Shown here piece after piece: positions 1-64,000 of a stretch of 64,000 nucleotides of DNA. This stretch comes from a bacterium (GTDB lineage Bacteria; Desulfobacterota; Binatia; DP-6): contig JAHCID010000002.1 in NCBI GenBank assembly GCA_026129405.1, positions 558,001 to 622,000 of the forward strand, written 5' to 3'. A model generated the notes under the pieces. It saw only the letters and a list, made by a program, of their open reading frames with translations. It was not told the DNA's origin and made no database searches. Both the position numbers and the translations under genes were made by a program. The stretch's first letter is position 1; every line of letters begins with the position of its first letter.

Positions 1-126
1 GGCGACGAAGCGTCGATCGACGGCTCGGAGAAACTCGCGTCCCAGGGTCGAACGCCGGGCAGAGTACCAGGCTCGGGCCTCCGCAAGATCAACCTCTGCC
101 TCCGGTAGTAGCCACAGCGGTTTCAC
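1..126 (-). CDS. RelE/ParE-family toxin, 5' part only
   Basis: The first 42 codons of a RelE/ParE-superfamily toxin, cut by the window edge. The start is GTG at 126; its GTGA overlaps the stop of the upstream antitoxin by 4 bases, the usual translational coupling of a toxin-antitoxin pair. The visible N-terminus (proline, then an acidic helix PEAEVDLAEARAWY, then a Leu-Gly-x-Glu-Phe turn) is the characteristic first helix pair of ParE/RelE toxins, which act as mRNA interferases or gyrase poisons. The catalytic C-terminal half lies outside the window, so the biochemical subtype cannot be told. It belongs to the most distal visible cassette of the integron. Confidence 0.75.
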   Translation of the reverse strand, partial: MKPLWLLPEAEVDLAEARAWYSARRSTLGREFLRAVDRRFVA

Positions 127-341
127 TTCTGCCGTTCGAGCCTCCGGCGCACCTCGCCCCACGGGCGAGCGGCCTGCGGATCTCGCGCATGCGCTCGGCG
201 GCGCCGTGCCAGCTCCTTACGCTGAGCATCGGTGACAGGAACCACCTCAGGGGTGGACGCGAGACTGTCCCACAGCTCCTCGATCAGGCTGAGACGGGCC
301 TTGGCACTCAGGGCGAGGGCTTCTCTGCGGACGGCGCTCAT
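123..341 (-). CDS. addiction-module antitoxin, unstable-antitoxin family (PF09720-like)
   Basis: A 72-residue protein with the helix-rich pattern of the 'putative addiction module component' antitoxins: residues ALSAKARLSLIEELWDSL near the N-terminus, a Pro-rich linker, then a basic tail rich in Arg. These small proteins bind and neutralise RelE/ParE toxins and are normally encoded immediately upstream of them, as here, where the toxin start overlaps this stop. It is the first gene after attC at 391-480, so the pair forms one gene cassette of the integron, expressed on the minus strand away from the integrase. Confidence 0.8.
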   Translation of the reverse strand: MSAVRREALALSAKARLSLIEELWDSLASTPEVVPVTDAQRKELARRRRAHARDPQAARPWGEVRRRLERQK

Positions 342-390
342 GGCTGTGTTCTCCGCCTGTCGACTTCGGGCAGCAAGCCGGCGTCAGTGT

Positions 391-480
391 GTCTAACGTC
401 GTGCGGATCAGCCGCGCGCCCGGCGACGCACGCCGGATTTCCCGGGGCTCGAGCGCGCCGGCTGCCTCCGCTTGTTAGCG
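391..480 (-). other. attC-like site (after first DUF4160/DUF2442 cassette from the left)
   Basis: An imperfect palindrome of about 90 bp. On the minus strand it begins with an inverse core CGCTAAC (480-474) and ends with a core GTTAGAC (397-391). The arms next to the cores match each other: CGGA-x-CAGCC-GCGCGC on one side pairs with the complementary run on the other. The upstream DUF2442 gene reads through the left arm and stops inside the site. The first base of the inverse core deviates from the RYYYAAC consensus. Confidence 0.65.
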
Positions 481-770
481 CGCTTGCGGCTCGCGAGCCA
501 CCGTTCGAAAGACCCTTGGCTCTCCGCGGAGGGGCGGCCTGCAAGAACTCCTTCAACACTGATGTCCTCATCAAGGTCGGGCCAGTGGACGCCTTCGCCC
601 GAACCGATCAGTCTCCAGTGTCGCCGCTCGCGGACCGTTCCGGACACCAGGCGCGGATACCAGGCCAATGGCACGGTCACGGAGCGGCCGTCACTCAGAT
701 CGATGGCGAGTTCGTCCTCCCCAATTCTGACCGCCACCGCCGACGGCTGCTCAACCCTTGAAGTACTCAT
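408..770 (-). CDS. DUF2442 domain protein (cassette gene)
   Basis: A 120-residue protein whose first roughly 85 residues are a DUF2442 domain: a beta-strand region with ELAIDLSDGRSVTVPLAWYPRL followed by a tryptophan-rich turn around HWRLIG and GVHWPDLDEDISVEG. The family is often encoded directly beside DUF4160 and is suspected, not proven, to be the antitoxin or partner of a toxin-antitoxin-like pair. The start overlaps the upstream DUF4160 gene by 20 bases. The last 30 or so basic residues are translated from the attC site rather than from family sequence: the expected stop in the R'' box is out of frame (GCT AAC is read as Ala-Asn), so this copy has a read-through tail. Confidence 0.8.
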   Translation of the reverse strand: MSTSRVEQPSAVAVRIGEDELAIDLSDGRSVTVPLAWYPRLVSGTVRERRHWRLIGSGEGVHWPDLDEDISVEGVLAGRPSAESQGSFERWLASRKRANKRRQPARSSPGKSGVRRRARG

Positions 771-987
771 TCCACGCCCTCACAAATCGTTCCTGATGGT
801 CAGCGACGATGCTCGATACACGGGATAGCTCATGGCGGACCAAGCCGCGACTCGAGTGGAGGCGGACCGGCGCAAGCCAGAACGTGGCGCTCCCGCCGCC
901 ACCCTCCACATGCACGTGAAGCGGCTCAGCGCGATCGCTCGCGTAGAAGAAGAACCGGTAAGGCCCCACTCGCAGGATCGTCGGCAT
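751..987 (-). CDS. DUF4160 domain protein (cassette gene)
   Basis: A 78-residue protein with all DUF4160 landmarks: MPTILRVGPYRFFFYASD at the N-terminus, the conserved EPLHVHVE histidine motif, then a helix with HELSRVSSIVADHQERFVRAW. DUF4160 is a small alpha/beta domain repeatedly found upstream of DUF2442; no biochemical role is firmly established. Together the two genes form one cassette bounded by attC sites at 1024-1084 and 391-480. A second, diverged copy of the same pair sits in another cassette at 3453-3973. Confidence 0.85.
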   Translation of the reverse strand: MPTILRVGPYRFFFYASDRAEPLHVHVEGGGGSATFWLAPVRLHSSRGLVRHELSRVSSIVADHQERFVRAWNEYFKG

Positions 988-1023
988 CGCTGACAGGCCC
1001 TCTGATCCATTCCGACCTTGGCG

Positions 1024-1084
1024 CGCTAACGACCTGGGCGCTCAGCCGCCGGCGGAGCCGGTCGGCTGCAGCGGCAGGTTAGCC
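1024..1084 (-). other. attC-like site (after BrnT-pair cassette)
   Basis: A 61-bp imperfect palindrome. On the minus strand the inverse core GGCTAAC (1084-1078) contains the TAA stop of the preceding antitoxin gene, and the core GTTAGCG ends the site (1030-1024). The arms pair through GCTAAC...GGCGCTCAGCCGCC against the complementary half. The stop codon lying in the R'' box is a typical gene-cassette signature. Confidence 0.75.
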
Positions 1085-1324
1085 AGCCCTCCGACCCGCC
1101 TTCCTACGCGCCGGCATCGCCTTGATTACCGAGCGCAGGAACGAGTTGACTGAATCGGACGAGTTGAACACCGATGTGACGTCGGGCGCGAGCACCACGG
1201 CGACTGCGTTCTTCGGCACCTGCCCTGCGAACCGATTCGCCTTCGCCGTCCGATAGTCGAAGCGATACTCCGGACGCATGTCCGTCGCCGAGGCCACGCT
1301 ACGCTTACGAGGTGCCTTCTTCAT
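1079..1324 (-). CDS. probable antitoxin partner of BrnT (cassette gene)
   Basis: An 81-residue basic protein, starting at the ATG at 1324, which overlaps the end of brnT by 20 bases; a longer reading from 1405 would run through brnT and is unlikely. It has a central YRFDYRTAKANRFAG segment followed by VAVVLAPDVTSVFNSSDSVN and a helix FLRSVIKA. This is the pattern of small BrnT-linked proteins whose middle strand reads VVLxPDVxxVFxxSxSVNxxLR. It is not a canonical BrnA (no recognisable DUF4415/CopG segment). Role as antitoxin is inferred from its place after a BrnT toxin. The stop codon lies within the attC R'' box. Confidence 0.65.
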   Translation of the reverse strand: MKKAPRKRSVASATDMRPEYRFDYRTAKANRFAGQVPKNAVAVVLAPDVTSVFNSSDSVNSFLRSVIKAMPARRKAGRRAG

Positions 1325-1589
1325 AGTCCTGCCTTTCCTGTCGCGTCGCCCTGCGCGCGCTGAATATGCGAATGCGGGCGGACCGCTGAACGAAGCAGAT
1401 GACAATCAGCCGGCGGCGAGCATCGTGACCGACTAGTATCTCGCGCGCCTCGCTGCCGGAGTGATCCGGGTCGTCGAAGATGCGGGCCAGAGGGTCTCCG
1501 AATGCGCCAACGGCCTCCTCGAACGAGACGCGATGCTTCTCTCGGTTCCCCGCCGCCTTCTTCGGGTCCCATTCGAAGCTCAAGTCCAT
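1305..1589 (-). CDS. brnT: BrnT family toxin (cassette gene)
   Basis: A 94-residue BrnT (DUF497) protein. It opens with FEWDPKKAAGNREKHRVSFEEA, the family hallmark (F-x-W-D-x-x-K-x-x-x-N-x-x-K-H-x-V-x-F), continues with the GDPLARIFDDPDH turn, and ends with the ILVGHDARRRLIVICFV strand and the RIRIFSARRATRQERQDYE motif. BrnT is a ribonuclease toxin with a RelE-like fold, neutralised by a downstream antitoxin. Here the partner is a non-canonical small protein overlapping its 3' end. The two genes form one integron cassette. Length matches the family. Confidence 0.88.
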   Translation of the reverse strand: MDLSFEWDPKKAAGNREKHRVSFEEAVGAFGDPLARIFDDPDHSGSEAREILVGHDARRRLIVICFVQRSARIRIFSARRATRQERQDYEEGTS

Positions 1590-1633
1590 CGAGAGCTGCC
1601 ACTTCTAGCATGCGGGAGCGCGATTTGCCGCCT

Positions 1634-1664
1634 GGCTAACAACGACTGGCGCTCGACTAGCCAG
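1634..1664 (-). other. degenerate, short attC-like site (after HNH cassette)
   Basis: The core GTTAGCC (1640-1634, minus strand) is intact, but the inverse core reads GGCTAGT around the stop of the HNH gene remnant instead of GGCTAAC. The whole site is only about 31 bp. It marks the boundary between the HNH cassette and the BrnT cassette and looks like a decayed attC. Confidence 0.45.
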
Positions 1665-1900
1665 CGCCGTCGCCATTGCCGATTCTCTTCTCGAGTTCAC
1701 GAAGCCACACCCGCTCTCGAGATGTTAGACGCTGTGGCGCTTCACGCCCGATCGCGATGAAGACCGAGGCAAGCCCGTCCCACCGTGTGGGCTCACCGTA
1801 ACGGCCACGGATGATCTTCGATGGATGCCTCGCCAGGTGCACGCCCCTTCTCACTGCTGCTCTTACGCGCGTTGCACTTGTTACATGCCACGGCGAGATT

Positions 1901-1904
1901 CTCC
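1901..1904. repeat. target-site duplication CTCC, left copy
   Basis: CTCC immediately outside the IS end at 1905; the same four bases follow the other end at 3105-3108. Four base pairs is normal for IS407-type IS3 elements. Confidence 0.75.
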
Positions 1905-1919
1905 CGTAAGCACCCCCGT
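1905..1919 (+). repeat. IS terminal inverted repeat, orfB end
   Basis: Begins CGTAAGCACCCCCGT. The first twelve bases are identical to the opposite end read inwards; similarity continues further with a one-base gap. Confidence 0.8.
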
Positions 1920-2752
1920 CAAGGACCCCAGGCATTGCTGGACTCCATCGGGGTTGGGGGCCGCGGGAGAAAGCGCGTGGACGGGACGTCGCCCAGCGAT
2001 TCGTGCGGCCGGTGGTCGTTGTCGGTCACGAGCCAGTCGTCGGTCTGCCGTTGCACCTCACGCACCGACCCGAAGAGGTGCGCGTCGAGCACTTCGTTCC
2101 GGTAGGTGCGGTTGAAGCGTTCGATGAAGGCGTTCTGATCGGGCTTGCCGGGCTGGATGTACCGGATCGCGATGCGGTGCTGCTGACACCAGTCGGCGAA
2201 GAGCTGGGCCGTGAGCTCCGGCCCGTTGTCGACGCGCACCGCCTCAGGCCGCCCGTAGATCTCGATCAGCTGCTTGAGCACCCGCACGACGCGCGCCGCC
2301 GGGAGGGCCGTCCCGACCTCGATCGCGAGCGCTTCCCGGTTCGCCTCGTCGAGGACGTTGAGGGTTCGAAACGGCCGGCCGCCGTAGAGCGCATCATGCA
2401 TGAAGTCGAGGGCCCAGATGCCGTTGAGTGTGGAGGGGGCGACCAGCGGCTCGCGCAGGCGGGTCGGGACGCGCCGCTTCGTGCGCCGCGGCAGATTCAA
2501 GCGCAGCGCGCAGTACACGCGATGCACGTGCTTGTGGTTCCAGCCGTGGCCATCGAGGCGCAGGCGCGTGAAGCACTTCCAGAAGCCCCAGCGGCCGTGC
2601 TGCTCGACGAGCGCCAGCAGCGCCGCGATCACCGCCGCATCCCGGGTCGTCGCCTCCGCCGGCCGTCGATACCATGCCGTCCGCGACAGCCCGACCGCTC
2701 GGCACGCGCGTCGAACCGGGAGCTGATGCTCCGTGACCAGGATCGCCGTCAC
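1919..2752 (-). CDS. IS3-family transposase OrfB (DDE integrase domain)
   Basis: A 277-residue OrfB. An N-terminal HTH-like segment (VRRACRAVGLSRTAWYRRP) is followed by the HTH_21-type GRWGFWKCFTRLRLDGHGWNHKHVHRVY region and an rve catalytic core. The DDE residues are visible: Asp in NGIWALDFMHD, Asp in VRVDNGPE, and Glu in IERFNRTYRNEV. The GTG start used here is only the first possible independent start. The frame is open further upstream through the end of orfA, and OrfB is probably made mainly as an OrfAB fusion by -1 frameshifting at the A-AAG string at 2782-2779. It catalyses cut-and-copy transposition of this IS. Confidence 0.93.
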   Translation of the reverse strand: MTAILVTEHQLPVRRACRAVGLSRTAWYRRPAEATTRDAAVIAALLALVEQHGRWGFWKCFTRLRLDGHGWNHKHVHRVYCALRLNLPRRTKRRVPTRLREPLVAPSTLNGIWALDFMHDALYGGRPFRTLNVLDEANREALAIEVGTALPAARVVRVLKQLIEIYGRPEAVRVDNGPELTAQLFADWCQQHRIAIRYIQPGKPDQNAFIERFNRTYRNEVLDAHLFGSVREVQRQTDDWLVTDNDHRPHESLGDVPSTRFLPRPPTPMESSNAWGP

Positions 2753-2772
2753 CTGGCGCCTCGCGGCCGGCC

Positions 2773-3039
2773 CTACAGCTTTCGCTGCAGGACGTCCTTG
2801 ATCGCGGCGTTCTCGAGCGCGAGCTCCGCGTACATCCGCTTGAGCTTCGTGTTCTCGGCCTCGATCTCCTTCATCCGCCGCAGCTCCGCGACGGACGTCC
2901 CGGCGTACTTCGCGCGCCAGTTGAAGTAGGTCGCGCGGCTGATCCCGTGGCGGCGCAACAGCTCAGCCACCGGCACGCCGGCTTCTCCCTCCCGCAAGAT
3001 CGACACGATCTGCTCTTCCGCGAAGCGGGACTTGCGCAT
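2773..3039 (-). CDS. IS3-family transposase OrfA
   Basis: An 88-residue OrfA: an N-terminal helix-turn-helix (FAEEQIVSILREGEAGVPVA, then LLRRHGISRATYFNWRAKYAG) and a C-terminal leucine-zipper-like helix (LKRMYAELALENAAIKDVL). This is the classic IS407-group OrfA, which binds the inverted repeats and fuses to OrfB by programmed frameshift. The last codons CGA AAG CTG TAG contain an A-AAG slippery string four codons before the stop, in the right phase to shift into orfB. Confidence 0.93.
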   Translation of the reverse strand: MRKSRFAEEQIVSILREGEAGVPVAELLRRHGISRATYFNWRAKYAGTSVAELRRMKEIEAENTKLKRMYAELALENAAIKDVLQRKL

Positions 3040-3089
3040 GTTCCCTTCCTGCGACGGCCCGCGGAGTCTACCATCGCGCGGTGTCCGAA

Positions 3090-3104
3090 CGAGGGGTGCT
3101 TACG
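3090..3104 (-). repeat. IS terminal inverted repeat, orfA end
   Basis: Read inwards on the minus strand it begins CGTAAGCACCCCTCG, matching the first twelve bases of the end at 1905. Confidence 0.8.
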
Positions 3105-3108
3105 CTCC
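3105..3108. repeat. target-site duplication CTCC, right copy
   Basis: The second copy of the CTCC flanking the IS; GGAG on the coding strand restores the Glu codon of the interrupted HNH reading frame. Confidence 0.75.
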
Positions 3109-3398
3109 GACGCGGCTGCCCCACCTCTCGCATGCGGCGTGATATGGTCGATCACGCAGGCGAGCTGGTCAAGAAGCGGCGCGGCGTCGCGTCGATAGCG
3201 AAGGTCGTAGTACGCGAGCGGGAGTTTCGAGGCCCTTCCCCCGAACGAACGAGGCGAGGTATTTCATCGCCAGCGGAAAGATCGTCGGCGCCCGTGGCAG
3301 AGTGAGCACAGCCAGCGATCCCTGAACAGGACCTCGACCTGGATTGCCACAGGGATCGTCGTTCGCTTCTCACCCATGGTGCCTCGTCCGCTGGGGCT

Positions 3399-3458
3399 GC
3401 CCAACAGCCGGGCGATGAGCGGCCGGCGTAGCCGGTCCGCTCCATCGGCGGGTTAGGC
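3399..3458 (-). other. attC-like site (after second DUF4160/DUF2442 cassette)
   Basis: A 60-bp imperfect palindrome. Minus strand inverse core GCCTAAC (3458-3452) holds the TAA stop of the preceding DUF2442 gene; core GTTGGGC ends it (3405-3399). The arms read GGCGATGAGCGGCCGG on one side and CCGGTCCGCTCCATCG on the other. The same GGCGATGAGCGGCC / GGTCCGCTCCATCG pair recurs in the attC at 4005-4103, as expected for a homogeneous attC family of one array. Confidence 0.85.
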
Positions 3459-3704
3459 GGCCGCACTCGACTTCGCCCGCTCATAGAGAGTCTCCGGGGC
3501 GATGTCGGCGCCGTTCGGCCAGGTCACCGTGCCGCCCTCGATGAAGAAGCGCGCGAAGTAGTCTTGGTCCCGGAGGGGCTCGAACACCGGCCCGTTCAGC
3601 CAAGGAGCAAAGTCCACCACCGCCTCCAGCCCATCGTTGAAGGTCAGATGGATGGAGTACCCGCCACGGTGCTCCGCTCTCGTCACGTTCGGCAAGAAGC
3701 TCAT
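3453..3704 (-). CDS. DUF2442 domain protein, second copy (cassette gene)
   Basis: An 83-residue DUF2442 protein beginning MSFLPNVTRAEHRGGYSIHL, then the diagnostic FNDGLEAVVDFAPWLNGPVF, EPLRDQDYFARFFIEGGTVTW and PNGADIAPETLYERA. The ATG at 3704 was chosen, 8 bases after the DUF4160 stop; a TTG at 3716 would overlap that stop instead. The TAA stop lies in the attC inverse core. Unlike the copy at 408-770 it has the compact length usual for the family and no read-through tail. Confidence 0.87.
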   Translation of the reverse strand: MSFLPNVTRAEHRGGYSIHLTFNDGLEAVVDFAPWLNGPVFEPLRDQDYFARFFIEGGTVTWPNGADIAPETLYERAKSSAAA

Positions 3705-3712
3705 GGTTGTCC

Positions 3713-3973
3713 TCAATCCAGCGGCGCGATCTTCTCAAGCGGCTCACCCGCCTGCACCCGCCGCCAGTTCGCTTCCAGGTCGGGCCCATGAAGGCTGGCC
3801 CACTCTTCTACCAACCTCAGAGCGGTCCGTGAACGGATCGCCCCGGCGAGCACTTTCCCGTCGAAGGTGACGGTCGCCTGCTGCCCCTGGTACTCCACAT
3901 GGAAGTGGGGCACGCCATGCTCTTGGTAGAACATGCGGATCACGATGCCGAAGAAGGTGGAGATCACCGGCAC
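3713..3973 (-). CDS. DUF4160 domain protein, second copy (cassette gene)
   Basis: An 86-residue DUF4160 protein: MPVISTFFGIVIRMFYQEHG, then the conserved VPHFHVEYQGQQATV histidine motif and the helix LRLVEEWASLHGPDLEANWRR. It is paired with DUF2442 in the same order as at 751-987, yet the two pairs share little sequence, so they were probably acquired as separate cassettes rather than duplicated in place. Confidence 0.88.
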   Translation of the reverse strand: MPVISTFFGIVIRMFYQEHGVPHFHVEYQGQQATVTFDGKVLAGAIRSRTALRLVEEWASLHGPDLEANWRRVQAGEPLEKIAPLD

Positions 3974-4004
3974 AGGCAGTCTCTACTCCCCTTCGGTTCC
4001 TGCT

Positions 4005-4103
4005 GCCTAACGACCAGGCGATGAGCGGCCGCGGGCAACACGCCCGCTTCGATTCTCGCCGCGCCCGTTCGTTCCCGCGGTCCGCTCCATCGCCAGGTTA
4101 GAC
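4005..4103 (-). other. attC-like site (after EVE-nuclease cassette)
   Basis: A 99-bp palindrome with inverse core GTCTAAC (4103-4097, minus strand) and core GTTAGGC (4011-4005). Outer arms CAGGCGATGAGCGGCCGCGGG and CCCGCGGTCCGCTCCATCGCC pair almost throughout, giving the most extended stem of the array. It lies 24 bases beyond the stop of the preceding gene. Confidence 0.88.
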
Positions 4104-4127
4104 GACGAGATGAAGGGTTCGCCCATC

Positions 4128-4991
4128 TTACTTCACTCCGATTCCGAAGCGGTGGAGCTTCCGCGGCAAGACATCATCAAGGCGCGCGATATCCACCTCC
4201 TCCAGCTCCAGGAGGTTGAGCTTGTGCCGCTGGTAGAGCTTCAGCTTTTCCTCTCGACGCCTCTGGTAAGCGGGCGAATCGAGCCCCCAGTGCTCGATGT
4301 AGCAACCAGCGCCGAGGTCGATGTGGAAATCACAGAACGCGTTCTCTGGTATGGGTAGCCGACGCTCATACGCATGAGGCACATGATGATGGTGGAGCCA
4401 GTTGCAGATCGTCAGCTCCGACTTCGACCGGACGAAATGGCCATCGTCTGCACGAAGCTGCACCGGGGGCGTAGGTCGCGGATCCGGCTGCGGGTCGCTC
4501 CGCTGTTGGGACCGCTCGACGAGCTCGACACTCGCCTGTACCGGAGCGAAGAGGACGCCCTGATCCACACCACCATCCGACATCACTTCGGGCCGCGGCT
4601 CGAAGAGGCAACTACCCTTCGGCTGCCAGATATCCCGGAGAACAAGGCGCCAGTTGTTGTCACGGCGTGTATACCAGTTCTGGTTCACGTCGGTGACCCG
4701 AGTGAAACGAAACCGGACCGGATAGAGTTCGCCGCGCTGCTTCCCGTAGGTCCAGACGGGCGTGTCATCGTAGAAGACGTCGCCATCGATGACCGCTCGG
4801 AAGAGTGCGAGCGGGCCGGCGCAAGCGACGAACTCAGCAGCCGATCCGAAGCCGCACTCCTGCAAGATCGCGCGGCACTCTTCCCTGCGATGCCGCCCAC
4901 GGGGGAGACCCCAGAGCAGCTTCTTCCGTCCGAGCATCCAGTGATCGACGGAGCCGCTGAGCAGGAAGATGCGCCTTGGAAGTGCGGTCAT
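4128..4991 (-). CDS. EVE-like domain fused to PD-(D/E)XK-like nuclease domain (cassette gene)
   Basis: A 287-residue two-domain protein. Residues about 5-125 resemble an EVE/PUA-fold reader: FLLSGSVDHW, LLWGLP, an acidic DDTPVW segment and YPVRFRFTRV sit where EVE domains have their YW-, WG- and YPxR-type motifs. A Pro/Gln-rich linker follows (about 150-180). Residues 186-287 look like a PD-(D/E)XK nuclease of the kind found at the C-termini of some helicases: SKSE (189-192), CDFHID (220-225), YIEHWG (231-236), then an RREEKLKLYQRH helix. EVE domains bind modified cytosine and, fused to nucleases, form modification-dependent restriction systems; an anti-phage role is therefore plausible but inferred. 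It is the sole gene of its cassette, and its ATG overlaps by 4 bases the stop of a gene read through from the previous cassette. Confidence 0.65.
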   Translation of the reverse strand: MTALPRRIFLLSGSVDHWMLGRKKLLWGLPRGRHRREECRAILQECGFGSAAEFVACAGPLALFRAVIDGDVFYDDTPVWTYGKQRGELYPVRFRFTRVTDVNQNWYTRRDNNWRLVLRDIWQPKGSCLFEPRPEVMSDGGVDQGVLFAPVQASVELVERSQQRSDPQPDPRPTPPVQLRADDGHFVRSKSELTICNWLHHHHVPHAYERRLPIPENAFCDFHIDLGAGCYIEHWGLDSPAYQRRREEKLKLYQRHKLNLLELEEVDIARLDDVLPRKLHRFGIGVK

Positions 4992-5278
4992 GTTCTTCGC
5001 CGGAGTCGTCTAACGCCCCTGGCGATCAGCGGCGGGTTAGACGCTCTCACGGGCATCCGTCTCGCCAACGCTCGCTCAGCCGCCAGCGGCAGCCTGACCA
5101 GCACGAAATTGGCGGCGGGATAGAGGTAGTCCTCTCCGGACTCGTCCACCACACGAACGAACCCCTCTCGTGCCGCAAGCGCGTCGGGCAGCTTCACGTA
5201 CAACTTCCGTAGCTCGAGGTCTTCGCACCCGGAGTTGCGGACGCAGAGCAGATACTGCTTCTTCCGCATCGCGCTCAT
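4988..5278 (-). CDS. conserved small hypothetical protein, reads through attC
   Basis: A 96-residue protein starting MSAMRKKQYLLCVRNSGCED. The core LELRKLYVKLPDALAAREGF, VRVVDESGEDYLYPAANFV and the end LPLAAERALA match a widespread small uncharacterised family whose members normally stop there. Here the frame stays open through the short attC at 5042-5008 and stops at 4988, the TGA overlapping the ATG of the EVE-nuclease gene. The roughly 27 extra residues are attC-derived. It begins one base inside the stop of the 5278-5511 gene (TGATG), so the two are coupled and form one cassette. Function unknown. Confidence 0.65.
   Translation of the reverse strand: MSAMRKKQYLLCVRNSGCEDLELRKLYVKLPDALAAREGFVRVVDESGEDYLYPAANFVLVRLPLAAERALARRMPVRASNPPLIARGVRRLRRRT
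5008..5042 (-). other. short attC-like site (after hypothetical pair)
   Basis: A 35-bp near-palindrome with GTCTAAC and GTTAGAC at its ends. At about 35 bp it is well below the usual lower size of attC sites (near 57 bp) and seems to be a collapsed version of its neighbours, keeping only a GGCGATCAGCGG remnant of the shared arm. Confidence 0.6.
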
Positions 5279-5511
5279 CAGTCGAGCAGCCTCTTCACTT
5301 TCATCCTGACCCTCCCAACACCGTGCGCCTCGTACCAGTGTACCTCTGCCTGCCGCACGCGCCCACCCCGAAGGCGGACGAACGCGACCCCCTTGAGCTT
5401 TCGCCACCGCCCCCGGCCGTGCTGCCGCCTGAGGCGTGCGAGATCGCGGATGCCTTGCCTTGACGCGATGACGACCACGTCCTCGATCTCACTGAGCAGC
5501 TCGAAGTACAT
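5278..5511 (-). CDS. conserved small hypothetical protein (cassette gene)
   Basis: A 77-residue protein. MYFELLSEIEDVVVIASRQG leads into LARLRRQHGRGRWRKLKGVA, a strand FVRLRGGRVRQAEVHWYEAHG and a basic end RVRMKVKRLLD. The GRWRKLKGVAxVRL and EVHWYEAHGxGR motifs define a small conserved family that travels with the gene downstream (4988-5278). I know of no assigned function. The order and TGATG overlap suggest a two-component unit; a toxin-antitoxin-like role is possible but unsupported. Confidence 0.7.
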   Translation of the reverse strand: MYFELLSEIEDVVVIASRQGIRDLARLRRQHGRGRWRKLKGVAFVRLRGGRVRQAEVHWYEAHGVGRVRMKVKRLLD

Positions 5512-5541
5512 GCTTCGACTCGAGGCACGAGACCGCGGTGC

Positions 5542-5585
5542 GTCTAACGCCGTAGCGCTGAGCGCCCGGCGACTGCTCGTTACTC
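5542..5585 (-). other. attC-like site (after first cassette)
   Basis: About 44 bp, with inverse core GAGTAAC (5585-5579, minus strand), which contains the TAA stop of the preceding gene, and core GTTAGAC (5548-5542). A central GCGCT-C-AGCGC hairpin is visible. The first inverse-core bases fit the consensus only loosely. Confidence 0.6.
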
Positions 5586-5978
5586 ATCGCCGAAATAACC
5601 TCCGCCCTCTTTCCATATCTCGTATCCATCCAGTTCTTCGGCACTCACGACTCCGGGTGCGATGAAGACTGGTTCCCATGCGAGGAATGCCCTTCGGGTC
5701 AGGGGAAGATGTCCCATCCCGAATCCGTCGGCGTCGTCGACACTTCCCAGTGTCAAAGAGCTCGGGTCGGCAGTCGCCGGGCGCGTGGAGAACTTCTTTT
5801 TGTAAAGCCTCATGTGCACGCCGCGATCATCGAGCGCGAGAATCTTTGCGATGCGATAGTGGCCCTCGCCGTCGTCGACCGAATAGAGAGCCCCGACTTC
5901 AAGCTTCGGTTGAGACGGGCGACAGCCGCAGATCTCAGAGAGTCCAAGGAGCACGATGGGAACCAGTGCGAATCTCAT
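5580..5978 (-). CDS. putative lipoprotein, conserved hypothetical (first cassette)
   Basis: A 132-residue protein starting at the ATG at 5978: MRFALVPIVLLGLSEICGC is a short signal sequence with a possible lipobox cysteine at residue 17. The mature part has YSVDDGEGHYRIAKILALDD, VHMRLYKKKFSTRP, GHLPLTRRAFLAWEPVFI and DGYEIWKEGGGYF, motifs of an uncharacterised conserved family. It is the cassette next to the putative attI, 22 bases from the recombination core, the position of the most recently inserted cassette. Its TAA stop lies in its attC. Confidence 0.65.
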   Translation of the reverse strand: MRFALVPIVLLGLSEICGCRPSQPKLEVGALYSVDDGEGHYRIAKILALDDRGVHMRLYKKKFSTRPATADPSSLTLGSVDDADGFGMGHLPLTRRAFLAWEPVFIAPGVVSAEELDGYEIWKEGGGYFGDE

Positions 5979-5999
5979 CCGTCGAGCCTGTCTCAGCAC

Positions 6000-6025
6000 G
6001 TCTAACGAACCTTCGACCGACCTGC
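6000..6025 (-). other. putative attI / first cassette junction
   Basis: On the minus strand a core GTTAGAC (6006-6000) lies just after the integrase stop codon (6028-6026), preceded by GGTCGGTCGAAGGTTC, and begins the first cassette. No palindromic partner lies to its right, as expected for attI rather than attC. Only the core site is identifiable; accessory integrase-binding sites cannot be defined by eye. Confidence 0.5.
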
Positions 6026-7229
6026 CTAATCCCGGCCCCCACGCGGCGCTCGCGGCCTATCCGCGGCGCCGGGCGGGCGGGAAGGAACAGGCAAACTCCG
6101 AATATCCCGGCGGGCCTCGACCGCACGTGTGGCCGACTTCGCGCGGATAGGCGGCGACGGTTCGCAGCCTATCCGCACCGGACCTGCAGCGCCCGACCGC
6201 GCTGGCGCCAGTCCATCGACAGGACTTCGCACGCCCAGGCCGCCGCGGTTGAGGACGTGCGTGTAGATCATCGTCGTGCGGACGTCGCGGTGGCCGAGCA
6301 GCTCCTGCACGGTGCGGATGTCGTATCCGTCCTCCAGCAGGTGCGTCGCGAACGAATGCCGGAACGTGTGGCAGCCCGCGGGCTTCGCGATGCCCGCCGC
6401 GAGCACGGCCTCGCGCACGACGCGCTGGAGGGCCGACTCGTGGAAGTGGTGCCGCCGCTGCTGGCCCGTCTCGGAATGCCGGTAGGAGCGCGTGGCGGGA
6501 AACACCCACTGCCACGGCCACGAGCGGCCGGCATTGACGTACTTCCGGTCGAGCGCGTGCGGCAGCTCCACCCATCCGGCGTCCCGGGCCAGGTCGTCGG
6601 CGTGTTGCCGTCGCACGCGTGCGAGGTGGGCGGCCAGCGGTTCCCGCACGACCGCCGGCAGCATCGTGCGCCGGTCGCGCCCGCCCTTGCCGCTGCGCAC
6701 GACGATCTCTCCACGCTCGAAGTCGACGTCCTTCACCCGCAGTCGCAGGCACTCGAGCAGGCGGAGGCCGGCCCCGTAGAGCAGCGCCGCCATGAGCCAC
6801 CGGCTTCCACCGAGCTGCCCGAGGACGGCGGCCACCTCGGCGCGGCTCAGCACGACGGGCACGTGCGCCGGCCGCTGCGCGCGGACGAGGCCGTCGAGCC
6901 ACGGCAGATCGACGTCGAGCACGTGCCGTGTAGAGGAAGAGCAGGGCGCTCAGCGCCTGGTTCTGCGTCGACGCTGCCACCCGCCGCTCCACCGCCAGCG
7001 CCGAGAGGAGCGCCGGCACCTCGTCCGCGCCGAGCGTCGGCGGGTGCCGCCGGCCGTGGAACAGGATGTAGCGTCGGATCCAGAAGACGTAGGCCTGCTC
7101 GGTTCGGCGGCTCATGTGCCGCGTCTGCAGCGCGATGCGCACGCGATCGAGCAGGCGCGGCTGACGCTGCCCGTACGCCGGCGGCTGCTCGGCGACGGCG
7201 AACGCGACGGCGGTGGCCGGAACAGGCAT
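6026..7229 (-). CDS. intI: integron integrase IntI (tyrosine recombinase), one frameshift
   Basis: Catalyses attC x attI recombination of gene cassettes. The N-terminal SAM-like domain starts at the ATG at 7229 and includes [19 protein letters not shown]. The catalytic part has [19 protein letters not shown] (first Arg), [11 protein letters not shown], the integron-specific insertion around [19 protein letters not shown] and [11 protein letters not shown], then [29 protein letters not shown] and [12 protein letters not shown]. The two parts are in different frames: one extra base near 6923 separates LLFLYTA from [11 protein letters not shown]. Past VRSPVDG the frame stays open about 55 residues longer than usual and stops 19 bases before the putative attI. 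It lies in the same orientation as the cassettes. It is either inactive or carries a sequencing error. Confidence 0.9.
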
Positions 7230-7355
7230 GCGAGGAATGAAACTACCCCGCCAAGTGGCGCGCGTCCATGGTCGTGACCGGATCATGCCGAGCCGAGACG
7301 CCGGCGAGCCAGTCGGGGCTCCCGGGATGCCGACGTTTCGGCCGGAAACGGACGA

Positions 7356-7400
7356 GGCGGGGCTGACGCGCGTGAACCACTCGCGCGGGTCAGCCCCGCC
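7356..7400. repeat. 12-bp inverted repeat in the intI / Cys-rich-protein intergenic region
   Basis: GGCGGGGCTGAC (7356-7367) and its exact complement GTCAGCCCCGCC (7389-7400) flank a 21-base loop that itself holds GCGCG/CGCGC. It lies in the roughly 240-bp gap between two divergent genes, so it could be an operator or an RNA hairpin; there is no T-run to make it a classical terminator. Nothing else is recognisable in this gap. Confidence 0.5.
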
Positions 7401-7469
7401 CCCTTCGAGCCAGCGATTTCCTTGACGCTCGGTTCCCCGCGGCGTTACCGTCCTCCAGGTGCCGGAACG

Positions 7470-8669
7470 ATGAGTGCCATGCACACGAGACGGACGATGA
7501 GGCTTCGACGAGGACGCACTCGTGCGGGCGTCCTGCTCGGCACCCTCATCCTCCTGCTTCTCGCGCCCGGGACGGAGGCCGCGTCGCTCGCGAAGCAGTG
7601 CCGGCGCGAGTGCAAGGACGAGACTCGCATCTGTCGCGAAGGGTGCACCGGCTCGACCGTTAAACCGCGGCGCAAATGTCGGAAGAGCTGCAAGCGCACG
7701 CTCATCAAACGGTGCAAGACCGAGGGACTGACGGTCTGCGACGGCTCGGGCGATCCCTGCGGCAACGCCGCGAGCTGCGACCGCCAGACCGTGGGAGCAG
7801 ACGAGGTCGTCACCGGATCGACCGGCACCGGGTATCGGACGATCATCAACGGCCCCGCCGGTGCTGCCGAGATCGTCTGGACCGTGTCCGGCGACTCGAC
7901 GACCTTCCAGTATCGGCCGGCCGGCGGCGTCCCGGGACCGGTGGTCACCGTTGCCGGCGCGCCTGCCGACGCGGCCGGGGTGAGCAGCGCGGCGCTGCTC
8001 CTTCACCGGAGTCGCGCGAGCGACGCAGGCGTCACGGCCTCCTACACCGGCCCCAACACGCTCTCGAACACCTCCGGGTGTGATCAGCTGCACGAGCTCG
8101 ACTGCGGGCCGATCGGCAAATGCTGCGACGTCCACGACGACTGCATCACCACGCACTGCGGGAATCAGGGGGAGTGCGGCAACGTGTTGGGCGCCCTGGA
8201 GGCGGCATACGGACCGGCGCCGTGCTCGGCCGATTGCCTCGAGTGTCACGGGCGGGTGGTGAAGTGCTTCTTCGACGGCTCGCAACCGGGCCCGAGCGAT
8301 TGCTGCGAAGGTGGCGACTGCGGGCGGTCCCAGGAGTGCATGATCGACGGGCGGGTGATCACCGATCCGTGTGTCTGCAAGAGTGCGGGAATCGCCAGCG
8401 TCACCGAATGTGTTCAGACGTGCGCGACCGAGTGCACACCCAACTTCGCCGGGTGCCTGCCCGACGGCGCGTTCTCCCAGAGCTCGCGCTGCTGCTGCTC
8501 GTGCAAGCTCCGAATCCCTGGCGGATCCATTCCTAACCACTGCGCGTGTCAGGAGGACTGCTGCCCGGACATGCCGGGGTGCGCCCCCGCCGGCACCGGC
8601 GTCGGTCACTACTCGGCGTGTTGCTCCTGCTCCGTCGAGGGCTCGGGGCTTTCGGGCACGTGCCAGTAG
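7470..8669 (+). CDS. secreted Cys-rich protein with phospholipase A2-like motif
   Basis: A 399-residue protein from the ATG at 7470 (an ATG at 7497 is also possible). An Arg-rich start and VLLGTLILLLLAPGTEA form a signal peptide. Near residue 218 it carries CCDVHDDC, the phospholipase A2 active-site signature (Cys-Cys-x-x-His-x-x-Cys) with the catalytic His followed by Asp, preceded by a GPIGK loop suited to calcium binding. The rest is extremely Cys-rich, with blocks such as CCEGGDC, CCCSCK and CCSCS. An N-terminal Cys/Arg segment (residues ~40-90) resembles the basic tails of other secreted proteins in such genomes. Secreted or surface lipase activity is an inference; the second PLA2 catalytic Asp cannot be assigned by eye. 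Confidence 0.7.
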   Translation: MSAMHTRRTMRLRRGRTRAGVLLGTLILLLLAPGTEAASLAKQCRRECKDETRICREGCTGSTVKPRRKCRKSCKRTLIKRCKTEGLTVCDGSGDPCGNAASCDRQTVGADEVVTGSTGTGYRTIINGPAGAAEIVWTVSGDSTTFQYRPAGGVPGPVVTVAGAPADAAGVSSAALLLHRSRASDAGVTASYTGPNTLSNTSGCDQLHELDCGPIGKCCDVHDDCITTHCGNQGECGNVLGALEAAYGPAPCSADCLECHGRVVKCFFDGSQPGPSDCCEGGDCGRSQECMIDGRVITDPCVCKSAGIASVTECVQTCATECTPNFAGCLPDGAFSQSSRCCCSCKLRIPGGSIPNHCACQEDCCPDMPGCAPAGTGVGHYSACCSCSVEGSGLSGTCQ

Positions 8670-8731
8670 GACGTCTCGTCTAGCCCAGCGGCGCGCCCGT
8701 CACACCGCGAAGCTGCTCGCAGCTCCCGTCC

Positions 8732-8951
8732 CGCGCGGACCCTCGTTTCGAATCGTGCGACGGCGGTGCCGCGCCCCCGGGACCGCGTTTCGGACCTCGC
8801 AGAGGCGGTGCTGTGCGTGTCCGACGACGATCCACATCCTGATCCTGCAAGGGCGGTGCTGCGCACGCTCGACGCCGTTTCGAGCCCCGCAACGGCGGTG
8901 CTGCGGCCGACCGGGGCCGTTTTTGGACCCTGCGGCGACGGTGCCGCTCGC
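8732..8951. repeat. degenerate 42-bp tandem repeat, about five units
   Basis: Five imperfect units share a core close to CCGTTTCGGACC-TGCAACGGCGGTGCTGCG. The GGCGGTGC landmark recurs at 8762, 8804, 8852, 8894 and about 8937, so the spacing is 42, 48, 42 and 43. The block fills most of the gap 8670-9058, where no convincing gene is seen. Confidence 0.65.
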
Positions 8952-9058
8952 GAGATACGGCTCTCCGATGGCCGTTCGCGCGCGGACATCCCGTGCTTGG
9001 CGCCACCAACGCCGGTCTGGTACCTGGGCGCGACCGACCGACCCCTGCACGGAGGCCC

Positions 9059-9761
9059 ATGCCAGCCCGGACGAAGAAGGCGCGTCCCGGAATGCGGCTG
9101 CAGCGCGGCGCCTCGGTGTTTGGTCGCCGCCGCCGCGGTCGATACACGCCTCGTGCAGGAGAGCGTGCGACGACTCGAGGGGGCCCACCGCGAGTACGTC
9201 GACGCGCAGCGACGGGTCGACGCCGCCGAGGCCGCGCTCGACGCCGCGCGCGTTCGCGTTCGGGAGCTGCGCGCCGTCCAGGGCGATGCCCTCGAGACGC
9301 TCGCGTGCACGTTGGTCGTCGACGGCCACGGTCGGAAGAATCCGTTCGCGGCGTTCGGCGCGCCGTCGCCGGGCACAATCGGCCGCCTCGCCGTGACCGA
9401 CGGCGCCGCGGCGATCGCGCGCCTCGTCGAGGCGGTGATGCGGCGGAGCGACGCGAGCCCGCGGAGCGTCCAGGCGGCGCGGGCCGCGCTCGATGCGGCA
9501 TGCGCCGTCGAGCAGGCGGTCGAAGCGATCGCGCGGCTCGAGGACGACGCCCGCGCTGCCCGGGTGACGCGGGATGCGCTCGGCGTGTCGTGGGATGCGG
9601 CGCTCGCGGCGCTCCAGTCGAAGGCGCGCGCGGCTGCGGACGACGGCGCGCCGCACCTCTACGCGACGCCGTCCCCGCCGACGCGGCGTCGCATGCGGCG
9701 TGGGGCGGCCCATGATCCTGCGCCCGGCATGGCGGGCGGCGACGCGCGAGACGGGCGATAG
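9059..9761 (+). CDS. hypothetical coiled-coil protein, probable frameshift
   Basis: A basic start MPARTKKARPGMRLQRGAS at 9059 is in one frame; the body, from about 9126, is in the next. It includes RRLEGAHREYVDAQRRVDAA, EAALDAARVRVRELRAVQG, then KNPFAAFGAPSP and a helical C-terminus. One extra base near 9124 would join SVF to AAAAVDTRLVQESV. If the first ATG is not used, a TTG at 9120 begins the body frame. The helices form an antiparallel coiled coil by heptad pattern. No function is known to me; the DUF-like layout (basic start, coil, Gly/Pro turn, short helical end) recurs in related genomes from memory only. Confidence 0.45.
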
Positions 9762-9822
9762 GAGTGCCGAGCGGCCCGCCGGGATGGAGGCTCGAGAGGG
9801 GGTCGACCCGTGACCCGTGAGG

Positions 9823-10353
9823 TCAGGCCATCCCGAGGCGCTCGCGGCCCTCGGGCGAGATCATCTGCGGGTTCCACGGCGGGTCCCAGACGATCTCCAC
9901 GTTCGCGTCGGCGACGCCCTCGAGCGCGATCAGCTTCTGGCGCGCGTCGGCGGCGATCGCGCCGCCCATGCCGCAGCCGGGCGCGGTGAGGGTCATCTTG
10001 ACGTCGATCTGGCTGCCGTCGTCGCCGGGCGAGATGGCCATGTCGTAGATCAGGCCGAGGTCGACGATGTTCACCGGGATCTCGGGGTCGTAGCAGGTGC
10101 GCAGCACCGCCATGACCTGGTCCTCGAGCGTGGCGTCGGCGTCGTGCTCGACGGGGGCGATGGGCTCCTTGCCGATGGCGTCGCCGTCCAGGCCGGCGAT
10201 GCGGTAGAGGCCGCCCAGGGCGGGGATCTGAAGCGTCCACGAACCGCCGAGCGCCTGCGTGATGATGGCCTCGGTGCCCTGCTCGATGGTGACGACATGG
10301 CCGGCGGGGATCGCGACCGCTTCGCAGTCGCGCGTGAGCTCGATGCGCTCCAT
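9823..10353 (-). CDS. sufT: SufT-type Fe-S cluster maturation protein (DUF59/MIP18)
   Basis: A 176-residue protein. The N-terminal segment carries IPAGHVVTIEQGTEAIITQA then LGGSWTLQI, the motif that separates SufT from other MIP18 proteins. The C-terminal DUF59 domain has DPEIPVNIVDLGLIYDM (89-105), the strand VKMTLTAPGCGMG with the conserved Cys127, and VWDPPWNPQMISPEGRE. SufT assists iron-sulfur cluster assembly or repair. It stands alone, divergent from the acyl-CoA dehydrogenase, not in a suf operon. ATG at 10353 chosen; the frame runs open far upstream but without family sequence. Confidence 0.9.
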   Translation of the reverse strand: MERIELTRDCEAVAIPAGHVVTIEQGTEAIITQALGGSWTLQIPALGGLYRIAGLDGDAIGKEPIAPVEHDADATLEDQVMAVLRTCYDPEIPVNIVDLGLIYDMAISPGDDGSQIDVKMTLTAPGCGMGGAIAADARQKLIALEGVADANVEIVWDPPWNPQMISPEGRERLGMA

Positions 10354-10437
10354 GGGCGGGATATTGGCGCCGGCGATCCGTCGGCGCAAGGCGCGGCTTG
10401 ACCCCCGCGAAGGCCGGGGCCTACAAGCCCGCCGACC

Positions 10438-11574
10438 ATGGACCTCGAGCTGAGCCCCGAGCAGACGCTCCTGCGCGACAACGCCCGCCGCTTCCTCGAG
10501 CGCGAGATCGCGCCGCTGGTCGCGGCCCAGGAGGGGCAGGGCGCGCTGCCCGACGGCATCTACGCGCGCCTGGTCGCGCCCGGGTTCGTCGGCGCCACGG
10601 TGCCGGCGGAGCACGGCGGGCACGGGCTCGACTTCACGTCGTACCTGGTGCTGGTCGAGGAGCTGGCCTACTGCTGGGGCTCGCTGCGCAGCTCGGTGAC
10701 GACGCACAACATGGTCGCCGGCATCATCGCGGACGCCGCCGGCGGTGCGCTGCGCGCGCGCTTCCTGCCGCCGCTCCTCGACGGCCGCCGCATCGCCTTC
10801 TTCGGCCTCACCGAGCCGAACGTCGGCTCCGACGCCAGCGCCGTCGAGCTGGTCGCGCGCGAGGACGGCGACGCGGTGTGCCTGTCGGGCACGAAGACGC
10901 TCATCACCAACGGCACCATCGCGCAGACCGGCGTCGTCTTCGCGCGCCTCGGCGACCAGGGTCCGACGGCGTTCCTCGTCGACCGCGACGAGTCGCCGTT
11001 CGAGGCGCGCGCGCTCGAGAAGATGGGCAACCTGGCCACGCCGCTCGCCGAGCTGTCCTTCGATGAGGTGCGCGTGCCGAAGGCGAATCTCCTCGGCACG
11101 CCGGGCAAGGGCCTGCGGGTCGCGCTCGCGGGGCTGGCGCGCGGGCGCTGCTCGGTCGCATTCGCGGCCGTGGGGTTGGCGCGCGCCGCGCTCGACGCGG
11201 CGGTGCGCTATGCGCGCGAGCGCCGGCAGTTCGGCAAGACGATCGGCGGCTTTCAGCTGGTGCAGGAGATGATCGCCGAGATGGCGACGTTGACGGATGC
11301 GTCGCGTCTCATGAGCTATCGCGCCGCGGCGGCGCTGGAAGCGGGGAAGAAAGGCATCCTCGAGTCGTCGCAGGCGAAGCTGTTCGCCACCGAGTCGGGG
11401 TTGCGCGTCGCCCACCTCGCGATCCAGGTGCACGGCGGCTACGGCTATACGCGCGAGTTCCCCGTCGAGCGCTTCTACCGCGACCTGCGCCACCTGACGC
11501 TGGCCGAGGGCACGACGCAGATCCAGCAGCTCGTCATCGGCCGCGAGCTGCTCGAGATCGACGCCATTCGCTAG
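10438..11574 (+). CDS. acyl-CoA dehydrogenase
   Basis: A 378-residue, full-length acyl-CoA dehydrogenase that oxidises an acyl-CoA to the 2-enoyl-CoA with FAD and passes electrons to ETF. Domains run in the usual order: N-terminal helices, FAD/substrate loop FFGLTEPNVGSDAS, KTLITNGTIAQTG strand, EKMGNLATPLAELSFDEVRVP, then the C-terminal helical domain with RRQFGKTIGGFQLVQEMIAEM and HGGYGYTREFPVERFYRD. Glu357 in LAEGTTQIQ occupies the catalytic-base position. Chain-length specificity cannot be told. It sits alone, divergent from sufT. Confidence 0.93.
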   Translation: MDLELSPEQTLLRDNARRFLEREIAPLVAAQEGQGALPDGIYARLVAPGFVGATVPAEHGGHGLDFTSYLVLVEELAYCWGSLRSSVTTHNMVAGIIADAAGGALRARFLPPLLDGRRIAFFGLTEPNVGSDASAVELVAREDGDAVCLSGTKTLITNGTIAQTGVVFARLGDQGPTAFLVDRDESPFEARALEKMGNLATPLAELSFDEVRVPKANLLGTPGKGLRVALAGLARGRCSVAFAAVGLARAALDAAVRYARERRQFGKTIGGFQLVQEMIAEMATLTDASRLMSYRAAAALEAGKKGILESSQAKLFATESGLRVAHLAIQVHGGYGYTREFPVERFYRDLRHLTLAEGTTQIQQLVIGRELLEIDAIR

Positions 11575-11954
11575 CGCTCGAGCTTCTTGGCGAGGGCTTC
11601 GAGCTTGCGCCGCGTCTCCGGCGACAGGCGCTGCGCGAAGGCCTCGGGATCCGATTTGCCGCTGCCGACGATCGCGGTCATCGCGGTCGGATCGCCGCCG
11701 GTGCTGGCCACCAGCTCCGTGAAGATCGCTGCCGTCAGGTCGCTCAGCTCCTGCTGGAGCTCCGGCGAGGTCTGGAGCGCACCGAGGCGCTCGTCCTGCG
11801 GTCCCGCGGCGTCGGGCGCCGTCTGGCGCAGCGAGCCCAGCGTCGCGGCGAGCGCGTCGGAGACGACCGGATCGGTCGGCTCGGCGGCTCCGCGATGCGG
11901 GAAGGCGAGAAGGACTCCCGTGAGGGCGGCGGCGACGAGCGAGCGCGTGCGCAT
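11571..11954 (-). CDS. small secreted hypothetical protein
   Basis: A 127-residue protein starting MRTRSLVAAALTGVLLAFPH with a signal peptide ending near GAAEP. The mature part is helical and polar, with QQELSDLTAAIFTELVAST, a GSGKSDPEAFAQRLSPETR stretch and a basic last helix RKLEALAKKLER. No family recognised. It converges on the acyl-CoA dehydrogenase, overlapping its stop by four bases. An upstream ATG at 11975 would add seven residues without a better signal peptide. Confidence 0.6.
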   Translation of the reverse strand: MRTRSLVAAALTGVLLAFPHRGAAEPTDPVVSDALAATLGSLRQTAPDAAGPQDERLGALQTSPELQQELSDLTAAIFTELVASTGGDPTAMTAIVGSGKSDPEAFAQRLSPETRRKLEALAKKLER

Positions 11955-12114
11955 GCCGGTGGGGCTGCAAGGCACGGGCCACGGGCACCGTGCGCCGCGC
12001 CGTGCCCTCGCGGCGCGGACGCGACGCGGCGATGACGCCGCGGTGCAGGGCGGGACGCCGCAGCCGCCGCGGCGCTTGCCCGGCCGCCCCCGGGGACGCT
12101 ACTCCCGCCGCACG

Positions 12115-12855
12115 ATGCGACTCGCAGGCAAGGTGGCCCTGGTGACCGGGGCGGGGCAGGGACTCGGCGAAGCCATCGCGCAGCGGCTCGCGCGCGAGGG
12201 CGCCGCCGTCATGGTGAACGATCTGCGCGATGAGACCGCGGGGCGCACGGCCGAGGCGATCCGCGCCGCCGGCGGCCGCGCAGCGGTCTTCGCCGGCAGC
12301 GTGACCGATCCGGCGGTCGTGACGGCGCTCGTCGAGCGCACCGTCGCCGAGCTCGGCGGGCTCGACGTCCTCGTCAACAACGCCGGCATCACGCGCGACA
12401 AGCTGCTGCGCGACCTGACCATCGAGGACTTCGACGCCGTGCTGAACCTGAACCTGCGCGCCACGTTCCTCGTCTGCAAGGCGGCGACGCCGCACATGGT
12501 GAAGAAGGGCTGGGGCCGCGTCGTCAACATGAGCTCGCGCGCCCATCTCGGGAACAAGGGTCAGACGAACTACTCGGCGTCGAAGGCGGGCGTGATCGGC
12601 TTCTCGCGCTCGCTGGCGTTCGAGCTCGGCAAGTTCGGGGTGACGGTGAACTGCATCGCGCCGGGCGTCATCGCGACGCCGGGCGTCACCGAGCTGCCCC
12701 ACTACCAGACGCTGGTCGATCGCGTCGCCCCGACCCTGCCGATCCCCCGCCTCGGCACCGCCGAGGACGTCGCCGGCGTGGCCGCGTTCCTCGCCAGCGA
12801 CGACGCGGCCTACGTCACCGCCGAGACCATCCACGTGTCGGGCGGGCGCTACTGA
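12115..12855 (+). CDS. SDR-family oxidoreductase, FabG-like
   Basis: A 246-residue classical short-chain dehydrogenase/reductase. TGAGQGLG (11-18) is the cofactor loop, NNAG at 88-91, Ser140/141, Tyr153 and Lys157 the catalytic set (YSASK), and PGVIATPGV follows. Asp36 at the end of the second strand (VNDLRD) points to NAD(H) rather than NADP(H). The closest functional class is 3-oxoacyl-ACP reductase or 3-hydroxyacyl-CoA dehydrogenase; next to an acyl-CoA dehydrogenase a role in acyl-CoA oxidation is plausible. The body of the gene begins at the ATG at 12115. Confidence 0.9.
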   Translation: MRLAGKVALVTGAGQGLGEAIAQRLAREGAAVMVNDLRDETAGRTAEAIRAAGGRAAVFAGSVTDPAVVTALVERTVAELGGLDVLVNNAGITRDKLLRDLTIEDFDAVLNLNLRATFLVCKAATPHMVKKGWGRVVNMSSRAHLGNKGQTNYSASKAGVIGFSRSLAFELGKFGVTVNCIAPGVIATPGVTELPHYQTLVDRVAPTLPIPRLGTAEDVAGVAAFLASDDAAYVTAETIHVSGGRY

Positions 12856-12909
12856 TCCGGCCCCGAGGTTGACAGCCGGGGCGGCGCCCGTCATTCCCTT
12901 CGCCGCGCG

Positions 12910-14028
12910 ATGCCCGACCGCTTCCCAGGCGAGTGGCCCCCGCGTCGTCCCCCGCCGGGTGGCGACCCCTTCGCCGAGCTGCGTGATCTGTGGACGCAGA
13001 TCCGGGCTCGCATCCCCGGCGGCGGGGGCGGTGGCGGCGGCCGTGGCGGGGTCGTTCCGAGCTTCGGATTCGGCGTGAACCCGTTCCTGGTCCTGGCCCT
13101 CGTCGTCGCCGCCTGGCTGCTCACCGGCATCTACATCGTTCGCCCCGACGAGCGCGGCGTCGTGTTGCGCTTCGGCCAGGTCGTGCGCGAGACGGAGCCC
13201 GGCCCGCACTACCACCTGCCGTGGCCCATCGAGCAGGTGCTGCGCCCGAGCGTCACCGCCATCCGCAAGGAGGAGGTGGGCTTCCGCACCCTCTCCGCCG
13301 GCCCGCCCGCCGACTACCGCGAGGTGCCCGCCGAGGCGCTGATGCTGACCGGCGACGAGAACATCGTGAAGCTCGAGTTCATCGTCCAGTACAAGGTCCG
13401 CGCCGACGCCACCGGCACCACCGACTTCCTCTTCAACGTGCGCGATCCCCAGGAGACCGTGCGCGCCGTGGGCGAGGCGGCGATGCGCGAGGTCGTCGGA
13501 CGCACGAAGATCGACGACGCGCTCACCGAGGGCAAGGAGCGCGTCCAGCTCGACGCCCAGAAGACCATGCAGGACGTCCTCAACCGCTATGGAACGGGCG
13601 TCGAGGTCGTCACCGTGAAGCTGCAGGACGTCGACCCGCCGAACCAGGTGTCCGACGCCTTCAAAGACGTGATCAGCGCGCAGCAGGACAAGGAGCGGCT
13701 CATCAACGAGGCTCGCGGCTACGCCAACGACGTCGTGCCGCGTGCCCGCGGCGTCGCGGCCCAGCTGATCAACGAGGCCGAGGCCTACCGCGAGGCGAAG
13801 GTGCGCGAGGCCGCCGGCTCCGCGCAGCGCTTCGTCGCCGTGCAGGAGGCCTACGCAACGGCCCCGGACGTGACACGACGGCGGCTCTATCTCGAGACCA
13901 TGGAGCAGATACTGCCGAACATGAACAAGATCGTGATGGACGATCTGTCGGGGAAGCAGGCGGTGCCGTATCTCCCGCTCGAGCCGCTTTTGCGCAAGCC
14001 GAGCACGTCCAGTGGAGCTGCGCCCTGA
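12910..14028 (+). CDS. hflK: membrane protease modulator HflK
   Basis: A 372-residue HflK. A Pro/Gly-rich cytoplasmic start (GDPFAELRDLWTQIRARIPGG, then a polyglycine run) precedes one membrane helix (PFLVLALVVAAWLLTGIYIV) and a SPFH/band-7 domain (RPDERGVVLRFGQVVRETEP and GPHYHLPWPIEQV), with a long coiled region and a C-terminal YLPLEPLL. HflK and HflC form a large periplasmic-side cage around FtsH and modulate its proteolysis of membrane proteins. The next gene hflC starts one base inside this stop. Confidence 0.95.
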   Translation: MPDRFPGEWPPRRPPPGGDPFAELRDLWTQIRARIPGGGGGGGGRGGVVPSFGFGVNPFLVLALVVAAWLLTGIYIVRPDERGVVLRFGQVVRETEPGPHYHLPWPIEQVLRPSVTAIRKEEVGFRTLSAGPPADYREVPAEALMLTGDENIVKLEFIVQYKVRADATGTTDFLFNVRDPQETVRAVGEAAMREVVGRTKIDDALTEGKERVQLDAQKTMQDVLNRYGTGVEVVTVKLQDVDPPNQVSDAFKDVISAQQDKERLINEARGYANDVVPRARGVAAQLINEAEAYREAKVREAAGSAQRFVAVQEAYATAPDVTRRRLYLETMEQILPNMNKIVMDDLSGKQAVPYLPLEPLLRKPSTSSGAAP

Positions 14029-14921
14029 TGGATCGACGCTGGCTCGTCGTCGGGGCGCTCGTGGGCGGCGTCGTTCTCGCGTGGAACCTCTGCGTCTTCG
14101 TCGTGCCGCAGTGGATGATGGCGATGGTCGTCCAGCTCGGGAAGCCGGTGCGCGTCGTCTACGAGCCGGGGCTCTACTGGAAGATCCCGTTCGTGCAGAG
14201 CGTCAGCTACTTCGACAAGCGCCTGCTCGACTACGACGCCACGCCGAAGGAGCTGCTGACGCGCGACAAGCAGCAGCTCGTGGTCGACAACTACGTCCGC
14301 TGGCGCATCCTCGATCCGCTCCAGTTCTTCCGCACCGTGCGCACCGAGTCGGGGGCGCAGTCGCGGCTCGACGACATCGTCTACTCGAACCTCCGCGAGA
14401 CGACCGGCCGGCACACGCTCACCGAGATCGTCAGCGGCAAGCGTGCGGGGCTGATGGAAGAGGTCACCGCGCGCAGCGACGAGAAGGCGCGCGAGTACGG
14501 CATCCAGATCGTCGACGTGCGCATCAAGCGCGCCGATCTGCCGGAGAAGAACGAGCAGAACGTCTTCAACCGCATGCGCACGGAGCGCGAGCGCCTGGCC
14601 AAGAAGTATCGCGCCGAGGGCGACGAGGAGGCGCGCAAGATCCGCTCGGAGGCCGACAAGGAGGTGCAGATCCTCCTCGCCGACGCGCGCCAGACCTCGG
14701 AGATCGCCCGCGGCACCGGCGACGCGCAGGCGACGCGCGTCTTCGCCGAGGCGTACGGCCGTGATCCCGCGTTCTACGAGTTCCAGCGCACGCTCGAGGC
14801 CTACGGCAAGACGCTCGGCGAGAACACGACGATGATCTTCTCGCCCGACAGCGAGTTCTTCGCGCTGCTCCAGCGCAGCGCGCCCAGCCGGTCCGTCCAG
14901 ACGCCCGCCGCGGGCCGGTGA
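14028..14921 (+). CDS. hflC: protease modulator HflC
   Basis: A 297-residue HflC: N-terminal membrane helix (WLVVGALVGGVVLAWNLCVFV), SPFH domain (VVQLGKPVRVVYEPGLYWK, PFVQSVSYFDKRLLDYD), then IQIVDVRIKRADLPEKNEQN and an ERERLAKKYRAEGDEEARKI coiled segment. It partners HflK in the FtsH-HflKC complex. The ATG overlaps the hflK stop by one base (TGATG) and the J-domain gene downstream overlaps its stop, so the three genes form an operon. Confidence 0.95.
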   Translation: MDRRWLVVGALVGGVVLAWNLCVFVVPQWMMAMVVQLGKPVRVVYEPGLYWKIPFVQSVSYFDKRLLDYDATPKELLTRDKQQLVVDNYVRWRILDPLQFFRTVRTESGAQSRLDDIVYSNLRETTGRHTLTEIVSGKRAGLMEEVTARSDEKAREYGIQIVDVRIKRADLPEKNEQNVFNRMRTERERLAKKYRAEGDEEARKIRSEADKEVQILLADARQTSEIARGTGDAQATRVFAEAYGRDPAFYEFQRTLEAYGKTLGENTTMIFSPDSEFFALLQRSAPSRSVQTPAAGR

Positions 14922-15205
14922 TCCGCCTTCTCCTCGTCGTCGCGTTCATCCTCGCGCTCGTCCGCGTCGTGCGGACCCTGCTCCGGCCGCGCGTCCCGGC
15001 CCCGCCGCCGGGTGCGTGGGACCCATGGGCCGTGCTCGGCGTGCCGCGCGGCGCGTCGCGTGACGAGATCACGCGCGCGCACCGCGAGCAGATGAAGCGC
15101 TATCATCCGGATCGCGTCGCCGACCTCGGGCCCGAGCTCCAGCAGCTCGCGCACGAGAAGACGGTCGCCCTCCAGCGCGCCTACGACGAGCTCACGCGGG
15201 GCTGA
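14918..15205 (+). CDS. membrane-anchored J-domain protein
   Basis: A 95-residue protein with an N-terminal membrane helix (LLLVVAFILALVRVV), a Pro-rich linker, and a compact J domain: DPWAVLGVPRGASRDEITRA, then the HPD triad at 63-65 in RYHPDRVADLG and a last helix KTVALQRAYDEL. J domains stimulate DnaK ATPase. It starts with GTG at 14918 (GTGA overlap with the hflC stop), so it is the third gene of the hflKC operon and may link DnaK to the FtsH complex; that link is inference. Confidence 0.88.
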   Translation: MIRLLLVVAFILALVRVVRTLLRPRVPAPPPGAWDPWAVLGVPRGASRDEITRAHREQMKRYHPDRVADLGPELQQLAHEKTVALQRAYDELTRG

Positions 15206-15264
15206 CGGCGCCGCGTCCCGCCCGGCGGCCGATGCCGCCGGCGAGGCACGGCGTCAGACGGCGC

Positions 15265-16071
15265 TCAGGCGTACTTGAGCCACACGGCCGCCTCCGGCGT
15301 GAGCACACGGAACGTCATGCTCTCGAGGAGGTAGAAGCAGACCGACGTGGCGCTGTGGTGCAGGTAGCCGATCGAGATGTCCTGGCCGACGGTGAGCTCG
15401 AAGTCGCCGCCGCGCGTGGTGAGCACGACCGCGCCGTCGACCGAAGGCGCCCAGACGACCGGACCGCCGACCACCTGGCGCACGACCTCGAGCACCGGAT
15501 AGCCGCCGCGGCTCATCGCCTGCATCAGGCCGGTGTAGCAGCGCGGCCCGAGCGCGATCGCGTACGTGCCGCCGACGCCGGCCATGCGCAGCACGCGCGT
15601 CGCTTCGGCGACGGCGCGCGGATAGTGCTCGTAGTCGTTCGGGATCGTGATCGGCGCGTGCGGCGACGCGTCGACGATGCCCTCGATGCCGGCGGCCTTC
15701 CAGCCGTGGAAGACGGCCTTGTCCTCGGCGCGGGCGATACGGATGGCGGCCTGCACGAGGGGCTCGAGATCGGGATCCGGCGCGCCGCGCTCCGCGGTCT
15801 CGAGCTCCTGGCGGGACAGCTCGAACACCGAGCGCAGCTCGGTGAGCGGCTGGACCTGCCGGATCGCGCCCTGTACGCCGTCGACCGCCGTGCCCTCGAG
15901 CGGCTTCACGCGGCCGAGGTTCACGGCGCTCTTGCGCCAGCCCTTCGGGCCGACGAAGTCGAGCACCTGGCGGGCGGCGAGGTTCGGGGTGAGGGCCTGC
16001 TTGGCCTGCTCGTCGATCAGCTCCCAGGCCTTGGACGAGATCGGTGCGTGGCGTCGGAGGAGGTCTTCCAT
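15265..16071 (-). CDS. family 1 encapsulin shell protein
   Basis: A 268-residue HK97-fold encapsulin (linocin M18-like). MEDLLRRHAPISSKAWELID, the E-loop region FVGPKGWRKSAVNLGRV, DAAIRIARAEDKA-type helix and GIEGIVDAS, and the C-terminal GQDISIGYLHHSATSVCFYL with LTPEAAVW are all family features. Length is typical. It assembles a protein nanocompartment, here with the ferritin-like cargo encoded 15 bases upstream, so the pair stores or detoxifies iron. The cargo precedes the shell gene, the usual order. Confidence 0.95.
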   Translation of the reverse strand: MEDLLRRHAPISSKAWELIDEQAKQALTPNLAARQVLDFVGPKGWRKSAVNLGRVKPLEGTAVDGVQGAIRQVQPLTELRSVFELSRQELETAERGAPDPDLEPLVQAAIRIARAEDKAVFHGWKAAGIEGIVDASPHAPITIPNDYEHYPRAVAEATRVLRMAGVGGTYAIALGPRCYTGLMQAMSRGGYPVLEVVRQVVGGPVVWAPSVDGAVVLTTRGGDFELTVGQDISIGYLHHSATSVCFYLLESMTFRVLTPEAAVWLKYA

Positions 16072-16086
16072 GGTCGGGGCGTCTTC

Positions 16087-16485
16087 CTATCTCGCGTGGA
16101 GGTGCTTGAGGCTGCCGATGCCGAGGGAGCCGTCGCCCGCGGCGCCGCCGGCTTCGTCGCCGTCGTCTCCGCCGCCGTGCTCGGTCGCTTTCTCCACCGC
16201 CAGGATGGAGCCCTCGGTGAACAGATAGGTGCGCAGCACCTCGTCCAGCTTGGGGTCTCGACGCCGGAGCCACTCCAGCGTCATGGCGGCGTGCTCCTTC
16301 TCCTCGTCACGGTTGTGGGCGAGGATCGCCTTCAGCGCGTCGTCGTCGGTGGCGTCGACGCGCTGGTCGTACCAATCGACGGCCTCGAGCTCCTCGCCCA
16401 GGGACGCGATCGCGCGATGGCGATCGATGGTCTCCGGGCGCAGGCGCTGCTCGTGCAGTCGGTCGCTCGCGGGCATGGGAGCCAT
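16087..16485 (-). CDS. encapsulated ferritin-like protein (EncFtn) with cargo-loading peptide
   Basis: A 132-residue cargo protein that oxidises Fe(II) inside the encapsulin shell. The helical core has SLGEELEAVDWYDQRVDA and LAHNRDEEKEHAAMTLEWL then RRRDPKLDEVL; from the ATG at 16485 the ferroxidase residues fall at Glu32, Trp38, Tyr39, Glu62 and His65, the same numbers as in the characterised Rhodospirillum rubrum protein as I recall them, which supports this start over the ATG at 16476. A Gly/Asp/Glu-rich linker leads to the cargo-loading peptide DGSLGIGSLKHL at the C-terminus. First gene of the encapsulin operon, divergent from oxyR. Confidence 0.95.
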   Translation of the reverse strand: MAPMPASDRLHEQRLRPETIDRHRAIASLGEELEAVDWYDQRVDATDDDALKAILAHNRDEEKEHAAMTLEWLRRRDPKLDEVLRTYLFTEGSILAVEKATEHGGGDDGDEAGGAAGDGSLGIGSLKHLHAR

Positions 16486-16572
16486 GTCTTGCAGGTTCGA
16501 TGCGAGAGTCAACCACCGGGCTGCCTGGCGTCGTAGAACGTCGTCGTCTAGATCCGCCGTCGAGCACCCGCG
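16486..16572. promoter_or_regulatory. encFtn-oxyR divergent promoter region
   Basis: An 87-bp gap between two divergent starts. LysR-type regulators usually bind such gaps and control the divergent gene, so peroxide-responsive control of the encapsulin operon is likely. I see no convincing ATAG-N7-CTAT type OxyR element, so the assignment rests on layout only. Confidence 0.4.
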
Positions 16573-17487
16573 ATGGACCTGACCGCCGTCACGCTCACCG
16601 AGCTGCGCTACGTCGTCGCGATCGCCGAGACGGGGCACTTCGGGCGCGCCGCCGCGCACTGCCACGTCACCCAGCCGACGCTCAGCGCGCAGGTGAGGAA
16701 GCTCGAGGACAACCTCGGCGTGCGCCTCTTCGAACGTGGCAAGCGGGTGCGGCCGACGCCGGCGGGCGAGCGGGTGGTCGAGCGCGCGCGCGCCATGCTG
16801 GCCGAGCTCGAGGCGCTGGGTGACGTCGCACGCGGGCATGCCGAGCCGCTCGTCGGCCCGCTGCGCCTCGGCATCATCCCGACGCTCGGGCCGTACCTGC
16901 TGCCCTGGCTGCTGCCGCGTCTGGCCGACGCCTTCCCGAAGCTGCGGCCCGTCGTTCGCGAGGGCCTGACGGCCACCCTCGTCGACGATCTGCTGGCGCA
17001 CCGCCTCGACGCCGGCCTCCTGGCCCTCCCGCTCGAGGCGCCGGGCATCGTCGCGACGCCGCTCTTCCGGGAGCCGTTTTGGGCGGCACTGCCGCCCGGA
17101 CATGCACTGGCGGGACGGCGGCGCGTGCGCGAGGCCGACCTCGCCGGCAGCCGCCTGCTGCTGCTCGACGAGGGGCACTGCCTGCGCGACCAGGCCCTCG
17201 CGGTCTGCGGCGACGCCGACGGCCGGCGCGATGGCGACGACTTCCGCGCCACCAGCCTCGAGACCCTGCGGCATCTGGTCGCGGCCGATCTGGGCGTCAC
17301 GCTGCTGCCTGCGTTGGCATTGCGTGCCCACGACGGCACCGTCACGCGCCCGCTCGCCGGCGCGCACGCCGGCCGCACCATCGGCCTCGCCTGGCGGCGC
17401 AGCTTCCCACGTGCGGACGCGCTCGACGCGCTCGCGACCTTCGTGCGCACGACGCCGCCTCCCGGCGTGCGCGCGATCCGCGTCTAG
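16573..17487 (+). CDS. oxyR: LysR-family peroxide sensor OxyR
   Basis: A 304-residue LysR-type regulator. The N-terminal winged HTH includes LRYVVAIAETGHFGRAAAHC and TQPTLSAQVRKLEDNLGVRLF. In the effector domain the sequence DEGHCLRDQALAVC carries Cys203 and Cys212, nine residues apart, equivalent to the Cys199-Cys208 redox pair of E. coli OxyR; RATSLETLRHLVAADLGVTL follows as in OxyR. It senses hydrogen peroxide by disulfide formation and activates defence genes. The divergent partner is the EncFtn-encapsulin operon. Confidence 0.92.
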   Translation: MDLTAVTLTELRYVVAIAETGHFGRAAAHCHVTQPTLSAQVRKLEDNLGVRLFERGKRVRPTPAGERVVERARAMLAELEALGDVARGHAEPLVGPLRLGIIPTLGPYLLPWLLPRLADAFPKLRPVVREGLTATLVDDLLAHRLDAGLLALPLEAPGIVATPLFREPFWAALPPGHALAGRRRVREADLAGSRLLLLDEGHCLRDQALAVCGDADGRRDGDDFRATSLETLRHLVAADLGVTLLPALALRAHDGTVTRPLAGAHAGRTIGLAWRRSFPRADALDALATFVRTTPPPGVRAIRV

Positions 17488-17583
17488 CCGGCGCCCGCGG
17501 GCGATGTCGGAAAGGCGATACGAATCGTCACTCGTCTGACACGCCGCAGCAGCGCGCCGCCGTATAGACGCGGTATCCATCGA

Positions 17584-18255
17584 ATGAATCTCGTCACGCG
17601 AAGCCGATCACGGTCGGTACGATGGTTGCTTCTGCCGATCGGCAGAATGATCCAGGAACACGTCGATGCGCGCGCGCGGTCGAGCCGCCGGCCGGTGCGC
17701 GGCGTCCTCAGCGAAGCGACGGCCGACCGCCTCGCCCAGCTCGAGACGTTGCCCGTCCTGCGTGCCCTCGCCCGCGGTCAGCTCGACCGCTCGGCCTACG
17801 CCGATCTCCTCGAGCGGCTCCTCGGCTGGTATCGCCCGCTCGAGTACCGGCTCACCATGGCCGCGCGCCGACTCGACCTCGCGCTCGACCTCGACGCCCG
17901 CCGGCGCGTGCCGCTGCTCGAGCGCGACCTGCGTCACCTCGGTCGCGTCGGCCGCAACCCCGCCGAGGTGACGACGTGCTGGGTGCTGCCGTCCGTCGAG
18001 ACGCAGGCCGACATCCTCGGCGTCCTGTTCGCGCTCGACGCCGCGACCCTGAACGCCCGCCGCATCGTCCCGGCGCTGACGGCGTGTCTCGGCGACTGCG
18101 CCGGCGCCGGCACCGACTTCTTCCGCGCCGCGGCCGCCGACGACGGCATGCCCGGGCTCGACGCCCTCCTCGACGCCACGCCGGATCGCGCCGCCACGCG
18201 GCGCGCCGCCTTCACGACGCTCTCGACGCTGGAAGCCTGGCTGACGCTCGCCTGA
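17584..18255 (+). CDS. heme oxygenase-like protein
   Basis: A 223-residue all-helical protein resembling biliverdin-producing heme oxygenases: LPVLRALARGQLDRSAYADL with LLGWYRPLEYRL, RRVPLLERDLRHLGR, the LGVLFALDAATLNARRIVPA helix in place of the usual Gly-rich distal helix, FFRAAAADDGMPGLDALLD and a closing FTTLSTLEAWL. The first about 40 basic residues are unlike the family, and an ATG at 17647 may be the true start. The distal-helix glycines (GGxxI in typical enzymes) are only partly kept and the proximal His is not obvious, so activity is uncertain. It follows oxyR by about 100 bases; a link to iron or heme handling is inferred. Confidence 0.6.
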   Translation: MNLVTRSRSRSVRWLLLPIGRMIQEHVDARARSSRRPVRGVLSEATADRLAQLETLPVLRALARGQLDRSAYADLLERLLGWYRPLEYRLTMAARRLDLALDLDARRRVPLLERDLRHLGRVGRNPAEVTTCWVLPSVETQADILGVLFALDAATLNARRIVPALTACLGDCAGAGTDFFRAAAADDGMPGLDALLDATPDRAATRRAAFTTLSTLEAWLTLA

Positions 18256-18260
18256 CCCCG

Positions 18261-18686
18261 CTACGGGTCGAAGCGCGCGCGCAGCGCCGGCGGCAGCACG
18301 GGACACGCGTCCGGCGGCGGTGCGAACAGGCGGTGGCGCACGCGCGCGACCGCGTCGTACGCGGCGTCGAGAACGCGCGTCGGCAGCACGCCCGCGGCGG
18401 CGGCGAGGACGCTCCAGGGTCCGCCGAGCATCCGGCCGATCGCACGCAGCGCGGCGCTGCGCACGTGCAGCGCGCCGTCCGGCGTCCGCAGCACGATGCT
18501 GTCGGGCAGCGTCGCGCGGGCGGCGGGCGGCACGAGGGCGTCGAAGGTCTCGCCGTGGAGCGGCGCGAAGCGGAAGGCGCGCCCGGTGCGGTCGCGGGCG
18601 AGCACGAAGCGCACCGCGCGATGACAGAGGCCGCATCCGCCGTCGTAGAACAGCGTGGCGACGCCCGTCGCCGTCGCGCCCGCCAC
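18261..18686 (-). CDS. DCC-family thiol-disulfide oxidoreductase (DUF393)
   Basis: A 141-residue DUF393 protein with the family-naming YDGGCGLCHRAVRFVLARD near the N-terminus (CxxC at 18 and 21), followed by FRFAPLHGE and VLRTPDGALHVRSAALRAIG. Members resemble thioredoxin-fold oxidoreductases, but substrates are unknown. The gene ends six bases from the stop of the heme-oxygenase-like gene (convergent) and lies directly after the DUF2333 gene with a one-base gap, suggesting cotranscription with it. Confidence 0.88.
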   Translation of the reverse strand: MAGATATGVATLFYDGGCGLCHRAVRFVLARDRTGRAFRFAPLHGETFDALVPPAARATLPDSIVLRTPDGALHVRSAALRAIGRMLGGPWSVLAAAAGVLPTRVLDAAYDAVARVRHRLFAPPPDACPVLPPALRARFDP

Positions 18687-18687
18687 G

Positions 18688-19620
18688 CTACTTCTCGAGC
18701 TCGTCGCGGATCGAGAACATCTTCTGGCGCGCCTCGACGATGTAGACGTCGAGGTTGCGGCGATGGTTCGCGATCACGCTCGCGGGCCCGCCGTCGAGCA
18801 CGACGACGGGCTTCAGGACCGCCGCCCGGCCGAGCGCGTCGGCGACCTCGGTGAACAGCTGCTGGAGCTCGGCCCGGCTCGCGATCTCCTGCTCGTACTC
18901 GCGCGCGGTCGCGAGCGTGAGATGGTGCAGCACGTGGGCCATGCCCTGCGCGTAGTAGAAGTAGTCGTCGGTGCGCCACGGCGGGATGCTCCCGCCGTCG
19001 CTCTCGCGGTCGCGATAGAGCATGCCGTGGGCGTCGCCCAGGAGATCGGTCCAGGACTGGAAGAGGCGGATCAGCTCGGCGTTGCGGCGCGCGATCGGCT
19101 TCGAGGTGGGCGGCGTCGTCCGCAGGCCGGCGACGTAGGCGCGCATCGCCGCCGTGCCCTCGCGGAACTTGCTCTCGGCCGACGGCAGCCAGAAGCGGGT
19201 GGCGTCGTTGCGGAAGGCGGTGTCGGCGACCACGAGGTTGGGATCGAACTCGGTCGCGGACACCTTGGTGAGATGGTCCTTCAGCACGCGCGTGCTCTCG
19301 CGGATCGCCTGGAGGATGCCGAGCTGGCGGTTGGCGTTGTTGTCGGCCATCGCCGACGGCCCCCACAGGACGAAGTCGTTGGGGCGCCAGCCGGTGCCGC
19401 CGTTCAGCTCGTGATCCATGATCGCGGCGACGGTGGTGCCGAACACCTCGCCGCTCACGATCGGCCGCTCGCGCGGGTACTCCGCCGTCACCGACATCGG
19501 CAGCACGTCGTGGCGCTTCTGCGTGAAGTGCAGGACCAGCGGCACGATCAGGATCAGCAGCAGCACGACGACCGGAATCGCCACCGCCGCCTGGCCGCGG
19601 CTCGCCTGCGAAGCGCCCAT
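18688..19620 (-). CDS. DUF2333 family membrane-anchored protein
   Basis: A 310-residue protein with one N-terminal membrane helix (VAIPVVVLLLILIVPLVLHFT) and a long periplasmic part: FGTTVAAIMDHELNGGTGWR, PNDFVLWGPSAMADNNANRQ, LGILQAIRESTRVLKDHL and the end region DDYFYYAQGMAHVLHHLTLA. These are DUF2333 motifs; members are periplasmic proteins of unknown function in proteobacteria-like lineages. Start ATG at 19620 chosen because it places the membrane helix at residues about 14-34. Confidence 0.88.
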   Translation of the reverse strand: MGASQASRGQAAVAIPVVVLLLILIVPLVLHFTQKRHDVLPMSVTAEYPRERPIVSGEVFGTTVAAIMDHELNGGTGWRPNDFVLWGPSAMADNNANRQLGILQAIRESTRVLKDHLTKVSATEFDPNLVVADTAFRNDATRFWLPSAESKFREGTAAMRAYVAGLRTTPPTSKPIARRNAELIRLFQSWTDLLGDAHGMLYRDRESDGGSIPPWRTDDYFYYAQGMAHVLHHLTLATAREYEQEIASRAELQQLFTEVADALGRAAVLKPVVVLDGGPASVIANHRRNLDVYIVEARQKMFSIRDELEK

Positions 19621-19879
19621 GTCGAGCGGGGTAGCACGCGGGCCGAGAGCCGGAAAGCGCGGACGGCGTGACGATCCCGGGGGCCGCGTGCCGGTCCTCC
19701 TCGTCCTCTCTCCTCGCCGCCGGCTGCGGCCTCGGGCCCGCCGCTGGGCCGCGCCGCCCTGGTCGTCGATGTGCCGCGCCGACACCGCCAGCCGCCACCG
19801 ACCCGCGCTGGCACGTGCAACGCTGCCCGACCGCTCGACCCACGCGTGGCGCGCGCTGTCGCGGCTGGGGCTCACCTGC

Positions 19880-20330
19880 CTGGTGCGACGTTGCGGGCGT
19901 TGTCGCGATCACCGCGAGCACCTCGTCGGCCTCCTGGAACCGATAGATGGTCTCCGAGAAGTCGCGCGCACCCGGATCGCTCCGCGGACGGAACGCGATC
20001 ACGAGGCGAGCACCCGGGCGCAGGACGCATCGCAGCTCGCGCAGCTGCCGGAGCGGTTCGTTCCAGAAGAAGTAGATCGTGTGCACGCAGTACGCACGGG
20101 CGAAGCCGTCGGGGTAGGGGACTGCGTGCCGTCGCCCGGCAGCAGGCGCACGTGCCCGGCGGCGATGGCGAACATGTTGGCGTCGCTCGCCATCGTGCGC
20201 ATCTCCTCGGACGGATCGATGCCGACGAGGATCGCCCGCAGCACCTCGCTGGCGAGACATCGGCAGTGGGCTCGCCGGTCGGTCCTTGCACGGCGCGGCT
20301 CGCCGCGCACGAGCCATACGATTTTGGGAT
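19880..20330 (-). pseudogene. class I SAM-dependent methyltransferase fragment
   Basis: Two frames are needed to read it: ILVGIDPSEEMRTMASDAN with VRLLPGDGTQ in one, then PYPDGFARAYCVHTIYFFW, LRELRCVLRPGARLVIAF and RDFSETIYRFQEADEVLAVI in another, the shift falling near 20125. These are motifs II to VI of a UbiE-type methyltransferase. Motif I (the glycine loop) and a start codon are missing, so it is a 5'-truncated relic. The stretch to its left, up to 19621, shows nothing recognisable. Confidence 0.7.
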
Positions 20331-20378
20331 AGCCTATCTCGGGATGCTCGCTTAGCCCCGTCGGCGGCGCCGGCGGAC

Positions 20379-20729
20379 ATGAAGAGCGTCCATTCGCAGC
20401 GATACGGCGAGTTCCTGGTGCGTCTCAGGCGCGCGCGCCAGGAGGCTGGGCTCAGCCAGACTGCGGTCGCCGGGGCTTTGGGGCGGCCGCAGTCCTTCGT
20501 TTCGAAGTGCGAGTCGGGCGAGCGCCGCATCGACGTGATCGAGCTCGAGGACTACGCCGCGCTCTACCGTAAGCCGGTCGCCTACTTCCTCGAGGCGCCC
20601 GCGACGCGGTTGGGGCCAAAGAAGAAGGAGCCGGCGCGCCCCGCGGGGCCGTCGGCGGCTTCGATTGCGCGGGAGCGGCCGGCCGCGCGGTACGAGCGAG
20701 TGCGACGGCCCAGAACGCCGCGGCGCTAG
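20379..20729 (+). CDS. XRE-family helix-turn-helix regulator
   Basis: A 116-residue protein starting MKSVHSQRYGEFLVRLRRAR. Residues about 8-68 are a Cro/C1-type HTH: EAGLSQTAVAGALGRPQSFVSK then CESGERRIDVIELEDYAALY. A basic, Pro-rich tail follows (KKKEPARPAGP and RRPRTPRR), probably disordered. Single-domain XRE repressors of this kind often control mobile or toxin-antitoxin genes; here the neighbour is a methyltransferase relic and the target is unknown. The ATG at 20379 was preferred to an upstream start that would add non-homologous residues. Confidence 0.85.
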   Translation: MKSVHSQRYGEFLVRLRRARQEAGLSQTAVAGALGRPQSFVSKCESGERRIDVIELEDYAALYRKPVAYFLEAPATRLGPKKKEPARPAGPSAASIARERPAARYERVRRPRTPRR

Positions 20730-21020
20730 GTCTTCGGTGTACAGCCCGCAGATCGTGCTGGCCGATGGGGCGCGCCCTGTGGCGCGGTGCCGGCGAGCAG
20801 GTCACCTCGCTTGCCCGGGCGCCCCGCGGTCCCGACGCCAGCGAGCTTCGCGGCGCCGGTGTCCGCCTGGCGCGCGCGCTCAGGAACAGACTGGTGCGCT
20901 CGGTCTCCGACTCGCTGCCAATAGCTAGCCATACTGATTGTATCCATGAAAACTCGCCGGGCAGACGCCGACGACCGTCCACGCGGACGGCGTCGACCCC
21001 GGCCCGGCGACAGTCTCAGG

Positions 21021-23201
21021 TCATGGGTTGATGATGGACGGTACGCAGAGGCTCTCTTCCTTGATCGCCATGACGCCAAGCTGGCCGAACGCATCGCCGG
21101 TGTTGATCGCCGGGATGCGTGCGAACACTGGATCGGGCCAGATCGTTGGAAGGAGCGGCTTCGCCGCCTTGACTTGATGGCACAGCAAGGCAGCCGTGGC
21201 GCTCTCGACGCCGGCTCCGTCGATGCTGCTCGCCACGCACAGGCGTCGGGGCTTCCCTACGGCGAAGAGCTTGCGAATCTTGAAATAGTCGTCGGGGAGG
21301 GCGCTGTGAACCACGGCATAGACCGCCTTCGCCAAGCCACGGCTCCCCTTCGACGGCTTCACGTCGTAGCAACGGAAGGTATCGACATCATGGTCGACGG
21401 GATTCGGAGGAGCGACCGGACCCAGGTACGAGGTCTGGGCGGGAATCAGCACAGTGCTGGGTTTCACCGTATCCAACGTCACGGCGCCGAATCGATTCGA
21501 AACCCGGAGCCCGACCTGCCGCATGTGGAAAGGCGTGGCAGGCGTTTTTCTGAGGGTATATTCCATGAGAGAGATCGACCGGTCGGCGATGTCGTCGCCG
21601 GCGGTCGTGGCCGGCGAACAGAGTGAGTTGTGCTTGTTGACGCCGTAGCTGCTCGTCTCGATCGCATCGTCGAAGGCGAGCGACGGCACCGGCACGAAAG
21701 CAGGCGACCAGGCTTCGCGCTTGTCCTTGTAGCAGAAGAACGTATCGGCTGGGGTGAGCGAGGCGAGCAGCGCCTCCTGCTCGACGGCACCGATGTCACA
21801 CCGGGACAGCGTATCGCCGTTGCCGTCCACGGGACGGGCGAACCCGCGCTGGTCGAGTCCGGGGCAGTACTCGGCCGCATCGATCGCGGGGCTCCCTGGA
21901 AGCAGCGGCATGCTGTCGGTTGCTCCCCCGTTCGGACCGAGCGCTCCCAGAAGGGGGTCGACGCCGACGACGTTGCCCGTCTTGGTTCCCTTGACGGTGC
22001 ACCCGGCGACCGTCTCGATCAGGTTGTAGCCGTCGGACGTCACTGTCCCGAGACAATCCATCCCCTCGTTCGCGACGTTGTCGCCGAGGAGAACGGCTCG
22101 GAACGTCGCGCGCCCCCCGAGCTCGACGAAGATGCCGCCGCCGCCACCATGGCCACTGAGATCGCTATCGGCGGTATTCCCCGCGATGGTCGAGTTCACG
22201 GCGATGAGACGCCCCGGAATCCCGGCGCTTCCAGGCCCGTCGACGAACACCCCGCCACCGTCTCCGGTCGCGTGGTTTCCACTGACGGTGGTGTTCGTCA
22301 TGAGCACCACGGCCTGCTCATCGACGCGTAGGCCTGCCGCCTCGTCGCTGGTGTTTCCGGCGATGAGGCTGTCGTCGATCGTGACGCGCGCAAAGCCGGA
22401 GATCCCGACTCCGCCAACGTAGTACGTGCCGACGTTGCCGGTGATCGCGACGCGGCTGAGGAAGACCTCCGAGTCGTGGGCGTCGAGACCGCCGGTTGGG
22501 CTGGTATTCCCCGTGATGCTCGTATCGCTGATCTCGGCCTGGCTGCCGAGGATCGCCATTGCGCCGCCGAATACGCCCGCATCGTTGTTGGTCACCGTCG
22601 CTCGCGCGAGCGTCAGGTTCCCGGAAAGGAGGAATAGCGCGCCACCCGACACGCCGACTTGGTTGTCTTCCATGACCACGTCGGTGAGCCAGGTACGCTC
22701 GGCGCTGAAGATCGCGCCGCCTTCCAGCTGGGCGTAGTTCGCGCGGAGGACGACGTCCTGGATCTCGAGGTCTCCTTCGTTGAATACGGCGCCTCCCGCT
22801 GGAGATTGCGGGTGAACCCCGTCATCGACGGCCAGGCCACCCTGAAGCGTGACTCCCGAGAGGGTCGTCCGGCCTCCAGTGATGGTCAGGAAACGGAACG
22901 CCGGAGCCGAGCCATCACGCTCGATGGTGGTGGCGCCCGACCCGGCGCCGACGAGCGCGATGTCCGACGTGATCGTCGGCAACCCGGACGGCCCCCACGG
23001 CTCGCTCGTCGCAACGGCCGTCAGGACGTACGCGCCTGCGGCGAGATTGATCGTGTCGGCTTCCGGCGTGCCGTTGGCGCTGTCGATGGCCGCAACGAGG
23101 GCGGCCACATCCCCGGCGCCGATGTCGAACGTCGCTGCGTGCAGCCCGGCGCTCCAGGACAACGCGGCCGCCACCGCAACGATAGTTCCTCGTGAAAGCA
23201 T
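21021..23201 (-). CDS. secreted right-handed beta-helix protein (choice-of-anchor Q type)
   Basis: A 726-residue secreted protein. The start at 23201 has a strong AAGGAGG ribosome-binding site 7 bases upstream and a signal peptide (GTIVAVAAALSWSAGLHAA). Residues ~25-450 are parallel beta-helix repeats with the CSLREA-like beginning LVAAIDSANGTPEADTINLA and repeated GGAVFNEG, EGGAIFSAE, SGGALFLL, FGGAMAIL, GGGVFVDG, GGGGIFVE coils; DPLLGALGPNGGATDSMPLL then PGSPAIDA is the choice-of-anchor Q motif. The last about 250 residues are a Cys-containing beta domain of the type that begins FFCYK, seen in related lineages. Function is unknown; likely surface or adhesive. Confidence 0.85.
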   Translation of the reverse strand: MLSRGTIVAVAAALSWSAGLHAATFDIGAGDVAALVAAIDSANGTPEADTINLAAGAYVLTAVATSEPWGPSGLPTITSDIALVGAGSGATTIERDGSAPAFRFLTITGGRTTLSGVTLQGGLAVDDGVHPQSPAGGAVFNEGDLEIQDVVLRANYAQLEGGAIFSAERTWLTDVVMEDNQVGVSGGALFLLSGNLTLARATVTNNDAGVFGGAMAILGSQAEISDTSITGNTSPTGGLDAHDSEVFLSRVAITGNVGTYYVGGVGISGFARVTIDDSLIAGNTSDEAAGLRVDEQAVVLMTNTTVSGNHATGDGGGVFVDGPGSAGIPGRLIAVNSTIAGNTADSDLSGHGGGGGIFVELGGRATFRAVLLGDNVANEGMDCLGTVTSDGYNLIETVAGCTVKGTKTGNVVGVDPLLGALGPNGGATDSMPLLPGSPAIDAAEYCPGLDQRGFARPVDGNGDTLSRCDIGAVEQEALLASLTPADTFFCYKDKREAWSPAFVPVPSLAFDDAIETSSYGVNKHNSLCSPATTAGDDIADRSISLMEYTLRKTPATPFHMRQVGLRVSNRFGAVTLDTVKPSTVLIPAQTSYLGPVAPPNPVDHDVDTFRCYDVKPSKGSRGLAKAVYAVVHSALPDDYFKIRKLFAVGKPRRLCVASSIDGAGVESATAALLCHQVKAAKPLLPTIWPDPVFARIPAINTGDAFGQLGVMAIKEESLCVPSIINP

Positions 23202-23487
23202 GTCAGTCCTCCTTTTCAGTATGCCGCGCCGTACACATCGAGCCTGGGCAGCTTGTGGTCGGGACAAAAGCCGCGAAGTCGACGGAACGTCCGATTATTC
23301 GAGCCTCCGGCTGTCGTTTGTTCCTAGGCCCCGGCTTGTGCGGCGAACGAGACCGTCAGCGCCCATCAGGGGCCTTCTGCTCCTGCCCGATGAACAAGTG
23401 ACATCGAGGATCAGGTGCTATCCTATAATGGGATATTGCCGCAAGAGAATTCTGGTGCGGTAGCCGGTCCGTTCTGACGGCTCGCAT

Positions 23488-23700
23488 GTGCTGGCGGGCG
23501 AGGTCTCGCGGGCCGTGACGCACGTGTCGCTGTACGGCGTCATCTTCTACGTCGTGGTGGTGTGCTTCGGCCTGGTGCCGCTGCCGTCATCGCTGGTGGC
23601 ACTGCTGGCGGGGCCGATGACGGGGCTGCTCTTCGCCGCCATCGAGCTAGCGTTCACGCTCCGCACACCGGCGGGCCCGATAGCGCCGAGGTCATCGCGT
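23488..23700 (+). pseudogene. membrane-protein fragment
   Basis: The frame MLAGEVSRAVTHVSLYGVIF then VVVVCFGLVPLPSSLVALLA, GPMTGLLFAAIELAF gives one or two plausible membrane helices and then runs into the decayed PIN-domain region without a natural end. It looks like a truncated remnant; no family recognised. Confidence 0.25.
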
Positions 23701-24105
23701 CGATGCGCGAGGGCCGACGATCTACTTCGACTCCTGCTACCTTGCGAAGCTCTATCTCATGGAGCCGGGCAGCCCGAGGATGCGGACCCAGGCCGAGGCC
23801 TCCGACGGACTGGCGTGCTGCTCGGTCGGTCGTGGGGAGATGATCACGGCGTTCCAGCGTCACTTTCCGGGAGAAGCGCCTCATGCAGCGGGAGTTTCGG
23901 CAGCTCGCAGCCGATCCCGACACCGGCTTGTGGACCTCGCTATCCGTGACGTAGCCCGACGGATGTCTTTCCTGTCGGCGAACATGTTCCTCGGCGCAGC
24001 CGATGCGCTACACCTGGTGCCCGTGCGTCGGAGGCGGGGCTGCGCGAGATCTACAGCAGTGATCGCCATCTGGTCGCCGCGGCACCGCATTTCGGCCTGC
24101 GACCG
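23701..24105 (+). pseudogene. PIN-domain (VapC-type) toxin relic
   Basis: IYFDSCYLAKLYLMEPGSPR and GLACCSVGRGEMITAFQRHF are the first half of a PIN ribonuclease domain (Asp after the first strand). The frame then shifts to REKRLMQREFRQLAADPDTG, shifts back to MSFLSANMFLGAADALHL, and again to LREIYSSDRHLVAAAPHFG. At least three indels are needed, so this is a dead copy. It precedes a Phd-like antitoxin remnant. Confidence 0.6.
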
Positions 24106-24109
24106 GCCA

Positions 24110-24367
24110 CGTGTAGACCGGGTTGCGCAGCGAGCAGCGGCTCTGCGGCGCGTCCGGCGTGGCGAGCCGCTCGAAGTCACCGACCGCGGCCGTACGGTGG
24201 CCATCCTGGCACCAGCCACGACGAGGAACGCGCTCGACGCACTCGATGCGGCGGGACGGCTCACCCGTGGCGTGGGAGACCTGCTCGAGCTGTCGCCGGT
24301 GCGCACGCCCGCGCGCCCGGAGCGACCGTCGACGCGGCTCGCTCGCCTGCGCGACGACGAACGCTGA
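24110..24367 (+). CDS. Phd/YefM-like antitoxin, start unclear
   Basis: About 85 residues: RVDRVAQRAAALRRVRRGEP, LEVTDRGRTVAILAPAT, then a C-terminal part with DAAGRLTRGVGDLLELSP. The RRVRRGEPLEVTDRGRxVAxL motif is diagnostic of prevent-host-death antitoxins. No good start codon precedes it in frame (a GTG at about 24058 is the nearest), so the N-terminus may be lost. Its TGA overlaps the ATG of the following VapC relic (TGATG), the standard antitoxin-toxin coupling. Confidence 0.55.
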   Translation, partial: RVDRVAQRAAALRRVRRGEPLEVTDRGRTVAILAPATTRNALDALDAAGRLTRGVGDLLELSPVRTPARPERPSTRLARLRDDER

Positions 24368-24806
24368 TGCTCTATCCTGGATTCGTCGGCGCTCGTGAAG
24401 CTGGCCGTCGTCGAAGCCGAGTCGACGGTCCTGCGCGCTCGGCTGCGGCGCGACCCGGTTCGCGTGTCCTGCGCCTTCGCCCGCACGGAGGTGTTGCGCC
24501 CCGTGCGACCGACCGGGCCGGTGGCCCTGGCCTCCGCCCGGCGCGTGCTGCGGCGTCTCGATCTCATCCGCGTCGACGATGCACTGCGACGCTGCGGGCA
24601 TGCTCGAGCCCATCGGCTGCGCTCACTCGATGCGATCCATCTGGCGGCGGCGCAGCTCGTGGCGCCATCCCTCCACGCGGATCGTCACCTACGATCGGCG
24701 CATGGCCGAAGCCGAGGCGCTGGGCTTCGTCGTAGACAGCCCACGGTGGTACGCCCTGAGTGGTGACCACACCCGCATCCGTCGATGCTCGGGCACTCCA
24801 GGATAG
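24367..24806 (+). pseudogene. VapC-type PIN-domain toxin with several frameshifts
   Basis: The start overlaps the Phd-like stop. MLY then needs one base removed (near 24375) to give the expected LDSSALVKLAVVEAEST; VSCAFARTEVLR and ARRVLRRLDLIRVDDAL are readable; then compensating shifts lead through DAAGMLEPIG to LRSLDAIHLAAAQLVAPSL and again to IVTYDRRMAEAEALGFVVDS. These are the four acidic motifs of a VapC ribonuclease, but at least four indels separate them. Confidence 0.65.
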
Positions 24807-24936
24807 CGCGTGCGAGCGGGGGGAGAGGCGGAGCCGCGCCGCCTGGGCCAGACCAGCAACGTCCGATAGGCCGGGCTCGGTCAACTTCCCAGGGTTGTCC
24901 TGCCTACGGGCCGCGCCTGCCCCCCACGAGCGCCGA

Positions 24937-25578
24937 CTAGCTCGCCGCCTCGGTCTCGCCCGCCGGCGGCACCACGAGCACGAAGCGGTCCTGCTTGCCG
25001 TACTCCATCGCGTCGGCGGTGGTCGCGGTGAGGACGTCGAGGCGGAAGCCCTTGATGGCGCCGCCGCAGTCCTCGGCCCTGTACCAGCCGAGGCCCTCGA
25101 TCCATACCCACGAGCCGTAGGGGATCAGCTTCGGGTCGACGGCGACGATGCGCTCCTTGGGGTCGGCCTTCTTCATCGTCGCGGTGAAGCCGTCGTTGAA
25201 CTTCCCATAGTCGGGGTGTCTCGGGATGTACTTCGTCACCGTGAAGCGCCGGCCCCACGACTTCGTGCCGACCGACGGCGCCTGCTGCGTGGCGGAGAGG
25301 ATCGAGTCCTGGCTGCGCGCGAGCGCGGCCAGCGCTGCCTGCGACGGCTCGAGCGCCGCGCGGCACGTGGCGTGCTCTTCGTTCGTGGTGTCGAGCACCG
25401 CCTCGAGGCGCAGGCCCCAGGCCGTGCTCGACGCCGCGGCGAGCCCGAGCCCGCTCGCCAGCGCGACGGCCAGCACCGCGCGCCGCCGGCTCTGGCGGCG
25501 CAGACGCGCGACCTCGTCGCGCAGGCCCGTGAGCTCGCGCGGGTCGATGACGACGGCATGTCCCCAGTCGTTCTGCAT
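24937..25578 (-). CDS. 3D-domain (MltA-like double-psi beta-barrel) protein
   Basis: A 213-residue protein with a cytoplasmic coiled start (ELTGLRDEVARLRRQSRRR), one membrane helix (AVLAVALASGLGLAAAS), a short periplasmic spacer and a C-terminal 3D domain. It has FTVTKYIPRHPDYGKFNDGF, RIVAVDPKLIPYGSWVWIE and AEDCGGAIKGFRLDV, in which the three Asp residues naming the domain are visible. Related domains cut peptidoglycan as lytic transglycosylases. ATG at 25578 chosen to keep the membrane anchor intact. Neighbours give no further clue. Confidence 0.85.
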   Translation of the reverse strand: MQNDWGHAVVIDPRELTGLRDEVARLRRQSRRRAVLAVALASGLGLAAASSTAWGLRLEAVLDTTNEEHATCRAALEPSQAALAALARSQDSILSATQQAPSVGTKSWGRRFTVTKYIPRHPDYGKFNDGFTATMKKADPKERIVAVDPKLIPYGSWVWIEGLGWYRAEDCGGAIKGFRLDVLTATTADAMEYGKQDRFVLVVPPAGETEAAS

Positions 25579-25908
25579 GGTTGTGCTGCGCGTCGGGTCC
25601 AAGATGCGTGCCGACGTGCGGCTGCGCGGCCGCCGGCACATGGCGCACGCGCCGTGCGTGCGGCCATGCACCGCGGCCGCTGCGGCCAGCAACCGCGAGG
25701 CGTCGGGGCGCAGGTGCGGGCGACGGCGCGTGGGACGCGCATGGCGGGGGCGCGCCGGCAGGTGCGTGCGCGCATGCGCGGCGTGACGCAGCCGACGTGC
25801 TCGGTGCGGCGCGCTCGGCCGTGGCGGGTGCCGATGCGGGCGCGCGAAACGTCGTGCGCTCCTGCGCGCGTCGTGGACATGCACGATCGCCGCTGGTAGC
25901 GCTCTCGC
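25579..25908. other. intergenic stretch without recognisable genes
   Basis: 330 bp between divergent genes, very rich in GCGC and GCATGC words, with many chance open frames but none with protein-like composition. It probably holds both promoters. No repeat or RNA gene recognised. Confidence 0.4.
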
Positions 25909-26316
25909 ATGCGCTGCGCGCGCGCGCTCGTCGTCATCGCTCTGCTCCTCCACGTGATCGGCACGGGCGTTCGGGCCGAGGACGACGACGGGTCCGACGG
26001 CGCCGGCGTCCCCGGGCGCGCCAAACGCCTCAGGCAGATCGACGATCAGGTGCAGCGCGAGGCCTCGCCCAACTGGGAAGAGCCCGATCCGCTCGACGAG
26101 GAGCACGACGACTTCGACGACCCCGACGAGCGGGACGACGCCGACGACGACGGCGAGCCGGAAGATCCGTACGACGACGGCGAGCACGAGGAGGAGGCGC
26201 CGCAGCCGGTGGACCTCGACGAGGCGCCCGTGCGCCGTCCCAAGGGACCGCTCGACCGCAGCCCGATCGGCACCGCGCTCGGCCCGGGATCGGCGGCGGC
26301 CGACGACGACGACTGA
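25909..26316 (+). CDS. secreted, highly acidic low-complexity protein
   Basis: A 135-residue protein with a signal peptide (RALVVIALLLHVIGTGVRA) and an Asp/Glu-dominated mature part, for example DDFDDPDERDDADDDGEPED and EHEEEAPQPVDLDEA. It is probably disordered and could bind cations. The terminal part has RRPKGPLDRSPIGTALGPG. No family recognised. Confidence 0.6.
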   Translation: MRCARALVVIALLLHVIGTGVRAEDDDGSDGAGVPGRAKRLRQIDDQVQREASPNWEEPDPLDEEHDDFDDPDERDDADDDGEPEDPYDDGEHEEEAPQPVDLDEAPVRRPKGPLDRSPIGTALGPGSAAADDDD

Positions 26317-26353
26317 TCTTGCGGGGGCGGCGCGAAGCCGATAGCCAGCCCCG

Positions 26354-26818
26354 ATGACCTTCGACCCCTGGCTCCTCGCGCTCGTCGGCATCGTGCTCGT
26401 CGCCCTCGGCATCGGGCTCGGCATCTCGATCGGCCGGCGCGGCGACGCGCGTTCCCGCGCGCTCGAGGCCGAGCTGGCGCAGGTCCGCGAGGATCGCGCC
26501 CGCTACCAGGAGCAGGTCGCCCAGCACTTCGGCCGCACCGCCACGCTCTTCCGCGATCTCACCCAGCAGTACGGGACGCTGTGGCAGCACCTCGCGAGCG
26601 GCGCGCGCGACCTCTGTCCCGAGCGGGTCGCCGCGCTGGAGGAGCAGCTCGGGCAGGCGCCCGTGCTGCTGACGAGCGAGCCGGCGGCCGCGCCCGAGCC
26701 GGCCGTCGACGACGGTGCGCCGGCGGCCGCCGCTGCGCCGCCGGCCGCCGCCGCGCCGTCGGCGGCGACTGCGTCGTCGCAGCCGGCGGCGCCGCAGCCC
26801 GCCGCGTCCGCGAGCTGA
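26354..26818 (+). CDS. YhcB/ZapG-like protein (DUF1043)
   Basis: A 154-residue protein with an N-terminal membrane helix (LLALVGIVLVALGIGLGISI) and a coiled coil containing the family motif YQEQVAQHFGRTATLFRDLT followed by YGTLWQHLASGARDLC. DUF1043 proteins (YhcB/ZapG in E. coli) link envelope growth and division. The tail (from ~105) is an Ala/Pro-rich disordered extension, longer than in enterobacterial homologues. Confidence 0.82.
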   Translation: MTFDPWLLALVGIVLVALGIGLGISIGRRGDARSRALEAELAQVREDRARYQEQVAQHFGRTATLFRDLTQQYGTLWQHLASGARDLCPERVAALEEQLGQAPVLLTSEPAAAPEPAVDDGAPAAAAAPPAAAAPSAATASSQPAAPQPAASAS

Positions 26819-26819
26819 T

Positions 26820-27500
26820 TCAGCCCACGAGGACGAGCACGGCGCGCGCGATCCCGAGCCCGACGAGGGCCGCGATCGGCACGACGAGCCCGGCGAGGCG
26901 TGCCCGCGTCGCGTTGCGCGCCACCGCCTCGGCGAGCGGCGCCTGCACGAACGCGGGCAGCGCGGTGTACGTCGTCCACGTCTGCCAGCCGAGGCGCGCG
27001 TGGTAGGCCGCACCTGCGCCGGCGGTGACCACGGCGGCCCACAGGAAGGGGTCCGCGACGTCGTGTCCCGGAACCAGGAGCGCGCGGCCGACGTGATAGG
27101 CGAGGCCGAGACAGGCGGCCAGGGAGGCCGCCCACAGGCCGAGCGCGATCTGGCCGACGCCGCGCCGGGTCCAGGCTTCCTCCATGCGCTGCACGCCGTG
27201 GTCGACGACCTCCTTCGTCGCCTCCGCCGCGGCCGCGAGGATATTGCGGACGGCCAGCACCAGGGCGCCGAGCGCTGCGGCGTCGTCGGCGTAGCCGCCG
27301 ACCGGGATCCAGTCGGGGACGGCGTCGGCCGGGTTCACGAGGTAGAGGAGGGCGCCGACGGCGAGCACCTTGTAGCCGGTCGGGACGCGGGGGTCGTTCA
27401 CGTAACCCCAGCACTCGCGCGCGAGCTGGACGACCTTGGCGTCGCGCAGCCCGCGCAGCTTCGCGGGGAGGGCGGTGCGGAGGACCTCGACGTGCTCCAT
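26820..27500 (-). CDS. YkvA/DUF1232-like membrane protein
   Basis: A 226-residue protein. The DUF1232 signature is visible as VLAVGALLYLVNPADAVPDWIPVGG, split as usual with an Asp-Trp-Ile-Pro turn followed by GYADDAAALGALVLAVRNI. The C-terminal half has about three membrane helices (ALGLWAASLAACLGLAYHV, FLWAAVVTAGAGAAYHA and GLVVPIAALVGLGIARAVL). Function of DUF1232 proteins is unknown. It converges on the ZapG-like gene with a one-base gap. Confidence 0.82.
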   Translation of the reverse strand: MEHVEVLRTALPAKLRGLRDAKVVQLARECWGYVNDPRVPTGYKVLAVGALLYLVNPADAVPDWIPVGGYADDAAALGALVLAVRNILAAAAEATKEVVDHGVQRMEEAWTRRGVGQIALGLWAASLAACLGLAYHVGRALLVPGHDVADPFLWAAVVTAGAGAAYHARLGWQTWTTYTALPAFVQAPLAEAVARNATRARLAGLVVPIAALVGLGIARAVLVLVG

Positions 27501-27593
27501 CGCGGCGCGAGTCTGGCCCGGGGCGTCGCGCCGTACAACCCGTCCCCGTTGTCAGCCACGACGGCATGGCGGTAGGACCGGGGCAGGGGAACG

Positions 27594-28892
27594 ATGCTCG
27601 GCGCCGGCCGCCTCGACCACGACGTCACCCGCCTGCTCCGCGACCGTCTGCACGCCGGCGTGTGGCTGACGGTGTCGGGTATCCTGCTCTTCGCGGCCAC
27701 CGATCCGGTCGTGCACCCCGACCGCCTCGTGCCGCTGTGGATCATCATCGCGGCCGAGCTCCTCGTCGCCGCGACGGCGCTGTGGCGGCTGCGCCATCCG
27801 CTGAGTGCGAGCCAGGCGATCGGGCTCGGCGTCCTCTTCGTGAGCTTCATGTGCCTGTCGACCGCGGCCTCGGGCATCGTCGCCGGCGACGCCGCCACGA
27901 CGCCGGCCATCCTCCTCGTGCTGACGCTCGGTGCGGCGACGCTCCTGCCCTGGGGCATGCGTCCGCAGCTCGTCGTCCAGGCGGTCGCCACGGCGGCGAT
28001 CCTGTGGAACGTCCACGCGGTGCTCGGGCTGGCGCAGGTCGCGTCGCAGCCGGTCGCGGTCGTGATGGGGGCGCTCGCCGGCGTGTACGCGGCGCACGTC
28101 TCCGAGCGTTATCACCACCAGCGGCGGCGCGCGGAGCAGGCCGAGGCCGAGCTCCACGCGCGCTCGCACCAGGCGGAGCTGGCGCAGGCGGCGCGGCTCA
28201 GCACCCTCGGCGGCATGGCGGCCGGGCTCGCGCACGAGATCAACCAGCCGCTCGCGGCGATCGTGAGCTACGCGCGCGGCTGCGCCCGGCGCCTGCGCGC
28301 CGGCGACCTCGGTCCCGCCGCCTTCGTCGAGGTCCTCGAGGAGATCAGCAAGCAGGCGATGCGCGCCAGCGACGTTCTGCGCCGCATCCACGACTTCGTC
28401 CGGCTCGCCGAGGTGCCGCGCTCGCGGCATGCGCTGAACGCGCTCGTGTACGAGGCCGTCGGCTTCTTCGAGGTGGAGGCGCGGCACCGCGGCGTCGAGC
28501 TGGAGCTCGACCTCGTGGTCGACGGCGTCACGGTGCTCGTCGATCGGGTACAGATCGAGCAGGTGATCCTGAACCTGGTGCGCAACGGCTTCGAAGCCAT
28601 GGACCGCCAGGGCGAGCGCGTGCGCCGCCTCACCATCCGCACCTGGACCGAGGACGGCGCCGCCGGGGTCGCGGTCAGCGACACCGGGCCGGGGCTGCCG
28701 CCGGCCGTGCTGGCGCGGCTCTTCGATCCGTTCTTCACGACCAAGCGGGAGGGGTTGGGCCTGGGGCTGTCGATCAGCCGCTCCATCGTCGAGGCGCATG
28801 AGGGGCGGCTGTGGGCCGAGCCGCAGGCGCCGCGGGGGGCGACCTTCCTCTTCGTGCTGCCGGTGGCGGGGGTCGTCAGCTCGGCGGCGTGA
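27594..28892 (+). CDS. membrane sensor histidine kinase
   Basis: A 432-residue histidine kinase. Six hydrophobic helices occupy residues ~20-170, without a recognisable periplasmic sensor domain. A short coil leads to the H-box LGGMAAGLAHEINQPLAAI with phospho-acceptor His214. The ATPase domain has N-box VILNLVRNGFEAM, DTGPGLPP, FFTTKREGLGLGLSISRSIV (G boxes). The INQPLAAI variant is typical of the NtrB/DctB-like HPK4 class. No response regulator lies nearby. Confidence 0.9.
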   Translation: MLGAGRLDHDVTRLLRDRLHAGVWLTVSGILLFAATDPVVHPDRLVPLWIIIAAELLVAATALWRLRHPLSASQAIGLGVLFVSFMCLSTAASGIVAGDAATTPAILLVLTLGAATLLPWGMRPQLVVQAVATAAILWNVHAVLGLAQVASQPVAVVMGALAGVYAAHVSERYHHQRRRAEQAEAELHARSHQAELAQAARLSTLGGMAAGLAHEINQPLAAIVSYARGCARRLRAGDLGPAAFVEVLEEISKQAMRASDVLRRIHDFVRLAEVPRSRHALNALVYEAVGFFEVEARHRGVELELDLVVDGVTVLVDRVQIEQVILNLVRNGFEAMDRQGERVRRLTIRTWTEDGAAGVAVSDTGPGLPPAVLARLFDPFFTTKREGLGLGLSISRSIVEAHEGRLWAEPQAPRGATFLFVLPVAGVVSSAA

Positions 28893-28953
28893 GTGCCGCG
28901 TCCGGCTCTTCGCCCGCGGAACGTGTGGCTGCACCCGCGGTGGGCGCGACGAG

Positions 28954-30669
28954 CTACGCGGCAACCCCCGCCCCACGCAGCACCCGGCCCGGCAGCGCCC
29001 CCGTGTGCTCCCCGTCCCGCACCACGACGCACCCGTTGACGATCGTCGCCTCGATGCCCCGCGAGCGTTGGGAGAGGTTCGGCGCGCCGCCCGGGAGGTC
29101 GTGGCGGACCTCGGGGAGGTCGAGGTCGAGGCGGTCGAAGTCGATCACGTTGAGATCGGCGTAGGCGCCGGGGCGGACGAGGCCGCGATCGCGGATGTCC
29201 CACACCCGGGCGGTGGCGTGCGTGAGCTTGTGGACGGCGGCCTCGAGCGTCAGGGCGCGGCGCTCGCGCACCCAGTAGGCGAGGACGAAGGTCGGCACGC
29301 CGACGTCGCAGGTCTGGCTGGTGTGCGCGCCGGCGTCGCCGAGGCCGGGGACGCAGAGCGGGTGCGTGATCATGGTGCGCGCGGCCTCGAGGTCGAAGTT
29401 GAAGAGTGCGACCATGAAGAGGCGGCGCAGCTCCGAGTCGGCGAGCGCCTCGAGGATGACCTCGCCCGGGAGGACGCCGCGCGCGGCGGCGCGACCGACG
29501 ACGCTGCGCGCGGGGGCGGTCTCGTAGCCGCGGACGCTGGGCTCGTCGAGCGGGAAGACGCGGTCGAGCGTCGTCATGCCGGCCATGATCTCGCCGCACG
29601 GGTCGAGGCCGCGTGCGAGGCGCGCGCGCACGGCGGGGTCGCGCAGCGCCGCGAGCACCTCGGCGTCGGGCTTCCCGAACAGCTCGCCGGCCTCGGGGAA
29701 GAGGAGCAGCGGCGAGAGCAGGCCGCCGAAGCCGAGCAGCAGCCCGATGCTGCGCGGGGCGACCTGCGGGACGATGTGGGCGCCGGCCCGCACCGCGGCC
29801 TCCACCGCCGCCAGATCCTCGCGCCAGGTGTCGGGGTAGTGGCGCGCCTGGGTCAGCGTGACGCTCACCGGACGGCCGGTCTCGCGCGCCGCCCAGACGA
29901 TCTCGTCGAGGTCGCGCGCGAAGCCGCGCTCCGCCTCGCCCGCGGCGCCGTACGGCACGACCTGGAGCAGGCCGGCGCGGCGGCGCGCGAGCGGGGCGAT
30001 CAGCGCGGCCAGCTCGCGCCGCGCGGCGTAGGTGCCGGGGACGGCCTCGCCGTCGGGCGCGCGGTGCATCGTCGTGCGTCCCGTCGAGACCCCGAGCGCG
30101 CCCGCGGCGACGGCCTCGTCGACCGCGGCGGTCATGCGACCGAGCTCGTCGTCGGTGGGCGGCGTCTCGCTCGCGGCACGCGTCCCCATCGCCCACACGC
30201 GCAGCGGCGCATGGGCGACGTACGCGCCGACGTTGAGCCCCGTGCCGCCGCGTCCGAGCGCGTCCAGATACTGCCCGAACGACTCCCACTCCCAGCGCAT
30301 GCCGGCGGCCAGCGCGGCGCGCGGGATGTCCTCGACGCCCTCCATGAGGAACATGAGGTAGTCGCGGTCGGCCGGGCGGCAGGGCGCGAAGCCGACGCCG
30401 CAGTTGCCGACCACGACCGACGTGACGCCGTGCCAGCACGACGGCGTGCCGAGCCGGTCCCAGGTGAGCTGTGCGTCGAGGTGCGTGTGCACGTCGACGA
30501 ACCCGGGCGTGACGAGCTTGCCGCGCGCGTCGATCTCGGTCGTCGCCGCGCCCGCGTGCGTGCCGACGGCGACGATGCGATCGCCCTGCACGACGACGTC
30601 CGCCTCGCGCGGCGGGCCGCCGCTGCCGTCGATCACCGTGCCGCCGCGGACCACGAGGTCGGCCTGCAT
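28954..30669 (-). CDS. N-acyl-D-amino-acid deacylase-like amidohydrolase
   Basis: A 571-residue amidohydrolase-superfamily enzyme: DLVVRGGTVIDGSGGPPREA, the metal motif PGFVDVHTHLDAQLTWD, GVTSVVVGNCGVGFAP, the GRTTMHRAPDGEAVPGTYA segment and the late HPLCVPGLGDAGAHTSQTCD (with the catalytic Asp), then RGLVRPGAYADLNVIDFD. These define the D-aminoacylase family, which removes acyl groups from N-acyl-D-amino acids; family members are often misannotated and the true substrate is uncertain. It sits alone, converging on the histidine kinase. Confidence 0.87.
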   Translation of the reverse strand: MQADLVVRGGTVIDGSGGPPREADVVVQGDRIVAVGTHAGAATTEIDARGKLVTPGFVDVHTHLDAQLTWDRLGTPSCWHGVTSVVVGNCGVGFAPCRPADRDYLMFLMEGVEDIPRAALAAGMRWEWESFGQYLDALGRGGTGLNVGAYVAHAPLRVWAMGTRAASETPPTDDELGRMTAAVDEAVAAGALGVSTGRTTMHRAPDGEAVPGTYAARRELAALIAPLARRRAGLLQVVPYGAAGEAERGFARDLDEIVWAARETGRPVSVTLTQARHYPDTWREDLAAVEAAVRAGAHIVPQVAPRSIGLLLGFGGLLSPLLLFPEAGELFGKPDAEVLAALRDPAVRARLARGLDPCGEIMAGMTTLDRVFPLDEPSVRGYETAPARSVVGRAAARGVLPGEVILEALADSELRRLFMVALFNFDLEAARTMITHPLCVPGLGDAGAHTSQTCDVGVPTFVLAYWVRERRALTLEAAVHKLTHATARVWDIRDRGLVRPGAYADLNVIDFDRLDLDLPEVRHDLPGGAPNLSQRSRGIEATIVNGCVVVRDGEHTGALPGRVLRGAGVAA

Positions 30670-30737
30670 GCGCGAGCGGCTAGCAGAGCGCCGTCGCGGC
30701 GGTCAACGCGCGGGGAGCGACCCGTCTAGGAGGGGCG

Positions 30738-31703
30738 TCAGCCGTCGCGGCGCCGCGCGAGCACCGCCGCCGTGAGCCGCAGGCCCTGGGCCGGTGTGCG
30801 CGGCCGCGCCTGCTTGGCGCGCGGCGCCGGATCGTCGCGGCGGGCGAGCGCGGAGCGCGAATCGGGCTCGTGCACGGGGCGGTGCATCGGCCGCGTGCGC
30901 AGCGCGCCCTGCGCGGCGAGCGCGATGCGCTCGCGCGCGATCGCGACGTACGCCGGCATGGTCTCCGCGCCCGCGGCGCGCCGGCCGTGCAGCACCGCGG
31001 CGCACGCCGTCGAGCCGACGCCGAGGTACGGATCGACGACGAGGTCGCCCGGCGCGGTCACCGCGAGCACGAAGCGCTCGACGAGCTCGACCGGGAACTG
31101 GCACGGATGGATCGTCTTCTCGACGTGGTTCGCCTTGACGTTCGGGAACACCCAGACGTCGCCGGGATTCTTGCCGGCCGGGTTGCCGGTGTAGGTGCCG
31201 GCGCGCGGCCCCTTCCAGGCGCGCTTGCCGGGGTACTTCTGCGGCACGCGCACCGGATCGAGGTCGAAGCGGTAGGGGTCGCCCTTGGTGAACCAGAGGA
31301 CCACCTCGTAGCGTCCAGAGAAGCGCCGCGTGCAGTGCAGCCCGTGCGCGAAGTGCCAGACGATGCGATTGCGCAACCGCAGGCAGTCGTGCGCCGTGAA
31401 GTGCGACCAGAGGACGAGGTCGAGCGGCAGCACGGCGCCGTCGGCGACGTGGTTGCCGATCTGCCAGCAGAGGCTGCCGCCCGGTGCCAGCACGCGGACG
31501 CACTCCGCGATCACCGCCGCCTGCTCCGCCGCCCAGGCGTCCAGGGGCCGGCGGCGACGCTCGTAGACCTTTGCGAGATTGTAGGGCGGCGAGGTGATGA
31601 CCAGCTGGGCACAGCCGTCGGGCATGGCTGCGAGCAGATGGCGGGTGTCGCCGGCGTGCAGGGAGACGTCCGCCTGGGCATCCCAGCCGTCGGCGATGCG
31701 CAT
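30738..31703 (-). CDS. beta-class site-specific DNA methyltransferase (orphan)
   Basis: A 321-residue DNA (N4-cytosine or N6-adenine) methyltransferase of the permuted beta class. Motif IV TSPPYN is at 37-42, VRVLAPGGSLCWQIGNHV follows, and motif I DPYLGVGSTACAA comes late, with GDLVVDPY before it and ARERIALAAQG after. The basic tail contains ARRDDPAPRAKQARPRT. No endonuclease is adjacent, so it is an orphan, possibly regulatory or defensive. ATG at 31703 is used; the frame is open 23 codons upstream but lacks family sequence. Confidence 0.87.
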   Translation of the reverse strand: MRIADGWDAQADVSLHAGDTRHLLAAMPDGCAQLVITSPPYNLAKVYERRRRPLDAWAAEQAAVIAECVRVLAPGGSLCWQIGNHVADGAVLPLDLVLWSHFTAHDCLRLRNRIVWHFAHGLHCTRRFSGRYEVVLWFTKGDPYRFDLDPVRVPQKYPGKRAWKGPRAGTYTGNPAGKNPGDVWVFPNVKANHVEKTIHPCQFPVELVERFVLAVTAPGDLVVDPYLGVGSTACAAVLHGRRAAGAETMPAYVAIARERIALAAQGALRTRPMHRPVHEPDSRSALARRDDPAPRAKQARPRTPAQGLRLTAAVLARRRDG

Positions 31704-31835
31704 GGGCCGCGCGTATAGCAGCCGGCCAATTGCCCGGCGAACGGCACGGCGGTTGCTTGTTGCGGCCCCCACGATCCCCCGGCAGCGTCGGGAGTGGGCG
31801 CCGCCGTGCCCCGGGCCTGCTCCGCCGTCACCGAA

Positions 31836-33656
<1,821 letters not shown>

Positions 33657-33734
33657 GCGACAGCCGCTGACGCTTCGCCTGCGGTAGCCATTGCGGGTGC
33701 AGGCCGGGGTCCGCTACTCCGGCAGACGCCCGTC

Positions 33735-36700
33735 ATGCTGACGCTCCACCAGGGCAATCGCCTCGAGGTGCTGGTCGACCGCCTCGCCGCGGTGCTGGCC
33801 GTCCCGCCCGACGACCCGCTCGCGCCCGAGCACGTCGTCGTCCAGAACGCCGGCATGGCGCGCTGGCTGTCGCTCGAGCTGGCGCGGCGGCACGGGGTGT
33901 GCGCGCACGTGCGCTTCGCCTTCCCGGCGGCGTTCCTCTGGGAGATGTGGCGGCGCGTGCTGCCGGACGTGCCCGCCCGCTCGCCGCTCGAGCCCGCGGT
34001 GGCGACGTGGCGGCTCTTCGGGCTCCTCGGCGGGCTCGAGCGCGACGCGACCTTCGCGCCGCTGCACGCCTGGATGGGCGACGACCCGGACGGCACGCGT
34101 CGCTTCGCGCTCGCCGGGCGGCTGGCGGAGCTCTACGACCAGTACGTCGTCTATCGGCCCGACTGGATGCGCGACTGGGAGGGCGGCGCCGACGCGCGCT
34201 GGCAGGCGGTGCTCTGGCGCCGGCTCGTGGCCGGAACCGACGGACGGCACGGCGCGCGGCTGGCGCAGGAGTTTCTCGCGGCCATGGCCGGCGCCGCCGC
34301 GGGCGACGCGCTGCCGGCCCGCGTCGCGCTGTTCGGCGTTCCGACCATGCCGCCGGCGCAGGTGCAGGCGTTCGCGGCGCTCGGGGCGCGGAGCGACGTC
34401 CACTGCTTCGTCCTGAACCCGTCGCGGGAGCACTGGGCCCACGTACTCTCGGCGCGCGCCATCGCCCATCTCGGCGGCGACGCCGAGGCGGAGCATCGCG
34501 AGAGCGGCAACGCGCTGCTCGCGTCGCTCGGGCAGCAGGGACGCGACGTCATCGACGAGCTGCAGACCCATGCGCCGCTGGACGACGACTGCTGGCGGGA
34601 GCCGGGCGAGGCGACGCTGCTCGAGGCCGTGCAGATGGACGTCCTGGAGCTGCGCGAGCGGCCCTGGGACGGGGGCGCGCGCACGCCCGTCGCCGCCGCC
34701 GACGACTCGATCCGCCTGCATGCCTGCCACGCGCCGATGCGCGAGGTCGAGGTGCTGCACGACCGCTTGCTCGCGCTCTTCGACGCCCACCCGGAGCTGT
34801 GCCCCGCCGACGTCGTGGTGATGACCCCCGACGTCGGCACCTACGCACCCTGCATCGAGGCGGTGTTCGGCACGGCGCCGCCCGAGCGCTGGATCCCGTT
34901 CTCCATCGCCGACCGCAGCGTGCGCGCGGAGAGCCCGCTGATCGAGGCGTTCCTGCGCCTCGTCGACCTGCCGGATGGCCGCTGGGACGCCACCGGCCTG
35001 CTCGCGCTGCTCGACGTCCCGGCGCTGCGCCGGCGCTTCGGGCTGGACGAGGCCGATCTGCCGCAGGTCCAGCGCTGGGTGCGCGAGGCCGGCATCCGCT
35101 GGGGCATCGACGCGGCCGGGCGCGCGCAGCTGGGGCTGCCGCCGACGGCCGAGCACACCTGGCGTTTCGGGCTCGATCGGCTGCTGCTCGGCTGGGCGTT
35201 GCCGGGCCGCAACCGCCGGCTCGACGGCGACGTCCTGCCCCTCGACGAGATCGAGGGCTCCGCCGCTCGCGCCCTCGGCGGCCTCGCCGCGTTCGCGGAC
35301 GCCGCCTTCGGGCTCGACGCCCGCCTGCGTGCCCCGCGGCCGCCGGCGGCGTGGGCGGCCGAGCTGCTCGCGCTGCTGGACGACTTCTTCGCGCCCGGTG
35401 CGGACGACGACGAGGCCGTCGCCGCGGCTCGCGACGCCTGTGCCGCGTTCGCCGAGGCCGCGCAGGCGGCGGGCGCCGACGCGCCCGTGTCGCGCGCGCT
35501 GGTGCGTGCCGAGCTCCAGCGCGCGCTCGAGCAGAGCCGGCCGCGCGGGCGCTTCCTCACCGGCGGCGTCACGGTCTGCGCGATGGTGCCGATGCGCAGC
35601 ATCCCGTTCCCGGTCGTGTGCCTGCTCGGGCTCGACATCGGCAGCTTCCCGCGCACGCGGCGGGCGCCGGGCTTCGACCTCATGGCCGACGACCATCGCC
35701 GCGGGGATCGCTCGCGTCGGGCCGACGATCGCTGGCTGTTCCTCGAAGCGATCCTGTCCGCGCGGCGCTGTCTCCATCTCAGCTGGGTCGGACGCGGCAT
35801 CCGCGACAACGCCGAGATCCCACCCTCGGTCGTCGTGAGCGAGCTGCTCGAGGTCCTCGAGCGCGGCTTCGCGCCCACCGCGCCCGGCTGCCGCACGCTG
35901 CGCGAGCAGGTCGTCGTCGAGCATCCGCTGCAGCCGTTCAGCCGCCGCTACTTCGGCGGCGACGACGCGCGCCTGGCGAGCTACTCGACCGAGCTGTGCG
36001 AGGCCAGCCGTACGCTGCGGACGACGGCGCGCGCGTCGGGCCCGCTGCTCGAGGCGCCCTTGCCGGCGCCGCCGGCGGAGGACGTCGGGCTCGATCGGCT
36101 GGTCGACTTCCTCGCCCATCCGACGCGGGACTTCCTGCGCGAGCGGCTGCGGCTGCGGGTCGCGGGCGACGACGCCGGTCTCGACGACCGCGAGCCGTTC
36201 GGCCTCGACGGCCTCGGCGCCTGGACCGCCCGCACCGAGCTGCTCGCGCTCCGCCGCGACGGCGTCGATCCCGACGCCGCCGAGCGGCTGCTGCGCGCGC
36301 GCGGGATGCTGCCGCACGGGGAGATGGGCCGGGCGGCGTTCCGGGGCGCGGCCCGCGAGGTGGAGGCGTTCCACCGCCGCCTCGAGGACGCCGGCGCGGT
36401 CGGCGCCGGCGTGTCCGTGCCCGTCGCCCACGCGCTCGCCGACGGCACGCGTCTCGCGGGCATCGTTCCCGGCGTGTTCGCCGGCGGCCTGATCGAGTGG
36501 CGCATGGGCGGCCTGCGCGCGCGCGATCTGCTCGGCCTCTGGGTGCGCCACCTGGCGCTGCAGGCGGACGGCAAGGGCGGCGCGCGCAGCCTGTGGCTCG
36601 GCGGCTCGCGCGACGTCGAGGCCGTCGTGCTCCACCGCGTCGCGCATCCCGGCGCGCTGCTCGCGGAGCTGGTCGCGCTCTACCGGCGCGGGCGGTGCGA

Positions 36701-36950
36701 GCTGCTGCGGCTCTTCCCCGAGAGCGCATACGCCTACCAGGAGCAGCTGCCGAGGGGCGAGCGGCAGGCGTGGTGGGCGGCGGTCGAGTGCTGGGAGGGC
36801 AACGAGTATCGGCCGGGAGCAGGCGAGTCCGAGAACGCGTGGAACGTGCTCGCGTGGCGCGACACCGATCCGCTGGACGCGGAGTTCAGCGCGCTGGCGC
36901 GCCGGGTGTTCGAGCCGCTGCTCGCGGCCATGAAGGGGACCGCGGCGTGA
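33735..36950 (+). CDS. recC: exodeoxyribonuclease V gamma chain RecC
   Basis: A 1,071-residue RecC. Begins MLTLHQGNRLEVLVDRLAAV, continues with VVQNAGMARWLSLELARRHG and FAFPAAFLWEMWRRVLPD, AELYDQYVVYRPDWMRDWEG, SPLIEAFLRLVDLPDGRWD, then VVCLLGLDIGSFPRTRRAPG FDLM and SFVGRGIRDN-like ISWVGRGIRDNAEIPPSVVV segments. It is the inactive helicase/nuclease scaffold that recognises Chi in RecBCD. The recB GTG overlaps the recC stop by four bases. Near its C-terminus DTDPLDAEFSALARRVFEPL matches the family end. Confidence 0.95.
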   Translation: MLTLHQGNRLEVLVDRLAAVLAVPPDDPLAPEHVVVQNAGMARWLSLELARRHGVCAHVRFAFPAAFLWEMWRRVLPDVPARSPLEPAVATWRLFGLLGGLERDATFAPLHAWMGDDPDGTRRFALAGRLAELYDQYVVYRPDWMRDWEGGADARWQAVLWRRLVAGTDGRHGARLAQEFLAAMAGAAAGDALPARVALFGVPTMPPAQVQAFAALGARSDVHCFVLNPSREHWAHVLSARAIAHLGGDAEAEHRESGNALLASLGQQGRDVIDELQTHAPLDDDCWREPGEATLLEAVQMDVLELRERPWDGGARTPVAAADDSIRLHACHAPMREVEVLHDRLLALFDAHPELCPADVVVMTPDVGTYAPCIEAVFGTAPPERWIPFSIADRSVRAESPLIEAFLRLVDLPDGRWDATGLLALLDVPALRRRFGLDEADLPQVQRWVREAGIRWGIDAAGRAQLGLPPTAEHTWRFGLDRLLLGWALPGRNRRLDGDVLPLDEIEGSAARALGGLAAFADAAFGLDARLRAPRPPAAWAAELLALLDDFFAPGADDDEAVAAARDACAAFAEAAQAAGADAPVSRALVRAELQRALEQSRPRGRFLTGGVTVCAMVPMRSIPFPVVCLLGLDIGSFPRTRRAPGFDLMADDHRRGDRSRRADDRWLFLEAILSARRCLHLSWVGRGIRDNAEIPPSVVVSELLEVLERGFAPTAPGCRTLREQVVVEHPLQPFSRRYFGGDDARLASYSTELCEASRTLRTTARASGPLLEAPLPAPPAEDVGLDRLVDFLAHPTRDFLRERLRLRVAGDDAGLDDREPFGLDGLGAWTARTELLALRRDGVDPDAAERLLRARGMLPHGEMGRAAFRGAAREVEAFHRRLEDAGAVGAGVSVPVAHALADGTRLAGIVPGVFAGGLIEWRMGGLRARDLLGLWVRHLALQADGKGGARSLWLGGSRDVEAVVLHRVAHPGALLAELVALYRRGRCELLRLFPESAYAYQEQLPRGERQAWWAAVECWEGNEYRPGAGESENAWNVLAWRDTDPLDAEFSALARRVFEPLLAAMKGTAA

Positions 36951-39900
36951 GCGCCGCCGAGTCGCCGTTCGATCCGCTCGCGGTCGCGCTCGAGGGGCAG
37001 ACCGTCGTCGAGGCCAGCGCCGGCACGGGCAAGACCTACACGCTCGGCCAGCTCTACCTGCGCCTCGTTCTCGAGCGCGGGTTGGCGCCGAAGGACATCC
37101 TCGTCGTCACCTACACGGTGGCCGCCACCGAGGATCTGCGTCGCAAGCTGCGCGAGCGTCTGGTCGCCGCCCAGCCGGTGCTGGCGGGCGACGCCGAGCC
37201 CGATCCGTTCCTCGCCGGCCTCCTCGCGCGCCTCCCCGATCGGGCCGCGGCCGCGGCGGCGCTGGCGCGCGCGCTGACCACGCTCGACGAAGCGGCCATC
37301 CACACGATCCACGGCTTCTGCCAGCGCATCCTCGCCGACCACGCCTTCGAGAGCGGGCAGCCGTTCGACGGCGACATCCTGCCCGACGAAGCCGAGCTCG
37401 TGCAGGAGGTGGTCGACGACCACTGGCGCCGGGCGGTGGCGGAGGCGTCGCCGCCGTTCGCGGACTACCTGCTCGAGAAGCGCGAAGGCCCCGATCGCCT
37501 GCTGGAGCACCTCGGCGCGCATCTCGGCCGGACCGACGTGCGGGTCCTGGCGCCCGAGGTGCCGGCGCCGGCCGCCGAGGTCGAGGCGCGCCATGCGGCG
37601 GCCTGGCGCGACGCGCGTGCCCTCTGGCTGGCGGAGCGCGCGACCATCGAGGCGCGCCTCGTCGCGGCCGTGCAGACGAAGCAGCTGAGCGGCGTGCGCT
37701 ACAAGCTCGGGTCGCTGCCCGGCTGGTTCGAGCTCGTGAACGGCTACTTCGCGTCCGAGACCCCACGCATCGCCGCGCTGGCGCCGCTCGACAAGCTGCG
37801 CGCCGACCGCCTGCGCGAGGGCAGGAACAAGAGCGGCACGCCGCCGGCGCATGCGTTCTTCGACGTCGTCGAGACGCTCGAGACCGCCGGCGCCCAGCTG
37901 CGCGATGGCTACGAGGCCCGGCGGCTGGCGCTGCGGCGCGCGCTGCTCGAGGCGGCGCCCGAGGCGCTGGCGCAGCGCAAGCGCCGGCGCGGCCTCCTCT
38001 CCTACGACGACCTCCTGCGCCGGGTGGCGGCGGCGCTCGACGCGCCCGGCGGCGCGGCGCTCGCCGCCACGGTGCGGCGGCGCTGGCGGGCGGCGCTGGT
38101 CGACGAATTCCAGGACACCGACCCGGTGCAGTACGCGATCCTCCGCCGCGTCTGGGGCGACGGCGGCGGGCCGCTCGTGCTCGTCGGCGATCCGAAGCAG
38201 GCGATCTACGCGTTCCGCGGCGCCGATCTCTACGCCTATCTGCGCGCCCGCGCCGAGGCCACGGCGCGCTGGCCGCTCGACCGCAACTGGCGCTCGGATG
38301 CGCCGCTGCTCGCCGCGGTCAACGCGATCTTCCGTCGCGCCGAGCGGCCGTTCCTGCTCGACGACGTGGAGTTCCGCGCGGCGCAGCCCGCCGATCGCGG
38401 CGACCGCAAGCGCCTCGTCGTCCCGGACGACGCCGCGCCGTTCACGGTCTGGTTCCTCGGCCGCGAGCCCGGCGGTCCGAAGGTGGTCCCGAAGCCGCAG
38501 GCGCGCCTGCGTGCCGCCGCCGCGACCGCGGCCGAGATCGCTCGCCTGCTGCGCGCCGCCGCCGCCGGTACGGCGACGTACGACGGACGGCCGCTCGCCG
38601 GCGGCGACGTCGCCGTCCTCGTGCGCACGCATCGCGAGGGACGGCTGGTGCGCGACGCGCTGCTCGGTCTCGGCATCCCGAGCGTCCAGCACGCGCAGGA
38701 CAGCGTGCTCGCCTCGCGCGAGGCGCGCGAGCTCGAGCTGGTGCTGCGTGCCGCCGCGGACCCCGGCGCCGAGGGCGCCGTGCGGGCGGCGCTCGCCACC
38801 GAGATGCTGGGGCGGTCGGGCGCCGAGCTGGAGCGCGTCGCCGGCGACGAGGCGGCGTGGTCGACGATCCTGCTGCGCTTCCAGGGCTGGCGGCAGCGGT
38901 GGCGCGAGAAGGGCTTCGTACAGATGTTCCGCGCGCTGCTCGCCGACGAGCAGGTGGCGCCGCGCCTGCTCGCGTTCGGCGACGGCGAGCGGCGCCTCAC
39001 CAACGTCCTCCACCTCGGCGAGCTGCTCCAGGAGGCCGCGAGCACGCGACCGGGCGGGCCCGAGGCGCTGGTCGCCTGGATGGCGGAGCGGCGTGCCGGC
39101 GGGCGGGTCGAGAGCGACGAGCACCAGCTGCGCCTCGAGAGCGACGAGCATCTCGTCCGCATCGTCACCATCCACAAGAGCAAGGGCCTCGAGTATCCGA
39201 TCGTCTTCTGCCCGTTCGTGTGGGACGGCCGGCTGATGAGCGACCAGCTGCCGGACGTCGTGCACCACGACGCCGAGCGCCGGCGCTGCCTCTCGCTCGG
39301 CGTGAAGCGGGGCAACGACGACCCGGCGCGCGAAGCCGCGCGCACCGAGGAGCTGGCCGAGCGGCTGCGGCTCCTCTACGTCGCGCTCACGCGCGCCGAG
39401 CACCGCTGCACCATCGTGTGGGGCGGCGCCGGCGACGCGGGGTTCTCGGCGCTGGCCTGGCTGCTCGGCGATCCGGCGCGCGACGACGACAAGGTCGCCG
39501 CCCGCGCCTCCGCCTTCCGCGAGCGGTCCGACGCCGATCTGCGCGCGGATCTCGATCGGCTCGTGCGCGCCTCGGACGGCGCGATCCGCGTCGTGCCGCT
39601 GCCCGACGGCCGCGGCGAGCGCCTGCCGAGCGACGCCGTCGACGCGGCGGCGCTCGCCCCCCGCCGCCTGGTGCGTCCGGTGCCGGCGTCGTGGGCGATC
39701 ACGAGCTTCACCACCCTGGCCGCCGGCCGGCGCGACGAAGGCCCCGACCACGACGCCGACCCCGGCGCCGTCGTCGCGCCGGCGCCGCCGGACGTGTTCC
39801 CGCCCGGCGCGGCGGCGGGCCGGTGCCTGCACGGCGTGCTGGAGCACCTCGTGCCCGAGACGGCGGGAGCCGACGCCCGGCGCGCCGTCGTTCGCCGGCA

Positions 39901-40516
39901 GCTGCAAGCGCACGGCTTCGCGCCGGCATGGGAGGACGCGGTGCTCGGCCTCGCCGAACGCGCGCTGGCGACGCCGCTCGACGCCGCCGGGCGGGTGCGC
40001 GTCGGCGGCGTACCGGCGCGCGAGCGGCTGGCGGAGCTGGAGTTCACCTACCGGCTCGGCCGCTTCGACGTCGGCGGCCTGCGTGCGCTGCTGCGCGCCC
40101 ATCCCCTGGGCGGCGGCGCCTTCGACGAGGCGGCGCGCGGGCTGCGCTTCGACGCCGTCGCGGGCTTCCTGCGCGGCTACGTCGATCTCCTGTTCCGTGC
40201 CGACGGCCGCTGGTGGCTGCTCGACTGGAAGTCGAACTGGCTCGGGCCGTCGCCCGACGACTACACGCCCGCGCGCCTCGCCGGGGTGATGGCGCGCGAG
40301 GCCTACTGGCTCCAATACCTCGTCTACGCCGTCGTCGCGCGGCGCTTCCTCGCGCGGCGCGTGCCCGGATTCGACTGGGAGCGCGACTTCGGCGGCGTCT
40401 TCTACGTCTTCCTGCGCGGCCTCGAGCCGGCGCGTGGGGCGGCGTGCGGCGTGTTCCACGATCGCCCGTCGGCGGCGTTGGTCGAGGCGCTCGACGCCTG
40501 GATGGGCGGCGCATGA
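36947..40516 (+). CDS. recB: exodeoxyribonuclease V beta chain RecB
   Basis: A 1,189-residue RecB: 3'-5' helicase plus nuclease of RecBCD. Walker A EASAGTGKTYTLGQLYLRLV (residue ~20), TIHGFCQRILADHAFE, the DEAD-like VDEFQDTDPVQYAIL, GDPKQAIYAFRGADLYAYL, RNWRSD, the late TIHKSKGLEYPIVFCPFVW and LRLLYVALTRAEHR, and the C-terminal nuclease motif GYVDLLFRADGRWWLLDWKS. Starts with GTG at 36947 (GTGA overlap); recD starts inside its stop. It repairs double-strand breaks and degrades linear DNA. Confidence 0.96.
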   Translation: MSAAESPFDPLAVALEGQTVVEASAGTGKTYTLGQLYLRLVLERGLAPKDILVVTYTVAATEDLRRKLRERLVAAQPVLAGDAEPDPFLAGLLARLPDRAAAAAALARALTTLDEAAIHTIHGFCQRILADHAFESGQPFDGDILPDEAELVQEVVDDHWRRAVAEASPPFADYLLEKREGPDRLLEHLGAHLGRTDVRVLAPEVPAPAAEVEARHAAAWRDARALWLAERATIEARLVAAVQTKQLSGVRYKLGSLPGWFELVNGYFASETPRIAALAPLDKLRADRLREGRNKSGTPPAHAFFDVVETLETAGAQLRDGYEARRLALRRALLEAAPEALAQRKRRRGLLSYDDLLRRVAAALDAPGGAALAATVRRRWRAALVDEFQDTDPVQYAILRRVWGDGGGPLVLVGDPKQAIYAFRGADLYAYLRARAEATARWPLDRNWRSDAPLLAAVNAIFRRAERPFLLDDVEFRAAQPADRGDRKRLVVPDDAAPFTVWFLGREPGGPKVVPKPQARLRAAAATAAEIARLLRAAAAGTATYDGRPLAGGDVAVLVRTHREGRLVRDALLGLGIPSVQHAQDSVLASREARELELVLRAAADPGAEGAVRAALATEMLGRSGAELERVAGDEAAWSTILLRFQGWRQRWREKGFVQMFRALLADEQVAPRLLAFGDGERRLTNVLHLGELLQEAASTRPGGPEALVAWMAERRAGGRVESDEHQLRLESDEHLVRIVTIHKSKGLEYPIVFCPFVWDGRLMSDQLPDVVHHDAERRRCLSLGVKRGNDDPAREAARTEELAERLRLLYVALTRAEHRCTIVWGGAGDAGFSALAWLLGDPARDDDKVAARASAFRERSDADLRADLDRLVRASDGAIRVVPLPDGRGERLPSDAVDAAALAPRRLVRPVPASWAITSFTTLAAGRRDEGPDHDADPGAVVAPAPPDVFPPGAAAGRCLHGVLEHLVPETAGADARRAVVRRQLQAHGFAPAWEDAVLGLAERALATPLDAAGRVRVGGVPARERLAELEFTYRLGRFDVGGLRALLRAHPLGGGAFDEAARGLRFDAVAGFLRGYVDLLFRADGRWWLLDWKSNWLGPSPDDYTPARLAGVMAREAYWLQYLVYAVVARRFLARRVPGFDWERDFGGVFYVFLRGLEPARGAACGVFHDRPSAALVEALDAWMGGA

Positions 40517-42329
40517 GCGCGGTGCTGGACGCCCTCGCCGCCGCGGGCGTGATCGACGCCCTCGACGTCCACTTCGCGCGGCTGCTCGATCGTCGCGCCG
40601 TCGTGGGGGGGGAGCCGCTCCTCCTCGCCGCCGCGCTCGCGAGCCGGCGCACGGGCGACGGCCACGTCTGCCTCGAGCTGTCGACCGTGGCCGGCCGCCC
40701 GCTCGCACCCGACGGACCGACGCCGCCGCCCCTCGCGACTTGGACGGCGGCGCTGCATGCGAGCGGCGTCGTCGGCCGTCCGGGCGAGGCGCGGCCGCTC
40801 GTGCTCGACGCGGCCGACCGGCTCTACCTGTGGCGCTACTGGGACTACGAGCAGCGGGTGGCGCGCGGCCTGCGCGCCCGCGCCGTCGAGCTGCCGACCG
40901 CGCCGGCCGACGCGGCCGTCGCCCGCGACCTGGCGGCGCTCTTCCGCCGCCGGCCGGCGTCGCGCCGCCCGACTGGCAGCGCGTGGCGGCGGCCACGGCC
41001 GTCCTGCGCGGCCTCTGCGTCATCTCCGGCGGGCCCGGCACCGGCAAGACGTCGACCGTGGTGCGGCTGCTGGCGTTGCTCGCGCTGCACGCGGCGACGC
41101 CGCTGCGCATGGCGCTCGCGGCCCCCACCGGCAAGGCGGCGGCGCGCCTGCAGGAGGCGGTCGCGGCCGCCCGCGACGGCTTGCCGGTGCCGCCCGAGAT
41201 CCTGGCCGCGCTGCCGGCGACCGCGTCAACCGTGCATCGGCTGCTCGGCCCGATCCCCGACTCGGTCTTCTTCCGTCATCACGCCGATAACCCGCTGCCG
41301 CACGACGTCGTCGTGGTCGACGAGGCGTCGATGGTCGACCTCGCGCTGATGGCGAAGCTGGTCGATGCGCTGCGGCCGGCCGCGCGTCTCGTGCTCCTCG
41401 GCGACAAGGACCAGCTCGCGTCGGTCGAGGCGGGGGCGGTGCTGGGCGACGTCTGCGGCCCCGTGCCGGGTCCGGCGGACGCACTGCGCGCACGCCTGGA
41501 GGCCCTCGCCGGCGCCCCCTTGCCGCCGAGCACGCCGTCGCGCTCGCCGCTGCGCGACTCGGTCGTCGTGCTGCGCCACAGCCATCGCTTCCCCGCCACG
41601 AGCGGCATCGGCCGCCTCGCCGCGACCGTCAACGCCGGCGACGCCGCCGGCGCGCTCGCGCTGCTGCGCACCGGCGCGGACGACGTCGCCTGGCGCGCCG
41701 TCGACGGCGTCGCGGGGCTGCGCGACGCGCTCGCCGGCGCGGCCGTCGAGGGATTCGTCCCGTATCTCGACCTCGTCCGTGCCGGGGCGCCGCGCGAGGC
41801 GATCGCCGCGGCGTTCGGTACGTTCCGCGTCCTGTGCGCGCACCGCGACGGCCCCGGGGGCGTCACCCTGCTGAACGCCGACGTCGAGGCGCGCCTCGCG
41901 GACCGCGGCATCGCCTCGCAACGCGGCCCCTGGTACGCGGGCCGCCCGATCATGGTGACGCGCAACGATCCCGCCCAGCATCTCTTCAACGGCGACGTCG
42001 GCGTGGCGCTGCCGGACGACGACGGCACGCTGCGCGTCTGGTTCCCGACGCCGCAGGGCCTGCGCCCCGTTTCCCCCGCCCGCCTGCCCGAGCACGAGAC
42101 CGTCTGGGCCCTCACCGTCCACAAGAGCCAGGGCTCCGAGTTCGATCGCGTCCTCCTCGCGCTGCCCGCCGCCCCGTCGCGGGTGACGACGCGCGAGCTG
42201 CTCTATACGGCGATCACGCGGGCGCGGAGCCGGGTCGCGATCTGGGGCAGCGCCGCGGTGCTCGCCGCGGCGATCGAGCGGCGGCTCGAGCGGTCATCGG
42301 GCCTGCGCGACGCGCTGTGGGGCGCGTAG
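40513..42329 (+). CDS. recD: exodeoxyribonuclease V alpha chain RecD, one frameshift
   Basis: A RecD of about 605 residues if one base is restored. The start ATG at 40513 overlaps the recB stop (ATGA). Frame one gives MSAVLDALAAAGVIDALDVH, LYLWRYWDYEQRVARGLRA and LAALFRRRPAS; frame two picks up at DWQRVAAATAVLRGLCVISG with Walker A GGPGTGKTST, LAAPTGKAAARLQEAV, VVDEASMVDLALMAKLVDAL, LGDKDQLASVEAGAVLGD, FIVTRNDP-type motif MVTRNDPAQHLFNGDVGV and LTVHKSQGSEFDRVLLALP. The shift falls at the C run 40968-40970, where one missing C would restore the frame. RecD is the 5'-3' helicase of RecBCD. Loss by sequencing error is likely because recC and recB are intact. Confidence 0.93.
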
Positions 42330-42947
42330 GCGCGTCCACTCGCCGTTCCCTCGCTGCATCAGCTTCGGCCAGACACGGGCAGGCTCGGTCGCGAAGACGA
42401 TCTCGGCGGTCGCGGGCATGAGCGACCAGTCGCCGCGCGCGAGCTCGGTCTCGAGCTGGCCCGGCGCCCAGCCGGCATGCCCGGCGAAGGCCCGCAGGCG
42501 ATCGGCGGGGACGTCGCTGGCGAGGGCCCGCTCGAACGCCACGCGGCTGGTCAGCATGCGGACGTCCGCGAACAGCGGCTCGGTGTCGGCGACGTTCTTC
42601 GGGTGGCGGATCAGCGTCAGCAGCGAGGTGGTCAGGATCGGGCCGCCGCGCCAGAGCCTGTCCCGGCGGTGTGTGACGTCGGGGAGGATCTTCGCGAGCG
42701 TGACGTCGAGCGGCTGGTTCACGATGACGCCCATCGAGCCGTCCTCGGCGTCGTGGGAGACGAGCAGCACGACGCTGCGGGCGAACGGCGGATCCTGGAG
42801 GCTCTGGGCGGCGACGAGCAGCTTGCCGCGGGCGGGGCGCTCGCTCTGCGGTCCGGTCGTGACGCGGCCGAGCCACGGATCGCCGCTCGCGACGGGCAGG
42901 GCGCTAAGGAGCAGCGCGAGTAGCAAGCTCGACGAGCCCACGAGCAA
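42294..42947 (-). CDS. YqgE/AlgH family protein with signal peptide
   Basis: A 217-residue AlgH/UPF0301 protein: GKLLVAAQSLQDPPFARSVV LL-type start, SMGVIVNQPLD, WRGGPILTTSLL, FAGHAGWAPGQLETELARGD and WSLMPATAEIVF. Unlike usual cytoplasmic members it has an N-terminal hydrophobic segment (SSLLLALLLSALPVASG) that looks like a signal peptide. The start is TTG at 42947 or GTG at 42941. Family function is unclear. Its end overlaps the convergent recD end by 36 bases. Confidence 0.85.
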   Translation of the reverse strand: MLVGSSSLLLALLLSALPVASGDPWLGRVTTGPQSERPARGKLLVAAQSLQDPPFARSVVLLVSHDAEDGSMGVIVNQPLDVTLAKILPDVTHRRDRLWRGGPILTTSLLTLIRHPKNVADTEPLFADVRMLTSRVAFERALASDVPADRLRAFAGHAGWAPGQLETELARGDWSLMPATAEIVFATEPARVWPKLMQRGNGEWTRLRAPQRVAQAR

Positions 42948-43014
42948 GCCATAGTGCCGCCGGCGCAGGCGCGCAATGCGGGTCGTGACGCCCGCCGGCC
43001 CGTCGCGACGGCGC

Positions 43015-44220
43015 TCAGGAGCTGACGCGCGTCTTCGCCTGGCGGATGTAGCGCTGGAGGTCCTCGCGATCGATCAGCGACATGACCTCGATGCGATTCC
43101 CCTCGAGCGGACGATAGATCAGGCGAACGTCGGTGGCGACGCGGATGCGGAAGCAGCCGGGCAGCCCCTCGAGCGGGATCGCGCGCAGGCTCGGGTGACG
43201 CCAGTCCTCGGCGAGCCGGTGGATCTTCTCGAACGCGTTGTGGACGATCTTGCGGTCCCAGCGGCGGATCGACTCGTAGAACTCGTCGGTGAAGATCGGC
43301 ATGTACCAGCCCGGGCCGCCCGCGGCCGGCGCCTCCTCGGGACCGCCGCCGCTCGGGCGGGTCGACGCCGCCTGCTCGAGCGCGCGCAGCCGCGCCGTGG
43401 CGGTCTGCTCGGCGTCGCGTGCCTCGTCGACCTCGCCCTCGAGGCTGCGCACACGCCGCCGCACGGTCTCGAGCTCCTCGCGCAGGCGCTCGACCTCGCC
43501 GGCCGTGCCGCTGTGCAGGCGGCCGCGGAGCTGCTCGCGCTCCTCCTGGAGGCGGTCGCGCTCGGTGACGACGCGGGCCCGGGCGTCCTGCTCGGTGCGC
43601 AGGTCGCGCCGGGCGCCTGCGAGCGCCTGCTCGAGCTCCACGACGCGCTCGCGGACGGCGTCGAGCCGCTTCAGGGCGCGGGCCCGGCTGGTGCTCGCCT
43701 TCTTCGCCTCGCGCTCCTTCTCGCGCAGCAGCTCGGCGGTCGGGTCGGTGCTCTCGGCCGGCGCCGGCTGGGCGCCCGCTGCGCTCTCTTCCTGGCGCGC
43801 GCGCTCGTCGGCGGCGTCGAAGTCGGCGATGATCGTCTGCACGCAGCGGGCGGCGAGGGCGCCGTCGTCGCCGCCGGGCCCGGTGAGCAGCGCCCAGGCG
43901 AGATCGCGGGCGGGATCCTTCGACGCCAGCAGGAGATCCGTGACCGACTGGCTGCCGTCGGGGGCCGCGATCGCGCCGGCCAGCGGCGAGGCGCCGACCT
44001 CGCGCTCGAGCGTACGGTCGACCGCCGCGGCCACCTCGGTGTCGTTCTCGTAGTAGTCGACGAGGCTCCAGGCGAGGTCCCATACCGCCATGCCGTCGAT
44101 GCGGGTGCCCGTCGGTGCGGTGCCGAGGCGGCCGACGAGCTTGCGCAGCGTCTTCACCGGCAGCGTCACGACGATGAACGTGGTGCGCTGGTCGGGCGTC
44201 AACGGCGTCAGGAGCGGCAC
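43015..44220 (-). CDS. coiled-coil protein with C-terminal RelE-like domain
   Basis: A 401-residue protein in three parts. The N-terminal ~140 residues (TTFIVVTLPVKTLRKLVGRL, IDGMAVWDLAWSLVDYYEND) resemble no domain I can name. Residues ~160-290 form a long coiled coil rich in Glu, Arg and Leu (RALKRLDAVRERVVELEQAL, VERLREELETVRRRVRSLEG). Residues ~310-400 are RelE/ParE-like: WDRKIVHNAFEKIHRLAEDW, RAIPLEGLPGCFRIRVATDV and RLIYRPLEGNRIEVMSLID, QRYIRQAKTR. RelE toxins are usually about 90 residues and free-standing, and no antitoxin is adjacent, so this fusion may be a derived RNase or a domain used for another purpose. The N-terminal ATG is at 44220. Confidence 0.65.
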   Translation of the reverse strand: MPLLTPLTPDQRTTFIVVTLPVKTLRKLVGRLGTAPTGTRIDGMAVWDLAWSLVDYYENDTEVAAAVDRTLEREVGASPLAGAIAAPDGSQSVTDLLLASKDPARDLAWALLTGPGGDDGALAARCVQTIIADFDAADERARQEESAAGAQPAPAESTDPTAELLREKEREAKKASTSRARALKRLDAVRERVVELEQALAGARRDLRTEQDARARVVTERDRLQEEREQLRGRLHSGTAGEVERLREELETVRRRVRSLEGEVDEARDAEQTATARLRALEQAASTRPSGGGPEEAPAAGGPGWYMPIFTDEFYESIRRWDRKIVHNAFEKIHRLAEDWRHPSLRAIPLEGLPGCFRIRVATDVRLIYRPLEGNRIEVMSLIDREDLQRYIRQAKTRVSS

Positions 44221-44267
44221 GGGCGTATTCTAGCGCGGCGCGTTGGTTTGGCCAGATTGACGGGCCG

Positions 44268-45440
44268 TCAGCGCGCCCGCGGATCGGCCCGGCGCGACCG
44301 CCGCCGCAGCTCGAGCGCCGCCAGCACGACCCCGGCGAGGAGGAGGATCACGAGGACGGCATGGGGACGCTGCTCCGGCGCGGGCCCCGCGGGGTGAACC
44401 GCGACGCCGGCTGCGTCGGGCGGCGGCGTCCCGGACGGTGCGGCGGTCGGGCCGGCGGCGGGCGCGGCGGTGGCCGTCTCCGTGCGCGGCGGCGATCCCG
44501 CGGGCAGCGGATGCGCCGGCCGCGGGCCCCATTGCGTGCGGGCGAGGGCGGCCTTCGCGAGCGTCACGCCGTCGAGATCGAGGACCAGCAGGGCGCGGTC
44601 GGCCGGGCCCATGACCGGGCCGCGGCGGTAGCGGCGGGCGGCGCTGCGCACGACCGCGCGGTACTCGAGGTCGAGGAGCGCGCTGCTCGGCTTGGGCGCG
44701 TTCCGGGTTTCGGGGACGCCGGCGGCGAGCGCCTCCCAGGCGCGGCGCGCGGCGTCCTCCTGTCCGAGGGCGAGGCGGGCGCGCGCCGCGGCGTAGCGTG
44801 CGTCGTCGGCGAGGCGGGGATCGCCGGCGTTGGCGGCCAGGTCGAAGGCCGCCACGGCCCCCTCGTACTGGCCTGCCCACCAGCGCGCGTAGCCGGCGCC
44901 GAGGCGGGCGGCGTTGCGCACGGCGGGCATCACGTCGGGCGCGCCCGCGAGCCGCTCGAAGGCCGCCACCGCGGCGTCGGTGTTGCCGTCGCCGGCGTCG
45001 TCGAGTGCGAGCAGCAGGCGCGCGATGGCGCCGTTCGGCCCGGGATCGCCGAGGAGGCCGACGAGGTTGTCGCGTGTCCCCGCCGTCGCGCCGAGCTCGA
45101 GGGCGAGCGTCCCCAGGGCGAGGTCGGCGAGCTCTGAGAGCGGGCCGGCGTCGCGCTGGCGCAGCTCGCGGTAGGCACGGACGGCCGCGCGGGGATGGCC
45201 GGCGCGCAGCTCCGCGTCGGCCACCGCGACCAGATAGAGCTCGGGCAGCTGGTCGAGCGGCACCTTCATGATCGGATCGAGCGCGCTGCGGTTCGCGACC
45301 GGATCCTGCCCGTAGGCCGCGAGGGCCGCCTGCCACTCCGGCGGCACCGCGCCGTGGTCGCGCAGCGCCGCCGGCGCGCGCGCGGCGAGGCCGGCGACCA
45401 GGACCAGCGCGACGAGCGGTCGCCAGGGGACGGCGGGCAC
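44268..45440 (-). CDS. secreted TPR-repeat protein with C-terminal membrane anchor
   Basis: A 390-residue protein starting with GTG at 45440: signal peptide (WRPLVALVLVAGLAARAPA), TPR-like helices (LYLVAVADAELRAGHPRAAV, AYRELRQRDAGPLSELADLA, AAFDLAANAGDPRLADDARY and ARLALGQEDAARRAWEALA), an Ala/Pro-rich spacer and a last membrane helix (AVLVILLLAGVVLAALEL) with a basic end RRRSRR. Together these give a periplasmic scaffold tethered at both ends. Function unknown. It is divergent from the GH5 glycosidase. Confidence 0.75.
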   Translation of the reverse strand: MPAVPWRPLVALVLVAGLAARAPAALRDHGAVPPEWQAALAAYGQDPVANRSALDPIMKVPLDQLPELYLVAVADAELRAGHPRAAVRAYRELRQRDAGPLSELADLALGTLALELGATAGTRDNLVGLLGDPGPNGAIARLLLALDDAGDGNTDAAVAAFERLAGAPDVMPAVRNAARLGAGYARWWAGQYEGAVAAFDLAANAGDPRLADDARYAAARARLALGQEDAARRAWEALAAGVPETRNAPKPSSALLDLEYRAVVRSAARRYRRGPVMGPADRALLVLDLDGVTLAKAALARTQWGPRPAHPLPAGSPPRTETATAAPAAGPTAAPSGTPPPDAAGVAVHPAGPAPEQRPHAVLVILLLAGVVLAALELRRRSRRADPRAR

Positions 45441-45560
45441 GTCCGCCAGCTTGGAGGCGCCGGCCCGGGGGGTCAAATCCGCGGGGGGACCTGGTTCGGG
45501 GCCTCGTCCGCCGCCCGCGCGGCTCTTGACCGCATCCGCGGCCGCCCGCAGGCTACGGCG

Positions 45561-47120
45561 GTGCTTCGCCTCGTCGCGCTGACGCTGTCCCTCGTCGCCG
45601 CCGTCGCCGTCGCCCAGGACGTGCCGAAACGCGGCCTCCGCCTCGCGCTGCCGGCCCTGCATGCCGAAGCCGATCCCGCCGGTGGGCGCATCGTCGACGC
45701 TCGGGGACGCGAGGTGATCCTCCGCGGCGTCAACGTCAACGCGCACGCGGACTACTGGCAGTACGGGACCTTCCCGACCGTGTTCCCGTTTCCGCCGGAG
45801 GACGCCGACCGCATCGCCGCGATCGGCTGGAACGTCGTGCGCCTCCTGGTGTCGTGGTCGCGCGTCGAGCCGGCGCCGGGCGAGTACGACGAGGCGTACC
45901 TGCGCGCGGTCGAGAAGACCATCAAGCTGCTCGCCAAGCACGGCGTCTACACCATCGTCGACCTGCACCAGGACGCCTGGGGGCCGAGCCTCGCCGCGCC
46001 GCCGGGCACGACGTGCACGCCGCCGTCCGCGCCCGCCTTCGGCTGGGACGGTGCGCCGGCGTGGGCGACGCTCGACGGCGGCGCGAGCCGCTGCTTCAAC
46101 CTCCTGCGTGAGCTGAGCCCTGCGGTGATGGCGTCGTGGGCCGCGTTCCTCGCCGACGCGCCGGGACCGGGCGGCGTCGGCATCCGCAGCCGCTACGTCG
46201 CCATGCTGCATCACGTCGCGTGGCGCTTCGGCGGGCTCAAGTCGGTCGCGGGCTGGGACCTCACCAACGAGCCGAACGCCTTCACCGACGTGCAGATCGC
46301 GCAGCTGGCCGACCTCTACGCCGCAGCCGTGCCGGCGATCCGCGCGGGCGAGGCGGCGGCCAGGAAGGGCTTCCCGCACATCGTGTTCTTCGAGCCGAGC
46401 GCGGCCTGGTCCGACCTGGCCCTCGGCAATCCGCCGCCGTTCGCGCACGACGGCAACGTCGCCTTCGCGCCGCACATCTACCGCGGCGGCATCGGCGGCG
46501 GCACGATCCCGTACGGCGACTTCGCCCGCGCCCGCGCCGACGCCGCGACCCACGGCAACGTCCCCGTGCTGGTCGGCGAGTGGGGCGGCGACCCGCGCCG
46601 GGCCGCGGATCCGGCCGACGTCTACTTCCGCCAGCACCAGGCGTGGCAGGACGAGTTCCGCTTCTCGGCGACGCTGTGGACGTGGCGCGAGTCGTGCGGT
46701 GACCCGCACAAGGCCGGCGACGTGCGCGCCGGGCACGTGCCGTACGTGTGGGGCGAGTTCGAGGTCGACTGCACGACGAACACCGTGACCGGCGTGCGCC
46801 AGCCGCTGCTCGACCAGCTGACGCGCGGCTGGGTACGCGCGGCGCCCGGGCGGCTGACGGCCATGGCCTGGGATGCGCAGACGGGCGTCCTCGTCGCCTC
46901 GGGGACCGGGGCGCGGCGCAAGCGGCAGCTCGTGCTCTACTGGCCGGCCCGGCTGCACGGCGCGCCGAACGTGCGTGTCACGGGGCTGCGGCAGGTGAAG
47001 ACGCGGCCCGCGTGGGGCGGGACGTTCGTCCTCGCCGCCGCGACGGGCGGCGACTGGTCCGTGCGTGCGGCGGCCGCCGGCACCGGGTCGCCGAGCGGCG
47101 CCTTCGTCGACGGCCGGTAG
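45561..47120 (+). CDS. secreted GH5-family glycosidase, endoglycoceramidase-like
   Basis: A 519-residue secreted glycosidase. GTG start at 45561, signal peptide LRLVALTLSLVAAVAVAQ. The TIM barrel begins at IVDARGREVILRGVNVNAHA; WNVVRLLVSWSRVEPAPGEY and VYTIVDLHQDAWGPS follow; Glu237 in GWDLTNEPNAF is the acid/base and Glu340 in VLVGEWGGDP the nucleophile. The C-terminal ~100 residues form a beta domain. The VNVNAH and DLHQDAW motifs point to the endoglycoceramidase subgroup, which cleaves oligosaccharides from glycolipids; substrate is inferred. Confidence 0.82.
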   Translation: MLRLVALTLSLVAAVAVAQDVPKRGLRLALPALHAEADPAGGRIVDARGREVILRGVNVNAHADYWQYGTFPTVFPFPPEDADRIAAIGWNVVRLLVSWSRVEPAPGEYDEAYLRAVEKTIKLLAKHGVYTIVDLHQDAWGPSLAAPPGTTCTPPSAPAFGWDGAPAWATLDGGASRCFNLLRELSPAVMASWAAFLADAPGPGGVGIRSRYVAMLHHVAWRFGGLKSVAGWDLTNEPNAFTDVQIAQLADLYAAAVPAIRAGEAAARKGFPHIVFFEPSAAWSDLALGNPPPFAHDGNVAFAPHIYRGGIGGGTIPYGDFARARADAATHGNVPVLVGEWGGDPRRAADPADVYFRQHQAWQDEFRFSATLWTWRESCGDPHKAGDVRAGHVPYVWGEFEVDCTTNTVTGVRQPLLDQLTRGWVRAAPGRLTAMAWDAQTGVLVASGTGARRKRQLVLYWPARLHGAPNVRVTGLRQVKTRPAWGGTFVLAAATGGDWSVRAAAAGTGSPSGAFVDGR

Positions 47121-47132
47121 GCGCCGGCCGGC

Positions 47133-48590
47133 TCAGGCCAGCGCGTAGTCCTCTTCCGCCACGCGCGCCGTACGCGCGGCGTAGTCGCGCGTGTGCGACG
47201 ACCAGTTCTGCGTGATGCGGCCGTCGGCGGTCTTGTACCAGGAGCGACAGCCGGGGTCGGCCCAGGTCGTCTGCGCGAGCGCCGCCTGGAGCTCACGGTT
47301 GAAGCGCGCCTGCGCCTCGGCCGTGACCTCGATCGCCGCGGCGCCGCGCGCGTCGAGCAGCTGCACCGCGCGCACCGCGTACTCGGCCTGGCGCTCGAGC
47401 ATGAAGGTGATGGCGTTGTGGCCGAGGTTCGTGTTGGGGCCGTACAGCATGAACAGGTTGGGGAACCCGGCGGTGGTGATGCCGAAGTAGGCCTCGGGTG
47501 CGTCCTTCCATGCCTCCTGCAGACGACGACCGCCGCGACCCGCCACGTCGAGCGACCAGTGCCAGCCCGTCGTCTCGAAGCCGGTCGCCCAGACGAGGAC
47601 GTCGCAGTCGTGCTGCGCGCCGTCGAGCGTGGCGATCCCCTGCGCGTTCAGCCCGGCGATGCGCGCCGTCACCAGCTCGACGTTCGCTCGCACGAGGGCG
47701 GGGTAGAAGTCGTCCGAGATCAGCACGCGCTTGCAGCCGATCGGATAGTCGGGCGTGAGCTTCGCGCGCAGCGCCGGATCGGGGATCTGGGTCTCCAGAT
47801 GATTCAGCGCGACGCGCGTGTAGGCGGCGCGGCCGACGTCGGTGAAGCTGAACGCCTGCCAGAAGAGCTGATCCGCCATCTGGTAGATCTGCTCGCGGTG
47901 GCTCGCGGCCAGGTGCGGCGCCGTCATCAGCAGCGCCTTCTCCTCGTCGGAGATGGGCCGGTCCATGCGCGGGATGACCCAGTTGGGCGTGCGCTGGAAG
48001 ACGGTCACGCGGGCCGCGACGCGGGCGATCTCGGGGATGATCTGTACGGCGCTCGCGGCCGAGCCGACGACGCCCACGCGCCTGCCGGCGAGATCGACGT
48101 CGTGGCGCCAGCGTGCGGAGTGGAACGACGGGCCGCGGAACGTGCCCTCGTAGGCGGGGATCACGGGGCGGTTCAGCTGGCCCAGCGCGGTGACCAGCAC
48201 CGACGCCTCGTGCCGTGCGCCCGACGCCGTGCGCAGCTGCCACGTGGCGCGGCCCTCGTCCCACGCCGCCGACACCGTCTCCTCGCCGAGGCGCAGGTGC
48301 GGCCGCAGCCCGAAGTCGTCGGCGATCTGCTCGGTGTAGCGCTGGATCTCGCCGGCGCGTGGGTAGATGTGGCTCCAGCCGAGGCTCGGGGCGAACGACA
48401 GCTGGTACATCGCCACCGGCGTGTCGCAGGCGCAGCCGGGGTAGGTGTTCTCGCGCCAGGTGCCGCCGACGCGGTCGGCCTTCTCGAAGATGACGACGTC
48501 GTCGTAGCCCGCCTCACGCAGCTTGACGGCCGCGCACAGCCCCCCGAGACCCGCCCCGATGACCGCGATCGATCGTGACATGTGCGTCAC
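47133..48590 (-). CDS. flavin-containing (Baeyer-Villiger-type) monooxygenase
   Basis: A 485-residue FAD/NADPH monooxygenase. FAD loop VIGAGLGGLCAAVKL (10-24), VIFEKADRVGGTWRENTYPG, CACDTPVAMYQLSFAP, the Baeyer-Villiger fingerprint FRGPSFHSARW (151-161, F-x-G-x-x-x-H-x-x-x-W), the NADPH loop GVVGSAAS (173-180), VFQRTPNWVIPR and ATGFETTGW. It would insert oxygen next to a ketone; substrate unknown. ATG at 48581 (MSRSIAV) is an equally good start. Convergent with the GH5 gene. Confidence 0.9.
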   Translation of the reverse strand: MTHMSRSIAVIGAGLGGLCAAVKLREAGYDDVVIFEKADRVGGTWRENTYPGCACDTPVAMYQLSFAPSLGWSHIYPRAGEIQRYTEQIADDFGLRPHLRLGEETVSAAWDEGRATWQLRTASGARHEASVLVTALGQLNRPVIPAYEGTFRGPSFHSARWRHDVDLAGRRVGVVGSAASAVQIIPEIARVAARVTVFQRTPNWVIPRMDRPISDEEKALLMTAPHLAASHREQIYQMADQLFWQAFSFTDVGRAAYTRVALNHLETQIPDPALRAKLTPDYPIGCKRVLISDDFYPALVRANVELVTARIAGLNAQGIATLDGAQHDCDVLVWATGFETTGWHWSLDVAGRGGRRLQEAWKDAPEAYFGITTAGFPNLFMLYGPNTNLGHNAITFMLERQAEYAVRAVQLLDARGAAAIEVTAEAQARFNRELQAALAQTTWADPGCRSWYKTADGRITQNWSSHTRDYAARTARVAEEDYALA

Positions 48591-48699
48591 TCTCTTCCCG
48601 TCCTCGCGCTGCGGTCAAGCCCGTCCGCTCCTCGAGCCCGCAGCGCCGGTCTCGGCGCCGCGCTTCCCAGCTTCGCCGCGCGCGTGTTAGCGCGGGCGC

Positions 48700-49131
48700 G
48701 TGGAGCAGACGGCGATCTTCGGGCCCTTCCTCGCGACGATGCTGCTGACGCTCGTCGTGTGGACGTACATGTACGCGCGCCGCATCCCGTTCCTCACCCG
48801 CAGCGGCATCCCTCCCGACCAGGTGACGCCGCTCGAGCTGGCGCGGCTTTCGCCGCCGGCGGTCGCGAACCCGTCCGACAACCTGAAGAACCTCTTCGAG
48901 ATGCCGGTCCTGTTCTATGCGCTCGCGCTCTACCTCTTCGCGACGCAGCAGGTGGACGTGGTCTACGTCGTCGCCGGCTGGCTGTTCGCCGGCTTCCGCG
49001 TGCTCCACAGCGCGGTGCACTGCACCTTCAACAAGGTGCTCCTGCGCTTCTGGCTCTACGCCGCGTCCGCGCTGGCGCTCTGGTTCATCCTGCTGCGCGC
49101 GACGCTCGGCTGGCTCGGGCAGGCGCCGTGA
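48700..49131 (+). CDS. MAPEG family membrane protein
   Basis: A 143-residue protein with four membrane helices: FLATMLLTLVVWTYMYARRI, VLFYALALYLFATQQ, VVYVVAGWLFAGFRVLHSAV, LYAASALALWFILLRATLG. The NPSDNLKNLFEMPVLFY and FRVLHSAVHCTFNKV motifs are MAPEG hallmarks (glutathione-dependent membrane enzymes such as leukotriene synthases). The bacterial function is unknown. GTG start at 48700. Divergent from the flavin monooxygenase, about 110 bases away. Confidence 0.88.
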   Translation: MEQTAIFGPFLATMLLTLVVWTYMYARRIPFLTRSGIPPDQVTPLELARLSPPAVANPSDNLKNLFEMPVLFYALALYLFATQQVDVVYVVAGWLFAGFRVLHSAVHCTFNKVLLRFWLYAASALALWFILLRATLGWLGQAP

Positions 49132-49163
49132 GGCCGCCGCCTCGGGGCCCGATGGTCTCCGCC

Positions 49164-51092
49164 TCAGCTCGCGAGCTTCGAGAGCAGGCGGCAGGCGCGG
49201 CCGAGCGCCCGCGACGCCTTCTTGTGGTAGCTGCCGACGGTGACCACCGTCGCCGGCCGGGTGGGACGCCGCACCTTGCCGCCGAGGCGGCGGAGGCGCC
49301 GCACCTTGGCCGTCGCGAGCACACCGCCCTGTGCGGCGCGCTCGGTCGCGGCGAGCATCTGCGCGCGCAGCGCGTCCACCTGCTCCAGGTCCGCGAGCGC
49401 CGACGGCAGGCAGGTCCGCCGATGCGTCCAGGCGTTCGCGGCGCGGTCCGCCGCCGCGCAGGCGGCGTCGCGCGCGAGCAGGTCGTCGCGCGTCGACGAC
49501 CACTTGCTGACGCCGCCGACGAGCGGCTCGGCGGTGAGGCCGAGCGCGAGCGAGAACGCGCGCCGCAGCGGCGCCTGGGGCAGGTAGAGTGCGCCGTCCG
49601 GCCCGGTGCTCATCGCGCCGAGCGACTCCTCGAGGCCGTCCGCGAACCAGCGGGCGCGGCCGGTCAGCCGGTCGACGTGCGCGATGCCGGTCCGCACCGG
49701 CAGCGACAGCGTGCCGACCTGACGGCCGACGCCGGTCTGGATCAGGAGGCCGTTCGCGCCGACGCCGGCGAGCAGCAGGTTGAGGCCGCGATAGTCGGCG
49801 AGATCGGGCGGCACGTCGTAGAGATCGAGCTCGGCGGTCCAGCCGCGCCGGCCCGACGTGCCGTCGTCGAACACCTGGAAGATGCCGCTGGCCGACGAGG
49901 CGAACACCTCGCGCCCGTTCGAGGTGGTCGCGACGGAGCCGAAGATCTGCGCGTCGAGCTGCACCGTCCAGGCATCGCTGCAGTCGGCGGCGTCGAGCGC
50001 GATGAGCGCGCCGGCGTCGTCGCCGAGGTAGACGCGGCGGCCGTCCTGGCCGAGCGACGGCGTCGACGCCGAGCCGCCGGGGAAGTTGCGGTGGCAGATC
50101 TCCTGGAGCGTCCAGGCGGTGCCGTCGTGGACCACGTCGAAGCGATAGACGGCGCCCAGCTCGGAGACGCCGTCGACCGTGCCGTCTTCCGCGTCGCGGG
50201 CGCTGGCCGCGATCCACAGCCGGTTCGTGCGCGGGTCGACGGAGAGGTTGTTCGCGACCTCGCTGTTGCCGCCGAGCAGCACCTCGATGAGGCCGACGAC
50301 GCTGAAGCCCGGCGGATACGCGATCAGCGGCTGGAGCAGGGTGTCGACCGTGGCGGCGAGCGCGGGCGGGACGTTCGAGCTGCGCGGCGGCGTGCGCTCG
50401 CCGGGCAGCTGGAGCGGCGGGACCACCGGCGAGCCGGTTCGGCGGTCGAGCAGGAAGACCCAGCCGTCGCGGGTCAGGCCGACGATGGCGTCGGCGTTCG
50501 GCACCCAGGCGAGGCCGATCGGCCCCTGGTCGGCCGTGGTCGCCGGCGCGAGCCCGGTGGGCGCATCCCACACGAGCGTGCCGTCGGTGCGCACGGCGAC
50601 GACGCGGTCGTAGCGGTTCACGTAGACGACCTCGTCGCCGCTGTCGGGATCGCGCAGCACCACCGGTACGGCGCCGCCGCCGCGGTCGCCCGGCGCGAGC
50701 GGCACGACGAAGCGCCGTGCCCCGCTCGGGTCGAGCGACAGCAGGAGGATCGGCTCGTGGGGCAGCAGCGGCGTCATGTAGAGGTTGCCGGCGCCGTCGA
50801 ACGCGGGCGTCGTCACCTGGTAGAGGTTCGGCTCGACGCTCCACTCGCGCGCGTACACCGGTGCGTAGGCCAGCTCGACCTCGTCGGTGCTCTCGAGGTC
50901 GCCATGCGCGCGCCGGAACCCGGTCCGCGGCAGCAGGGCCGGATGCGAGAACGGCACGCTGCGGCAGTCGTCCGGCTTCCAGGACGTCGGCGGCGGCACG
51001 GGGAGGGGCCGGGGCGTGATCGCGTCGGCCGGGGCGGCGAGCGCAGCGGTGGCGGAGGCCAGAAGGCCCACCAGAAGGGCGGCGGCGAGCAT
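49164..51092 (-). CDS. secreted PQQ-like beta-propeller protein with basic tail
   Basis: A 642-residue protein. Signal peptide LAAALLVGLLASATAALAAP; the body has PQQ-type blades (FDGAGNLYMTPLLPHEPILL, DEVVYVNRYDRVVAVRTDG TLVW, WVFLLDRRTGSPVVPPLQL, SLGQDGRRVYLGDDAGALIA, GREVFASSASGIFQVFDDG). The last ~100 residues are helical, Arg/Lys-rich (RRLRRLGGKVRRPTR) with two Cys (DAACAAADR, RACRLLSKLAS), a tail seen in other secreted proteins of such genomes. Function unknown. It starts at 51092, divergent from the AraC-family gene. Confidence 0.75.
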   Translation of the reverse strand: MLAAALLVGLLASATAALAAPADAITPRPLPVPPPTSWKPDDCRSVPFSHPALLPRTGFRRAHGDLESTDEVELAYAPVYAREWSVEPNLYQVTTPAFDGAGNLYMTPLLPHEPILLLSLDPSGARRFVVPLAPGDRGGGAVPVVLRDPDSGDEVVYVNRYDRVVAVRTDGTLVWDAPTGLAPATTADQGPIGLAWVPNADAIVGLTRDGWVFLLDRRTGSPVVPPLQLPGERTPPRSSNVPPALAATVDTLLQPLIAYPPGFSVVGLIEVLLGGNSEVANNLSVDPRTNRLWIAASARDAEDGTVDGVSELGAVYRFDVVHDGTAWTLQEICHRNFPGGSASTPSLGQDGRRVYLGDDAGALIALDAADCSDAWTVQLDAQIFGSVATTSNGREVFASSASGIFQVFDDGTSGRRGWTAELDLYDVPPDLADYRGLNLLLAGVGANGLLIQTGVGRQVGTLSLPVRTGIAHVDRLTGRARWFADGLEESLGAMSTGPDGALYLPQAPLRRAFSLALGLTAEPLVGGVSKWSSTRDDLLARDAACAAADRAANAWTHRRTCLPSALADLEQVDALRAQMLAATERAAQGGVLATAKVRRLRRLGGKVRRPTRPATVVTVGSYHKKASRALGRACRLLSKLAS

Positions 51093-51255
51093 GCGGGAAC
51101 TATAGCCCGCGTCGCCCGTGCGGCTCGTCCCGCGCGGACAATCGCTCGTTCGCCGCGGACAACCGCAGCGCCTCCCCGGCCGCGCACGCCAGGTGCGCAC
51201 GCCACGTGCGCACCACCCTGGTTCGACGCGGCGCGGATCGGCTAAGAACGGGCCG

Positions 51256-52230
51256 ATGTCGGTCGGCGCCGCGTACCGCGTGATCCTCGCGGAGCTCGCA
51301 TGCGTGGGACTCGACGCCGCCGGCATCTGCGCCGAGGCCGGCGTCGATCCGCGCGTCCTGCACGACGACGACGCGTCGCTCGGCGGAGCCGAGCTGGCGC
51401 GCGTTCTGGCGCGGGCGGAGGACGCGGCCAACGATCCGCTCCTCGGCTTGCACATGGGCGAGCGTGCCCGGGGCCGCGGTGTGCTCTCGTATCTGGCGCG
51501 CTCGCAGGCGACGGTGGCCGACGGTCTCGAGGCGTTTCGCCGCTTCGCCGGCGCGCGCTGGGAGAATCCCGACGCCGTGTGCATCGACCCGCGCGGTGCG
51601 CGCACGGTCGTCCGCCTGGCGCTGGGGCGCGACCTGCCGCGTCACGCCGCCGAGTACGTCGTGACGCGCACCGTGATCTCGCTCCGCCGCAGCGGCGCCG
51701 CCGCGTCCGAGGTCGGCCTGCCGCACCCGCCCGGCGGCGCGACCAAGGAGTACGAGCGCGTGCTCGGCTGCCCCGTGCGCTTCCGGCGACCGGAGACGTC
51801 GATCGCCATCCGCACGCGCGACCTCGACCGTCCGCTCCGCGCCGCCAACCCCGACGCCGCGGCCGCGCTCGCCGCCGCTCTGAGCCGTCCCGCCGTCCTT
51901 CCGCCGACCTCCGCGAGCGCCCGCCTGGCCGCGGCCGTTCGCGACGCCATCGCGCGCGGCGACCGGGTCGACCGCGAAGCCCTCGCCCGCACGCTGGGCA
52001 TGAGCGGCAAGACGCTCGCCCGCCGCCTCGCCGCCGAGCAGCGTCACTTCCGTGACGTGGTCGACGAGGTGCGCCGTGCCCAGTCCGAGCAGCTGGTGCG
52101 CCAGCGGGGACTCGATCTCGGCGAGGTCGCGTCGCGCGTCGGCTTCGCGGACCTGACGGCGTTCGGGAAGGCGTTCCGGCGGTGGTTCGGCGTGTCGCCG
52201 TCGGCGTTCCGCACGCGTGCGCTCGGGTGA
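51256..52230 (+). CDS. AraC-family transcriptional regulator
   Basis: A 324-residue regulator: N-terminal PF12625-type arabinose-binding-like domain (YRVILAELACVGLDAAGICA, DPLLGLHMGERARGRGVLSY, WENPDAVCIDPRG) and a C-terminal HTH_18 domain (LARTLGMSGKTLARRLAAEQ, FRDVVDEVRRAQSEQLVRQR, EVASRVGFADLTAFGKAFRR WFGVSP). It probably controls a neighbouring catabolic gene; the divergent propeller gene is the nearest. Start ATG at 51256 has the right N-terminus (MSVGAAYRV). Confidence 0.9.
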   Translation: MSVGAAYRVILAELACVGLDAAGICAEAGVDPRVLHDDDASLGGAELARVLARAEDAANDPLLGLHMGERARGRGVLSYLARSQATVADGLEAFRRFAGARWENPDAVCIDPRGARTVVRLALGRDLPRHAAEYVVTRTVISLRRSGAAASEVGLPHPPGGATKEYERVLGCPVRFRRPETSIAIRTRDLDRPLRAANPDAAAALAAALSRPAVLPPTSASARLAAAVRDAIARGDRVDREALARTLGMSGKTLARRLAAEQRHFRDVVDEVRRAQSEQLVRQRGLDLGEVASRVGFADLTAFGKAFRRWFGVSPSAFRTRALG

Positions 52231-52375
52231 GGCGAGCGCCACGCCGCCGCGCTCGGCCGTTGCGGATTTACAGGCGCGCCGCCCGGCGCTACACGGCGGG
52301 CGTGTCGCACGGCGCGGGCAGGCCCGGCTCGGGCACGGCGAGGATCGCACGTCGGCGCGCGACGTGCGGGGCGTG

Positions 52376-53401
52376 GTGAAGAAACGATCGCGTCCGGCGA
52401 CGTACGGAGCGGGGAGCCGCGTTGCGCGGCTCGTGCTCGGGCTGACGGAGCGGCCGCGCGGCTGGAGCTGGGCAGACGTCGAGCGCGAGCTCGGCGTCGG
52501 CGAGCGCACGCTCGCCCGCTACGTGAAGATGCTGCGGGCGGCGCTCGTCGACCGCGACGGCGAGTCGCTCGTCGCGGTGGTCGCGCGCGGCGATCGGCGC
52601 TTCCTGCGCCTGCGCGACCAGGGGCAGCCGCCGAGCTCCAACGCCTACCAGGCGCTCAGCTTCTACTTCGCGTCGAGCGTCCTGCAGTTCCTCGACGGGA
52701 CGATCCTGAAGGACGACATGGCCGCGCTGTGGAGCCGCTTCTACGCGCTGCTGCCGCCCGACGTCCGCCGCCGGCTCGGGCACCTCGAGCACAAGTTCTA
52801 CACCGTACCCTACCTGGTGAAGGACTACGCGGGCTGCGACGAGGTCATCGGCGAGGTCCTCAAGTGTCTCGTCGACCAGCGCACCATGCGCGTCGAGTAC
52901 GCGAGCCCGTGGCGCGACGACGAGGACGCCGCCACGCCGCATCTCGTCGACCCGTACACGTTGGCGCTGTACCGCGGCGGGCTCTACGTGCTCGGGCGCA
53001 GCCACAAGCACCGTAAGCTCATCTACCTCGCGGTCGAGCGTCTGCGCGCGGTGGAGCGCCTGCCGGCGACGTTCGCCTACCCGCCGGGCTACTCGCCCGA
53101 GCGGCACACCGAGGGCACCTTCGGCATCGTCGAGGGACCCGAGACGCGGGTGGAGCTGCTGATCCACAGTCCCGAAGGCGCGGCCCTCCTGAAGGCCCGG
53201 CGCATCCACCGCACGCAGCGCTTCGTCGCGCGAGCGGACGGCACGACGCTCCTCACCATGACGGTGCGGGGCACGGCGGAGCTGGCGAACTGGATCCTGA
53301 GCCTCGGCCCGCACGTCGAGGTGCTCGCGCCGGCGACGTTGCGTGCGGAGGTCGGCGCCGCGCTCCGTCGCGGTGCGGCGCGCTACCGGGCCCGGCGCTG
53401 A
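52376..53401 (+). CDS. WYL-domain transcriptional regulator
   Basis: A 341-residue protein. An N-terminal winged HTH (RVARLVLGLTERPRGWSWAD, ELGVGERTLARYVKMLRAAL) is followed by a WYL domain (LVDPYTLALYRGGLYVLGRS, HRKLIYLAVERLRAVERLPA TF) and the WCX extension (RVELLIHSPEGAALLKARRI, ELANWILSLGPHVEVLAPAT LRAEV). Starts GTG at 52376. The WYL-family usual role is ligand-binding repressor or activator of defence and repair genes. It lies after the AraC gene, but with a 145-bp gap. Confidence 0.9.
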   Translation: MKKRSRPATYGAGSRVARLVLGLTERPRGWSWADVERELGVGERTLARYVKMLRAALVDRDGESLVAVVARGDRRFLRLRDQGQPPSSNAYQALSFYFASSVLQFLDGTILKDDMAALWSRFYALLPPDVRRRLGHLEHKFYTVPYLVKDYAGCDEVIGEVLKCLVDQRTMRVEYASPWRDDEDAATPHLVDPYTLALYRGGLYVLGRSHKHRKLIYLAVERLRAVERLPATFAYPPGYSPERHTEGTFGIVEGPETRVELLIHSPEGAALLKARRIHRTQRFVARADGTTLLTMTVRGTAELANWILSLGPHVEVLAPATLRAEVGAALRRGAARYRARR

Positions 53402-53414
53402 CGGCTCGCGCCGG

Positions 53415-53445
53415 GCCGGGCGGGGCGCCCCGCAGGGCGCCCGGC
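53415..53445. terminator. possible bidirectional terminator hairpin
   Basis: GCCGGGCG (53415-53422) pairs with CGCCCGGC (53438-53445); the loop holds another GGGCGCCCC inverted stretch. It lies between two convergent genes (stops at 53401 and 53456). No T-run is present, so it is a weak, GC-type terminator candidate. Confidence 0.4.
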
Positions 53446-53455
53446 GACCGCGGCG

Positions 53456-53812
53456 TTACATCTTCTTCTCGGCCTTCTTCCAGTCCTTCTTGAGCACCGA
53501 GAAGACCGACTCCTTCGGCTGCTTCTTGCAGGCCTCGACCAGCTCGGCGACCGGACGATCGAGCTCGGCCTCGCCGACCTCCTCCTCCTCGACCTTGCCG
53601 TTGCGCGAGTAGCCCTCGATGAACCAGGCCACCGCCGCCTGACGCTGCTCGCTCAGGACGAGGAAGTCCTCGCACACGATCTTCGTCGCCGCGATCGACT
53701 TGTCGCGCGCGGCCAGGTCGCCGATGGCGGTGTCGTCGCCGATTGCGAGGGCGCTGCTCGCGGCGAGGCCGCTCAGCAGCAGGGCCGCGCCGACCCAGGT
53801 CGTCTTCCGCAT
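53456..53812 (-). CDS. HdeA/HdeB-like periplasmic protein
   Basis: A 118-residue secreted protein with AGGAGG seven bases before the ATG at 53812. Signal peptide VGAALLLSGLAASSALA. The mature part contains Cys47 and Cys95 flanking ICVEDFLVLSEQ-type VCEDFLVLSEQRQAAVAWFIEGYSR and RPVAELVEACKKQP, the HdeA/HdeB pattern of acid-stress chaperones, with a basic C-terminus (VLKKDWKKAEKKM). Assignment to acid resistance is inferred from family membership. Confidence 0.75.
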   Translation of the reverse strand: MRKTTWVGAALLLSGLAASSALAIGDDTAIGDLAARDKSIAATKIVCEDFLVLSEQRQAAVAWFIEGYSRNGKVEEEEVGEAELDRPVAELVEACKKQPKESVFSVLKKDWKKAEKKM

Positions 53813-53927
53813 GCTCTCTCCTCCTTCACTCGGGCGGGACTCCGTGTCCCGCCGCGGGAAGGTGGGATGTCGCACGTGAGGGACCCCGCGTCGAGACCGG
53901 CGGCCGGACGTCCGCAGGGCGGAGCGA

Positions 53928-54287
53928 TCAGCCGAGGTCGAGGTCCGTGCTCGTGAGGAGCTCGTGCACCTCCAGCACGTTCGGCCCTGCGAACATCTCC
54001 TTCGGCGGTCGGCTCGAGTGCGCCTCGGCGAAGGCGGGGCTCTGCGTCCAGGCGACGAAGTCCTCGAACGTCCGCCACCACGTCTTCACCTCGTAGAAGC
54101 CCTGCGCGTCCGGGTCGTCGATCCAGCCGCCCTGCTCGTGGCCGAAGCGCACCGGCTTCGGCCGATGCACCTCGTTGCGCACGAAGCCCGGGGCCTGGTC
54201 GACCAGGTGGACCCGCTTGCGGAAGCGATCCTCGAAGTCGATCTCGTGCCCCTTCGCCACCGGGATGCGGTTCGTCACGACCACCAT
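53928..54287 (-). CDS. ABM-domain (antibiotic biosynthesis monooxygenase / heme-degrading-like) protein
   Basis: A 119-residue single ABM-domain protein: MVVVTNRIPVAKGHEIDFED, FRKRVHLVDQAPGFVRNEVH, DAQGFYEVKTWWRTFEDFVA WTQSPAF, then EVHELLTSTDLDLG. The VTNRIPVxxGxExxFExRFR start is typical of HmoA/IsdG-like dimeric ferredoxin-fold proteins. The heme-ligating His cannot be assigned with confidence, so the enzymatic role is uncertain. ATG at 54287 gives the usual N-terminus. Confidence 0.78.
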   Translation of the reverse strand: MVVVTNRIPVAKGHEIDFEDRFRKRVHLVDQAPGFVRNEVHRPKPVRFGHEQGGWIDDPDAQGFYEVKTWWRTFEDFVAWTQSPAFAEAHSSRPPKEMFAGPNVLEVHELLTSTDLDLG

Positions 54288-54472
54288 GGGGCCGCCTTCT
54301 ACACGAATCCGGATGGTCCTCGGCAAGCGCGGCCCGAACCGCGCAGGTGCGCGGGGCGAATCCTGGAAAATCGCCGTGCTGGCGCAAACTCTAACTTGAC
54401 TCCGCAGCCACCCGGCCGCTACCCGTGGAGGCTCGACCCCCGGTGGGCGGCGCCCACGCCGAAGGAGCGTAG

Positions 54473-55780
54473 ATGGGTTACCTCGACTACCTGCAGCACG
54501 GGAAGAAGATGTTCCGCAAGAAGGGCGAGCTTCCCGTGTACCTGGTGCAGTTCATCACCGACGCCTGCAACGCGAAGTGCAAGCACTGCCTGCTGGCGGA
54601 CGGCGCCCACCCGGGGTGGGAAGAGCCGTCGATGACGTACCGCAAGCAGGAGCTGTCGCTCGAGGAGCTCGAGAAGATCACCGCCAGCTACGGCAAGGGC
54701 AGCCTGATGTTCCTCTTGCCGACGGGGGGCGAGCCGTTCCTGCGCAAGGACATCGGCGAGATCGTCAAGATTTGGCACAAGAACACCGGGGTGCGGAACG
54801 TCGGCATCCCGTCGAACGGCTCGACCACGGCGCGCACGGTGGCGATCGTGAAGGACCTGGTGGAGAGCTGCCCGGACCTCGACCTGCACATCGACATCTC
54901 GCTCGACGGGGTGGGCGAGCTGCACGACGAGATCCGCGTCTTCCCGGGCCTCTTCAAGCGCTCGATCGAGACCTACAAGGCGCTGCGCGAGCTCGAGAAG
55001 CACTACAAGAACTTCTCGGTGCAGGTGGAGACGACGGTCTCCAAGCACAACGAGGACGTGCTGATCGAGAACTACGAGTGGTTCCGCACGCACCTCGACG
55101 TCGACACGGTCTTCACGCTGCTCACGCGCGGGTCGCCGAAGGAGCCGCTGGCGAAGTTCTTCGACGTCGAGAAGTACCAGGCGTACGCGGACCACATGGA
55201 GCGGGAGTACAAGTCGGGGTCACTGAGCGGCTACGACCACTTCCCGTTCGCGGACTTCATCAACGCGAAGCGGATCGTGCGGCACAATCTGATTGCGAAG
55301 ATCGCGCGCGAGAACACGTACCAGATTCCGTGCTACGCCGGGAACCTCGGCGGGGCGCTGTTCGCGAACGGCGACGTGTATCCGTGCGAGCTGCTGATCG
55401 ACCGCAAGCTCGGGAACGTGCGCGAGGCGGACTACGACTTCAAGCGGATCTGGTTCAGCCCCGCGGCGGACGCGACGCGGAAGTTCATCCGCGAGTCGAA
55501 GTGCTTCTGCACGTACGAGTGCTTCCTCACGGTGAACATCCTGTTCAACCCGCTGATGATGCCGGCGGTGCTGAAGGAGTGGTCGAGCCTCAAGATGCGC
55601 AAGATGTGGCGCGCGCTGACGGGGCAGAAGGCCGAGCCGCGCGCCGAGCTGGCGGGCTGCGGCGCCACCAACGGGCACGCCAACGGCCACGCCAACGGCG
55701 CCGCGAAGCCCGCGATCCCCGCCCCCGCCGCGACGGCCGCGAAGCCGGCCCGCGATCCGCAGCGGGCCGCCAACGCCTGA
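54473..55780 (+). CDS. radical SAM/SPASM-like protein
   Basis: A 435-residue radical SAM enzyme with an AAGGAG ribosome-binding site. CxxxCxxC at 32, 36 and 39 (DACNAKCKHCLL) binds the SAM [4Fe-4S] cluster; LPTGGEPFLRKDIGEIVK is the GGEP motif; DLHIDISLDGVGELHDEIR follows. A C-terminal SPASM-like region contains CYAGNLGGALFANGDVYPCE and FCTYECFLTVN with additional cysteines. The terminus is a disordered NGHANGHANGAAKP segment. The substrate is unknown; next genes encode a SelW-like protein and a basic small protein. Confidence 0.9.
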   Translation: MGYLDYLQHGKKMFRKKGELPVYLVQFITDACNAKCKHCLLADGAHPGWEEPSMTYRKQELSLEELEKITASYGKGSLMFLLPTGGEPFLRKDIGEIVKIWHKNTGVRNVGIPSNGSTTARTVAIVKDLVESCPDLDLHIDISLDGVGELHDEIRVFPGLFKRSIETYKALRELEKHYKNFSVQVETTVSKHNEDVLIENYEWFRTHLDVDTVFTLLTRGSPKEPLAKFFDVEKYQAYADHMEREYKSGSLSGYDHFPFADFINAKRIVRHNLIAKIARENTYQIPCYAGNLGGALFANGDVYPCELLIDRKLGNVREADYDFKRIWFSPAADATRKFIRESKCFCTYECFLTVNILFNPLMMPAVLKEWSSLKMRKMWRALTGQKAEPRAELAGCGATNGHANGHANGAAKPAIPAPAATAAKPARDPQRAANA

Positions 55781-55798
55781 TCCCGGCGCGCGCCGCGC

Positions 55799-56116
55799 AT
55801 GGCCGACCCGTCGCCGCCCGCTTCCGCGTCCGGCGACGCCGGCCGGCGCGGCCACGTCGAGATCACCTACTGCACGCAGTGTCGCTGGCTGCTGCGCGCG
55901 GCCTGGCTGGCGCAGGAGCTGCTGACCACGTTCGACGCGGAGCTGGCCGCGGTGACGTTGCGCCCGGGCCGCGGCGGCGTCTTCGAGGTGCGCCTCGACG
56001 GCGAGCTCGTCTGGTCGCGGGCCGACGCGGGTCGCTTCCCCGAGCCGAAGGACGTGAAGCAGCGCGTCCGCGACCGCATCGCGCCCGGGCGCGACCTCGG
56101 CCACAGCGAGCGCTGA
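55799..56116 (+). CDS. SelT/SelW/SelH (Rdx) family protein, Cys form
   Basis: A 105-residue Rdx-family protein. The thioredoxin-like motif is CTQC (25-28) in HVEITYCTQCRWLLRAAWLA; the usual selenocysteine position is a Cys (TGT codon), so no TGA recoding is needed. ELLTTFDAELAAVTLRPGRG GVFEVRL and GRFPEPKDVKQRVRDRIA complete the fold. Members are redox proteins of poorly known partners. It is 18 bases after the radical SAM gene, probably in the same transcript. Confidence 0.88.
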   Translation: MADPSPPASASGDAGRRGHVEITYCTQCRWLLRAAWLAQELLTTFDAELAAVTLRPGRGGVFEVRLDGELVWSRADAGRFPEPKDVKQRVRDRIAPGRDLGHSER

Positions 56117-56157
56117 CCTGCCTTGCGCCCCAGGCGCCGTGCGTTTAATCCCAACCC

Positions 56158-56511
56158 ATGGCGACGAAGGCCGAGCGGCATCGATGGGAGCAGGAGCGGG
56201 CGAAGCCGGACAAGCCGAAGCAGCCGAAGCGCAAGCGGCGCGACATGCCGGTCGACACCGCGAAGCCGGGCGTCAGCGCCAGCGATCGCAAGGTGGGCGC
56301 CGGCAGCACCGCGGCGCGCAACCGCTCCACGCATGCCGCCAAGAAAGCGACCTACGCGCTCGAGGACTCGGCCACGGGCCGCCCGTCGCGGAAGTCGTCG
56401 CGGCGCGCGAAGAACCGCGCCAAGCCGAACAGCAACCTCACCCGCCAGCGACAGCGCGAGGTCCGCTCGCCCGAGGCGCGCGCGACCCAGGCGGCCGCTC
56501 GCAAGCGCTGA
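56158..56511 (+). CDS. small basic hypothetical protein
   Basis: A 117-residue, Lys/Arg-rich, largely disordered protein: MATKAERHRWEQERAKPDKP, RRDMPVDTAKPGVSASDRK, then TAARNRSTHAAKKATYALED and a basic end. It resembles small conserved proteins with the pattern RDxPVDTxxPGVSAxDRK; no function is known to me. The composition suggests nucleic-acid binding. It follows the SelW-like gene by 42 bases. Confidence 0.6.
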   Translation: MATKAERHRWEQERAKPDKPKQPKRKRRDMPVDTAKPGVSASDRKVGAGSTAARNRSTHAAKKATYALEDSATGRPSRKSSRRAKNRAKPNSNLTRQRQREVRSPEARATQAAARKR

Positions 56512-56524
56512 CGGCGCGCCCTCG

Positions 56525-57808
56525 ATGACCGAGGACCGGACCGGGAGCGACGTCGTCGCGCTCAGCCGCTGGCGTGCGCTCGTCGCGCGCTCGCGCCAGC
56601 CGCGCAAGCGGCTCGAGGCGCTGCTCGGCGATGCGTCCGCCGCAGCGATCGTGCCGCAGCTCGGCGTCGAGGAGCTGTACTACCTCGTGCGCAGCGTGGG
56701 GCCCGAGGACGCGCTCGATCTGCTGCGTCTGGCCACGCCGGAGCAGATCCGCGGCTGCCTCGACTTCGACGTCTGGGATCGCGACCGGGTTCGCCCGGCG
56801 CGCGCGCTCGCCTGGCTGCACGTCCTCGACGAGCTCGATCCGGTGCGGCTCGCCGCCGCCGTGCGCGGGCTCGACGACGAGCTCGTCGCGCTGACGATCG
56901 CGCGCTACGCCGTCGTCCACGACCGCACGCTCGACGAAGCGCCCGACCCGCATCTGCGGCACCCCGTGTGGCCGAGCCCCGACGGCACGTTTCTCGTCGA
57001 GCTCGTCACCTCGCACGCCGAGGCGGCGCGCACGCTCGAGCGCGTGCTCGAGCGGCTCTACAAGGGCGATCCCGACCTCGCGCGCCGCGTCCTCCAGGAC
57101 GCGAAGTGGGGCGTCGACGCCGAGATGGAGGAGGACGCCTTCCGCTGGCGCTCGGGCCGCATGGCCGACCTCGGCTTCGTCGACTACCACCAGGCGCTCG
57201 AGGTCTACCGTTGGATCGACCCCAGCCGCGTTCGCGTCGAGGGCGCGCCGCCGGCGGCGGAGGCGGTGGAGAGCGGCGAGCCCGAGGCGCTGCCGCTGCC
57301 CCTCGGCGAGCCCCTGGGCGAGGACTCGTTCCTCGGACGCGTGCTCGCGGGCATCGACGATCCGAAGCTCCTCGGACCGCTCGCGCAGATGCTCGTCGCG
57401 CTGGTGAACCGCGTCCTCGCCGCCGATCGCGTCGATCCGGCCGACGTCGAGACGGTGCGTGCGGTCGCCGCCCGCGCCCGCGACACGCTCTCGCTCGGCC
57501 TCGAGTACCTCGCCGGCGGCGAGCTCGGCCGCGCCCGCGGCGTGCTGGCGAGCGCGCCGCTCCTGCTGATCTTCCGCGTCGGCCATGCGCTCACCGCGGC
57601 GCTCCAGCGCCGCGCGCAGCCGCTCCACCGCGAGGGCATGGGCTTCGACGAGCCCGACCTCGACGCCCTCGTCGAGACCCGCCCGCTCTTCCCCGGCGGG
57701 CTCGACGATCCGCCCATGGCCGGGCCGCGCCCGTTCCGCAGCCTCACCGACGTGCGCCGCGTGGAGGCGTGGCTGGACGAGCTCGAGCGCCGTCCGGCGG
57801 GCGCCTGA
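56525..57808 (+). CDS. DUF6178 family protein
   Basis: A 427-residue protein of the DUF6178 type: LARSRQPRKRLEALLG-like VARSRQPRKRLEALLGDASA, LYYLVRSVGPEDALDLLRLA TPEQIRGCLDFDVWDRDRV, DPDLARRVLQDAKWGVDAEM EEDAFRWRSGRMADLGFVDY and the C-terminal ALVETRPLF-like DLDALVETRPLFPGGLDD. DUF6178 is known from deltaproteobacterial-type genomes; its function is unknown. ATG at 56525, 13 bases after the previous stop, so it is likely the last gene of the radical SAM transcript. Confidence 0.78.
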   Translation: MTEDRTGSDVVALSRWRALVARSRQPRKRLEALLGDASAAAIVPQLGVEELYYLVRSVGPEDALDLLRLATPEQIRGCLDFDVWDRDRVRPARALAWLHVLDELDPVRLAAAVRGLDDELVALTIARYAVVHDRTLDEAPDPHLRHPVWPSPDGTFLVELVTSHAEAARTLERVLERLYKGDPDLARRVLQDAKWGVDAEMEEDAFRWRSGRMADLGFVDYHQALEVYRWIDPSRVRVEGAPPAAEAVESGEPEALPLPLGEPLGEDSFLGRVLAGIDDPKLLGPLAQMLVALVNRVLAADRVDPADVETVRAVAARARDTLSLGLEYLAGGELGRARGVLASAPLLLIFRVGHALTAALQRRAQPLHREGMGFDEPDLDALVETRPLFPGGLDDPPMAGPRPFRSLTDVRRVEAWLDELERRPAGA

Positions 57809-57866
57809 CGCCGCCGCCGTCCGCCGCCCTCACGGTCGCGCGGCGGCGTGAGGGGGCCGGCGCGGC

Positions 57867-58555
57867 CTACTGCTCCGGCTCGCCCCAGGGATTCTGCGGC
57901 ACGTCGTTCCACGGCGCCGTGAACGCCTGGAGCTTCGACTCGAAGGTCTTCGGTCGACCTTTGGCGTCGAAGGTGACGATCCAGAAGTAGTCGTAGTTGT
58001 CGTCGGGCCAGGTCGTCGGGACGAGCTCGCCCATGCCGTCGGGCAGGCGGTCGAGCTCGAGCAGCTGGCGCCAGGTGACACGCTCGCCGGGGTACTCGGC
58101 CTCGAGCTTCGCGTCCGCGATGTGCTCGTGCTCCCAGCAGACGATCACCGTCTTGCCGCGATAGGCACGGCTGCGCATGAGGTGGCGGTGGGCCTCCTGC
58201 GTGCGACGGTTGAGGTCCACGTCGTCGAGCGTGCCGGCCTGCGTCGCCGGGACCACGCTGAAGCTCGTCTGCGGCAGGCTCCACGATTCGGCGACCGGCG
58301 AGATCAGCTCGATCGTGTGCAACGTGATGCTGAGGATCCCGCCGGCCGCTCGCGCGGCCGGAAGAGCGACATGGCGGCGCCCTGGCCGAGGAACTGGTGG
58401 ACCAGGGCCTCGGCCCGCAGCTGTCCCACGGCCGACGGCGCGAAGCCGCCGTTCTTCTCGCCATGACGCAGCAGGATCACGCGGCGTGGCGCCGCGACGG
58501 CGCTGCCGGCGAGGCCGACGACGAGAGCCACGGCGACCGCGAGGCGGAGGCGCAT
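57867..58555 (-). CDS. secreted histidine phosphatase family protein, one frameshift
   Basis: A phosphoglycerate-mutase-like phosphatase of about 229 residues if one base is restored. The start (58555) has a signal peptide LAVAVALVVGLAGSAVAA, then RRVILLRHGEK (the catalytic RHG) and LRAEALVHQFLGQG. After MSLFRPRERPAG the frame must shift to reach ILSITLHTIELISPVAES; the second part has HRHLMRSRAYRGKTVIVCWE HEHIADAKL (the second catalytic His) and VIVTFDAKGRP-type end. The shift is at the C run 58338-58340 (plus strand), where one missing C would restore the frame. Confidence 0.8.
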
Positions 58556-58597
58556 GGCCGGAATGTCGGCAGGAGACGGCGGGTGCTTGGGCGAGCC

Positions 58598-60340
58598 CTA
58601 CGAGGCGTAGCCCAGGGCGCGCAGCTGCTCGCGCAGGGTCGGGTCGACGTCCGGGACCTCGTCGTCGGCCGGCGGGCCGCCGCTCTCCCAGTAGGCGTCG
58701 GCGGCCGCGCGCAGCGCCCGCGCCGTATCGGGCCGGCTCGGGGCGAGGTCGTCGCGTTCCCCCGGGTCGGCGACGAGGTCGTAGAGGCGGTCGGGCTCGG
58801 TGTTGCTGCGGGTGGTCATGAGCTTGTGGGGACCGGCGCGGACGGCCAGGTGCTCGCCGCAGCCGGTGTGCACGAGCGCCGGCGCGGTGCCGCCGGGAAT
58901 GTCCAGGCCCGGCAGGGGCGGACCGTCGGCGGGCGGGCCGTCGACGCCGGCGAGGGCCCGCAGCGTGGGCGCCACCTGCACGAGCGCGACCGGCGCATCG
59001 ACGCGTGCCGGCGCGCCGCCCGGCCGGTGGACGAGGAGCGGCACGCGGGCGAGCTCGTCCCAGGGCGCCACCGTGCAGCCGTGTCCCCCGACGCCGTGTT
59101 CGAAGAAGGCCTCGCCGTGGTCCGAGGTGATCGCGAGCACCGTACGGTCGTCGAGGCCGGAGGCGGCGAGCGTTTCGCGCAGCCGTCCCACCAGCGCATC
59201 GGTGCGGCCGACGAGCGTGTCGTAGTAGGTGCGCAGCGCGCGCACGCGCTCCGGCTGCGTCGCGATGTCGTCGAAGTCGAGACGGCCGGGAGCGACGAAG
59301 GGGCAGCGGTCGTGCGGCTCGTAGGTGTGGATGAAGAGGAAGAACGGATCGGCGGCGTACTCGCGGATCCAGGCGGTCGCCCAGTGGAACACCGCGTCGC
59401 CGTCGAAGCGGGCCGGGACGCACTGGCCGGGATGGGCGGTCGGAACCGGATACGCGACGAAGCGATCGAAGCCGCTGGCGAAGCCGACCCCGGGACGCAG
59501 GCCCATCTTCGGCGACATCCAGCCGCCGCCCGTGAAGGCCGCGGTGACGAAGCCGGCGTCGCGGAAGGACTCCGCCAGCGACGCGACCGGGCCGACCGCC
59601 TCGGTGAGCGGCCGCTTCAAGTCGGCCCGCGCGCGATCGAGGATCGTCGCGTGCCGTCCCCAGAGGAGCGCCGTGTGCGACGGGAGCGTCCACGTCGACG
59701 GCGCATAGGCGTGCGCGAACACCGTCGACGCGGCGCCGAGCGCGTCGAGCTGCGGCGTGAGGCTCGGCCGCCCGTCGGGGCGCGGCCCGACGTGATCCGT
59801 GCGCAGGGTGTCGAGCGAGACCAGGATCACGGACGGCCTGGCGGCGGGGACGCGCGGCAGCAGCAGCGGCTCGGCCCACACCAGGCGCCGCCCGTCCGGG
59901 ACGGGCTCGCCCTGCGGCGTCGCCCGCAGCGTGATCGTGGCGTCGCTGAGCTCGCCGGCCGCGAGCTCGAGGCGCCGGTCGTTCCAGCGCTGCGGCGTGG
60001 CCTCGAGCGTCTCGTCGAGCAGCGTCGTGCTCGTGTCGTCGGCCCGCGTCAGCACGACCTCGGCCCGCCACGCGGCCGGGGCGCCCGTCGGCTCGACGCC
60101 GAGGCCGAGCGCCAGCACGCTCGCGTGCGGCACGGCGGCGAAGCGGAAGCTCTGCGTCGCGACGGCGGGGTCGAGCACGGGGCGTGTCTCGATGCCGAGG
60201 GCGACGCTGAGCTGCTGCCGCCCATCCGCGAAGGCGCCGAGCCGCTCGGGCGTCGTGCCGATCGCGATCAGCGGCGGCGGGGGCGGCGGGGGCGGCGACG
60301 CGCACGCCGCGACGAACAGGAGCAGGACGAGCAACGACAC
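58598..60340 (-). CDS. sulfatase-like hydrolase, lipoprotein
   Basis: A 580-residue lipoprotein starting at the GTG at 60340 (another GTG at 60376 is possible): hydrophobic SLLVLLLFVAACAS ends in the lipobox Cys. After a beta domain, the alkaline-phosphatase-fold part begins PSVILVSLDTLRTDHVG with the first metal Asp; STWTLPSHTALLWGR is the active-site motif; HTYEPHDRCPFV and AITSDHGEAFFEHG follow. The nucleophile position is Thr or Ser (TLPSH), not the CxPxR of formylglycine sulfatases, so it is more likely a phospho- or phosphonate-hydrolase-like or transferase-like member than a true sulfatase. It is divergent from malQ, with overlapping promoter sequence. Confidence 0.82.
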   Translation of the reverse strand: MSLLVLLLFVAACASPPPPPPPPLIAIGTTPERLGAFADGRQQLSVALGIETRPVLDPAVATQSFRFAAVPHASVLALGLGVEPTGAPAAWRAEVVLTRADDTSTTLLDETLEATPQRWNDRRLELAAGELSDATITLRATPQGEPVPDGRRLVWAEPLLLPRVPAARPSVILVSLDTLRTDHVGPRPDGRPSLTPQLDALGAASTVFAHAYAPSTWTLPSHTALLWGRHATILDRARADLKRPLTEAVGPVASLAESFRDAGFVTAAFTGGGWMSPKMGLRPGVGFASGFDRFVAYPVPTAHPGQCVPARFDGDAVFHWATAWIREYAADPFFLFIHTYEPHDRCPFVAPGRLDFDDIATQPERVRALRTYYDTLVGRTDALVGRLRETLAASGLDDRTVLAITSDHGEAFFEHGVGGHGCTVAPWDELARVPLLVHRPGGAPARVDAPVALVQVAPTLRALAGVDGPPADGPPLPGLDIPGGTAPALVHTGCGEHLAVRAGPHKLMTTRSNTEPDRLYDLVADPGERDDLAPSRPDTARALRAAADAYWESGGPPADDEVPDVDPTLREQLRALGYAS

Positions 60341-60441
60341 CGCACCGAGTGTAGTCGAAGCGGCACACGGGAGCACGCTTGAGCCGTCGCCCCTCCGCGC
60401 TGCATCCTGCCGCCGATGCGACGCCCCGAGCGGAGCCCCGT

Positions 60442-62316
60442 ATGACCCGCGCCGCCGCCGGCCCCGCACCTGCCGTCGCAGACGCCTTGCGCCTCCTCGA
60501 CGTCGATACACTGCTGCTCGCCGTCCCCGACCGCTGCTTCCCCAGCCGGCCCGACGAGGACACCGGGGTCGGCACGAGCGGCTCGCACGGTGCGGCCGAC
60601 TTCCTCGCCCGGGTCCGCCGTCTCGGCTTCACCGGCATCCAGCTCGGCCCGCAGGGCGAGACCTCGGACGTGAACGCGTCGCCCTACGACGGCACGCTCT
60701 TCTCGCGCAGCCGCATGGGCGTCGCGCCGGGGTGGCTGGTCGCCGTGGGGTTGCTGGAGCCGCAGGTCGTGGACGCCCTCGTCGCACAGCGGCCGCGGGC
60801 GGCGCCGGATCGCCTCGCCTATGCCTACGCCCGGCGTGCGCACGGCGCCGCCCTCGACCTCGCCTGGGCCGCGCTCGGCGCGCGGGCCGCCGCCGGCGAC
60901 GCGCGCGCACGGGCGGTGCACGCCGAGGTCGACGCCTTCGCCCGCACGCATGCGAGCTGGCTCGAGCGCGACGCGCTCTACGAAGCCCTCCAGGCGGCGC
61001 ACGCCGGTGCCTCGTGGCGCGCCTGGCCCGACGCCGAGCGCGACCTCTGGCTCGACCTGCCGGAGGCGGCCGCGCACCGGGCCGTCCTGCGCCGCACCCA
61101 CGCGGCGACCGTCGCCCGCTGGGCCTTCGGCCAATGGGCCGCGGCGGCGCAGCACGCGGCCCTGCGCGTCCGGCTCGCCGAGCTCGGGATGCGGGTGTGG
61201 GGCGACATGCAGGTCGGTCCGTCGGAGCACGACGCCTGGGCCTATCGCGCCCTGTTCCTCTCCGGCTACGCGCTCGGTGCGCCGCCGAGCCGCACGACCC
61301 CCGAGGGACAGCCGTGGGGCTATCCCGTCCTCGATCCGGGACGGCCCGAGGCCGTCGCCGCCTTCGTCGCGGCGCGTGCCGAGCGTATGTTCGCCGACTA
61401 CGACGGCGTCCGCATCGACCATCCGCAGGGTCTCGTCTGCCCGTGGGTCTATCGCCCCGACGCCGGCGACGTGCACGCCGCCGTGCGCGCCGGCGCGCGG
61501 CTGCGCGACGCGCCCGATCTGCCCGACCATCCGTCGCTCGCGCGCTTCGCGATCGCTCGGCGCGAGCAGCTGACGCGGGATCCGGCGGTGCCGCGCTGGG
61601 CCGACGACTGGGTCACGGAGCTCGAGCCCGCGCAGGTCGAGCGCTACGCCTGGCTCGCCCTCGAGCTCACCGCAGCGGCGCACCGCCACGGCCGCGGTGC
61701 CGACGCGCTCGCCTGCGAGGTGCTGAGCACCTGTCCCTATCCGCTGCGGCGGGTGCTCGAGCGGCTCGGGCTCGGGCGCTTCCGTGTGACCCAGAAGGCG
61801 CGCCTCGACGATCCCACCGACGTGTATCGCGCCGAGCACGCCGCGCCCGCCGATTGGGTGATGGTCGGCACGCACGACACCCCGCCCATCTGGCGGCGCG
61901 CCCCGCAGTGGACCGACGTTCGCGAACGCGCCGCCTATCTCGCCTGGCGGCTGGCGCCCGATCCGGGCGCGCAGGCGGCGCTCGCGGCGGACCTCGCCGC
62001 GCATCCGACCCGGCTCGTGAGCGCGCACTTCGCCGACCTCTTCGCGAGCCGCGCGCAGCACGTGCTCGTCTTCTTCGCCGACGCGTTCGGGCTCGCCGAG
62101 GTCTACAACACGCCGGGGACCACGGCGGCGGAGAACTGGTCGCTGCGCCTGCCGTCGGACTGGGCGGCGCGCCTGCGCCGGCGGCTCGGCGACGACGCGG
62201 CCCTGAACCTTCCCGCCAGCCTCGCGCTGGCGGTGCGCGCGCGGCACCCGGCCGCGACCGCGCTCGCGGCCGCGCTCGACGTCGAGGCGGCGGCGTGGCG
62301 CGCGGGTGCATTCTGA
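60442..62316 (+). CDS. malQ: 4-alpha-glucanotransferase (amylomaltase, GH77)
   Basis: A 624-residue GH77 enzyme that moves alpha-1,4-glucan chains between acceptors. The barrel shows VRRLGFTGIQLGPQGETSDV, SPYDGTLFSRSRMG, LGMRVWGDMQVGPSEHDAWA, DYDGVRIDHPQGLVCPWVYR (nucleophile-Asp region), ADALACEVLSTCPYPLRRVL (acid/base) and WVMVGTHDTPPIW. ATG at 60442 gives the natural N-terminus; a start at 60379 would add 21 unsupported residues. The helical insert around residues 120-220 is longer than in classical MalQ. It is followed 41 bases later by glgE, forming an alpha-glucan metabolism unit. Confidence 0.88.
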   Translation: MTRAAAGPAPAVADALRLLDVDTLLLAVPDRCFPSRPDEDTGVGTSGSHGAADFLARVRRLGFTGIQLGPQGETSDVNASPYDGTLFSRSRMGVAPGWLVAVGLLEPQVVDALVAQRPRAAPDRLAYAYARRAHGAALDLAWAALGARAAAGDARARAVHAEVDAFARTHASWLERDALYEALQAAHAGASWRAWPDAERDLWLDLPEAAAHRAVLRRTHAATVARWAFGQWAAAAQHAALRVRLAELGMRVWGDMQVGPSEHDAWAYRALFLSGYALGAPPSRTTPEGQPWGYPVLDPGRPEAVAAFVAARAERMFADYDGVRIDHPQGLVCPWVYRPDAGDVHAAVRAGARLRDAPDLPDHPSLARFAIARREQLTRDPAVPRWADDWVTELEPAQVERYAWLALELTAAAHRHGRGADALACEVLSTCPYPLRRVLERLGLGRFRVTQKARLDDPTDVYRAEHAAPADWVMVGTHDTPPIWRRAPQWTDVRERAAYLAWRLAPDPGAQAALAADLAAHPTRLVSAHFADLFASRAQHVLVFFADAFGLAEVYNTPGTTAAENWSLRLPSDWAARLRRRLGDDAALNLPASLALAVRARHPAATALAAALDVEAAAWRAGAF

Positions 62317-62357
62317 GGATTCCGTCGGGTGTGAATGCTGCTAGGGTGCCGGTGCCG

Positions 62358-64000
<1,643 letters not shown>

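What the first reader, a model, noticed from the sequence alone, without database searches (positions are those of the whole stretch)
1..7229. Integron whose integrase points into its own cassette array
Seen: an IntI with the integron-specific insertion and RHRRY motifs ends 19 bases before a GTTAGAC core; at least eight minus-strand cassettes with seven attC-like boundaries follow in the same orientation, several with the stop codon in the R'' box. Known: in class 1 and Vibrio-type integrons intI is transcribed away from the cassettes and Pc lies within or beside intI; reversed integrases are known in only a few lineages (Treponema, Blastopirellula). Inference: a chromosomal integron of the inverted type, possibly with read-through of intI transcription into cassettes.
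Basis: partly seen in the sequence, partly recalled or inferred. Interest (0 to 1): 0.88.

Follow-up and report, generated by a model that had tools for sequence, protein, structure and literature searches.

The report
Reverse integron with a broken integrase
This is a real chromosomal integron of the already described 'reverse' type, in which the integrase gene points into its own gene cassettes, but here the integrase gene is split by a frameshift and one of its cassettes has an exact copy in a second integron of the same genome.

Summary
The anatomy is confirmed with corrections. An integron integrase gene (TIGR02249, 343 bits, cut-off 265) points into same-strand cassettes; attI lies about 200 nt past the conserved IntI end. 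The integrase is split into two frames. The genome carries three such platforms (C2 = window, C6, C1), each with attC sites past intI on its strand and each with a damaged intI. Their homology stops at the attI core. A 633-nt toxin-antitoxin-like cassette of the window is 100% identical in first position of the C1 array, although C1 and C2 platforms are about 87% alike: evidence of recent cassette movement. Reverse layout is not rare: 15 of 17 class-relative loci with attC hits and 11 of 34 comparison loci with hits have it (a sample biased to similar integrases), in four named phyla. On an IntI tree the two layouts separate almost completely, and Treponema falls with the reverse ones; a single origin is neither shown nor rejected. 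So: a new, degenerate member of the known reverse-integron kind. Read-through from intI is untested.

The parts
6927..7229 (-). intI, 5' part: N-terminal region in a different frame from the rest
   Evidence: TIGR02249 profile 1-76 at G000:C2:564927-565154 = window 6927-7154, 84.6 bits; ATG at 7229-7227
6026..6922 (-). intI, 3' part: catalytic domain with IntI-type insertion; conserved IntI end at 6209, then 60 codons running through most of attI
   Evidence: TIGR02249 343 bits, profile 79-315; alignment A2; stop distance
6000..6068 (-). attI: core GTTAGAC 6006-6000 and the block before it; homology between the three platforms ends at this core
   Evidence: C2-C1 differences 2 of 67 here against 40 of 144 in the adjoining stretch, Fisher p 5e-6
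6047..6174 (-). three copies of a GGATAGGCYGCGA-type repeat (6174-6159 direct, 6145-6160 inverted, 6062-6047 direct), possible integrase accessory sites; tentative
   Evidence: 14, 13 and 14 of 15 letters; 0 of 200 shuffles reached the best direct copy
5008..5042 (-). degenerate attC (no inner L stem, no loop region)
   Evidence: R1 23.5 bits E 8.7e-4; R2 19.8 bits E 0.016
4128..4991 (-). cassette ORF, 287 aa; C-terminal part like candidate defence proteins, some with a PD-(D/E)XK label
   Evidence: PADLOC PDC-S69 E 4e-34 over residues 170-285, HEAT_CxxC_PDDEXK E 9e-10; no Pfam/NCBIfam hit
4005..4103 (-). attC
   Evidence: R1 54.6 bits E 7.8e-12; plus strand only 22.4
3453..3973 (-). cassette with two ORFs: DUF4160 (3713-3973) and DUF2442 (3453-3716), weakly like DhiT and DhiA
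   Evidence: (below the NCBIfam cut-offs)
3399..3458 (-). attC; R'' holds the stop codon of 3453-3716
   Evidence: R1 49.9 bits E 1.3e-10; plus strand 18.0
1905..3104 (-). IS3-family insertion sequence inside the array (orfA 2773-3039, orfB 1919-2752); 93% copy at G000:C7
   Evidence: NF033516 197 bits; imperfect terminal repeats, no clear target duplication
1079..1589 (-). cassette ORFs: BrnT-type toxin (1305-1589) and partner-position ORF 1079-1405
   Evidence: PF04365 E 9e-25; ORF 1079-1405 no Pfam family
1024..1084 (-). attC; R'' holds the stop codon of 1079-1405
   Evidence: R1 47.0 bits E 7.2e-10
397..1029 (-). complete cassette (DUF4160 751-987 + DUF2442 408-770), 100% identical to the first cassette of the C1 platform
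391..479 (-). attC of that cassette
   Evidence: R1 46.9 bits E 7.9e-10
1..341 (-). part of a cassette: TIGR02574-type antitoxin (123-341) and a 91-aa toxin-position ORF that runs past coordinate 1
   Evidence: TIGR02574 61 bits, cut-off 31.9; ORF from 162 to 113 nt beyond coordinate 1; weak attC beyond coordinate 1

Best explanation
A sedentary chromosomal integron of the reverse (inverted) type in decay. Shown: intI and cassettes lie on one strand, attI is about 200 nt past the conserved IntI end, attC sites have the polarity of the cassettes, and intI is frameshifted. Inferred: when intact, the integrase joined the folded strand of attC to the attI core at 6006, so each new cassette entered right behind intI and was read in the same direction. 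Shown: one cassette sits, letter for letter, in two platforms of this genome with ends at the recombination cores. Inferred: it was moved by an IntI of this kind not long ago, before or despite the intI lesions. Expression most likely comes from the cassettes' own promoters (toxin-antitoxin type cassettes) and perhaps from upstream of intI; not tested.
For: TIGR02249 over cut-off; held-out attC hits, all minus, with the opposite strand scoring far lower at the two places where it is listed; rarity of such sites in the genome (13 over 40 bits); three platforms with the same layout; homology of the three ends at the attI core; exact 633-nt cassette shared by C2 and C1 with ends at the cores; covariation of the attC stems (82 both-side changes against 28 in shuffles; seeds had been picked partly for pairing); tree position among reverse IntIs.
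Against: No match in the genome covers the whole TIGR02249 profile in one reading frame with its motifs intact, so present activity is doubtful; two claimed boundaries lack attC support; attI function rests on comparison, not on an assay; a single-base assembly error in the window's intI cannot be excluded, although rpoB, rpoC and gyrA each read through in one frame; the branch that divides reverse from canonical IntIs is weak.
Confidence: 0.9

Rival explanations
1. A fully active reverse integron: the frameshift is an assembly error or is bypassed, and intI transcription reads through into the cassettes.
For: The window's intI differs from the C6 copy by one length difference at the place where its frame changes; C2-C6 differences in the catalytic part fall 3, 6 and 21 on codon positions 1, 2 and 3, as under selection until lately; the shared cassette shows recent activity.
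Against: The C6 and C1 copies are damaged too, at other places; three long housekeeping genes are unbroken; no promoter-like site was found, though the consensus suits this GC-rich DNA poorly.
Confidence: 0.12
2. A platform served in trans: intI is dead but attI is kept because another IntI (a transient plasmid or phage gene, or a formerly intact paralog) still inserts cassettes there.
For: attI block 2 of 67 differences between C1 and C2 against 40 of 144 in the adjoining stretch (p 5e-6), 0 of 67 between C2 and C6 apart from one extra base in C6; identical cassette in two platforms.
Against: Against the intI coding sequence itself the attI excess is only borderline (2 of 67 against 69 of 658, p 0.051); no further IntI over cut-off in the genome; movement may predate the lesions; the cassette may have been captured twice from a common source.
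Confidence: 0.2
3. Not an integron: XerC/D-type recombinase beside ordinary genes with chance inverted repeats.
For: Two of the claimed boundaries indeed fail.
Against: TIGR02249 hit and tree split from two XerC/D-like proteins of the own genome (99 SH-aLRT); held-out attC E-values down to 8e-12; exact cassette unit shared between arrays.
Confidence: 0.01

Closest known systems
Reverse ('unusual') integrons of Treponema denticola and relatives (PMC3607928: passages and section 9 seen; PMC7691350 and PMC6557892: passages seen)
   Same: intI transcribed toward attI and in the direction of the cassettes; attI between the intI end and the first cassette; toxin-antitoxin cassettes; a Treponema IntI (L158) groups with two reverse rows, 100/91
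   Different: High-GC host of a class I could not name; three platforms in one genome, all with damaged intI; short arrays. The layout of L158 itself was not scored here (no attC hit with either model)
Inverted IntI sub-clade within soil/freshwater IntIs (PMC8352920, passages and section 8 seen)
   Same: Reverse layouts group together on the tree (3 changes for 53 labelled rows)
   Different: That paper gives the sub-clade one sentence in what I read; I saw no platform of this class there
Reverse integron on the Gemmatirosa kalamazoonensis plasmid NZ_CP007129.1 (L082)
   Same: 21 attC sites downstream on the intI strand; among the reverse rows
   Different: intI in one frame over the aligned 313 residues, longer array
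Class 1 integrons (canonical; L083)
   Same: IntI family and attC architecture
   Different: Cassettes lie on the other side of intI and on the opposite strand
Xanthomonas integrons with inactivated intI (PMC12444791, passages seen)
   Same: intI lost by frameshifts and truncation, array kept
   Different: There the platform sits downstream of ilvD in nearly all genomes; layout not discussed in the passages seen

Membership tests
Integron | IntI-family tyrosine recombinase gene | tested here: met
   TIGR02249 343 bits, cut-off 265
Integron | Array of attC sites with the R/L stems and unpaired base | tested here: met
   Four held-out sites 46.9-54.6 bits
Integron | attI beside intI where cassettes enter | tested here: met
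   Three platforms alike up to the core, then different cassettes; by comparison only, no assay
Integron | Intact integrase | tested here: not met
   Window: two frames. C6: one open frame but about 65 codons over the HxxR region read out of frame. C1: 119 nt missing and the HxxR arginine changed. Activity itself not tested
Reverse (inverted) integron | Cassettes on the intI strand, downstream of its 3' end | tested here: met
   5 of 5 sites in the window, 14 of 14 in the three own platforms, after removing opposite-strand shadows
Reverse (inverted) integron | IntI groups with other reverse IntIs | tested here: met
   Window fragment on one side with 20 of 21 reverse rows, Treponema and one canonical row; no starred set holds it there; dividing branch weak (19/95); one clade in 0 of 200 bootstrap trees but not rejected, p-AU 0.40
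Reverse (inverted) integron | Co-transcription of intI and cassettes | not testable with these tools
   No RNA data; promoter scan empty
Canonical (class 1 / Vibrio type) integron | Cassettes divergent from intI | tested here: not met
XerC/XerD | Scores over the XerC or XerD model cut-off | tested here: not met
   118 of 335 and 109 of 330 bits

The most novel reading that the evidence does not exclude
A genome with three reverse integron platforms whose own integrases are all dead, in which attI sites are still kept and cassettes still hop between platforms through an integrase acting in trans; reverse integrons would then be a widespread, old branch of the integron world (four named phyla plus this class in my sample) with a separate way of loading and expressing cassettes.
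Probability: 0.2. Interest if true: 0.65.

Novelty: new member of a known kind. Interest (0 to 1): 0.42.

Why it matters
In textbook integrons a dedicated promoter beside intI fires away from it into the cassettes (recalled, and as stated in PMC7691350 and PMC6557892, passages seen). In reverse integrons new cassettes land behind intI, so integrase and cassette expression could be coupled. The comparison here suggests that this layout is broad and not an oddity of a few lineages, and the exact cassette shared between two platforms of one genome gives a defined substrate on which attI and attC of the reverse type can be tested.

Tried and rejected
Rfam at gathering thresholds gave nothing in the window. 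A hand-made stem scanner found 2 window sites in its strict form and 2 again when relaxed, with shuffled sequence reaching scores up to 32.5 and 36.5, so it was used only to collect seeds; the covariance model decided. The promoter/terminator scan was empty, as in shuffles. A pattern search for the repeat near 8760-8940 found nothing in the genome, not even at that place, so the pattern was too strict to say anything; Tandem Repeats Finder found no array there. The idea that the GGATAGGC repeats are a general attI feature of reverse integrons was weakened: besides the three own platforms only L091 and L070 beat every shuffle, and the canonical locus L079 did too. An open reading frame running 34-62 codons past the conserved IntI end occurs in many class loci, but in such GC-rich DNA this is near what chance gives (my estimate, not a call). 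A core 150-320 nt past intI is commoner in reverse (21 of 27) than canonical loci (11 of 30), p 0.003, but far from exclusive.

Dropped before counts: opposite-strand shadows at the place of a stronger hit (one more, 18.0 bits, was never typed in), the weak hits in L039 and L045, and the weak C6 hit upstream of intI (L041:14142-14229, 10.3 bits). L142 (an IntI1-like integrase with one weak downstream site) is in the counts but not in the tree. That tree also leaves out five reverse loci with short integrase fragments (L053, L054, L055, L057, L060) and uses the window's fragment in place of the three own platforms. Loci without attC hits (66 of 120) were not labelled there; eight of them got labels. 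Seeds of model R1 all come from reverse platforms and were taken from scans of the intI strand only, so the class counts are not independent of that choice; the window and the 82 comparison loci are. Model R2 holds one shadow row (L041 19518-19604 minus) and a near copy of the window's 391-479 site. An earlier count said the attI block is 100% identical between C1 and C2; the count is 2 differences in 67.

Full report
What is there. The window is G000:C2:558001-622000 of a 5.63-Mb, 15-contig genome rated 100% complete. On the minus strand an integron-type integrase lies at 7229-6026. Its catalytic part (6026-6922) scores 343 bits with TIGR02249 (cut-off 265) over profile positions 79-315, against 118 for XerC and 109 for XerD, and carries the IntI-type insertion and catalytic motifs in alignment with 19 other IntIs (that these are the IntI hallmarks is recalled). 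Profile positions 1-76 lie in another frame at 6927-7154: the gene is split. Over the coding part the window and the C6 copy differ in length at three places, one of them where the window's frame changes. rpoB, rpoC and gyrA of this genome each read through in a single frame, so general indel noise is unlikely, though one local error cannot be excluded.

attC sites. Model R1 was built from 29 sites of the two other platforms of this genome and of class relatives; no window site was used. In the window it finds, all on the minus strand, 4005-4103 (54.6 bits), 3399-3458 (49.9), 1024-1084 (47.0), 391-479 (46.9) and a stunted 5008-5042 (23.5); the plus strand of the first two scores 22.4 and 18.0. 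In the genome search 13 sites exceed 40 bits: four here, five at C1, three at C6 and an orphan at C1:733445-733504 (best 150 of 28312 candidates scored). The stems covary across the 29 seeds (82 cells with both sides changed, 28.3 in shuffles, 0 of 500 as high; two of the five measures, pairs with a change on both sides and further pair types, do not stand out, 71 and 112 of 500), with the caution that seeds were partly picked for pairing. Read on the intI strand, 40 of 50 scanner candidates scoring 33 or more have the unpaired base on the 5' arm of the L stem, 8 on the 3' arm, 2 none (some of these are not true sites).

Three platforms. DNA search shows the unit again at C6 (97% over 1.3 kb) and C1 (87%) and a fragment at C2:218 kb. 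In all three the attC sites lie past the 3' end of intI on its strand (14 of 14 sites, shadows removed). Aligned, the three are alike from upstream of the intI start to GGTTCGTTAG and then differ at once, which marks attI and its crossover point at window 6006. The 67 compared columns before it hold 0 differences between C2 and C6 (plus one extra base in C6) and 2 between C2 and C1, while the adjoining 144 columns hold 3 and 40 (Fisher p 5e-6 for C2-C1); against the intI coding part the contrast is borderline (p 0.051). None of the three integrases is whole: C6 has one open frame, but about 65 codons around the HxxR region are read out of frame; C1 lacks 119 nt of the 5' part, has further length changes and has lost the arginine of HxxR. 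No other match of the genome listed reaches the cut-off.

A moved cassette. Window 397-1029 is 100% identical over 633 nt to C1:1639094-1639726; identity runs from 393 to 1032 and stops within the cores at both ends, with different flanks. In C1 it is the first cassette, directly at attI. Platforms about 87% alike thus share a letter-perfect cassette. Homologous recombination would not be expected to stop at the cores; movement by an IntI, or two captures of one cassette from a common source, explains it. The cassette encodes a DUF4160/DUF2442 pair, related by weak hits to the DhiT toxin model. More distant copies (71-72%) occur in G002 and G050 of the class (14 of 148 genomes, the own one included, with any match at 1e-6).

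Cassette content. Read from attI: ORFs 5580-5999 and 5278-5511 without a family (not every library for each); 4128-4991, whose C-terminal part resembles PADLOC candidate PDC-S69; a DUF4160/DUF2442 pair; a BrnT-type toxin with a partner-position ORF, in a stretch that also holds an IS3-family element; the shared pair; and a TIGR02574 antitoxin with an ORF in toxin position running past coordinate 1. [quoted passage not shown]

How common is the layout. R1 was run on both strands of 34 class loci and 82 comparison loci. With the own genome 178 attC sites in 54 loci were sorted: 109 lie downstream on the intI strand, 69 upstream on the other strand, none in the two other arrangements. Reverse: 3 of 3 own platforms with sites, 15 of 17 class loci with sites (17 of 34 had none), 11 of 34 comparison loci with sites (48 of 82 had none). 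Reverse comparison loci are Acidobacteriota (L085, L087, L091, L096, L109), Planctomycetota (L090, L136), Gemmatimonadota (L082, L118), Actinomycetota (L154) and Sphingopyxis L142, whose integrase is IntI1-like and whose single weak site I do not trust. Several rest on one or two sites and most are MAG contigs, whose binning can err; L082 (plasmid) and L090 (complete chromosome) are the safest. Canonical within this class: L076 and L079. Model R2 labelled further loci, seven canonical and one reverse, L114. The comparison set is the 80 most similar of 589 plus two plasmid loci, so shares are not frequencies. attC hits at E <= 1e-4 occur in 61 of 145 class genomes under strict filters that showed only 3 sites in the own genome; TIGR02249 hits over cut-off in 21 of 58 genomes, the own one included.

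Tree. A quick tree of 109 rows separates two XerC/D-like proteins of the own genome from all IntIs (99) and puts the window fragment in a starred set of 16 rows, 8 reverse, 7 unlabelled and itself; ignoring unlabelled rows it needs 4 changes of layout, but when they are counted as a group of their own no label is clustered beyond shuffles. A careful tree of 55 rows (21 reverse, 32 canonical, a Treponema IntI, the window fragment) needs 3 changes; shuffled labels need 16.8 on average, 0 of 500 as few. Against a clean split: canonical L152 falls among the reverse rows, reverse L114 among the canonical ones, the dividing branch has little bootstrap support (19/95), the bootstrap had not settled, and the reverse rows were one clade in 0 of 200 bootstrap trees. 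A single clade without L114, but with Treponema and the window, is not rejected (p-AU 0.40). Treponema, a published reverse integron carrier, groups with two reverse rows (100/91). The root, and so which layout is older, is not settled.

Mechanism. Most likely, when intact, IntI joined folded attC to the core at 6006, so that cassettes entered right behind intI and were read the same way (inference from anatomy and from recalled integron biochemistry). There is no T-tailed terminator and no sigma-70-like promoter by consensus between 5500 and 7500; between intI and attI a strong stem without a T tail can fold, built from two of three copies of a GGATAGGC-type repeat. Whether it binds IntI or shapes transcription is open. 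Whether the locus is inert or loaded in trans is open too.

Compared with print. 'Reverse integron' is an established term (PMC7691350, passages; PMC6557892, passages, which lists T. denticola, A. baumannii, C. phaeobacteroides and B. marina), the Treponema layout is described (PMC3607928, passages and section 9), and an inverted IntI sub-clade is mentioned (PMC8352920, passages and section 8). A passage of PMC9668308 says typical Spirochaetota IntIs are generally in reverse orientation. Term searches inside PMC3108266 and PMC2426708 showed nothing on layout. intI loss with a kept array is reported in Xanthomonas (PMC12444791, passages). My searches of the held library (listings only, 12 of 44 shown) did not list a report of several reverse platforms in one genome or a survey of reverse layouts across these phyla by title or start of abstract; subscription journals are largely missing there. 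Verdict: a new, degenerate member of a known kind.

Noticed in passing
G000:C1:733445-733504: A lone attC of 58.7 bits far from the three platforms: perhaps a single cassette outside them.
   Followed up: no
window 8762-8940: Short GGCGGTG-type copies at 8762, 8804, 8852 and 8894 (42-48 nt apart) beyond the 5' side of intI; a 66-nt stretch of it is 76% like one upstream of the C6 intI (L041:15045-15110).
   Followed up: partly
L041:17521-17580 and L069:7411-7470: Nearly identical attC sites in two different families of the class, hinting at a shared cassette pool.
   Followed up: no
attC sites of alignment A1: The unpaired base of the L'' arm is mostly G on the cassette strand here, where the resistance cassettes I recall have C; not checked by a call against a reference set.
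   Followed up: no
L045:8251-8666 (G000:C2:218 kb): Fourth, fragmentary integron integrase in the genome, with only weak attC hits beside it (18.8 and 16.9 bits).
   Followed up: partly
L114:12179-12278: A gammaproteobacterial locus with one reverse-placed attC (35.9 bits) but an IntI among canonical ones; a possible independent switch of layout.
   Followed up: no
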